Shown here piece by piece: positions 1 to 35,003 of a stretch of 35,003 nt of DNA. The notes below the pieces were generated by a model. The model was not told the origin of the DNA. It ran no database searches and saw nothing but the letters and a program-made list of their open reading frames with translations. The translations under genes and the position numbers were made by a program. This DNA comes from Pseudomonadota bacterium (GTDB lineage: Bacteria > Pseudomonadota > Alphaproteobacteria > SP197). The stretch is taken from positions 1 to 35,003 of the forward strand of contig JAQCLG010000019.1 in the NCBI GenBank assembly GCA_027592745.1. The letters run 5' to 3'. Position 1 is the first letter of the stretch. Every line of letters begins with the position of its first letter.

Positions 1-1857
1 CCGGCCGAGCAGGGCCAGGCGGCGCCGGCGCCGGCCGGCCCCGGCTACGAACTGATCCAGTCCATGGAGGCCCAGCAGCGCGTCATCGCCCAGGCCTACC
101 GCAGCGGCATCGTCGCCCTGGACACCGAGACGACCTCGCTCGATCCCATGCTCGCCGAACTCTGCGGCATCTCGATGAGCACCCAATCGGGCGGGGGCTG
201 CTACATCCCGGTGGGGCACCGCCAGCGCGACGCCTTCGACGCCAAGCCCGAGCAGCTTGCCCTCGACGATGTCGTCGCCGCACTCAAGCCCCTGCTGCTC
301 GATCCCTCCGTGCTCAAGATCGGCCAGAACATCAAGTACGACCTGGTCGTGCTGGCCCGCCACGGCCTCGACGTCGCGCCGCTCGACGACACCATGCTGC
401 TCTCCTATGTGCTGGAAGGCGGCAAACACGACCACAAGATGGATTCCCTTGCCCAGCTCTACCTCGGACGTTCGACGATCCCCTTCAAGGACGTCTGCGG
501 CACGGGCAAGAACCAGATCACCTTCGATCATGTCCCGCTCGACCGCGCCCTGGCCTATGCCGCCGAGGACGCCGACATCACCCTCTCGCTCTGGCAGCAC
601 CTCAAGCCGCGCCTGGCATCGGAAAAGGTGACGACGATCTACGAGACGGTGGAGCGGCCGCTGATCCCGGTCATCGCCGAGATGGAAAGGCAGGGCATCA
701 AGGTCGACCGTACCGAACTGGAGCGGCTCTCGGGCACCTTCGCGACGCGCATCGACGCCCTGGAAAAGGAGATCCACGCACTTGCCGGCCATCCCTTCAC
801 GATCGGCAGCCCCAAGCAGCTGGGCGAAGTGCTGTTCGACGAGATGGGCATGGACGGCGGCGGCAAGAAGGGCAAGTCGGGCGCCTACACGACCTCGGCC
901 GACGTGCTGGAGACGCTCGCGGCCCAGGGCCATGCGCTGCCCGAGAAGGTGCTGGAATGGCGCCAGCTCTCCAAGCTCAAGAGCACCTACACCGACACGC
1001 TGGTGACGCAGATCAATCCGGTGACCGGGCGCGTCCATACCTCCTTCTCCATGGCCGCTGCCTCGACGGGGCGGCTGGCCTCATCGGACCCCAACCTGCA
1101 GAACATTCCGGTGCGGACCGAGGAAGGCCGGCGCATCCGCACCGCCTTCATCGCCGAGAAGGACCACCTGCTGCTTTCGGCCGATTACTCGCAGATCGAG
1201 CTGCGCCTGCTTGCCCATGTCGCCGACATCGCCACGCTGAAGGATGCCTTCCGCGATGGCCTCGACATCCACGCCATGACCGCCAGCCAGGTCTTCGGCG
1301 TGCCGCTCGAGCAGATGGACGGCGAGACCCGGCGCAAGGCCAAGGCGATCAACTTCGGCATCATCTACGGCATCAGTGCCTTCGGCCTGGCCCGCCAGCT
1401 CGGCATCGGTCGCGACGAGGCCAGGGCCTACATCGACGCCTATTTCGAGCGTTACCCGGGCATCCGCGACTACATGGATGCAGCGCGCAAGCAGGCGCGC
1501 GAAACCGGCTACGTCACCACCCTGTTCGGGCGCAAGTGCCATGTGCCCGGCATCAACGACAAGAACCCCTCGACGCGCGGCTTCTACGAACGCGCCGCGA
1601 TCAACGCCCCGCTCCAGGGTTCGGCCGCCGACATCATCAAGCGCGCCATGATCAAGGTGCCCGGCGCGCTCGCCGAGGCCGGCCTGAAGGCGCGCATGCT
1701 GCTGCAGGTTCACGATGAACTGCTGTTCGAGGTGCCCGAGGGCGAGGCCGATACGACCGCCGCACTGGCCAAGCGCGTGATGGAGGATGCCGCCCATCTT
1801 TCCGTGCCGCTGACCGTGGAGACCGGCTTCGGCAGGAACTGGACGCAGGCGCACTGA
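1..1857 (+). CDS. polA: DNA polymerase I, 3'-5' exonuclease and polymerase domains (5' end outside window)
   Basis: The frame is open from base 1, so this is the C-terminal 618 codons of DNA polymerase I; the N-terminal 5'-3' exonuclease domain would lie upstream of the window. The 3'-5' proofreading domain begins near base 110 with the exo I motif LDTETT, so metal-binding Asp and Glu are present. The polymerase domain has motif A (DYSQIELR, about 1183-1206), motif B (KAINFGIIYG, about 1342-1371) and motif C (QVHDEL, about 1705-1722), which carry the catalytic carboxylates and the O-helix Lys and Tyr. The enzyme fills gaps in replication and excision repair. The first in-frame ATG is base 64, but homology starts before it. 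The gene converges on the DUF899 gene with a 60-base gap. Confidence 0.96.
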   Translation, partial: PAEQGQAAPAPAGPGYELIQSMEAQQRVIAQAYRSGIVALDTETTSLDPMLAELCGISMSTQSGGGCYIPVGHRQRDAFDAKPEQLALDDVVAALKPLLLDPSVLKIGQNIKYDLVVLARHGLDVAPLDDTMLLSYVLEGGKHDHKMDSLAQLYLGRSTIPFKDVCGTGKNQITFDHVPLDRALAYAAEDADITLSLWQHLKPRLASEKVTTIYETVERPLIPVIAEMERQGIKVDRTELERLSGTFATRIDALEKEIHALAGHPFTIGSPKQLGEVLFDEMGMDGGGKKGKSGAYTTSADVLETLAAQGHALPEKVLEWRQLSKLKSTYTDTLVTQINPVTGRVHTSFSMAAASTGRLASSDPNLQNIPVRTEEGRRIRTAFIAEKDHLLLSADYSQIELRLLAHVADIATLKDAFRDGLDIHAMTASQVFGVPLEQMDGETRRKAKAINFGIIYGISAFGLARQLGIGRDEARAYIDAYFERYPGIRDYMDAARKQARETGYVTTLFGRKCHVPGINDKNPSTRGFYERAAINAPLQGSAADIIKRAMIKVPGALAEAGLKARMLLQVHDELLFEVPEGEADTTAALAKRVMEDAAHLSVPLTVETGFGRNWTQAH

Positions 1858-1917
1858 GGGGCAGCGAGGGAGGCTGCCTTCTGCCTGGCGGGGCGAACCT
1901 TCCCCGATGGCGGGCGG

Positions 1918-2664
1918 TCAGCCCTTGCCAGCGCAACAGGCGCGGCCGGTGACGGCATCCTCATAACGGTCGTGGTGGCGAACCCAGTCGCCCAGATCGC
2001 CGTTCGGGCCGGTCTCGTTGCGCCCCAGGGGGGCGATGTCGAGATAGGCATAGATGCCCATCATCGCCTCGTCGCCGCGGGCGTAGGTCGAATAGGTATG
2101 GAAGATCGTGCCGTCGCGATCGCGGAAGAAGGCGCTGGTGCCGCCGTAGTCTTCCAGCTCCGGCGTACAGGCCCGGTGGTTGTAGATCGCTTCGCCACGG
2201 GCCATTTCCTCGGGCCTGAACGAGACGCCGAAGTCGAAGTTGAAGTAGCTCCCTGCCGAGGAGACCCAGCGGAAACCCCAGCCCATGCGCTCCCTGAAGG
2301 GCGCAATCCTGCTCCACGGCGCGCTGGAGACCGCGGCGAAGGAGACATCGTGATGTTCCATGTGGCGCCGGGCGCCATCGACATGGTCGGCGGTCAGCGA
2401 GCAGCCGGGGCAACCCTCCTCCCACTCTGGAGCGAACATGAAGTGCTGGACAATGAGCTGGCTGCGCCCCTCGAACAGGTCGCCGAAGCCGATGCGACCG
2501 GCCGGCCCCTCGAAGGCATAGTCCTTCTCGATGCGCACCCAGGGCAGCGCCTGGCGCTCGTCGCGCAGGGCATCGCGGGTGCGGGTGAGCGCCTTCTCGC
2601 GTTCGAGCAGGTCCAGGCGCGCGCGGAGCCATTCCTCGCGCGAGACAACGGCATGGTCGGTCAT
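1918..2664 (-). CDS. DUF899 family thioredoxin-like protein
   Basis: The 248-residue product matches the DUF899 family, whose members resemble a thioredoxin fold without a proven reaction. An N-terminal helical part is followed by FMFAPEWEEGCPGCS, with a Cys-x-x-Cys at residues 85 and 88 that recalls a redox motif, then the conserved blocks GWGFRWVSS and FNFDFGVSF and a C-terminal GIYAYLDIAPLGRNE block. The ATG at 2664 has a good ribosome site (GGAGG, about ten bases upstream). It lies 21 bases after the SRPBCC gene and is the last gene of an ArsR-SRPBCC-DUF899 operon, an arrangement I recognise from other proteobacteria. The substrate is unknown. Confidence 0.88.
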   Translation of the reverse strand: MTDHAVVSREEWLRARLDLLEREKALTRTRDALRDERQALPWVRIEKDYAFEGPAGRIGFGDLFEGRSQLIVQHFMFAPEWEEGCPGCSLTADHVDGARRHMEHHDVSFAAVSSAPWSRIAPFRERMGWGFRWVSSAGSYFNFDFGVSFRPEEMARGEAIYNHRACTPELEDYGGTSAFFRDRDGTIFHTYSTYARGDEAMMGIYAYLDIAPLGRNETGPNGDLGDWVRHHDRYEDAVTGRACCAGKG

Positions 2665-2685
2665 GATGCGGTTCCTCCGATGGGG

Positions 2686-3117
2686 TCAGGAAGTGATGGC
2701 GCGTTCGAGCCGGTCGAGCGCCTCGGACCAGCCGCCTTCGTGGTCGTCGCGGGCTTTCTCGTCGGCGAACATCTCGTGGGTGAGCGTCAGCGTGGTGCCC
2801 TGCCCGTCCGGGTGCAGATCGATGTTGACCTGGGACTCCCGCTCAGGCGTGCTGTGCTAGGCCCAGCTGAAGACCAGCGTCCGGTTTTCCACGATCCGCC
2901 GGTAGAGACCGCCGACCTCATGGCGCTCGCCGTCGGCCGAACGGAAGGCAACGCGGAAGGCGCCGCCGACCCGCAGGTCGGTCTCGGCGACCAGTGTCTG
3001 GCTGCCGGCGATGCCCCACCAGCGCAGCATCATCTCGGGCATCGTCCAGGCGCGGAAGATGCGCTCGGGCGACGCCTTCAGGTGGCGGCGCATGGTCAGG
3101 GCGGGACGCTGGTTCAT
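2686..3117 (-). pseudogene. SRPBCC (AHSA1-like) domain protein interrupted by an in-frame TAG
   Basis: Reading from the ATG at 3117 gives an AHSA1/START-like lipid-binding-fold protein (MRRHLKASPERIFRAWTMPE, then MMLRWWG). After 86 codons the frame meets TAG (2857-2859), inside the family block VFSWA-x-STPERES where homologs usually have Trp. Translation past the stop stays family-like (STPERESQV, LTLTHEMFADEKARDDHEGGW, here split at the 20-residue limit) to TGA at 2686-2688, giving 143 positions in all, the normal length. One transition (TGG to TAG) would explain it. Its start overlaps the arsR stop (ATGA), so it is the second gene of the operon. It could be a recent pseudogene, a sequencing error or a readthrough gene. 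Confidence 0.82.
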
Positions 3118-3455
3118 GATTGCTCTTCCTCCGACTCGACGAATGCAGCCAGACGGTCGAGTTGCCCGCTCCAGAAGCGTTCGTAACGCTCCAGCCAGGC
3201 AGCGGCCTCCTGCATGGGAGCGGCCTGCAGGTGGCAGGCGACGGTCCTGCCGGTCTTGCACCGACGTATGAGACCGGCATCCGACAGGACCGACAGGTGT
3301 TTCATGACTCCCGGCAGGCTCATGCCCAGGGGCCCCGCCAGCGCGCTCACCGACAGCCCGTCCTCCTGCTGGAGGCGGGCCAGCAGGGCGCGGCGCGTGG
3401 GGTCGGCCAGGGCGGCGAAGGTGCGGTCGAGTGCATTCTGATTTTGCTTAACCAT
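3114..3455 (-). CDS. ArsR-family winged-helix transcriptional regulator
   Basis: This 113-residue protein has the ArsR/SmtB winged-helix fold: ALDRTFAALADPTRRALLAR (helix 1-2), then LSVSALAGPLGMSLPGVMKH as the helix-turn-helix and a wing around GLIRRCKTGRTVACHL. There is no Cys-rich metal site such as ELCVCDL, which fits the non-metal subgroup usually paired with SRPBCC proteins. I chose ATG 3455 because homologs start just before the ALDR block; a start at 3491 would add an unconserved tail. The gene leads the ArsR-SRPBCC-DUF899 operon and its stop overlaps the next start. A perfect palindrome covers its start codon, so it probably represses itself. Confidence 0.88.
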   Translation of the reverse strand: MVKQNQNALDRTFAALADPTRRALLARLQQEDGLSVSALAGPLGMSLPGVMKHLSVLSDAGLIRRCKTGRTVACHLQAAPMQEAAAWLERYERFWSGQLDRLAAFVESEEEQS

Positions 3456-3463
3456 GTGGTTAA
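3448..3463. promoter_or_regulatory. Palindromic operator overlapping the arsR start codon
   Basis: TTAACCATGTGGTTAA is a perfect inverted repeat with 7-base arms and a 2-base centre. On the minus strand the inner bases supply the ATG and Val codon of the ArsR gene, so repressor bound here would cover the translation start and probably the promoter. ArsR dimers bind this kind of short AT-flanked dyad. That this ArsR binds it is inference. Confidence 0.6.
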
Positions 3464-3550
3464 CTATTGGGGCAAGGCCTGGCCCTGTCAAGCCGTTTCA
3501 CCGCCAGACACGCGCGATGGGCGCGTCGGGCGCCACCGGAATTTCCTCTG

Positions 3551-3714
3551 GATTCGATCCACGAATCAGAACATATAATTGGGATCGGACGGACGGTTTG
3601 GTCTGTCGCAACGCAGGTGACGCGCTTGATGGCGCCTAAGCCGGTGACCACCGGCAGCTCCTCCCCAACATCCGATCTTTGTTAACGACCCGTGGCACAA
3701 CCGTGCCATGGCAC
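3551..3714 (+). promoter_or_regulatory. Structured leader region upstream of the cold-shock gene
   Basis: The 276 bases between the arsR start and the csp start hold no gene. They contain three short hairpins: GATTCG/CGAATC (3551-3567), GCCGGTG/CACCGGC (3640-3655) and TGGCAC/GTGCCA with an AACC loop (3693-3708). The last overlaps the 12-base palindrome GTGCCATGGCAC (3703-3714), giving two alternative pairings of the same GTGCCA segment just before the Shine-Dalgarno. Long structured leaders that refold with temperature are known for cspA mRNAs. The transcription start here is not visible to me. Confidence 0.35.
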
Positions 3715-3731
3715 TACGGAGACGTGTCCCC

Positions 3732-3938
3732 ATGCAGACGGGTACCATCAAGTGGTTCAATGCCACCAAGGGTTACGGCTTTATCGCCCCTGACCAGGGC
3801 GGCAAGGACGTGTTTGTTCACATCAGTGCCGTCGAGCGCGCCGGCCTCCAGACCCTGCGCGAGGGTCAGAAGGTCCAGTTCGACACCGTTCCCGGCCGCG
3901 ACGGCCGCACGGCGGCGGACAACCTTTCGGTCGTGTGA
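3732..3938 (+). CDS. cspA: Cold-shock domain protein (CspA family)
   Basis: The 68-residue product is one complete cold-shock domain, an OB fold that binds single-stranded RNA and DNA and melts RNA structure. RNP1 is KGYGFI (residues 13-18) and RNP2 is VFVHI (residues 27-31), with GTIKWFN before them and GQKVQFD after. The start at 3732 is set by the conserved [10 protein letters not shown] opening and a GGAG nine bases or so upstream; the upstream GTG/ATG candidates add unconserved residues. It stands alone, convergent with pckA, and is followed by a strong hairpin. The leader carries several hairpins, which suggests post-transcriptional control, but cold induction is inferred. Confidence 0.93.
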
Positions 3939-3978
3939 TCGACGCCAATTCGACCCCCGCATGGGGGCTGAAACGAAA

Positions 3979-4012
3979 GAAAGGGCGGGAAGCCACAGCT
4001 CCCCGCCCTTTC
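3979..4012. terminator. Bidirectional terminator between csp and pckA
   Basis: GAAAGGGCGGG (3979-3989) pairs perfectly with CCCGCCCTTTC (4002-4012) around a 12-base loop. On the minus strand the stem is followed by a T-rich stretch (TTTCGTTTC), so it can end pckA transcripts; on the plus strand the tail is GCGTTTCC. It sits 40 bases after csp and 28 bases beyond the pckA stop, between convergent genes. Confidence 0.75.
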
Positions 4013-4040
4013 GCGTTTCCGGCAGTGCCGAAGCGTAAAC

Positions 4041-5651
4041 TCAGGCCGCCAGCCGCGGCCCGGCTTCCCTGACGGGAGCATCGACGAAGTCGTCGAAGAC
4101 CTCGAAGTTCTTCTGGAAACGGCCGACCAGGTCGCGCGCCTGGGCATCGTAGGCATCCTTGTCGGACCAGGTCTCGCGCGGGTTGAGCGCCTCGGACGGA
4201 ACACCCGGGCAGGACTCGGGCACCATGACGCCGAAGTTCTCATCGCGCCGGAAACTCGCCTTTGCCAGCGTGCCGTCGAGCGCGGCATTGAGCAATGCGC
4301 GGGTGTGGCGGATCGACATGCGCTCGCCCACGCCGTAGGCACCGCCCGACCAGCCGGTGTTGACCAGCCAGCAATCGGCGCCGTGCTTGGCAATCTTGTC
4401 GGCCAGCAGGCGGCCGTAGACGGTGGGGTGGCGGGGCATGAAGGGGGCGCCGTAGCAGGCCGAGAAGGTCGCCTGGGGTTCGTTGCCCAGGCCCTTTTCG
4501 GTGCCGGCGACCTTGGCCGTGTAGCCCGAAAGGAAATGGTACATGGCCTGTTCGGGCGTCAGCCTGGAGATCGGCGGCAGGACCCCGAAGGCGTCGGCCG
4601 TCAGCATCACGACGTTGCCGGGATGGCCGGCGTGGCCGGTCGCCGAGGCATTGGGAATGAAGTCCAGCGGATAGGCCGCACGCGTGTTCTCGGTGTGGCG
4701 GGCATCGTCGAGATCGAGCTGCCGCGTGAAGGGATCCATCACCACGTTCTCGAGCACGGTGCCGAAACGTCCGGTGGTGGCGTAGATCTCCGGCTCGGCC
4801 TCGGCCGAGAGGCGGATCACCTTGGCATAACAGCCGCCTTCGAAGTTGAAGACGCCGTTGTTGCCCCAGCCGTGTTCGTCGTCGCCCACCAGGGTGCGCA
4901 GCGGATCGGCCGAAAGGGTCGTCTTGCCGGTGCCTGAAAGGCCGAAGAATACCGCCGAATCGCCGTCGCTTCCGACGTTGACCGAGCAGTGCATCGGCAG
5001 CACATCCTTGGGCGGCAGCAGGAAGTTGAGGATCGAGAAGACCGATTTCTTGATCTCGCCGGCATAGGAGGTGCCGCCGATCAGCACCAGGCGCTGCTCG
5101 AAGTCGAGCGCGATCACGGTCTGCGAACGGCTGCCGTCGAGTGCGGGATCGGCAAGGAACCCGGGCGCCTGGATGATCGTGAAGTCGGGCGCGAAATCGC
5201 GTCGGGCATCGACCGGGGGCACGATCAGGAGCTGCTGGGCAAACAGGCTGTGCCAGGCCTGCTCGGTGACGACACGGACCTTGACCCGCAGGTCGGGATC
5301 GGCGCCGCCGAAGAGATCCTGCACATAGGCTTCGCGACCCTGGTAGTAGGCCAGCATGCGGGCCTTCAGCGCGGCGAAATGGGCCGGGTCCATGGGTACG
5401 TTGACCTTGCCCCAGGCGACCTCGTTCTCGCTGGCGGCGTTCTTCACGATGAACTTGTCGCTGGCCGAACGGCCGGTGTGCTGGCCCGTCAGGACGACGA
5501 ACGCGCCGCCGGCGGCAACCTCGCCTTCGCCCTTGCGGATGGCATGCTCGTAGAGCCCGGGTACCGAAAGGTTCCAGTGCTGGGCGCCGAGGTTCTGAAA
5601 GCCGTGCGTCTCCAGTCCGACATTGCTGTGGACCGGTCCGTTGATCGCCAT
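4041..5651 (-). CDS. pckA: Phosphoenolpyruvate carboxykinase (ATP)
   Basis: This 536-residue protein is the ATP-dependent PEP carboxykinase, which converts oxaloacetate plus ATP to PEP, CO2 and ADP as the first committed step of gluconeogenesis. It has the P-loop [11 protein letters not shown] (about residues 235-245), the following DDEHGWG and [10 protein letters not shown] blocks, [13 protein letters not shown] near the N terminus, and the arginine-containing substrate loops. I chose ATG 5651 ([10 protein letters not shown]) because it has GGGAGG nine bases upstream and gives the usual family length; the longer frame to 5723 adds unconserved residues. A small hairpin (5686-5706, GGGCACC/GGTGCCC) lies in its leader. 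In many alphaproteobacteria pckA is divergent from chvI and controlled by ChvI; here a HugZ-like gene lies between. Confidence 0.96.
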
Positions 5652-5790
5652 GAAGTTAAGACCTCCCGGTCTCTCTGCCGTGTCGGGGCACCGCCTGTGG
5701 GTGCCCGGGGGGTAGCGATTCAAAGCCTAACGGACGCGCCAAGGCAAGGCCGGAATGGTCGCAAAAGCGGCATGTTTACCCACAATCGTC

Positions 5791-6486
5791 TCAGGATTTG
5801 CGCGCCTTGCGAACAAGTTCGACGATCGCGACGCGCAAATCGGCTGCCGCACCGAGCCGGGCGGCATAGTCGCAGCGTACCGCCTGCGTGCCCGCAACCA
5901 GGTCCATGCCGTCGGCATCGAGCGCCCCGATGCGGCCGCCGGGCGCGCCGGCAAGCAGATCGACGGCATCGGCATGGTCGGCGTGCATGTGCTCGATCGC
6001 GCCTGCCTCGGACTGCGCGAGATCGGCCGCCAGGGCAGCGGGAACCAGGAAATCGGCGGCCGCGATCGTGTCGATGCGGCCGAAGCCTGCGATCAGGTGC
6101 CCGGCGTCGGGCTCCAGGCGGTAGAAGCGGAAATCGGCCAGTTCCAGCAGGCGCGCAGCCTCCGGATGGACCGCAAGGTAACGCCTGGACGCCGCCTGGC
6201 TTTCCGCCGGGGCGATGGTTCCGGTCAGGGTCAGGCGCGCCGCCGCCAGGCGCTCCCGGCGCCCCTCGCTGCCGTCGAGCAGCAGGCTGGCGCGGCCGTC
6301 GCGCTTGAGGTTCTGGGTATGGCGGGCGAGGTCGGAGAGCAGAAGCAGCGGCGCGCCGCGTTCGTCGCTTGCCAGCGCGACCAGGCTGGCAAACGGTGCA
6401 CCACCCTCCGCCAGGGTTGCCAGCGTGCCGTAGCGGCATCCGCGCAACAGCGCGCGGGCGCCCTCGAATGGTCCTTCTTGCGTCAC
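5791..6486 (-). CDS. HugZ-like pyridoxamine-phosphate-oxidase-fold protein with DUF2470 domain
   Basis: The product has an N-terminal split-barrel flavin-binding fold ([20 protein letters not shown], then [14 protein letters not shown]) and a C-terminal DUF2470 domain containing [14 protein letters not shown] (about residues 163-176), whose His cluster is the heme-contacting region in HugZ relatives. HugZ proteins degrade heme to release iron; for this alphaproteobacterial group the activity is not established. The start is taken as GTG 6486 because AAAGGCGG lies about five bases upstream and the family match begins right after it; a frame extending to 6546 is also open. The gene is divergent from chvI, with 84 bases between the starts, so a shared regulatory region is likely. 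Confidence 0.8.
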
Positions 6487-6570
6487 AGTTCCGCCTTTCT
6501 GCAGGTCAAGATCGCATCCTGGAGCGCAGTCGCGTGCCGTATCCACATATCGACCGGGGGTGTTAGACTG

Positions 6571-7320
6571 ATGTTGGCCTTAGAGAGCAACACATCGCGT
6601 GTGAGTTACGTGCCCGTGACCCAAACCATTGCGCTGGTCGATGACGACCGCAACATCCTGACCTCGGTCGCCATCGCCCTGGAGGCCGAAGGCTACAAGG
6701 TCATGTGTTATTCCGACAGCGTCGAGGCCCTCCAGCAGATTTCCGAGACGCCGCCGGACCTTGCCGTGCTCGACATCAAGATGCCCCGGCTGGACGGCAT
6801 GGAACTGCTCACGCGCCTGCGCCGCGAACACGACCTGCCGGTGATCTTCCTGACCTCGCTGGCCGACGAGACCGACGAGGCGCTGGGCCTGCGCATGGGC
6901 GCCGACGACTACATCACCAAGCCCTTTTCCTTGCGCCTTCTGACCGAGCGGATTCGCGCGGTGCTGCGCCGTGCCGCGCTGTCGAGCGGCGCCCGCGCCG
7001 AGGACGAGGACGACGAGCCGCCGGTGACCCGCGGCAACCTGGTGCTCGACCCCGCCCGCCACCGCTGCCTGTGGAAGGGCGACCCGGTCACCCTGACCGT
7101 CACCGAGTTCCTCATCCTCAAGGCGCTTGCCCTGCGCCCCGGCCACGTCAAGAGCCGCGACCAGTTGCTGGACGCGGCCTACGACGAGAACATCTATGTC
7201 GACGACCGCACGATCGACAGCCACATGAAGCGTGTGCGCAAGAAGTTCCGCATGGTCGATCCCGAGTTCTCGCACATCGAAACGCTCTATGGCGTCGGAT
7301 ATCGCTATAAGGAGACGTGA
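6571..7320 (+). CDS. chvI: ChvI-type two-component response regulator
   Basis: This is an OmpR/PhoB-class regulator: a receiver domain (acidic pocket DDD at 24-26, phosphoacceptor D68 in [12 protein letters not shown], conserved Lys in YITKPFS) and a C-terminal winged helix ([20 protein letters not shown] and [16 protein letters not shown]). The [20 protein letters not shown] opening is characteristic of ChvI. With ChvG it controls envelope, acid-stress and symbiosis-type genes in alphaproteobacteria. ATG 6571 is used; GTG 6601 is also possible, since conserved sequence starts about residue 17. chvG overlaps its end, so the two are co-transcribed. It lies divergently to the HugZ-like gene. 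Confidence 0.93.
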
Positions 7321-9040
7321 GCCACGCCTGGTCGGCCTTGACGGCGGCCAGGCCACGGCAGCGCCGGCCCCCGCGGCCGACGCCAGGGAAGACGACCGCG
7401 ATACCGAGGAACTCGACCGCCGGCCGACGACGACGCTGACCCGTCGCCTGCTGGCGATCAACCTGGTGCCGCTGGCGCTGTTCCTGCTGGGCGTGCTCTA
7501 TCTCGACAACTACCGCGAGGGGCTGGTCGACCAGAAGATCGACTCGCTGATCGAGCACGGCGAGGTGATCGCCGGGGCGCTGGGCGAGACCGTGGTCGCG
7601 GTCGGCCTGGAAGACACCACCCAGCCGCCCATCACCCACATCATGGCAAGCCAGGCGCGTTCGCTGGTGCGCCGCCTGGTCACCACCTCCGGCACCCGCC
7701 TGCGCCTGTTCCAGGTCTCGGGCGAACTGATCGCCGACAGCCGGCAGCTGATCGGCGCCGGCGGCCTGGTGCAGCGCGAGGCCCTGCCGCCGCCCGGCGA
7801 GGAAGGCAGCTTCGAGCGCTGGCTGCGTCGCATCGATCGCGTCGCGCTCGGCGTCACCTCGCTGATGCACCCCTACGAGGCCTACCGGGAGAACCCGGAA
7901 CAGCTCGCGGGCGACTATCCCGAGATCGCCCATGCCATGATCGGCGAGACCGGCCACGCCCTGCGCGATGCCGGCCGCGACGGCCTGATCCTGACGGTGG
8001 CGGTGCCGATCCGCCACTACAAGCAGGTCCAGGGCGCCCTTCTGCTGTCGTCCACCCTGGAGGACGTCGAGGCCGAGCTGCGGGGGCTGCGCAGCGATGT
8101 CCTGGGCCTGGCCCTGATGGCCTTTGCCCTGACCGTGCTGCTCTCGCTCTACCTGGCCGGCACCATCGCCCGGCCGGTGCGCAACCTGGCGCGTGCCGCC
8201 GATGCCGTGCGCCACGGCCACGGGCGGGCCGGGACGATCCCCGACTACCGCCGCCGCGGCGACGAGATCGGCGAACTCTCGCGTGCGCTGATCGACATGA
8301 CCCACACCCTGGAGCAGCGCATGGTGGCGATCGAGCAGTTCGCCGCCGACGTCGCGCACGAGATCAAGAACCCGCTGTCCTCGCTCAAGAGCGCCATCGA
8401 GACGATCCAGCGCATCGAGGATCCGGCGCGCAGGGCACAGCTCTTCGGCATCGCAGGCGAGGACCTGCGCCGCATCGACCGCCTGATCACCGACATCTCC
8501 GATGCCAGCCGTCTCGACGCCGAACTCTCGCGCACCACCGCCGAACGCGTCGACATCGGGCTGCTGCTGGAGGCGCTGACCAAGGTGATCGGCGCGACCT
8601 GGGACGAGGACGGCCCGACGCTGGAGATCGGGCCGGGACTGCGCGGCGAGAACCTGACCGGCCGGTTCGTCATCGACGGCGTCGAGGACCGCCTGGTCCA
8701 GGTCATCTGCAACCTGCTGGCCAACGCCCGATCCTTCAGCCCGCCGGATGGCGTGGTCACCATCGACTGCCGGCGCGAGGGGCGCTGGATCGAGATCACC
8801 ATCGCCGACCAGGGCCCGGGCATCCCCGCCGGCAAGGAGGAGGCGATCTTCGACCGGTTCTACAGCGACCGTCCCGCGGGCGAGAAGTTCGGTACCCATT
8901 CGGGCCTGGGCCTCTCGATCTCCAAGCAGATCGTCTCCTCCACCGGCGGCTCGATCCGCGCGCACAACCTGGGCGACGATCCCGAACACCCCGCGGGCGC
9001 CTGTTTCACCGTCCGCCTGCCCGCCGCGAGGGAACCATGA
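7289..9040 (+). CDS. chvG: ChvG-type sensor histidine kinase
   Basis: About 583 residues. After a polar N-terminal tail there is a first membrane helix ([19 protein letters not shown]), a periplasmic sensor domain of roughly 190 residues, a second helix ([20 protein letters not shown]), a HAMP linker, a HisKA domain with the phosphorylated His in [15 protein letters not shown], and a HATPase with N box [11 protein letters not shown]1 DQGPGIP and G2 [10 protein letters not shown]. It is the membrane partner of ChvI. The start is uncertain: ATG 7289 overlaps chvI by 32 bases, while the good ribosome site AAGGAGA at 7309-7315 is not followed by an in-frame ATG, GTG or TTG. Its TGA overlaps the next gene's ATG. 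Confidence 0.9.
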
Positions 9041-10047
9041 CAACGACACGACAGGGCCTGGCAGCACTCGTCCTTTTGCTGTGGCCGCTGGCGACCCCGG
9101 CCCAGGAACCGCCGGTCCTGCACGTGCCCGTGGCCTGCGCGGTAGGCAGCGACTGTTTCGTGCAGAACCACTTCGACCACAACCCCGGCCCGGATGTCGC
9201 GGATTTCACCTGCGGCACGCTGACCTACGACGGCCATGACGGCACCGACATCCGGGCGCGCACCATGGCACAGATGGAAGCGGGCATTCCGTTTCTTGCC
9301 GCCGCTCCGGGTATCGTCGTCGGCACGCGCAACACCATGGCCGACGTCAACATCAACGACATCGGCCTTGCCGCACTCGAGGGCAAGCAGGCCGGCAACG
9401 GCGTGCGCATCGACCACGGCAACGGCTGGTTCACCCAGTATTCGCACATGAGGCAGGGTAGCATTATGGTCCGCACGGGCGACACGGTTGCCACCGGCTA
9501 GCAGCTCGGCCTGATGGGACTCTCGGGCAACACCGAGTTTCCCCACCTGCATTTTTCGGTCGAACACGGAGAGACCGAGATCGACCCCTATACGGGCGAG
9601 GATGCGGCCTTTGCCTGCGGCGGTCCGACCCGACCGCTCTGGGCCGCCGATGCCGCGCCCGTCATGGCCTATGTGCCCGGCGCCGCGCTGGCGGCCGGTT
9701 TTGCCGGAGGTGCGGCCGACAGCAGGATCGCCGCCGATGGCGGCTACGACGCCTTTGTGCTTGCGCCCGGCAGCGAGGCGCTGGTGTTCTGGGCGTCCTT
9801 CTTCGGCGTCGAGCGTGCCGACCGCATCCTGCTCAGCCTGGAGATACCCGGCGGTGCGATCGAGCCGGTGGAAAGCGCAACGACGATGGAGCGCAATCGC
9901 GCCCAGCAGTTCCAGTTCGCCGGGCGCAAGCGCCCCGACGGCGGCTGGCCATCGGGCACCTATATCGGGCGCGCCAGCCTGGTGCGCACGGTGGACGGGA
10001 CGGCGCAAGTCGTCTCGCAGATCGAGAGGGAATTCGTCCTGCCCTGA
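9037..10047 (+). pseudogene. M23 (LytM-type) metallopeptidase gene interrupted by an in-frame TAG
   Basis: From ATG 9037 the frame encodes a signal peptide (LAALVLLLWPLATPAQ), then an M23 domain. Zinc-site blocks GHDGTD (about 67-71) and HLHF (H170, H172) and the lysostaphin-like GNGVRIDHGNGWFTQYSHMR are present. A TAG at 9499-9501 (codon 155) separates them; reading through gives VATG-stop-QLGLMGLSGNTEF, where relatives have Gln or a similar residue, so CAG to TAG is the simplest cause. A product stopping there lacks the HxH ligand and the long C-terminal domain and should be inactive. The ATG overlaps the chvG stop, so the gene belongs to the chvIG operon. It may be a pseudogene, a base error or a readthrough gene. 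Confidence 0.85.
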
Positions 10048-10057
10048 CGATTCGCGC

Positions 10058-10990
10058 TCAGCGCCAGCGGCGCAGGCCGCGCCAGCCGGTGACGGCATGG
10101 CTCGAACGCACGGTCTCGCGGTGCAGGATGTAGAGACCGGCCATGACAAGGACTGCCGAACCGGCGATCAGGCTCCAGGTCGGCACCTCGTTCCAGAAGA
10201 TGAAGCCCATCAGCGCACCCCAGGCCAGCGCCGTGTAGTCGAAGGGCGCCAGCATCCAGGGCTGGGCGCGGCGGAAGGCCTCGACGCCGAGATACTGGCC
10301 CGCGGTGCTGGTGAAACCGACGCCGACCAGGAACAGGAGATGCCACCAGGTCGGCGTCACCCAGGTGTCGAAGACGACGACGCCCGCGGCCAAGAAGAAC
10401 AGCACGTAGAGATTGACCCAGACCAGGATGACGCTGGTCGGCGTGCGGATGGCGAGCTTGCGCGTCGAGATCGCGGCCAGGGCGTAGAGCACCGCCGAAC
10501 CCAGCGCCCACAGGGTAGCGGGCTGAAAGACATCGGCGCCCGGACGCATGATGATGACGACGCCGACCAGGCCGACGAGCACCGCCGCCCAGCGGCGCGG
10601 CCCGACATGCTCGCGCAGCAGCGGCACGCTGAGCGCGGTGATGAACAGCGGCCCGGCGAAGGTGACCGCGATCGCCTCGGCCAGCGGGATGAACTTCAGG
10701 GCCTGGATGAAGGTGACGAAGGAGAGGGAGCCGAAGACGACACGCGAGATCAGCCAGTGCTGCTGCACCCCGCCCAGCCGTTTCCACGTGCCGGCTCGCG
10801 TCAGCAGCATGGCGATCAGAGGCAGCGCGACCAGGCTGCGGATCATGATGATCTGGGTCGCGTCGTAGATGTCGGCGATCGCCTTGACCAGGGCATCCGA
10901 AAGCGCAAAGCAGGCGATCGAGGCCGAAACCAGCAGGATCGCCACGGCGGTGGATTCGGCGGGGGCTGGGGTCGTTGCGCTGGAGGTCAT
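10058..10990 (-). CDS. EamA/DMT-family transporter (first of three)
   Basis: A 310-residue inner-membrane protein with about ten hydrophobic helices arranged as two EamA repeats, the drug/metabolite transporter fold. Each half ends in a typical block: VPLLREHVGPRRWAAVLVGL in the first, and WGALMGFIFWNEVPTWSLIA in the second. The N terminus is a short polar tail, and the C terminus is Arg-rich and cytosolic. Substrate cannot be told from sequence; relatives export amino acids or other metabolites, and some take up S-adenosylmethionine. It converges on the M23 gene and lies just after two related genes on the same strand, separated by 66 bases, so it may be part of the same transcript. Confidence 0.9.
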   Translation of the reverse strand: MTSSATTPAPAESTAVAILLVSASIACFALSDALVKAIADIYDATQIIMIRSLVALPLIAMLLTRAGTWKRLGGVQQHWLISRVVFGSLSFVTFIQALKFIPLAEAIAVTFAGPLFITALSVPLLREHVGPRRWAAVLVGLVGVVIIMRPGADVFQPATLWALGSAVLYALAAISTRKLAIRTPTSVILVWVNLYVLFFLAAGVVVFDTWVTPTWWHLLFLVGVGFTSTAGQYLGVEAFRRAQPWMLAPFDYTALAWGALMGFIFWNEVPTWSLIAGSAVLVMAGLYILHRETVRSSHAVTGWRGLRRWR

Positions 10991-11056
10991 GCTCCGCCCT
11001 AGAGGCTGGCAGGGGCGGGAGCAAGCAGAATGTCGGCCCTCCCCGGCCCGTCCTGC

Positions 11057-11923
11057 TCAGGCCGGGCGGGGCCGGCGCGCCTCGCGCAGGATGATCATAC
11101 CCGAGACGACCAGGAAGGCCGCGCCCAGGAAGGTGAACAGATCGGGCGGCTCGTCGAACACCAGCCAGCTGATCAGGCCGATGTAGAGCAGCGCGGTGTA
11201 GTCGAAGGGGGCGACCGTGCCCGCCGGAGCGTGGCGATAGGCCTGCGCGGTGAGGAACTGGGCGGCAAGGGCGGTCACGCCAAGGCCGATCAGCATGGCG
11301 AATTCCAGGGGCTGGGGCATCACCCAGATGACGGGCTGCAGCGGCGCGAGCACGACGGCGCCGAACAGCGCCGCCCAGGTGACGATCGTCGCCGAGGAAT
11401 CGCTGCGCGTCATCTCGCGCGTGGCAACCATGGAAAGCGCATAGATCGAGGCAGCACCCAGGGCACACAGGCTCCAGGGCGAAAACTCGGCAAAGCCCGG
11501 CCGCAGCAGCACGAGAACCCCGACGAAACCGACGATCAGCGCCAGCCAGCCGCGCGGCTGGACCTTTTCCTTCAGGATGATGCCGCTCAGCAAGGCGATC
11601 ATCAGGGGTCCGGTCAGGAACAGCGCGTAGGTATCGATCAGGGAAAGGTGTTCCAGGCACATGAAGTAGAGGCTGAAACCGACCAGCCCGGAAAAGCCGC
11701 GAAAGGCGATGAGACCGGGGCGGCGCGCACGGATCAGGTCGCGGCGGAAGAGCAGCATCACGCTCATGCCCACGGCGAAGATCACCAGGGAACGGGAGAA
11801 CTGTGCCTGCAGCACGGGAAAGTCGCCCGAGAGCGACTTGATGCTGGAATCGTGGAGGGCATAGACCAGCATCGCGATGTTGGCATAGGCGATGCCGAGC
11901 AGGGGACGGTCGGGCAGGGTCAT
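11057..11923 (-). CDS. EamA/DMT-family transporter (second of three)
   Basis: A 288-residue ten-helix transporter with two EamA repeats. Typical pieces are ANIAMLVYALHDSSIKSLSG (helix 1), IILKEKVQPRGWLALIVGFV at the end of the first repeat and FDYTALLYIGLISWLVFDEP in the second. The ATG at 11923 overlaps the stop of the upstream EamA gene (ATGA), so the two are translationally coupled and could act together. The frame remains open far upstream, but that is the shadow of the neighbouring gene; the true start is set by the overlap and by the start of membrane homology. Substrate is unknown. Confidence 0.9.
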   Translation of the reverse strand: MTLPDRPLLGIAYANIAMLVYALHDSSIKSLSGDFPVLQAQFSRSLVIFAVGMSVMLLFRRDLIRARRPGLIAFRGFSGLVGFSLYFMCLEHLSLIDTYALFLTGPLMIALLSGIILKEKVQPRGWLALIVGFVGVLVLLRPGFAEFSPWSLCALGAASIYALSMVATREMTRSDSSATIVTWAALFGAVVLAPLQPVIWVMPQPLEFAMLIGLGVTALAAQFLTAQAYRHAPAGTVAPFDYTALLYIGLISWLVFDEPPDLFTFLGAAFLVVSGMIILREARRPRPA

Positions 11924-12819
11924 GACCGTGCCTGCAGGGCGTCGCGGCGCACCAGGTAGAGACCGGCAAGCACGATCACCCCGGCACCGACTAGGGTCCA
12001 GGGGCCGGGCGGCTGGTTCCAGACCGCCATGCCCAGAACGATCGCCCAGAGCAGGCCCATGTATTCGAAGGGCGCGACGACCGACAACGGTGCGACCCGA
12101 AACGCGCTGGTCATCAGGAACTGGGCGAACCCGGCGAACAGGCCGGAGGCGGCAAAGAGCCCCCAGTCGAACAGGCCGGGGTCGATCCAGAGGCCCGGCA
12201 GCAGCAGCAGGACGATGCCTGCGCCGGCGGCGTTCACAACGGCCTGGACGGCGACCATGGTCTCGGCCTGTTCGGCGGTGCCGAGGCGGCGGGTGACGAC
12301 AAAGGCCAGGGCATAGAAGGTCACGCCCGAGGCCGCGAGCATGGTCGCGGGCAGCGGGAAGGCATCGCTGGGCCCCACGACCAGAAGGACGCCGAGAAAC
12401 CCCGCGACGATGGCACACCATCGCGCGCCGTCGACCCGCTCGCCCAGCAGCAGCGCGCCGAAGGCGGTGGTGACCAGCGGCATTGCCATGCTGACCGCCA
12501 CGATGTCGGCCAGCGGCACCAGCGAGAGCGCGCCGATCCAGCAGGAGAAGGCGAGGAACAGCAGCATGGAGCGCCACGCCAGGACTGCCGGATGGCGCAG
12601 GCGCAGCTTGCCCGGCCCGCCGGCGCGCCAGATCAGGATGGTTATGGGGATGCTGGTGAACAGGCTGCGCAGGAAGAAGAGCTGGTAGGCGAAGTAACCG
12701 CCGACCAGCCACTTGTTCAGCGCATCGTGCCAGGAAAACAGAGTGACGCCGGCGACCATGAAGGCGATGCCGGCAAGGCGTTCGGCCTTTCCGTCCAGCC
12801 GGATCGTCTCTGCAACCAC
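11920..12819 (-). CDS. EamA/DMT-family transporter (third of three)
   Basis: A 299-residue DMT-superfamily transporter with about ten membrane helices in two EamA repeats. Helix 1 contains GVTLFSWHDALNKWLVGGYF; the first repeat ends in FGALLLGERVDGARWCAIVA and the second contains PFEYMGLLWAIVLGMAVWNQ. The GTG at 12819 is preceded by a purine-rich GGTGGAG and begins right before the polar N-terminal tail. It is the first gene of the three-gene EamA cluster and is coupled to the next by a four-base stop/start overlap. The three are diverged paralogs, not recent copies. Substrate is unknown. Confidence 0.89.
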   Translation of the reverse strand: MVAETIRLDGKAERLAGIAFMVAGVTLFSWHDALNKWLVGGYFAYQLFFLRSLFTSIPITILIWRAGGPGKLRLRHPAVLAWRSMLLFLAFSCWIGALSLVPLADIVAVSMAMPLVTTAFGALLLGERVDGARWCAIVAGFLGVLLVVGPSDAFPLPATMLAASGVTFYALAFVVTRRLGTAEQAETMVAVQAVVNAAGAGIVLLLLPGLWIDPGLFDWGLFAASGLFAGFAQFLMTSAFRVAPLSVVAPFEYMGLLWAIVLGMAVWNQPPGPWTLVGAGVIVLAGLYLVRRDALQARS

Positions 12820-12893
12820 GCTCCACCGCCCTTCGCCAGGGCGGGCACTATCGGGTTGCGCCGGCTGGGGCGCAACCCGTCAGCTGTGGCTGC

Positions 12894-13130
12894 TCAGTGC
12901 ACCGAGACGGCTTCCAGTTCGTGCTGTCTTGCCGCAGCGAAGGCGAGCTCGCGCGATGCTAAGACGCCGAGCAGGTTGCCGTTGGCGGCGAAGATGCCGA
13001 AGCCCTTGCCCTGCTCGCCCGTGACCGGGGCGACGTAGGCAAGCTGGGGCGCGCCCAGCATGGCGAACGCCTCGGGAGAGAGGCTGCGGGCGGTCTCGTG
13101 GGCGTGGCTGCTGTTGTCGTGATTCTGCAT
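12894..13130 (-). CDS. DUF1150 family protein
   Basis: A 78-residue DUF1150 protein, a small family found mainly in alphaproteobacteria and typically encoded directly after hsp20. The conserved core is QLAYVAPVTGEQGKGFGIFA followed by GNLLGVLASRELAFAAARQH. ATG 13130 is chosen since CAGGAG lies about eight bases upstream; an earlier start at 13154 would add eight residues. It follows the Hsp20 gene by 42 bases on the same strand, so it is probably transcribed from the same heat-shock promoter. The molecular function is unknown; a role with the small heat-shock protein is inferred only from linkage. Confidence 0.85.
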   Translation of the reverse strand: MQNHDNSSHAHETARSLSPEAFAMLGAPQLAYVAPVTGEQGKGFGIFAANGNLLGVLASRELAFAAARQHELEAVSVH

Positions 13131-13172
13131 GGTCTTTGCTCCTGCACCCTTCATGAGGCGTGCCTTGTTGGG

Positions 13173-13637
13173 TCAGCCGTTCTCGGCGTGACCGTCGATA
13201 ATGCGGGCCTGCTCGGCGCCCTTCCCACCCTGCTTGATGGCGACGATGCGCTGGCGGCTCTGGGGTTCGGGCCGTTCCATGTCGATGTGGAGCAGGCCGT
13301 TGTCGAGCTTGGCATCGACCACCTCGATCCCCTCCGCCAGCACGAAGCTGCGCACGAACTGGCGCGCGGCGATGCCGCGGTGGAGGAAGATGCGGCCGTC
13401 GTCGTCCTCGCCCTGCTTGCCGCGGATGGTGAGCTGGTTGTCTTCCAGCGTCACGAGCAGGTCATCCATGGCAAACCCGGCAATCGCTAGGGTGATGCGC
13501 AGGCCGTTCTGGCCCGTCCGCTCGATGTTGTAGGGTGGATAACCATCGTTGCCGGTCTTGGCGATCCGGTCGAGCATGCGCTCGAAATGGTCGAAGCCCA
13601 GCAGCAGCGGGCTGTCGAAGGCCGTCATCCGGGCCAT
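13173..13637 (-). CDS. Hsp20 / alpha-crystallin small heat-shock protein
   Basis: A 154-residue class A small heat-shock protein of the IbpA type, an ATP-independent holdase that keeps unfolding proteins soluble. The N-terminal arm (SPLLLGFDHFERMLDRI) precedes an alpha-crystallin domain from PPYNIERTG through LAIAGFAMDDLLVTLEDNQL, HRGIAARQFVRSFVLAEGIE and LDNGLLHIDMERPEP. The start at 13637 has AGGGAGGAG about five bases upstream and matches the usual MTAFDSPLLLG opening. An RpoH-type promoter lies about 90 bases upstream. DUF1150 follows, as in many alphaproteobacteria. Confidence 0.94.
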   Translation of the reverse strand: MARMTAFDSPLLLGFDHFERMLDRIAKTGNDGYPPYNIERTGQNGLRITLAIAGFAMDDLLVTLEDNQLTIRGKQGEDDDGRIFLHRGIAARQFVRSFVLAEGIEVVDAKLDNGLLHIDMERPEPQSRQRIVAIKQGGKGAEQARIIDGHAENG

Positions 13638-13671
13638 GGCACTCCTCCCTTGAGCGAGCGTCGGGTTCGGA

Positions 13672-13692
13672 GCCCCGCAAGGGCGCTCCATC
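13672..13692 (-). other. Hairpin in the hsp20 leader
   Basis: In the untranslated leader, GGAGC and CCC pair with GGG and GCTCC around a TTGC loop, with one bulged G. Leaders of rhizobial small heat-shock genes often contain ROSE RNA thermometers with a hairpin of this kind before a second one masking the ribosome site. I do not see a convincing second hairpin masking GGGAGGAG, so thermometer function is only a possibility. Confidence 0.3.
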
Positions 13693-13726
13693 AGGCGACC
13701 GGCCCAAACGGCGCCGATCCCGGCAG

Positions 13727-13756
13727 ATATGAGGTTTAACGGCGCGATTTCAAGGG
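13727..13756 (-). promoter_or_regulatory. RpoH (sigma-32) heat-shock promoter for hsp20-DUF1150
   Basis: Read on the minus strand, CCCTTGAAA (-35; core CTTGAAA at 13748-13754) is followed after 13 bases by CCTCATAT (-10; 13727-13734). The sigma-32 consensus is CTTGAAA and CCCCATNT at this spacing, so only one defined position differs. The promoter would yield a leader of about 80 bases before the hsp20 ATG. Confidence 0.8.
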
Positions 13757-13771
13757 CTTGGGAGCCAGCCG

Positions 13772-14614
13772 TCAGGCGCAGAGAACCGCCGCATGATGGG
13801 CGAAGTGGTCCTCGATGAAGCTCTGGACGAACCAGTAGCTGTGGTCGTAGCCCTCGCGCATGTTGAGCGTCAGGGGCTGGCCGGTCTTCTTGCAGGCCGC
13901 CCCCAGCTTCTCGGGCTGCAGGTTGGGCAGGAACTCGTCCACCGTGCCCTGGTCGACCAGGATCGGCGGGCAGGTATGGCCGCTCTCGATCAGGTCGACG
14001 ACATCGTGGCGCCGCCAGGCCTCGCGATCCTCGCCCAGGTAGGTTTCCAGCGCCTTCACGCCCGGCGCGCAGTTCATCAGCGTGTTCATCGGGGCAAAGG
14101 CCGACACCGTGCGGAACAGCCCGGGGTTCTTCAGGGCAAGCGAGAGTGCGCCGTGCCCGCCCATGGAATGACCGAACACCCCCATGCGGGCGCCGTCGGC
14201 GCCGAACTCCGCCTGGACCAGGGCGGGCAGTTCCTGTGTGCAGTAGGTCTCCATGCGGTAGTGGCGCGACCAGGGCGCCTCCGTGGCATCGAGATAGAAG
14301 CCGGCACCGGTGCCCAGGTCCCAGGCATCGTTCTCGCCCTCGATGGCGGCGCCGCGCGGGCTGGTGTCGGCGGCAACGACCATGATGCCGTGGCGCGCGG
14401 CAAAGCGCTGGGCGCCGGCCTTGACCGTGAAGTTCTCCTCCGTGCAGGTCAGGCCCGAGAGGTAGAGCAGCATCGGCACCGGAGCGTTCCTGGCCTGCGC
14501 CGGACGGAACACCGAAAAGCGCATCGGCAGGCCGATCGTGCCGGAGTTGTGGCGGTAGAACCCCTGGATGCCATCGAAGCAGCGGTTCTCGGAGATGGTC
14601 TCGATGGCACTCAC
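13772..14614 (-). CDS. fghA: S-formylglutathione hydrolase
   Basis: A 280-residue alpha/beta-hydrolase (esterase D family) that hydrolyses S-formylglutathione to formate and glutathione, the last step of glutathione-dependent formaldehyde oxidation. The nucleophile elbow GHSMGGHGA (Ser near residue 150) is followed by the Asp in ILVDQGTVDEF and the His in GYDHSYWF; the LYLSGLTCTEENF block forms the oxyanion region. The GTG at 14614 is chosen because GGGAGG lies five bases upstream and the SAIETISENRCFDG opening is family-like. It follows adhC by 110 bases on the same strand, so both steps are probably expressed together. Confidence 0.95.
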   Translation of the reverse strand: MSAIETISENRCFDGIQGFYRHNSGTIGLPMRFSVFRPAQARNAPVPMLLYLSGLTCTEENFTVKAGAQRFAARHGIMVVAADTSPRGAAIEGENDAWDLGTGAGFYLDATEAPWSRHYRMETYCTQELPALVQAEFGADGARMGVFGHSMGGHGALSLALKNPGLFRTVSAFAPMNTLMNCAPGVKALETYLGEDREAWRRHDVVDLIESGHTCPPILVDQGTVDEFLPNLQPEKLGAACKKTGQPLTLNMREGYDHSYWFVQSFIEDHFAHHAAVLCA

Positions 14615-14695
14615 GGCAGCCTCCCTTGCGGCACGGAACCTCGGCGCACCATAACCGCCTTGGTGCCGACCGGCCAAACCCTGCGATGTCAGCGC

Positions 14696-14720
14696 GGCGG
14701 GAGCCCCGCCTGCTCCCGCC
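14696..14720 (-). terminator. Hairpin between adhC and fghA
   Basis: GGCGGGAGC (14696-14704) pairs with GCTCCCGCC (14712-14720) around seven bases, four bases after the adhC stop. There is no T tract on the minus strand, so it is more likely to stabilise the upstream message or cause partial termination than to end transcription. Confidence 0.35.
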
Positions 14721-14724
14721 CGTT

Positions 14725-15834
<1,110 letters not shown>

Positions 15835-15875
15835 GCGGCTTCTCCCCGTGGAACGACGGATGTCATGGCTGTTTT

Positions 15876-15897
15876 GCGCGCCATCGTGACGGCGCGC
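15876..15897. promoter_or_regulatory. Palindrome in the adhC leader
   Basis: GCGCGCC and GGCGCGC form a perfect 7-base inverted repeat with an 8-base centre, 42 to 63 bases before the adhC ATG in the divergent region with the small secreted protein gene. It could be an operator for a formaldehyde-responsive regulator or an RNA hairpin; the sequence alone does not decide. Confidence 0.3.
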
Positions 15898-15993
15898 ACA
15901 AGTGAATTCAAGCCATAGCCTTGCAGCAGCCCGCTGCAGCGCGCAGATTCGGTGAAGGGCGCATTACAAGTGCCGGGAACCACGGAGACCACC

Positions 15994-16242
15994 ATGAAGT
16001 TCAAGTTATTCCTTGCTGCCGCCCTGTTGGGAGCCTTTGTCTCGTCGGCCCAGGCCGACGGCTGCGCCGATCTTGTCACCCAGGTCGACAACCTGCTGGC
16101 GACCGAGTCCGCCGAACTCAACGAGGATGTCCTCGGCCAGATCATGGTGCTGCGCAACGAGGGCGTCGAGGCCTGCGACAGCGGCGACGAAGAGGCCGCG
16201 ACCGAATCCCTGGAACACGCGATCTCGCTGTTCACCCAGTAA
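15994..16242 (+). CDS. Small secreted protein of unknown function
   Basis: An 82-residue protein with a clear signal peptide (MKFKLFLAAALLGAFVSS, cleavage expected after AQA at residue 21). The mature part, about 61 residues, is acidic and helical, with two Cys (GCADLVTQVDNLL near its start, EACDSGDEE near the middle) that could form a disulfide in the periplasm. The ATG at 15994 has CGGAGA eight bases upstream; the earlier in-frame start at 15952 is rejected because it would put 14 unrelated residues before the signal peptide. I do not recognise a family. It is divergent from adhC and overlaps the HAD gene stop by 11 bases. Confidence 0.72.
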   Translation: MKFKLFLAAALLGAFVSSAQADGCADLVTQVDNLLATESAELNEDVLGQIMVLRNEGVEACDSGDEEAATESLEHAISLFTQ

Positions 16243-16966
16243 GGCATCGACCCGCCAGCAGGGTCGGCAGATCGGCCACGCTGTCGATCACCACATCGAA
16301 GTGGGGCGCAAGTGCCGCGGCCGGGGCTGCTCCCGTGCAGACTCCGATCGCGGCGCCCAGGCCCGCTGCCCGCGCCATGCCCGAATCGGCGGCCGAGTCG
16401 CCGATGATGGCGACCTGCGAGGGATGCAGTCCGCTCGCCGCGCAGAAGGCCAGGGCCATGCCCGGCCCCGGCTTTCCGCCGTGCCCGGCATCGGCGCCGA
16501 CGACCAGCGCCAGCATGGCGGTGAGCCCGAGGTGTTCTGCGGCGTAGCAGGCGGCTTCGGTGTCGTCGTTGGTTGCGATCCCGAGCAGGTAGCCCGAGGC
16601 ATGCAGATCGGCAAACAGGGCCGGCAGGTCGGCCGTGGGCGTGATGTCGCCTGCCGAATACTCGGCAAAGGTCTCGAGCACGATGCGATCGAGATCGGCC
16701 GTCGCCCTGCCTTCCAGGCTCGCGCGCCAGAGCGCGATCAGTTCCTCGTTGGTGCCCGCCGCCAGCAGCGAGTCGGGAGCCAGGCGGTCGTTGGCGCGGT
16801 CGTAACCACCCGCCAGCAGCAGGCGGTCGGCATGACCGGGCACACCCGCGGCGGCGGCGATGCGGTCGGCGGCCAGGCAGTAGGCCGGCATCCATGTCGC
16901 GAAGAAATCGATCAGGGTGCCGTCCTTGTCGAAGAGCAGGCCCTTCAGTCCGCCAAGATCCGTCAT
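16232..16966 (-). CDS. HAD-family hydrolase, phosphoglycolate phosphatase-like
   Basis: A 244-residue HAD subfamily IA phosphatase. Motif I is LLFDKDGTLIDF, with nucleophile and acid Asp at 13 and 15; motif II is in LLGIATND; motif III Lys is in GHGGKPGPGMALAFC; motif IV is VAIIGDSAADSGMA. An alpha-helical cap lies between motifs I and II. Relatives act on phosphoglycolate or small sugar phosphates; the substrate is not determined by sequence. The ATG at 16966 overlaps the stop of the upstream phosphotransferase gene, suggesting a coupled function. It converges on the small secreted protein gene. Confidence 0.88.
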   Translation of the reverse strand: MTDLGGLKGLLFDKDGTLIDFFATWMPAYCLAADRIAAAAGVPGHADRLLLAGGYDRANDRLAPDSLLAAGTNEELIALWRASLEGRATADLDRIVLETFAEYSAGDITPTADLPALFADLHASGYLLGIATNDDTEAACYAAEHLGLTAMLALVVGADAGHGGKPGPGMALAFCAASGLHPSQVAIIGDSAADSGMARAAGLGAAIGVCTGAAPAAALAPHFDVVIDSVADLPTLLAGRCLTG

Positions 16967-17862
16967 GGTCGCCGTTCCCCGCCGTCCCCTGCGGCGGCGG
17001 CATCGTCGAGATTGCCGGCCAGGGCCGCAAGTCTGTTCGCGACCTCCAGCCGCCACATCGGAGCATCGCCGAAGGCGGCCCGCGCCATGCACCAGGCCGC
17101 CGAAACCGCGCGCGCGACAAGCTTCCAGTCGGCCAGTGCCGCACCGCGAAGGGAGCTCTCGCCGTAGCCTGCAAGCAGGGCGCTTTCCTCCTGCGGCTCC
17201 AGTTCGCCCTCGACGCAGACATAGGCAAGATCCCAGAGCGGATCACTCATCGCGGCATATTCCCAGTCGACAAGCAGCACCCGCCTGCCGTCGTCGATGG
17301 CGTTGGCGGGAACGGGGTCGACGTGGCAGGGCGCCAGACGGGCTGGGTCGAGACCGGTGCGGGCACGCAGCGCCGCGATGCCGGGCCAGAGGCTGCCGAA
17401 TGCTGCCGCGTCGGCATCGTCCAGGCCGGCGGCATCGAGATAGGCGGCGATCTTCTGCCAGGGGTCCATGCGTCCCAGAAATGCCGGACCGCGATGGAGC
17501 CGCGCCAGGCCGGCGCCCAGGCGCGCGAAGGCGCCCTGGCGGGTACCGGCCTGGAGATCGGCCAGGGTGGCACCGGGCGCACGCACCATCACCATGGCGC
17601 CATCGGCGTCATCGCGATGGATCAGGGCGGGCGCGACGCCGAGGGTGGCCGCAAGCGCCGCGTTGTGCGCTTCGGCCTCCCGGTCGACCAGCGCTGCCGT
17701 TTCGTGGCCGGGCAGGCGCACGATCACGTCGAACCCCTTGCCTCGGGCTGCGAACGTGCGGTTGCCGGTACCGCTGAGCGGCTCCACGGAATCGGTTTTT
17801 CCCAGGCCCGCGGCAGCCAGAAGGCTGGCGATGCGTTCCAGATCGACAGGCAGGATCGTCAC
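16963..17862 (-). CDS. APH/choline kinase-like phosphotransferase
   Basis: A 299-residue protein-kinase-fold enzyme of the APH/choline kinase group. The nucleotide loop region is PLSGTGNRTFAARGKGFDVI; the catalytic loop is CHVDPVPANAI, with the catalytic Asp and metal-binding Asn; the metal-binding Asp is in LLVDWEYAAMSDPLWDLA. The DWEYA signature and size resemble choline or ethanolamine kinases more than antibiotic-resistance enzymes. GTG 17862 is chosen because GAGG lies about seven bases upstream and a longer start at 17913 would overlap the divergent gene. The next gene, a HAD phosphatase, overlaps by four bases. Confidence 0.82.
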   Translation of the reverse strand: MTILPVDLERIASLLAAAGLGKTDSVEPLSGTGNRTFAARGKGFDVIVRLPGHETAALVDREAEAHNAALAATLGVAPALIHRDDADGAMVMVRAPGATLADLQAGTRQGAFARLGAGLARLHRGPAFLGRMDPWQKIAAYLDAAGLDDADAAAFGSLWPGIAALRARTGLDPARLAPCHVDPVPANAIDDGRRVLLVDWEYAAMSDPLWDLAYVCVEGELEPQEESALLAGYGESSLRGAALADWKLVARAVSAAWCMARAAFGDAPMWRLEVANRLAALAGNLDDAAAAGDGGERRP

Positions 17863-17903
17863 CGGCTTGCCTCGGGTCCCACAGCCGACAAGACTTGGCC
17901 GCC

Positions 17904-18497
17904 ATGCCGCCATCCGATGAAACGCTCGAGCGATTGCTGGAGGAGATTCACAGGTGCCGCGTCTGCGAGGCGGCCCTGCCGCTGGGGCCGCGTCCGGTGG
18001 TGCGGGGCCGGTCCTCGGCCCGCCTGCTGATCATCGGCCAGGCCCCGGGCACCAGGGTGCATGCCAGCGGCGTGCCCTGGGACGATCGCAGCGGCGACCG
18101 CCTGCGGCTTTGGCTGGGCCTCGACAGGGCGGCGTTCTACGACGAATCGCGCATCGCCATCGTGCCCATGGGGTTCTGTTATCCCGGCGTCGATCCGCGT
18201 GGCGGCGACCATCCGCCGCGGCCCGAGTGCGCCCCGCTCTGGCACGAGCGGGTGTTTGCCCACCTCCTTGCGGTGGAGATGGTGCTGCTGATCGGCAGTT
18301 ATGCCCAGAAGCGCTATCTGGGTGCGGCCCGCGCCCGGACCATGAGCGCGACCGTGGCGGCCTGGCGCGATCATCTGCCGCGCTACCTGCCCCTGCCCCA
18401 CCCCTCCTGGCGCAACACCGCATGGCTGGCCCGCAACCCCTGGTTCGAGGCGGAGCTCGTGCCGCAGCTGCGACAGCGCGTGGCAGGGCTCGTTTGA
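17904..18497 (+). CDS. Uracil-DNA glycosylase family protein (COG1573 type)
   Basis: A 197-residue protein with the UDG-superfamily fold. Motif A is IIGQAPGTRVH and motif B is LPHPSWRNT. Four cysteines fit the iron-sulfur pattern of family 4/5 enzymes: CRVC at residues 18 and 21, then MGFCYPG and PECAPLW separated by 16 residues. Family 4 enzymes usually have Glu in motif A (GEAPG); here it is Gln, so the residue that activates water differs and uracil excision should not be assumed. The start ATG 17904 is preferred over the TTG three codons earlier. It is divergent from the phosphotransferase gene, with 41 bases between starts. Confidence 0.78.
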   Translation: MPPSDETLERLLEEIHRCRVCEAALPLGPRPVVRGRSSARLLIIGQAPGTRVHASGVPWDDRSGDRLRLWLGLDRAAFYDESRIAIVPMGFCYPGVDPRGGDHPPRPECAPLWHERVFAHLLAVEMVLLIGSYAQKRYLGAARARTMSATVAAWRDHLPRYLPLPHPSWRNTAWLARNPWFEAELVPQLRQRVAGLV

Positions 18498-18514
18498 CGA
18501 AGGCTCGTCCGGGT

Positions 18515-19156
18515 TCAGTGTCCTGTCCACGCCAGCGCCACAAGGCCATAGACGCCGAAACCCAGGATGACCGCGCCCGAAACCCGGTTGAGCCAACGCA
18601 GGCTGCGTTCGGTGAAGCGCTGGCGCAGCACGGAGGCGATGCTGGCAAGCAGGCACCACCATGCCAGGGCGCCGAGCAGCACGCCGACGACGATGGTCCA
18701 CGAACCCAGCAGCCCATCGACCGTGGTCGAGACATGGATCGCCGCGAAGATCGAGACGAAGGCAAGGATGGTGATCGGGTTGACGATGGTGACCAGGAAG
18801 GACGAGCCCAGCGCCTGAAGCAGCGTCAGGTGATCGATGGCAACCGACGTCGAGGCTGTCTCGGTGCGGTCGGAACGGGCGAGGATGGTACGCAGTCCGA
18901 GAAGGATCAGCACGACCGAACCGACGAGCTGGACCGAGGAGCGATGGTCGGCGAGGAAACCCTGGACCACAGCGACCGAAAAGATCGCAAGCGCCCCGAA
19001 CACGGTATCGGCCAGGGCCGCGCCCACGCCGGTGGCGTAGCCGACCAGGCGACCGTCGAGCAGGGTTCGCTGGATGCACAGCACGGCAACGGGCCCCACG
19101 GGTGCGGCAACAAGAAAGCCGACCACAATCCCCGTGATCAGGTTGTCGACCTCCAT
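18515..19156 (-). CDS. LysE-family exporter
   Basis: A 213-residue inner-membrane protein of the LysE/RhtB superfamily, with about six helices. The diagnostic N-terminal block is GFLVAAPVGPVAVLCIQRTL, followed by GYATGVGAALADTVFGALA and a later FLVTIVNPITILAFVSIF with the conserved NP. Members export amino acids or related metabolites. The ATG at 19156 (MEVDNLITGIVVGF) begins right before the first helix; the frame reaching 19249 adds unconserved sequence over the divergent regulatory region. It is divergent from the usp gene. Substrate is unknown. Confidence 0.9.
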   Translation of the reverse strand: MEVDNLITGIVVGFLVAAPVGPVAVLCIQRTLLDGRLVGYATGVGAALADTVFGALAIFSVAVVQGFLADHRSSVQLVGSVVLILLGLRTILARSDRTETASTSVAIDHLTLLQALGSSFLVTIVNPITILAFVSIFAAIHVSTTVDGLLGSWTIVVGVLLGALAWWCLLASIASVLRQRFTERSLRWLNRVSGAVILGFGVYGLVALAWTGH

Positions 19157-19235
19157 GTTTACGGCCCCGCCAGCCCTAAGGCACTGACGGTTTAGCGCCT
19201 CGCCCCGCGAAGCGCAAACGCCATGCAACGCTCGA

Positions 19236-19249
19236 TTGCGCTGGATCAA
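19236..19249. promoter_or_regulatory. FNR/FixK-like box upstream of usp
   Basis: TTGCGCTGGATCAA fits the FixK-type pattern TTG(A/C)-N6-(T/G)CAA and has one full ATCAA half-site. Its centre is 66 bases before the usp ATG, which would put a class II start about 25 bases before the ATG. Universal stress genes are common members of oxygen-limitation regulons, so the site is plausible; it also lies upstream of the divergent lysE gene. Confidence 0.45.
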
Positions 19250-19308
19250 TGCGCGATCGTGGCCATATGGGCGATAAGGCGATCCTCATCGTAGCCCGGG
19301 AGCTAGCC

Positions 19309-20136
19309 ATGGCACTGCGCAACATTCTGGTTCATGTCGGCGACGACGCCTGCAACGAAGACCGCATCGACATCGCCTGCGAACTTGCCGCCCGCAGCCA
19401 GGCCGAGGTGACCGGCCTTTACGTCCGGCCGTACCCCGTGGTGATCCCCGCAGCGCCGATTGGCGGCGCCATTCCGGTGATCGAGGGCCTGTCGGAAGCC
19501 TATCAGCGCGCATGTCAGGCCGGACGCAAGCGGTTCGAGGCCGTCGTTGCGCGCACCGGCGCCCGCGGCGACTGGCACGAGGCCGACGGCGATGCCGCCG
19601 AGTGCATCGCCGCGCATACCCACTATGCCGATCTGGCCGTGGTCGGCCAGTGGTCGCCCGACGACAACCTCGACCAGCAGCCCCGCGATCTGGCGGCCCT
19701 GGTCGCCATGCTGGCCGGCCGCCCGGTGCTGATGCTGCCCTATGCCGGCAGGCCGTCGCTCGCCTTCAAGCGTGTCATGCTCTGCTGGGACGGCACCCGC
19801 GAGGCCGTGCGCGCGGCCCACGACATGCTGACCCTGCTGCCCGAAGGCGCCCATGTCGACATCGCCTGCGTCGATCCCGACGAAGCCGACGACCGCGACG
19901 CCGGTGCCGATATCGCCCGCTATCTCGCCAGCCACGGCCTCGATGCCGACGCCCATCGCCTGAGCAGTGGCGATATTTCGGTGCCCGACACGCTGCTTTC
20001 CGCCTCGTCCGATTTCGGCAGCGACCTCATCGTGCTGGGCGCCTATGGCCACGCACGCCTGCGCGAGATCGCCTTCGGCGGCACGACCCGCAGCAATTTG
20101 GCCAACGCTCCGCTGCCCCTGCTGCTGTCGCACTGA
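19309..20136 (+). CDS. Tandem-domain universal stress protein
   Basis: A 275-residue cytosolic protein with two UspA domains. The N-terminal one starts MALRNILVHVGDD and has a degenerate nucleotide motif (VVGQWSPDDNL). The C-terminal one starts FKRVMLCWDGTREAVRA and keeps the ATP-binding pattern GAYGHARLREIAFGGTTRS, so only the second half probably binds nucleotide. The ATG at 19309 has GGGAG about six bases upstream and matches the family opening; the start at 19249 is rejected as it lies within the regulatory region. An FNR/FixK-like box 60 bases upstream suggests induction under low oxygen. Confidence 0.9.
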   Translation: MALRNILVHVGDDACNEDRIDIACELAARSQAEVTGLYVRPYPVVIPAAPIGGAIPVIEGLSEAYQRACQAGRKRFEAVVARTGARGDWHEADGDAAECIAAHTHYADLAVVGQWSPDDNLDQQPRDLAALVAMLAGRPVLMLPYAGRPSLAFKRVMLCWDGTREAVRAAHDMLTLLPEGAHVDIACVDPDEADDRDAGADIARYLASHGLDADAHRLSSGDISVPDTLLSASSDFGSDLIVLGAYGHARLREIAFGGTTRSNLANAPLPLLLSH

Positions 20137-20164
20137 GCGGGTTTACATCCGTCCAGGTGGAGCG

Positions 20165-21505
20165 TCAGAGCGCCGCAGCAACGGGTCCGGTGGGCAGGAC
20201 CACGGTGGCGACCGTGCCCTCGCCCGGCGCACTGTCCAGGCGGAACGAGCCGCCATGGAGTTCGACCAGGGCTTTGGTCAACGGCAATCCGAGACCGACG
20301 CCGTCCTTGGCGGCCGCTCCCGGCCGGTCGATGCGGCCGAACCGTTCCATCGCCAGGCCCATGTCGTCGGCGTGGATACCCGGTCCCGAATCGCGCACCG
20401 CGATGGAGACCCCGCTGCCGCCCAGGGAGGCACAGGAGACCGTGACGTTGCCGCCCGGCTGTGTGTACTTCACCGCATTGGACAGCAGGTTGACCAGGAT
20501 CTGGCGCAGCTTGCGGGCATCGGCGACGATTTCGAGCGGCACGGCAGGAAGCTCCACCACCAGATCGAGTCCGGAACGCCTCGCCTTGTCGTGGATGATG
20601 CGTACGGCCCCCTCCACGACATCGCGCACGTCGATAGCGTCGACCTTGAGCGAGGCGACCCCGGCTTCGATGCGCGAGAGATCGAGCAGGTCGTTGATCA
20701 GGTCGAGCAGGTGCTCGCCGCCATCGCGGATGTAACGCGCGTACTCCCGGTAGGCATAGTGGCCGAGCGCCCCGAGCTTCTCTTCCAGCAGGAGTTCGGA
20801 AAAGCCGGCAATGGCGTTGAGAGGCGTGCGCAGTTCGTGGCTGACATTGGCCAGGAACTCGCTCTTGGAGCGGCTTGCCGCGTCGGCCTCGGCCTTGGCA
20901 CTGGCCAGCACGTTTTCCGCCAGCTTCTGCTGCGTCACGTCCTGGACCGAATAGACCAGCCGTGACCAGTCGTTCCGCGCGGACGGCGGCAGATACCACA
21001 CGGCGCGAACCCAGCGCGGCCGGCCCGCTGCATCGGGCGGCCCCTCGAGCACCCAGTCCCCGCCGTGCTTGCCATCCAGCAACTCGGCGAGAATCCGCGC
21101 CGTGGCCTCCAGCGAGCCCTTGGGCGTTTCGTCGAACAGCCGGCCGAGGATCTGCTCACGGCTGTTGCCATGGTAGAAGGCGACCGCGGCGGCGTTCATG
21201 TCGACGATGCGGGTGCGCTGATAGAGTTCGCGCAGCAGGGGTTCGTTGGCGATCAGGTGCCACTCGACATCGCCCTCCGGTGGCCAGGCCACCGCGCTGG
21301 CAAGCGGCCGCACTGCCGACCAGTCCTCGTACCACAACGGCTGGGGCGTCTCGTTGAACAGCATCCGATAGTCCCAGGCGTCCAGCCCGGACGGAATCTG
21401 GTCCTGCAGTTCATCGAGCCTGCTCCAGCACGAGCCATCGTCGGTTCTGGCACTCTTGTCGGCCACGGAAGCGCTCGCTCTTGGCAATCTCTGGTTGCGC
21501 ATCAT
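20165..21505 (-). CDS. PAS-domain sensor histidine kinase (orphan)
   Basis: About 446 residues with no membrane helix, so probably cytosolic. A PAS domain (MNAAAVAFYHGNSREQILGR) with its C-terminal cap is followed by HisKA with the phosphorylated His in ANVSHELRTPLNAIAGFSEL and a HATPase with N box NLLSNAVKYT, G1 DSGPGIH, F box MERFGRI and G2 GVGLGLPLTKAL. All kinase motifs are intact. No response regulator is adjacent, so the partner is elsewhere. ATG 21505 (MMRNQR) is chosen over GTG 21523, but neither has a strong ribosome site. It lies 33 bases downstream of pyrD on the same strand. Confidence 0.9.
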   Translation of the reverse strand: MMRNQRLPRASASVADKSARTDDGSCWSRLDELQDQIPSGLDAWDYRMLFNETPQPLWYEDWSAVRPLASAVAWPPEGDVEWHLIANEPLLRELYQRTRIVDMNAAAVAFYHGNSREQILGRLFDETPKGSLEATARILAELLDGKHGGDWVLEGPPDAAGRPRWVRAVWYLPPSARNDWSRLVYSVQDVTQQKLAENVLASAKAEADAASRSKSEFLANVSHELRTPLNAIAGFSELLLEEKLGALGHYAYREYARYIRDGGEHLLDLINDLLDLSRIEAGVASLKVDAIDVRDVVEGAVRIIHDKARRSGLDLVVELPAVPLEIVADARKLRQILVNLLSNAVKYTQPGGNVTVSCASLGGSGVSIAVRDSGPGIHADDMGLAMERFGRIDRPGAAAKDGVGLGLPLTKALVELHGGSFRLDSAPGEGTVATVVLPTGPVAAAL

Positions 21506-21538
21506 GCCACGCCAGCCGGGCACCCGCCATGGAGCGGT

Positions 21539-22606
21539 TCAGCGCTTCCCGGCGTCGACCCCGCGGGCCTGCTCGATGCCGGCGAATCCGTCGCGTCTCA
21601 GCAGTGCGACAAGGCCCTGTGCAATCTCGTGCACCAGGGCCGGCCCCCGGTAGACAAGGGCGGTGTAGAGCTGCAGCAGGCAGGCTCCGGCGCGGATCTT
21701 GGCATAGGCATCGGCTGCCGAGGCGATGCCGCCGACCCCGACCAGGGGCAGGGCATCGCCGGTCTCGCGATGGATGATGCCGAGCAGTTCGGTCGAGCGT
21801 GCCAGCAGGGGTCGGCCGGAGAGCCCGCCGCTCTCGCCCGCATGCGGGCCGCCGAGGTCCGGCGGACGGGCGATCGTGGTGTTGGAGACGATGAGACCGT
21901 CGAGCCCGACCTCCAGGGCAAGCTCGGCGGCGGCGACCGCATCGGCATCGGCAAGGTCCGGCGCCAGCTTGAGCAGCAGCGGACGCTGCGCCACCGCGCC
22001 AGCGGCCTGCGCACGTTCGGCGGTCAGGGCCTCCAGCAGCGGGCGCAGGCTGGCCACGGCCTGCAGGTCGCGCAGGCCGGGCGTGTTGGGCGAGGAGATG
22101 TTGACCGTGACGTAGTCGGCATGGGGCGCCAGGGCGCGAAAACCCGCGACGTAATCGGCCACGGCATCGCTGCTGTCCTTGTTGCGCCCGATGTTGGCGC
22201 CTACGATCCCCCGGCCGCGCCGCGCGGCCAGACGGGCGCCGGCCACCTCCAGGCCCTTGTTGTTGAAACCCAGCCGGTTGATCAGCGCGCCGTCCGCCGG
22301 CAGGCGGAAGATGCGCGGGCGCGGATTGCCGGGCTGCGGCCGCGGCGTGACCGTGCCGATCTCGACAAAGCCGAACCCCAGGGCAAGCATGCGCCCGGCA
22401 ACGCGGGCGTCCTTGTCGAAACCTGCGGCAAGACCGAGAGGGTGGGGGAAATCCAGTCCGAAGCGCGTGACGCGCAGCATCGGATCGGGGCGCCATCGGG
22501 CATGCCCCGCAAGGCCCATCGCAAGGGCCGCAAGCGTCGCCTCGTGCGCGCACTCGGGGTCGAGGCGGCGCAGCATCGGGCCGACGAAGACATAGGGATC
22601 GGGCAA
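21539..22606 (-). CDS. pyrD: Dihydroorotate dehydrogenase (quinone), class 2
   Basis: A 355-residue FMN enzyme that oxidises dihydroorotate to orotate at the inner membrane, passing electrons to quinone in pyrimidine synthesis. Seen are the class 2 N-terminal extension (FVGPMLRRLDPECAHEATLA), the GLAAGFDKDARV and GFVEIGTVTPRPQPGNPRPR blocks, NRLGFNNKG, the catalytic-loop NISSPNTPGLRDLQ and the FMN-phosphate site VGVGGIASAADAYAKIRAGA. The start is uncertain: TTG 22606 keeps the membrane-binding helix; ATG 22576 begins inside it, and GTG 22660 adds unrelated residues. Divergent from the aminotransferase gene. Confidence 0.95.
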   Translation of the reverse strand: MPDPYVFVGPMLRRLDPECAHEATLAALAMGLAGHARWRPDPMLRVTRFGLDFPHPLGLAAGFDKDARVAGRMLALGFGFVEIGTVTPRPQPGNPRPRIFRLPADGALINRLGFNNKGLEVAGARLAARRGRGIVGANIGRNKDSSDAVADYVAGFRALAPHADYVTVNISSPNTPGLRDLQAVASLRPLLEALTAERAQAAGAVAQRPLLLKLAPDLADADAVAAAELALEVGLDGLIVSNTTIARPPDLGGPHAGESGGLSGRPLLARSTELLGIIHRETGDALPLVGVGGIASAADAYAKIRAGACLLQLYTALVYRGPALVHEIAQGLVALLRRDGFAGIEQARGVDAGKR

Positions 22607-22712
22607 GGGCGTGCTCGGTTGGAAACTGCCCGAACCTAGCCCAGCAGGTCCGCCCTGCACAGCCGCACGGCGCCATGCTATGAGGCCGCTTCAGGAGAAC
22701 GGGGAAAAGATC

Positions 22713-23564
22713 ATGGAGTCGCTGACGTTTCACGAGGGCAAGTTCCACGAGGGCAACCCGATGATCATGGGGCCCATGGACCAGTCGTTCTGGTTCGCCA
22801 GCATGATCTTCGACGGCGCCCGCGCCTTCGACGGCATCATGCCCGACATCGAGCGCCACATGACCCGCTGCCTGAATTCCGCGCGCATCATGAACATGGC
22901 GCCGAAGGAGACGGTCGAGGACCTGATCGCACTCGCCGGCGACATGGCCCGCAAGTTCCCCGCCGACAAGCAGCTCTACATCCGCCCGACCTACTGGTGC
23001 GGCGAGACCGACGATCTGGCCCCCATCCCCGAACTCACCAAGTTCCTGATGGTCCTGCAGGTCGCCCCCATGGAGGAGCCGACCGGCTTCTCGGCCATGA
23101 AGTCCTCCTACCGCCGCCCCTCGCCCGACCAGGCGCCGACCCTGGCCAAGGCCTCCTGCCTCTATCCCACCAGCGGCGAGGCACTGCTCGAGGCGCGCCG
23201 CAACGGCTACCAGAACGCCGCCATGGCCGATGCCAACGGCAACATCGCCGAATTCGCCACGGCCAACCTGTTCATCGCCAAGGACGGGCAGGTCCACACG
23301 CCGGTGCCCAACGGCACCTTCCTGAACGGCATCACGCGACAGCGTGTCATCGGCCTGCTGCAGGACGCCGACCAGACCGTCGTCGAGCGCACCCTGACCT
23401 GGAAGGACCTGGAGAGCGCCGACGAGATCTTCTCGACCGGCAACTACAGCAAGGTCGTGCCGCTGCGGAAGTTCGGCGACCGCGACATGCAGCCCGGGCC
23501 GATCTACCGCAAGGCGCGCGAGCTCTACTTCACCTTCGCGCGCGATACCGGATACCGGCTGTGA
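22713..23564 (+). CDS. Class IV PLP-dependent aminotransferase, branched-chain type
   Basis: A 283-residue fold-type IV aminotransferase. The opening FHEGKFHEGNPMIMGPMDQS and FDGARAFDG match the alphaproteobacterial branched-chain aminotransferase subgroup; the PLP Lys is probably in TLAKASCLY; the PLP-phosphate binding part is NIAEFATANLFI and GTFLNGITRQRVIGLL. The enzyme would move amino groups between Leu/Ile/Val and 2-oxoglutarate; a D-amino-acid or aminodeoxychorismate-type role is less likely but not excluded. The ATG at 22713 has GGGGAAAAG upstream. Followed by a hairpin resembling a terminator. Confidence 0.87.
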   Translation: MESLTFHEGKFHEGNPMIMGPMDQSFWFASMIFDGARAFDGIMPDIERHMTRCLNSARIMNMAPKETVEDLIALAGDMARKFPADKQLYIRPTYWCGETDDLAPIPELTKFLMVLQVAPMEEPTGFSAMKSSYRRPSPDQAPTLAKASCLYPTSGEALLEARRNGYQNAAMADANGNIAEFATANLFIAKDGQVHTPVPNGTFLNGITRQRVIGLLQDADQTVVERTLTWKDLESADEIFSTGNYSKVVPLRKFGDRDMQPGPIYRKARELYFTFARDTGYRL

Positions 23565-23631
23565 AGAGGCCCGCTCCCGTGTGGAACCACTATCCTTGCA
23601 CTGGTGGCAATTAAATGTGAATATTAGGAAG

Positions 23632-23663
23632 AGGCTCACAGTATCCATCTTAGATGTGAGCCT
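23632..23663 (+). terminator. Terminator-like hairpin after the aminotransferase gene
   Basis: AGGCTCACA (23632-23640) pairs perfectly with TGTGAGCCT (23655-23663) around a 14-base loop, followed by TTCC. The flanking 23610-23720 stretch is notably AT-rich for this window. The T tract is short, so termination efficiency is uncertain. Confidence 0.5.
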
Positions 23664-23797
23664 TTCCTCCGCAAGATTGCGGCGTCACAACGAAAAACAA
23701 TGAAACCTGACGTGCGGCGAATTGTTTTCGCCTGGCGACCTTTTTTCGCCGCGTCTTCAGCGATCCCGCGCCTCACGCAAGGACAGGGAGTTTCTTC

Positions 23798-24139
23798 ATG
23801 ACCAAGAAAGAATCGATCAAGACTCTGATCTGGGGCGCCGTTGGCGGTGCCGTCCTGACGGTGGCCGTCGGTTTCGGCAGCGGCTGGCTGGTTGCCGGAG
23901 GTACGCGCGACAAGGAAGTCGCCATGGCGTGGGTCGATGCCCAGGCCTCGGTCTGCTCGTCGCTCGTCCACGAGCATCGCCGGTTGACGAGCGATTCCAG
24001 CGATCTCTCCGGTTACGGCGCGCGCGCCGCGCGCGATGACCTGGCCCAGGCCAATGCCATCGTTCTGACCGGCAGCGAAGCTGCTGACCCGGCTGTCCTG
24101 CGCGCCTGCGCCAAGCTGCTCGACAAGAAGAGCACCTGA
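23798..24139 (+). CDS. Membrane-anchored small protein of unknown function
   Basis: A 113-residue protein with a short positively charged N terminus (MTKKESIKTL), one hydrophobic helix (IWGAVGGAVLTVAVGFGSGW) and a soluble periplasmic domain with Cys pairs (QASVCSSLVHEHRRL, LRACAKLLDKKST). Similar single-helix proteins starting in this way are common in alphaproteobacteria but I know of no function. ATG 23798 follows GGACAGGGAG at a slightly long spacing. It lies between the aminotransferase gene and the methyltransferase gene with its own leader and a long downstream hairpin, so it is probably a single transcription unit. Confidence 0.78.
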   Translation: MTKKESIKTLIWGAVGGAVLTVAVGFGSGWLVAGGTRDKEVAMAWVDAQASVCSSLVHEHRRLTSDSSDLSGYGARAARDDLAQANAIVLTGSEAADPAVLRACAKLLDKKST

Positions 24140-24149
24140 GCCTGTCGCC

Positions 24150-24188
24150 GTTCCCAGCCGCGGCCGCGATTGGCCGGCGGCTGGGAAC
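24150..24188 (+). terminator. Long hairpin after the small membrane protein gene
   Basis: GTTCCCAGCCGC (24150-24161) pairs perfectly with GCGGCTGGGAAC (24177-24188); inside, GGCC pairs with GGCC around GCGATT. It starts ten bases after the stop codon. No T tract follows directly, so it may be a factor-assisted terminator or a 3' stabiliser. Confidence 0.5.
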
Positions 24189-24315
24189 CGGCACCGGCCA
24201 GGATCGACGGCGGGGTTTTCTTCGCCTATAGACGCCGTCCTGAAAGCGACAGCGGCCCGCCGCGCCCTTGGTTGAGGCGGCCCAGCCCGTCGCGCCAACC
24301 ACGACGGCGATCACC

Positions 24316-25125
24316 ATGAACAAGGCACACGAATTCAACCGGCAGCGCTGGAACGAGGTCACCCCGGTCCACGTCGAGAGCGAGTTCTACGACGTCGCGG
24401 GTTTCATCGGCGGCCGCGACACGCTGGGACCCGTCGAACGGGCCGCGCTGGGCGATCTTTCGGGCAAGCGCGTGCTGCACATGCAGTGCCATTTCGGCAT
24501 GGACACGCTTTCGATGGCGCGCAGCGGTCCCGCCGCCGTGGTCGGCCTCGATTTCTCGGATGTCGCGCTGGCCAAGGCGCGCGACCTGGCCGAACGCACC
24601 GGCCTTGCCGACACGGTGCGTTTCGTCGAAGCCGACGTCACCCGGGCCGACAAGGTCTCCGGCGGCGCCTTCGACGTCATCTACACAAGCTTCGGCACCA
24701 TCGTCTGGCTGGAGGATCTGCAGGGCTGGGCCGATACCATCGCGGCCAACCTGGCGCCGGGCGGGTTCTTCTATTTCCTCGACAGCCATCCGCTCTCGAT
24801 GCTGTTCGACGGCGACCACGTCGAACCGCGCGTGAAGTATCCCTACTTCCACAACACGCAGGCCGATATCTCGCCTGCCGGCGAGATCGACTACGCCGAT
24901 GCGGAGTACAAGGTGCAGAACGAGGGCCACGAGTTCTCCTGGCCGCTCCAGGACATCTTCGGCACCCTCGAGAAGGCCGGCCTCAGGGTCCACGAGGTCC
25001 GCGAGTACCCGTTCACGGCCTGGCGCCAGTTTCCCGACATGGAAGAGGCAGACGACGGCTACTGGTACCGCAGGCAGGGCAACGCCGAACTGCCGCTCCT
25101 GCTCGGCTTCAAGGCGAAATGGTAG
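24316..25125 (+). CDS. Class I SAM-dependent methyltransferase
   Basis: A 269-residue protein with the Rossmann-like methyltransferase fold. Motif I is KRVLHMQCHFGMDTLSMA, with Gln-Cys-His in place of the more common Asp-Gly-Gly, as is usual in this subgroup; the acidic residue binding the SAM ribose is in VVGLDFSDVAL; motif IV is FDVIYTSFGTIVWL. The C-terminal half has aromatic conserved blocks (VKYPYFHNTQADISP, FTAWRQFPDMEEADDGYW). The substrate is unknown, probably a small molecule. ATG 24316 is chosen because the family match starts there; a GTG/ATG at 24268 is also open. It is 11 bases before the MoxR gene. Confidence 0.85.
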   Translation: MNKAHEFNRQRWNEVTPVHVESEFYDVAGFIGGRDTLGPVERAALGDLSGKRVLHMQCHFGMDTLSMARSGPAAVVGLDFSDVALAKARDLAERTGLADTVRFVEADVTRADKVSGGAFDVIYTSFGTIVWLEDLQGWADTIAANLAPGGFFYFLDSHPLSMLFDGDHVEPRVKYPYFHNTQADISPAGEIDYADAEYKVQNEGHEFSWPLQDIFGTLEKAGLRVHEVREYPFTAWRQFPDMEEADDGYWYRRQGNAELPLLLGFKAKW

Positions 25126-25136
25126 AACAAGGGGGA

Positions 25137-25988
25137 ATGCCCGTGCGTTTCGAAGGAACCGAGTCCTACATCGCGACCGACGACCTGAAGGTCTCCGTCA
25201 ACGCCGCGATCACGCTGCAGCGTCCGCTGCTCATCAAGGGCGAGCCTGGCACGGGCAAGACCGTGCTCGCCGCCGAGATCGCACGCGCGCTCGGCAAGAA
25301 GCTCATCGAGTGGTCGATCAAGTCGACCACCAAGGCCCAGCATGGCCTCTACGAATACGACGCCGTGGCGCGCCTGCGCGACGGCCAGCTCGGCGACGAG
25401 CGGGTCCGCGACATCGCCAACTACATCAAGCCCGGCAAGCTGTGGGACGCCTTCGTTGCCGACGAGGCGCCGGTGCTGCTGATCGACGAGATAGACAAGG
25501 CCGACATCGAGTTCCCCAACGACCTGCTGCAGGAACTCGACCGCATGGAGTTCTACGTCCACGAGACGCAGCAGACCGTGAAGGCGGTCCAGCGCCCGAT
25601 CGTGATCATCACGTCGAACAACGAGAAGGAGCTGCCCGACGCCTTCCTGCGCCGCTGTTTCTTCCACTACATCCGCTTTCCCGACGCGCAGACCATGGCG
25701 GAGATCGTCGAGGTCCATCACCCCGGCATCAAGCAGCGTCTCGTGAACGAGGCCATGCAGGTCTTCTTCGAGCTGCGCGAGGTGCCGGGCCTCAAGAAGA
25801 AACCCTCGACCAGCGAACTGCTCGACTGGCTGAAGCTCCTGATGGCCGACGACATCAGCCCCGAGGCGCTGCGCTCGAAGGACACCGGCTCGGTCATCCC
25901 GCCGCTCTACGGTGCCCTGCTGAAAAGCGAGCAGGACGTCCACCTGCTCGAGCGCCTCGCCTTCCTGCACCGCCGCGAGCGCGGCTGA
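25137..25988 (+). CDS. MoxR-family AAA ATPase
   Basis: A 283-residue AAA+ ATPase of the MoxR/CoxD group. Walker A is GEPGTGKT, Walker B LLIDEIDKAD, sensor 1 IITSNNEKELPDAFLRR with the arginine finger after it. Such ATPases work with a VWA-domain partner as chaperones that insert metal centres or mature protein complexes; the partner is the next gene, 16 bases on. The start is ATG 25137 or GTG 25143; the latter fits the ribosome site AAGGGGGA better (seven bases), and MRFEGTESY is the common opening. The target of this pair is not evident from the neighbours. Confidence 0.93.
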   Translation: MPVRFEGTESYIATDDLKVSVNAAITLQRPLLIKGEPGTGKTVLAAEIARALGKKLIEWSIKSTTKAQHGLYEYDAVARLRDGQLGDERVRDIANYIKPGKLWDAFVADEAPVLLIDEIDKADIEFPNDLLQELDRMEFYVHETQQTVKAVQRPIVIITSNNEKELPDAFLRRCFFHYIRFPDAQTMAEIVEVHHPGIKQRLVNEAMQVFFELREVPGLKKKPSTSELLDWLKLLMADDISPEALRSKDTGSVIPPLYGALLKSEQDVHLLERLAFLHRRERG

Positions 25989-26004
25989 GGCCAGGGAGCG
26001 GGCG

Positions 26005-27177
26005 GTGTTCGCCAACCTCTTCACCGAACTCAAGGAGGCCGGCGTGCCGGTCAGCCTGCGCGAGTATCTCGACCTCCTGGAAGCCACCGATGCCGGCGTG
26101 GCCGGATACAGCGTCGAGGATTTCTACTTCCTGGCGCGTGCCGCTCTCGTGAAGGACGAGCGCCACCTGGACCGGTTCGACCGGGTCTTCGGCCACGTCT
26201 TCAAGGGCCTGGAAGCGCCCGGGGACGAGGTCGTGGAGATTCCCGAGGAGTGGCTGAGGAAGATGACCGAGCTCAACCTCTCCGACGAGGAGAAGGCCGC
26301 GATCGAGGCCATGGGGGGCTGGGAGAAGCTGATGGAGACGCTGAAGCAGCGTCTGGAGGAGCAGAAGAAGCGCCACCAGGGCGGCTCCAAGTGGATCGGC
26401 ACCGGCGGCACCTCGCCCTTCGGCGCCTATGGCTACAATCCCGAGGGCGTGCGCATCGGCCAGGACGGCAACCGCAACTTCTCGGCGGTCAAGGTCTGGG
26501 ACAAGCGCGAGTTCAAGGATCTCGACGGCGACACCCAGATCGGCACGCGCAACATCAAGGTCGCCCTGCGCCGCCTGCGCCGCTTTGCCCGCGAGGGTGC
26601 CGCGACCGAGCTCGACATCGACGACACCATCGCCTCGACCGCGAAAAATGCCGGCTGGCTCGACCTCAAGATCGTGCCCGAGCGCCACAACGCCGTGAAG
26701 GTCCTGCTGCTGCTCGACATCGGCGGCTCGATGGATTGGCACGTCAAGGCCTGCGAGGAGCTGTTCTCGGCCGCGCGCAGCGAGTTCAAGCACCTGGAGA
26801 CCTACTACTTCCACAACTGCCCCTACGAGGGCCTGTGGCGCGAGAACGGCCGTCGCCACCGCGAGCGCACGCCGACCTTCGAGATGCTCCACACCTACCC
26901 CAGCGACTACAAGCTGGTCTTTGTCGGCGACGCCTCGATGAGTCCCTACGAGATCGCCATGCCCGGCGGCAGTGTCGAGCACTACAACGAGGAATCGGGC
27001 GAGGTCTGGCTGCGCCGGATTCTCGGCGTCTATTCCCGCGCCATCTGGCTCAACCCGGTGCCCCAGGAACGCTGGCGCTACACCGGTTCGATCGGCATGG
27101 TCAGCGAGATCATGGAAGGCCGCATGTTCCCGCTGACCCTGGAAGGCCTCGACAGCGCGATGCGCGAGCTGAGCTAG
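26005..27177 (+). CDS. VWA (CoxE-like) domain protein, partner of MoxR
   Basis: A 390-residue protein: an N-terminal helical part (LFTELKEAGVPVSLREYLDL), a charged helix around LMETLKQRLEEQKKRHQGGS, a glycine-rich linker (GTGGTSPFGAYGYNPEGV) and a C-terminal von Willebrand A domain. The MIDAS motif is VLLLLDIGGSMDWH, with Gly where the canonical DxSxS has Ser; this is normal for the family. The later blocks FFHNCPYEGLWRENGR and VGDASMSPYEIAMPGGSVEH are highly conserved. GTG 26005 has GGGAG seven bases upstream. With the MoxR ATPase it forms a two-gene unit. It shares the CTAG bases of its stop codon with the convergent ureD. Confidence 0.92.
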   Translation: MFANLFTELKEAGVPVSLREYLDLLEATDAGVAGYSVEDFYFLARAALVKDERHLDRFDRVFGHVFKGLEAPGDEVVEIPEEWLRKMTELNLSDEEKAAIEAMGGWEKLMETLKQRLEEQKKRHQGGSKWIGTGGTSPFGAYGYNPEGVRIGQDGNRNFSAVKVWDKREFKDLDGDTQIGTRNIKVALRRLRRFAREGAATELDIDDTIASTAKNAGWLDLKIVPERHNAVKVLLLLDIGGSMDWHVKACEELFSAARSEFKHLETYYFHNCPYEGLWRENGRRHRERTPTFEMLHTYPSDYKLVFVGDASMSPYEIAMPGGSVEHYNEESGEVWLRRILGVYSRAIWLNPVPQERWRYTGSIGMVSEIMEGRMFPLTLEGLDSAMRELS

Positions 27178-28007
27178 GGCCGCTCGCCCGGCTCTACACC
27201 GAAGCGCATCAGCCGCATCGCCCGCCAGAGCGCCAGCATGGCTTGCCGCAGGGCGATGCCGTCGCGCGCCAGCAGGCGGCAGAACAGTCCCGTCGCACCC
27301 GGCAGCGCGGACACCCCGCCATGGACTCCCTCGATGCCCTCGAGGGCGGTGCGCCAGCCTGCAGCCAGCGCCTCATCGGCACCGGGGCCGGCCAGACCGA
27401 CGCTGGCATGCACGGCATATCCTGCCATGACACCCTCCTCGTCCAGCACGGCGCCATCGACGACAAGGCGGTCCAGTGCCAGCAAGGTGCCGCTCCCGTC
27501 GCGCAACGACGTCTCCGCCGACAACCCCGTGAATCGTTCCCCCGCCCTCTGCGGGTCATGCGCCAGGTAACCGTCGCACCACATCACGCTGGCGCCCGCC
27601 TGCAGCACGATCTCCAGCGTGGTCGCGACATCGGCACGGGGAAACAGGATCATGGGGCGGGGCAGGTATTCCAGGAGCGCTCCCTCGCCCACGACGATGC
27701 GCGCATCCTGACGCGCGCAGCCGCCCGCCATGCTGTGCACGACGCTCGACCCCTGGGTCGTGACATGGGCCTGGGCACCGGCCTGGACCGTCACCGCCAT
27801 GGCCACCCGGTCGCCCTGCAGCAGCCCCGCGCCCAGCGACTGCAGCAGGACCGTCGCCATCCCGTTGGGCTCTGCATCGAGCTGCAGGCAGCGGCTGACG
27901 TGGAAGGGGAAGCCGGCATACTGGCGCAGCAGATAGCTCTCGCCGGCGGGCGCGCGCGCAAACACCAGGTCGAGCTGGGGGGGGGGCGCCTCTCCTCGGG
28001 CGTTCAC
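27174..28007 (-). CDS. ureD: Urease accessory protein UreD
   Basis: A 277-residue UreD/UreH scaffold that binds the urease apoprotein and recruits UreF and UreG for nickel insertion. Conserved blocks are [50 protein letters not shown] and the C-terminal [20 protein letters not shown]. The GTG start overlaps the ureG stop (GTGA). Codons 8-10 are a run of ten C (G on the plus strand), before the conserved domain, so a slip of one base would abolish the product. It is the last gene of ureEFGD; its TAG shares CTAG with the convergent VWA gene. Confidence 0.93.
27977..27986. repeat. Ten-base G/C homopolymer in the 5' end of ureD
   Basis: A run of ten G on the plus strand encodes Pro-Pro-Pro plus the first base of Gln at codons 8 to 11 of ureD. 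It is the longest homopolymer I noticed in the window and sits where slippage would shift the frame before all conserved UreD sequence. Confidence 0.9.
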
Positions 28008-28642
28008 GAGGCCGCGTCGAACAGCACGTCGCGCCCGATCGCGGCGACCACCGCATCGACACCCTCGCCGCTGCGGCAGTTGGTCACCAGCACCAGCCGG
28101 TCACCGCGCACGGCACGCGCCTCGGCGACCATGGCCTCGAGATCGACGCCGACATGGGGCGCCAGGTCCGGCTTGTTGATGATCAGGAGGTCGGCCTGCA
28201 CCACGCCCGGACCCTTCTTGCGCGGGATGTCGCCGCCGCCGGCGACATCGATGACGAAGAGCCAGTAGTCGACCAGCTCCAGCGAGAAGGTCGAGGCCAG
28301 GTTGTCGCCGCCCGATTCCAGCAGGATCAGGTCGAGCGGGGAAAAGCGCTGCTCCAGCAGGTCGGCGGCATCGAGATTGAGCGTCGGGTCCTCGCGGATC
28401 ACCGTGTGCGGGCAGGCGCCGGCCTCCACCGCCAGCACCCGCTCAGGCGCGATCAGCCCGCTGCGCCGCAGCCGCTCGGCATCTTCCTTGGTGACAAGAT
28501 CGTTGGTGATGACGGCAAGGCGCGTGCCGCGCACGGCAAAGCGCGGGATGAGCTGTTCGAGCAGCGCCGTCTTGCCCGATCCCACCGGCCCGCCGATGCC
28601 GACACGCGCCGCGCCGGGGTGTTGTGCCGTCTCTGCGCTCAT
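28004..28642 (-). CDS. ureG: Urease accessory GTPase UreG
   Basis: A 212-residue SIMIBI-class GTPase that delivers nickel to the urease apoprotein in a UreD-UreF-UreG complex. P-loop [15 protein letters not shown], switch region [13 protein letters not shown], the nickel-binding CPH in [15 protein letters not shown], the G3 block [14 protein letters not shown] and the base-specificity NKPDL are all present. The ATG at 28642 is chosen by homology ([10 protein letters not shown] then [13 protein letters not shown]); the earlier ATG at 28711 overlaps ureF and adds 23 residues. It overlaps ureD by four bases. Confidence 0.95.
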
Positions 28643-28688
28643 GCCTGTTCCCGCGTTGCCATCGGGCGCCACCTTGCCATGGCCGCCC

Positions 28689-29363
28689 TCAGTTCGCGAA
28701 CAGGCGGGCATCGCCCGTCTCGTGGCGCATCACCGCGATCTCGGCGGCCGGCACGAAGGCATGGGGGCGCTCCGGGCAGGGCCGTGCCAGGACGGCAGCG
28801 ATGACCTGCCGCAACGCGGCGATCATCGCCTGCGCCTCGACCGGTCCGATCAGCGCCAGGCGCACACCGGCCTGGCCGATGCCAGCCGCGACCACAAAGG
28901 CCGAGACCGCCTCGGCGGCTTCCCGCGCCAGCCCGGCGCCGCCCCAGACCACGCCCTGGGCAACCGGAAGATGGCCCAGCACGCGGCCGGACCGCTGCGC
29001 CGCCTGGAAGGCTGCCGCACCGGGTGTACCCATGGTGACGTGGCTCCTCACCAGCGCACGGCCCAGGCGCCGCGAGCCCTCGCGCTGTTCGCTCGCCAGG
29101 CTCATCGCCTCGACCTCGCGGTCGAGCCGGCCCAGGCTGTCGATGTCGCCTTGTGCGGCCAGCGCCGCGCGCAGCACCGGCCGGTCGGCGCTCGCCCAGC
29201 GCCGGGTGAGCTGTGCCGTCGCAAAGGCCGTCACGCCGGCGCCGTCGCGCACCAGGCCATCGGCCTTCAGGGTCTCCAGGCCCCAGGAAAAGCCGAAGCC
29301 GCCGGAGGGAAAGGCGCTGTCGCCCATCTGCAGGGCAAGCAGCAGGGCCACGGCATCAGCCAT
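28689..29363 (-). CDS. ureF: Urease accessory protein UreF
   Basis: A 224-residue all-helical UreF, which acts as the activator of UreG GTPase in the nickel-insertion complex. The signature opening [20 protein letters not shown] and [14 protein letters not shown] is followed by [20 protein letters not shown] and the [15 protein letters not shown] block. Its ATG overlaps the ureE stop by eight bases, so the two are translationally coupled. The C terminus is short. It is the second gene of the ureEFGD operon. Confidence 0.94.
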
Positions 29364-29802
29364 CGGCCCGCCGCACCCGGCCGTCCTCCAGGAAGGCCGC
29401 GACCCGTTCCAGGTACGCCGCCTCCGGCCCCTCCAGCGCCACCATCAGCCGCGCACCCTCGAAGTGGACGCGCCAGTGCAGGTTGCCGGCGTGGTAGCCC
29501 AGTTCCAGGGCGGCGGCGGCATCGCGCGGCACCAGCGCCAGCCAGCGCTGCACCGCCGAGCGCACGACGATCGCCCGCGCCTCGTCCAGCAGCAGCACCG
29601 CGCCGTCCTCCAGCATGGTGTCGCGCGCTAGGGCGATCGCGCAGTCGGTGCCCTTGTCGGTCGTCGCGCGCAGCCGGTGGCGCGCCATGTCGCGCGGCTC
29701 CAGCACGATGGTCTCGACCGCGCCGCGATGCTCGAGGCCGTGCAGGCGCTCGTGCAATGCGGGATCGCCGGCCAGGCCCAGGATGGTGTCGAACTTCAGC
29801 AT
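29356..29802 (-). CDS. ureE: Urease accessory metallochaperone UreE
   Basis: A 148-residue UreE, the nickel donor to UreG. It has an N-terminal peptide-binding domain (RHRLRATTDKGTDCAIALAR) and a C-terminal ferredoxin-like metal domain with the family motif ELGYHAGNLHWRVHFEGARL, where the His of GNxH is the dimer-interface nickel ligand. There is no His-rich tail, so only the interfacial site is likely. ATG 29802 (MLKFDTILG) is the natural start; the frame to 29868 is unconserved. First gene of ureEFGD; the urease subunits ureA, ureB and ureC are not present in the window. Confidence 0.9.
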   Translation of the reverse strand: MLKFDTILGLAGDPALHERLHGLEHRGAVETIVLEPRDMARHRLRATTDKGTDCAIALARDTMLEDGAVLLLDEARAIVVRSAVQRWLALVPRDAAAALELGYHAGNLHWRVHFEGARLMVALEGPEAAYLERVAAFLEDGRVRRADG

Positions 29803-29915
29803 GGCGCCACGATGCCGCTCCCGGTGCGCCGACTCAAGGTCGCCGTCGCGGCAGGCGGCACTTGCCACGGGCCGGGCGGCGTGTACCAGATGCGCCTCCC
29901 CTGCGGCGGCACTCC

Positions 29916-30821
29916 ATGAAACCTCTCGACATCCTCGTTGTCATCGCCGTGCCCGTGATCTGGGGTTTCGGTTTCACCCTGGCCAAGGACACCTTTGAGG
30001 CCTTCCCGCCGATCTTCCTGATGAGTCTGCGCTTCGGCATCGCGGCACTCATCCTGATCTGGTTCGTGCGTCCGCTCTGGGACCGCGCCGGGCGCCTGCT
30101 TGCGACCACCTTCGTCGGCGGCGCCGTCGCCTACAGCCTGCAGTTCACCGGCCTGTCGGGCATGTACGCCTCGACCGCCGTGCTGGTCGTCCAGCTCGAG
30201 GTCGTCTTTGCCTCGCTGCTCGCCGCCGTCATCTTCAAGGATCGCCTGAACCGCTGGCAGGTCGGGGCCATGGTCATCGCCCTGGTCGGCATCGGCTTCA
30301 TTGCCGGCGACCCGAAGATCCAGGGCGATCCCTGGCCCTTCGCCATGGTCGTGCTGGGCGGCCTCTCCTGGGCCGCCGGCCAGATCCTGGTGAAGTCGCT
30401 GGGTCCTGTCGGCGGCCTGCGCCTGATCGCGTGGTTCGCCGCCTTCTCGGCGCCCCAGTTCCTTCTCGCTTCCCTCATCTTCGAGGAGGGCCAGTGGCAT
30501 GCCGTCACCACCGCCGGCTGGAGCGACTGGGCCAAGGTCTTCTACCTCGCCGTCATCATGACCGCGGCGGGCTACGCCCTGTGGTACCGCCTGGTCGGCA
30601 TCTACCGGCTCAACCAGATCGTGCCCTTCCTGCTGCTCGTGCCGGTCACCTCGATCGCCGGCGGCATCCTGGTCCTGTGCGAGGAGCTGACCACCCATGT
30701 CGCGATCGGCGGCGCCATCGTGCTGGCCGCCGTCACCTTCATCCACCTTTCCCAGTCGCGCCCGCCGGCCCTGCGCGGTGCGGCACGCGACGACGCTCCG
30801 CTGCTGCCCCGCGACGAGTAG
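29916..30821 (+). CDS. EamA/DMT-family transporter
   Basis: A 301-residue transporter with two EamA repeats and about ten helices. Typical parts are IAVPVIWGFGFTLAKDTFEA (helix 1), VVQLEVVFASLLAAVIFKDR in repeat one and LLLVPVTSIAGGILVLCEEL in repeat two. It belongs to a different branch from the three EamA genes at 10-12.8 kb (closer to the YdcZ/RhaT-like amino-acid metabolite exporters with the VPVTSI block). ATG 29916 is directly before helix 1. Divergent from ureE, with 113 bases between. A GC hairpin plus T-rich tail follows its stop. Substrate is unknown. Confidence 0.91.
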   Translation: MKPLDILVVIAVPVIWGFGFTLAKDTFEAFPPIFLMSLRFGIAALILIWFVRPLWDRAGRLLATTFVGGAVAYSLQFTGLSGMYASTAVLVVQLEVVFASLLAAVIFKDRLNRWQVGAMVIALVGIGFIAGDPKIQGDPWPFAMVVLGGLSWAAGQILVKSLGPVGGLRLIAWFAAFSAPQFLLASLIFEEGQWHAVTTAGWSDWAKVFYLAVIMTAAGYALWYRLVGIYRLNQIVPFLLLVPVTSIAGGILVLCEELTTHVAIGGAIVLAAVTFIHLSQSRPPALRGAARDDAPLLPRDE

Positions 30822-30824
30822 CGC

Positions 30825-30845
30825 GGGGCCGCCGGCCCCTTCTTT
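30825..30845 (+). terminator. Intrinsic terminator after the EamA gene
   Basis: GGGGCC (30825-30830) pairs with GGCCCC (30834-30839) around GCC, followed at once by TTCTTT. It begins four bases after the TAG stop. Confidence 0.7.
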
Positions 30846-30976
30846 CCACACCGATGCCACACAAAGATCACAGCCGCTCCGTCAGGCTGCCTCTTTCCCG
30901 CGCTTGACTGGTTCGCGACGGTCGCTGGCCGGGTCCCCCGGCCCGCGCCTGATCCGGACCGGTCAGGAGAGAGGTC

Positions 30977-31231
30977 ATGTCTGTTGCCCTGCCCGAACCG
31001 GGCACCCGTCTGGAACTGCGCGACGGCCATGCCCATGGCAGGGTCATCGCCTGCTGGGTCCTGGTCGCCTCCGGCCGTGTCGAGAGCCGGGCGACCACCC
31101 TGGCCGTGCTCCGGCCGACCGGCTCGTCGCAGGCCGACGCCGCCTGCTGCTACCTCGTCGTGCGCCCGCCCTCACCCCAGCCAGAACCGGAGAAGCACCA
31201 TGCTCAACCTTCGCAAGCAGGAACCGCCTAG
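30977..31231 (+). CDS. Small protein of unknown function upstream of bactofilin
   Basis: An 84-residue frame whose ATG follows GGAGAGAGG at good spacing. Nearly all third codon positions are G or C up to residue 64, as in the real genes around it, so coding is likely. The body reads GTRLELRDGHAHGRVIACWV then LVASGRVESRATTLAVLRPT, a short beta-rich domain, with a Pro-rich tail (RPPSPQPEPEKHH). It overlaps the bactofilin start by 32 bases, so the two are probably co-expressed. I do not recognise a family. The tail could be merely readthrough into bactofilin's start region. Confidence 0.6.
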   Translation: MSVALPEPGTRLELRDGHAHGRVIACWVLVASGRVESRATTLAVLRPTGSSQADAACCYLVVRPPSPQPEPEKHHAQPSQAGTA

Positions 31232-31727
31232 GCCCTCCGACAGCCCGGCCCCGGTTCCCGCGCAGAAATCCGTCTACGAACGTTTCCCTTCGCCCAAGCC
31301 TGAGGCCGCCCCCGCCATGAACGCCACCACGACCCAGCCTGCTGCCGCTGCCGCCACCGACGACGGCCCGACCGATTTCGTCATCGGCCGGGGCACGCGC
31401 CTGAAGGGCGAGATCGAGGCCGCCGGCGATGTCATCGTCGAGGGCACGGTCGAGGCCTCGATCCGCGCCGCCACCATGCGCATCGCCGCGGGCGGTTCGG
31501 TCACCGGCGACGTCGAGGCGCCCAATGTCGAGGTCCGCGGCCGTTTCGAGGGCACGCTCAACGTGCGCGAATGCCTCACCGTGTCCGGCGAGGGCCATGT
31601 CTCGGGCACCGTGCGCTACGGCGAACTCAAGGTCGACCGCGGCGCCCGCATCACCGGCGACATCGCCCTGGTCGACGACAAGCCCAGGACGCGCACGGCG
31701 GCGGCCGAGGTCAAGCCGCAGGCCTAG
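31200..31727 (+). CDS. Bactofilin (polymer-forming cytoskeletal protein)
   Basis: A 175-residue bactofilin. A disordered Pro/Ala-rich N-terminal region of about 60 residues precedes the beta-helix: DFVIGRGTRLKGEIEAAGDV, EGTVEASIRAATMRIAAGGS, VTGDVEAPNVEVRGRFEGTL, LTVSGEGHVSGTVRYGELKV, each turn with a Gly and small hydrophobics, then a polar tail. Bactofilins polymerise without nucleotide and organise cell-wall enzymes, stalks or polar complexes. ATG 31200 has GGAG seven bases upstream. Its TAG shares CTAG with the stop of a truncated gene on the other strand. Confidence 0.92.
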   Translation: MLNLRKQEPPRPSDSPAPVPAQKSVYERFPSPKPEAAPAMNATTTQPAAAAATDDGPTDFVIGRGTRLKGEIEAAGDVIVEGTVEASIRAATMRIAAGGSVTGDVEAPNVEVRGRFEGTLNVRECLTVSGEGHVSGTVRYGELKVDRGARITGDIALVDDKPRTRTAAAEVKPQA

Positions 31728-31924
31728 CGGCCGCCCTGCGGCCCGTCGGGGCGAGCGTTCTCCCCGCCCCGCCACAGCTCGATGCCGCGCTCGGCGGTGC
31801 GGCCGACGACATAACCGCCCACGCCGATGGTCATCAGGTCCCACAGCCGCTCGGGCAGGTCGAGCGCGATGCCGACGCCGAACATCGCCTGGGCATAGGG
31901 CGCGATCAGGTAATTGTTGGCGAT
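31724..31924 (-). pseudogene. 3' fragment of a three-helix (GTA/phage-type) holin gene
   Basis: On the minus strand, about 65 codons read ANNYLIAPYAQAMFGVGIAL, then DLPERLWDLMTIGVGGYVVG, then RTAERGIELWRGGENA to a TAG at 31724-31726. This resembles the C-terminal two membrane segments of the 3TM holin family linked to gene-transfer-agent or phage release (PF11351-like; from memory, not searched). No start codon with a ribosome site precedes it: homology ends near 31924, where the opposite-strand S24 fragment begins. It is therefore a 5'-truncated remnant. Its stop shares CTAG with bactofilin. Confidence 0.55.
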
Positions 31925-31926
31925 AC

Positions 31927-32181
31927 ATGAACTCCGACAGCCAGGAGCCGGTGCTGCGCCACGGCGACCTGCTCTACGTCAATCCCTCGATCCCGCCGCG
32001 CCCCGGCGACGACGTGCTGATCGAGCTGGAGGGCGGCGAGGCCTACATCAAGCGCCTGCTGCGCCACTCGCCGCGCGAGGTCACCGTGCAGCAGTACAAT
32101 CCCGCCTGCGAACTCGTCTTCGACGCGACCGAGGTGCGCAACATCCATCTCGTCGTCGCGGTCATCAAGGTGCGGGTCTGA
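31927..32181 (+). pseudogene. 3' fragment of an S24 (LexA/CI-type) repressor-peptidase gene
   Basis: The 84-residue frame is the C-terminal S24 peptidase domain of a phage-type repressor: the catalytic Ser lies in SDSQEPVLRHGDLLYVN (normally S-M-x-P) and the catalytic Lys in EAYIKRLLRHSPREV; the end is ELVFDATEVRNIHLVVAVIK. A full protein would have an N-terminal helix-turn-helix domain and a cleavage site, both missing. Upstream of ATG 31927 the sequence belongs to the opposite-strand holin fragment, and there is no ribosome site. It is a truncated remnant; expression of a free domain cannot be excluded. Confidence 0.68.
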
Positions 32182-32214
32182 ACGTGCTGCAACATGCATG
32201 CAGGCAGGGATCGT

Positions 32215-32352
32215 CAGGCTGCAACGCATTGCGCGTCGCAGCCTGGAAGCGCGCGACCGCGCGCCGCGGCCAATGCCGCGATAGCCAAGCCTGCGGAGCA
32301 GGCGCCCGGCGCTTGAGGGCGCCCTTGTCGATCGATTTCGATCGACAAGGGC
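32215..32352. repeat. Compound palindrome array (BIME/REP-like)
   Basis: Six hairpins lie almost end to end: CAGGCTGC/GCAGCCTG (32215-32245, with inner ACGC/GCGT), GCGCGC/GCGCGC (32249-32264), CGCGGC/GCCGCG (32265-32280), GCCTGC/GCAGGC (32289-32303), GGCGCCC/GGGCGCC (32301-32323) and a perfect 15-base inverted repeat GCCCTTGTCGATCGA/TCGATCGACAAGGGC (32321-32352) with a TT centre. Neighbouring arms overlap by three bases, so alternative foldings compete. No coding signal. This resembles a dispersed extragenic palindromic element, or a structured RNA; copies elsewhere cannot be checked here. Confidence 0.75.
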
Positions 32353-32369
32353 AATAGGGTGGTCGCCCC

Positions 32370-33581
32370 ATGACGACACCGCTGCCCGTCTCCAACCGCG
32401 ATGCCCGCCGCCTGGTGCTTGCCCTGCAGGGCCTTGCCGAGCCGCGTCACCGCCGGCTCGACCGCCAGGGTCTCTACGATCTCATCTGGCGCCTGGGCTA
32501 CGTCCAGCTCGACAGCATCGCCACGGTCGAGCGCGCCCATCACCTCATCCTCTTCTCGCGCTACCGCACCTACCGCCCGCGCGATCTCGAACGGCTGCTG
32601 TCCCGCGACCGCCTGGTCTTCGAGCACTGGACCCATGACGCCTGCGTCATTCCCTCCTGCTGGTACCGCTACTGGCTTCCCCGCTTCGCCCGCCGCCGCA
32701 CCACCCTGATGGCCAACAACTGGTTCCGCGAGCGCATCGGCGAGGATGCCGAGGGCGTCATCGCCCGCGTGCGCGATCATGTCGCCGAAAACGGCCTGAC
32801 CCGCTCGCGCGAACTCTCCGCCGCCGAGGAGGATACCCGAAGCGGCCCGTGGTGGGGCTGGGGGCCGGCCAAGTCGGCGCTGGAATATCTCTGGCACACC
32901 GGCGAGATCGCCGTCGCCCGCCGCGACAACTTCCAGAAGATCTACGACATCGCCGAGCGTGTGATCCCCGCCGAACACCAAGGTCCCGCCGCCGACGAAC
33001 ACGAGGAGCGCGAATGGGCCTGCTCGGCCGCCCTCGACCGCCTTGGATTTGCCACCCAGGGCGAACTCGCCCGCTACTTCGACGCCTTCTCCCCCGATGT
33101 CGCCAGGCTGTGGATCGCCGAAAACCGCCATCGCCTGATGGCAGTCGAGATCGAGGGTGCGCCCGGCCGCAAGCCGCGCATGGCCTGGGCCTGGGCCGAC
33201 GTCGAGGAACGCCTCGCCGATGCACCGACGCCCCTTCCCGGCCTGCGCCTGCTGGCCCCCTTCGACCCCATCGTGCGCGACCGCAAGCGCGCCGAGCATC
33301 TCTTCGGCTTCGACTACCGCTTCGAGGCCTTCGTGCCTGCGCCCAAGCGCCAGTACGGCTACTACGTCCTGCCGATCCTGGAAGGCGACCGCCTGACCGG
33401 CCGCGCCGACCTCAAGACCGACCGCCAGGCCTCCACCCTCGCCCTGCAGGGCCTCTGGTGGGAGGCCGGCGTGAAATCCGGCGCCGGAAGGCGGGCAGCA
33501 CTTGCCGCCGAACTCGCACGTCTCGCCCGCTTCGTCGGCGTCGAACGTGTCCTCGACCGCTGCGGCGGACTCGAAGCCTGA
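32370..33581 (+). CDS. AlkX/YcaQ-like winged-helix DNA glycosylase
   Basis: A 403-residue protein of the winged-helix DNA-glycosylase family (HTH_42; YcaQ/AlkZ). The motif GYVQLDSIATVERAHH (about residues 46-61) contains Gln-Leu-Asp, matching the catalytic Q-hydrophobic-D of the E. coli AlkX/YcaQ group rather than the QxQ of Streptomyces AlkZ. Other conserved blocks are WTHDACVIP, GPAKSALEYLWHTGEI and LLAPFDPIVRDRKRAEHLFG. Such enzymes unhook bulky N7-alkyl adducts and interstrand crosslinks. ATG 32370 follows a purine-rich GGGTGG and comes 17 bases after a palindrome array. Confidence 0.87.
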   Translation: MTTPLPVSNRDARRLVLALQGLAEPRHRRLDRQGLYDLIWRLGYVQLDSIATVERAHHLILFSRYRTYRPRDLERLLSRDRLVFEHWTHDACVIPSCWYRYWLPRFARRRTTLMANNWFRERIGEDAEGVIARVRDHVAENGLTRSRELSAAEEDTRSGPWWGWGPAKSALEYLWHTGEIAVARRDNFQKIYDIAERVIPAEHQGPAADEHEEREWACSAALDRLGFATQGELARYFDAFSPDVARLWIAENRHRLMAVEIEGAPGRKPRMAWAWADVEERLADAPTPLPGLRLLAPFDPIVRDRKRAEHLFGFDYRFEAFVPAPKRQYGYYVLPILEGDRLTGRADLKTDRQASTLALQGLWWEAGVKSGAGRRAALAAELARLARFVGVERVLDRCGGLEA

Positions 33582-33628
33582 GCATCAGGCATCATTGTCT
33601 CCCGCCCCCAACCCGCTAAGCTCATGCC

Positions 33629-34135
33629 ATGAACGAACTGCGTCCCATCGTCCCTGAGGGTTTCGAGGTCCCCGCCGTGCTGGAGCATCCGCGCTTCCGC
33701 CTGCGCATGCTCACCGTCAACGATCTCATCAAGGACTACGACGCGGTCATGACCTCGGTCGCCCATCTGCAGGCGACCTACAGCGCCGTCTCGGGCAGCG
33801 ACTGGCCGGCCAGCCTCACCCTGGAGGAGGACCTCATCGATCTGGGCTGGCACCAGCGCGAGTTCACCCTGGGCACCTCCTTTGCCTACACCGTGATGGC
33901 GCCCGATGGATCCCGCTGCCTGGGCTGCCTCTACATCAACCCGACGCGCAAGGGTGACCACGACGTCGCCGTCACCCTCTGGGTGCGCGCCGACGAACTG
34001 GAAACCGGCCTCGACGGCGCCCTCTACGAGACCGCCCGCACCTGGATCGCCCAGGACTGGCCCTTCGCCAACCCCGCCTTCCCGGGCCGCGCCATCGCGG
34101 CGGCGGACTGGCGCAACCTGCCGGATCGCCCGTGA
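33629..34135 (+). CDS. GNAT-like acetyltransferase-fold protein
   Basis: A 168-residue protein. The C-terminal half resembles the GNAT fold: FAYTVMAPDGSRCLGCLYIN (strand 4 region) and DVAVTLWVRADELETGLDGA, but the Q/RxxGxG/A acetyl-CoA loop is not obvious. The N terminus (FRLRMLTVNDLIKDYDAVMT) and LTLEEDLIDLGWHQREFTLG look like the family's usual substrate side. The ATG at 33629 begins with NELRPIVPEGFEVP. The stop overlaps the SDR start (GTGA), so it is co-transcribed with it. Without a clear cofactor motif, acetyl transfer is uncertain. Confidence 0.62.
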   Translation: MNELRPIVPEGFEVPAVLEHPRFRLRMLTVNDLIKDYDAVMTSVAHLQATYSAVSGSDWPASLTLEEDLIDLGWHQREFTLGTSFAYTVMAPDGSRCLGCLYINPTRKGDHDVAVTLWVRADELETGLDGALYETARTWIAQDWPFANPAFPGRAIAAADWRNLPDRP

Positions 34136-34902
34136 ACCTGCCGTCTCCCCTCGACCTTTCCGGCCGCACCGCGCTCATCACCGGTTCGACCCGCGGCCTT
34201 GGTGCCTCGGCGGCACGATGCCTGGCCGGCCTCGGCGCCACCGTGGCAATCAACGGCCGCGACCCCGCGGTCGTGGCGCAACGCTGCCGCGAGATCGAGG
34301 CTTCCGGCGGCAAGGCGCTCGAAGCCGCCTTCGACGTCACCGACCGTGCCGCCATCGCCGATGCCGTCGCAGGCATCGCCGCAACCCGGGGCGGGCTCGA
34401 CATCCTGGTTGCCAGTGCCGCGTTTTACCTCACCAAGCCCGTCGAGCAGACCAGCGACGACGAGCTGGAGTCCCTCTTTGCCACCAAGTTCTCCTCTGCC
34501 TTCGTCGCCGTGCGTTGTGCCATCCCGCACATGAAGGCGCGCGGCTGGGGCCGCATCGTCCTCGTCTCCAGCATCGGCGTCATCGCCTCGGGCGGGCGCG
34601 CACCCGCCGATGCCGCTGCCTCGGGCGCACTCGCCACGCTGGCCAAGGCGGTCTCGACCAGCCTGGCGCCCCACGGCATCACCTGCAACGCGGTCGCGCC
34701 GGGTTTCATCGACACCGAAATGACCCAGCGTTACCGCGACGAACCGGGCAACGCCGCGTGGATCGCCGGCCGGGTCCCCGCCGGCCGCTGGGGCCGCCCC
34801 GACGAGATCGGCTGGCCGATCGCCTTCCTGTCGACCGAGGCCGCATCCTTCATCACCGGCCACACGCTGATCGTCGACGGCGGCATCACCAGTTCCTACT
34901 GA
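34132..34902 (+). CDS. SDR-family protein with degenerate active site
   Basis: A 256-residue short-chain dehydrogenase-type protein. The nucleotide motif TGSTRGLGASAA and the C-terminal GITCNAVAPGFIDTEM and ITGHTLIVDGGI are typical of classical SDRs, and the catalytic Ser in VLVSSIG is kept. However, the YxxxK is absent: the segment reads RAPADAAASGALATLAKAVS, where relatives have AYAASKGAL, so Tyr becomes Asp and Lys becomes Ser; the NAG motif is ASA. It is probably not an active oxidoreductase on its own. GTG 34132 overlaps the previous stop, and a second SDR gene starts 14 bases after. Confidence 0.88.
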   Translation: MNLPSPLDLSGRTALITGSTRGLGASAARCLAGLGATVAINGRDPAVVAQRCREIEASGGKALEAAFDVTDRAAIADAVAGIAATRGGLDILVASAAFYLTKPVEQTSDDELESLFATKFSSAFVAVRCAIPHMKARGWGRIVLVSSIGVIASGGRAPADAAASGALATLAKAVSTSLAPHGITCNAVAPGFIDTEMTQRYRDEPGNAAWIAGRVPAGRWGRPDEIGWPIAFLSTEAASFITGHTLIVDGGITSSY

Positions 34903-34916
34903 CCGGGGCACGAACG

Positions 34917-35003
34917 ATGCAGCAGGACGCCATCAACCCGAACCCCTTCGACCTCACCGGGCGTGTCGCGCTGGTCACCGGATCGACCCGCGGGCTGGGC
35001 CTG
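34917..35003 (+). CDS. SDR-family oxidoreductase, 5' end (continues beyond window)
   Basis: The first 29 codons of a second SDR begin at ATG 34917 and run off the window. FDLTGRVALVTGSTRGLGL contains the TGxxxGxG dinucleotide motif, nearly the same as in the preceding SDR. The catalytic part is not in the window, so activity cannot be judged. It is on the same strand 14 bases after the degenerate SDR gene, so they are likely a co-transcribed pair, possibly from duplication. Confidence 0.8.
   Translation, partial: MQQDAINPNPFDLTGRVALVTGSTRGLGL

Follow-up and report, generated by a model that had tools for sequence, protein, structure and literature searches.

The window, by which we mean the whole stretch of 35,003 nucleotides that was analysed (contig C108 of an alphaproteobacterial genome, G000), carries an array of hairpins in the spacer between an open reading frame resembling the S24 peptidases and the gene for an AlkZ-like DNA glycosylase. 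This array is a decayed copy of a dispersed, MITE-like and REP-related element, whose most likely limits, drawn from intact copies elsewhere, are 32212 and 32356 (145 bp). Its parts and neighbours are listed below, with a strand where one applies.

32212-32356, minus strand: whole decayed element, 145 bp, its length and putative ends set by comparison with intact copies.
32352-32356, minus strand: decayed 5' terminal inverted repeat, reading TATTG on the minus strand for TACCA, with transitions only (alignment with intact copies).
32321-32352: hairpin A, with perfect 15-base arms (palindrome search and fold).
32284-32318, minus strand: conserved core, CCTCAAGCGCCGGGCG-CCTGC-TCC-GCAGG-CTTGGC, found class-wide (core pattern and covariance model).
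32290-32302: hairpin B, the covarying stem of the core (stem covariation).
32265-32280: hairpin C (RNA folding).
32249-32264: hairpin D (RNA folding).
32214-32246: hairpin E, the outer hairpin at the 3' end of the element (palindrome search and RNA folding).
32212-32216, minus strand: decayed 3' terminal inverted repeat, reading TGACG on the minus strand for TGGTA, with transitions only (alignment with intact copies).
32370-33581, plus strand: AlkZ-like DNA glycosylase gene (Pfam PF06224), downstream context outside the element.
31927-32181, plus strand: 84-amino-acid Peptidase_S24-like open reading frame (Pfam PF00717), upstream context outside the element, also in the sister species.

The ends of the window copy are placed from its relatives because its flanks, GAT and GGG, form no recognisable direct repeat, and because its terminal repeats match TACCA and TGGTA only when transitions are allowed. 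The interval of the original prediction, 32215-32352, takes in the array and misses these probable ends. The features that it described are nonetheless present: the minus-strand fold of the element region has six predicted hairpin loops, the last 32 bases (32321-32352) form a perfect palindrome with 15-base arms at 32321-32335 and 32338-32352 around a 2-base centre, 17 bases separate this palindrome from the ATG of the glycosylase gene at 32370, and the arms GGCGCCC/GGGCGCC (32301-32307 and 32317-32323), as read from the sequence, overlap the palindrome by three bases. RNA folding of the whole spacer (32182-32369) gave z-scores of -5.56 on the plus strand and -6.35 on the minus strand, against a baseline of 200 dinucleotide shuffles per strand, none of which folded as well on either strand. 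A single perfect 15-base arm is unexceptional in this GC-rich window, since 1 of 20 dinucleotide shuffles over its whole length also produced one; what exceeds chance is the hairpin array taken together with its homologous copies and their covariation.

A search of the genome for copies, as had originally been proposed, identified five further core-bearing copies, two by DNA search (C82 and C32) and three by pattern search (C256, C214 and C126), indicating that the array is multi-copy. Copies C82, C256 and C214 are 146 bp long and C32 is 138 bp long, while C126, at 75 bp, lacks the two outer hairpins. We did not count a match on C204 (L005), which lies inside an open reading frame resembling, by eye, a proline/aldehyde dehydrogenase, nor a match at L031 that resembles it by eye, and attribute both to GC-rich similarity.

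Beyond this genome, matches to the array were found at E <= 0.001 in 15 of 61 genomes, its own included, some of them resembling chance matches in coding sequence. Genome G026, from another family, contains 14 matches with 80-84% identity to the window array, which lie at different sites and are near-identical to one another. The strict core pattern, CCTCAAGCGCCGGGCG followed by a hairpin and CTTGGC, was present in 19 of 385 genomes of the class, and a reversed control pattern in none. A covariance model of the core (R1), built from 98 sequences including the window copy, scores the core of that same copy at 57.4 bits (E 5.4e-21) and detected the core at E <= 0.01 in at least 98 of 289 genomes, many with one weak match and 23 with a best E below 1e-10; these counts are lower bounds, as at most 23 candidates were scored per genome, and the completeness filter placed G026 outside the survey. 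A scan of named genomes for the core returned at least 120 stretches, with titles seen for 80, and among the matches listed these include Azospirillum, Niveispirillum, Nitrospirillum, Roseomonas and relatives, Magnetospirillum and relatives, Erythrobacter and relatives, and Sphingobium. Judged by name, the taxon-named titles among the matches listed are alphaproteobacteria, with L099, L156 and L158 titled Proteobacteria only. Titles and taxonomy together place the core in families ranging from Sphingomonadaceae to Azospirillaceae and Acetobacteraceae. Plasmids of Niveispirillum, Sphingobium and Nitratireductor carry relatives of other copies; the window array itself has no match in either the phage or the plasmid collections, and we dropped an origin from either for this array.

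The intact element has a defined unit length and defined ends. It is typically 144-148 bp long, and intact copies run from TACCA to TGGTA (or from a close variant to its complement) in the order terminal repeat TACCA, hairpin A, core with hairpin B, hairpins C, D and E, and terminal repeat TGGTA. Under an end rule that allowed 40-180 bp and demanded TNA on both sides, 26 elements had readable ends, of which 21 measure 144-148 bp and the other five 42, 70, 75, 159 and 172 bp. The 3-bp TNA flanks are identical on both sides in 21 of the 26, reverse-complementary in four and neither in one (P about 1.3e-7 for identity at a 0.3 chance of agreement, with the rule chosen after earlier looks at the copies). 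Because the flanks agree in N, a 3-base duplication is favoured over a bare TA duplication. Earlier scans with other end patterns had found both ends in 5 copies (3 with the same TNA) and in 17 copies (10 with the same TNA), and a loose end scan gave 112 rows, mostly chance, 14 with the same TNA, after which the rule was tightened. Its filter missed copy C32 (TCA/TCA), and the TNA count leaves outside the window copy, G026 C13 (TAA/AAA), a G005 copy (TTG/TAA), L177 (GAA/TAA) and L246 (TAA/CAA). Thirteen elements that we folded gave z-scores of -3.5 to -9.0, except for the short form C126, which folded no better than its shuffles (z 0.4). Dispersed copies, terminal inverted repeats and target site duplication, three of the features by which a MITE is recognised, are found in the element, the duplication being visible in the 21 elements with identical TNA and invisible in the window copy.

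Some sequences depart from this unit. At L244 1504-1545 (G026:C2), a 42-bp solo hairpin carries the terminal repeats of the full element between the flanks TAA and TTA, and is possibly the smallest mobile form. A 172-bp TACCA-ended element at L073 2115-2286 (G057) has TTA on both sides, and the core pattern was not seen in it. Upstream of L025 1487 (G005:C20), another sequence with a TACCA start, beginning TTATACCAACGGTCATTG, has a different interior and abuts a hairpin element. We considered a larger transposon between two ends in G095:C9 and rejected it, as each end is part of its own short element.

A sister species of the same genus (G001) retains both the S24-like open reading frame and alkZ, the latter with 86% protein identity to the window gene, separated by 53 bases where the window has 188. 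The array could not be aligned to that spacer, which is too diverged for an insertion junction to be read, and at E <= 0.01 the core model found no copy at the other 12 alkZ loci, within flanks of about 1.5 kb each or as far as the contig reached. Among the genomes compared at alkZ, the array is private to its own genome; loss in G001 may also account for this. The original prediction had suggested that the place of the array next to a phage-remnant scar may be relevant. Because the S24-like open reading frame is also present in the array-less G001, the remnant is older than the array, or at least not tied to it, and this link is not supported. The open reading frame at 31927-32181, being common to the sister species, is no fresh scar.

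The covariance analysis proposed in the original prediction indicates that the stems change in sequence while their pairing is retained. Using a search pattern in which the flanks were fixed and the stem was free, we obtained 109 distinct stems, and across six stem pairs 86.2% of the pairs are standard, compared with 46.0% after shuffling, a level that none of 500 shuffles reached. In 233 cells both partners differ, against 82 in shuffles, and sliding the partner by 1-3 columns gives a pairing of 27.8-46.2%. In a 98-stem alignment, from which 11 stems (several of them poorly paired) were excluded, pairing is as high as 92.5% and G-U as low as 1.5%. An alignment-free measure agrees, with a mean perfect outer stem of 4.5 bp compared with 0.71 bp for reshuffled halves (maximum of 1000, 1.04), and with at least four perfect outer pairs in 87 of the 109 stems and three or fewer in 22. 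The array is thus not a single-copy, unconserved sequence without compensatory changes. G-U accounts for 10 of 562 pairs in the 109 stems (1.8%), compared with 15.8% expected from column compositions. G-U pairs should be acceptable in an RNA whose fold is under selection; their scarcity suggests a palindrome kept as DNA and not as folded RNA, and favours either a DNA-level constraint or arm-to-arm copying in the stems.

Dispersed copies could also arise in the manner of REPs and REPINs, if a HUH (Y1/RAYT-like) enzyme mobilised the CCTC-tagged core hairpin itself in single-stranded form and the outer hairpins were gained in some lineages. Many core copies are indeed without TACCA ends, and in the 80 titled loci of at least 120, core pairs less than 400 bases apart comprise nine head-out, one head-in and nine direct. 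The head-out pairs resemble REPINs, five of them spanning 202-203 bp and the rest 208-248 bp; the window copy is single. A T-rich stretch lies 5' of the core in 23 copies from 22 loci, sphingomonad-like by title, and this flank, like the DNA-type covariation of the stems, is consistent with such an origin. However, a Y1 transposase was detected in 6 of the 20 genomes that carry the core and in 3 of the 9 that lack it (a thirtieth, G001, was left out of both groups), and G188, G209, G257, G274 and G283 carry the core with no Y1 match. Mobilisation by Y1/RAYT enzymes was dropped for this lack of association between Y1 transposases and the core. The TNA direct repeat also suits a staggered double-strand cut, unlike IS200/IS605 chemistry. 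Homologs of tnpA-Y1 are described as none or few per genome in Alphaproteobacteria in the available part of PMC6006769. We regard a REP- or REPIN-type origin of this kind as unlikely.

We also searched for transposases of other types. Duplication of TNA is a feature of IS5-family elements of the IS1031 type, and we found no support for mobilisation of an IS5 or IS4 type in searches for PF13340 and PF01609. PF13340 was found in G000 and G005 and absent from G001, G026, G058 and G095 (six genomes searched), and PF01609 was found in G095 and absent from G026 and G058 (three searched); neither of these families (DUF4096 and DDE_Tnp_1) was detected in G058 (97% complete) or G026 (77%). Eight PF13340/PF01609 loci, some of them cut by contig ends, showed no paired TACCA-type ends.

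The genomic context of the copies bears on a possible function in RNA. With a simple codon-score gene finder applied to 128 copies, seven lie inside predicted genes and six are without a gene on one side. The 115 that could be classified lie between co-oriented genes in 76 cases (39 and 37 by core direction), convergent genes in 29 and divergent genes in 10, the last being below a simple 25% expectation (P 7e-6). The dispersed copies, so few of them inside genes, indicate that the original prediction was right in naming a dispersed extragenic palindrome among its options.

Another of its options, a structured RNA, can be considered alongside an element under selection in untranslated regions for its effect on mRNA stability or translation. 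Such selection would be in keeping with the strong predicted RNA folds and with placement just past stop codons, the median distance from an upstream gene pointing at the core being 18.5 nt (66 copies). The core also begins 10-12 nt past the 3' end of a tRNA gene in three loci (L110 3310-3321, L152 1431-1444 and L159 650-661), and in the Sphingobium plasmid records L312, and L313 and L314 (both about 1500-1575), it lies beside tRNA-Ile in the rRNA-operon spacer, between this tRNA and the 16S 3' end (the latter read by eye). In contrast, G-U pairs are rare even though they would preserve an RNA stem, the core takes both orientations relative to co-oriented genes, the alkZ site is not common to relatives, and the element has no Rfam match. 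Rfam gave nothing in the window at gathering score and nothing in four copy-bearing loci; in ten loci searched at E up to 1, one tRNA gene was above threshold and nothing was found at the searched core. Because G-U pairs are scarce and an Rfam match is lacking in the element, a structured RNA is disfavoured, and we consider selection on RNA very unlikely as an explanation; a cruciform or single-stranded DNA hairpin role is possible.

Two further observations concern neighbouring sequences. Sub-threshold Rfam matches were to Bp2_287 at L073 1969-2087 (34.1 bits against a cut-off of 70, E 0.00016), which just precedes the 172-bp TACCA-ended element, and to mir-6096 at L074. On a Niveispirillum cyanobacteriorum plasmid, a copy at L315 1501-1640 lies between two tryptophan halogenase genes and overlaps the last 19 annotated bases of the first.

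That the array consists of GC-rich chance palindromes or is a terminator is scarcely credible, and both readings were dropped, for although a 15-base arm does arise in shuffles, the array has homologous copies, a conserved core, covariation and a common length, and its last stem is followed by no T tract, as had been pointed out when a normal terminator was originally doubted.

The element has dispersed homologues of a common length, terminal repeats with an outer TNA repeat, and strong stem covariation, and it is absent from the site in the sister species. We conclude that the array is most likely an old minus-strand copy, now decayed, of a non-autonomous miniature transposable element. A transposase encoded elsewhere would recognise the ends, make a cut at TNA staggered by three bases and place the element between two genes; transitions would afterwards have eroded the ends of the window copy, and its direct repeat would have disappeared. 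The arms may be maintained at the DNA level, whether through a mobilising enzyme that recognises hairpins when extruded or single-stranded, or through template switching in replication, with one arm serving as the template for the other. An influence on alkZ expression, if there is one, would be secondary.

More speculatively, and with considerable doubt, the core might be a class-wide selfish DNA hairpin, spread by a not-yet-recognised enzyme that is neither Y1/RAYT nor of the IS4/IS5 type, occurring in two packages (the 145-bp TNA-duplicating unit and the inverted doublet of about 202 bp), and with stems rewritten in concert so that nearly all base pairs are free to change with Watson-Crick pairing preserved. 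A repeat so widespread in a large bacterial class, with copies next to rRNA, tRNA and metabolic genes, matters for how these genomes are annotated and how gene expression in them is studied. Its stems constitute a natural experiment, with free sequence, fixed complementarity and little G-U, and allow a direct test of whether perfect arms are maintained by selection through the enzyme or by copying of one arm from the other. The element is also one more example for the problem of what mobilises REP-like repeats in Alphaproteobacteria.

We compared the element with known repeats. No name for it was found among the open-access titles and abstract openings listed, and as subscription papers were mostly outside this scope, a name may exist. 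Like the REPs and REPINs described in PMC3116915 and the CGTC-tagged REPs of PMC3733652, as far as the available text of each extends, it is palindromic and extragenic, lies mainly between co-oriented or convergent genes, and in some of its core pairs resembles inverted doublets. The CGTC repeats of Alphaproteobacteria are likewise reported without an associated transposase in the available part of PMC3733652, with the tag changed to CCTC in many. They are described there as single stems of 8-9 bp with AT at the stem foot and a CCA-like tail, whereas the core studied here is about 35-44 bases long, has a conserved CGCCGGGCG and a CTTGGC end, and is packed in a larger array; it reads CCTCAAG...CTTGGC and so falls outside the CGTC-tagged REPs.

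The CIRs of Caulobacter and Brucella, compared by their description in the available part of PMC2229807, are similarly intergenic and alphaproteobacterial, about 110 bp long and with separate inverted-repeat arms. CIRs carry a conserved GANTC at the loop, whereas GANTC occurs anywhere in 14 of 29 of our elements and not in the window copy; as these sites are not conserved, an involvement of GANTC and CcrM was dropped. Br-REP1 of Bradyrhizobium resembles the element in being a three-palindrome alphaproteobacterial repeat in 3' untranslated regions with one high-copy palindrome, as given in the available part of PMC5082802, while its consensus as printed there, CCGGAATCTCGAGATTCCGG, has no resemblance to our core.

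Finally, in the available account of PMC2229807, the ERIC, RUP and Correia MITEs share with this element a length of about 100-200 bp, a non-coding and strongly base-paired sequence, terminal inverted repeats and a target duplication, as well as TA at both termini, here within TACCA...TGGTA. Our element differs from these MITEs in a direct repeat that is readable as TNA, in having five to six separate hairpins where they have one long stem, and in its class-wide core.
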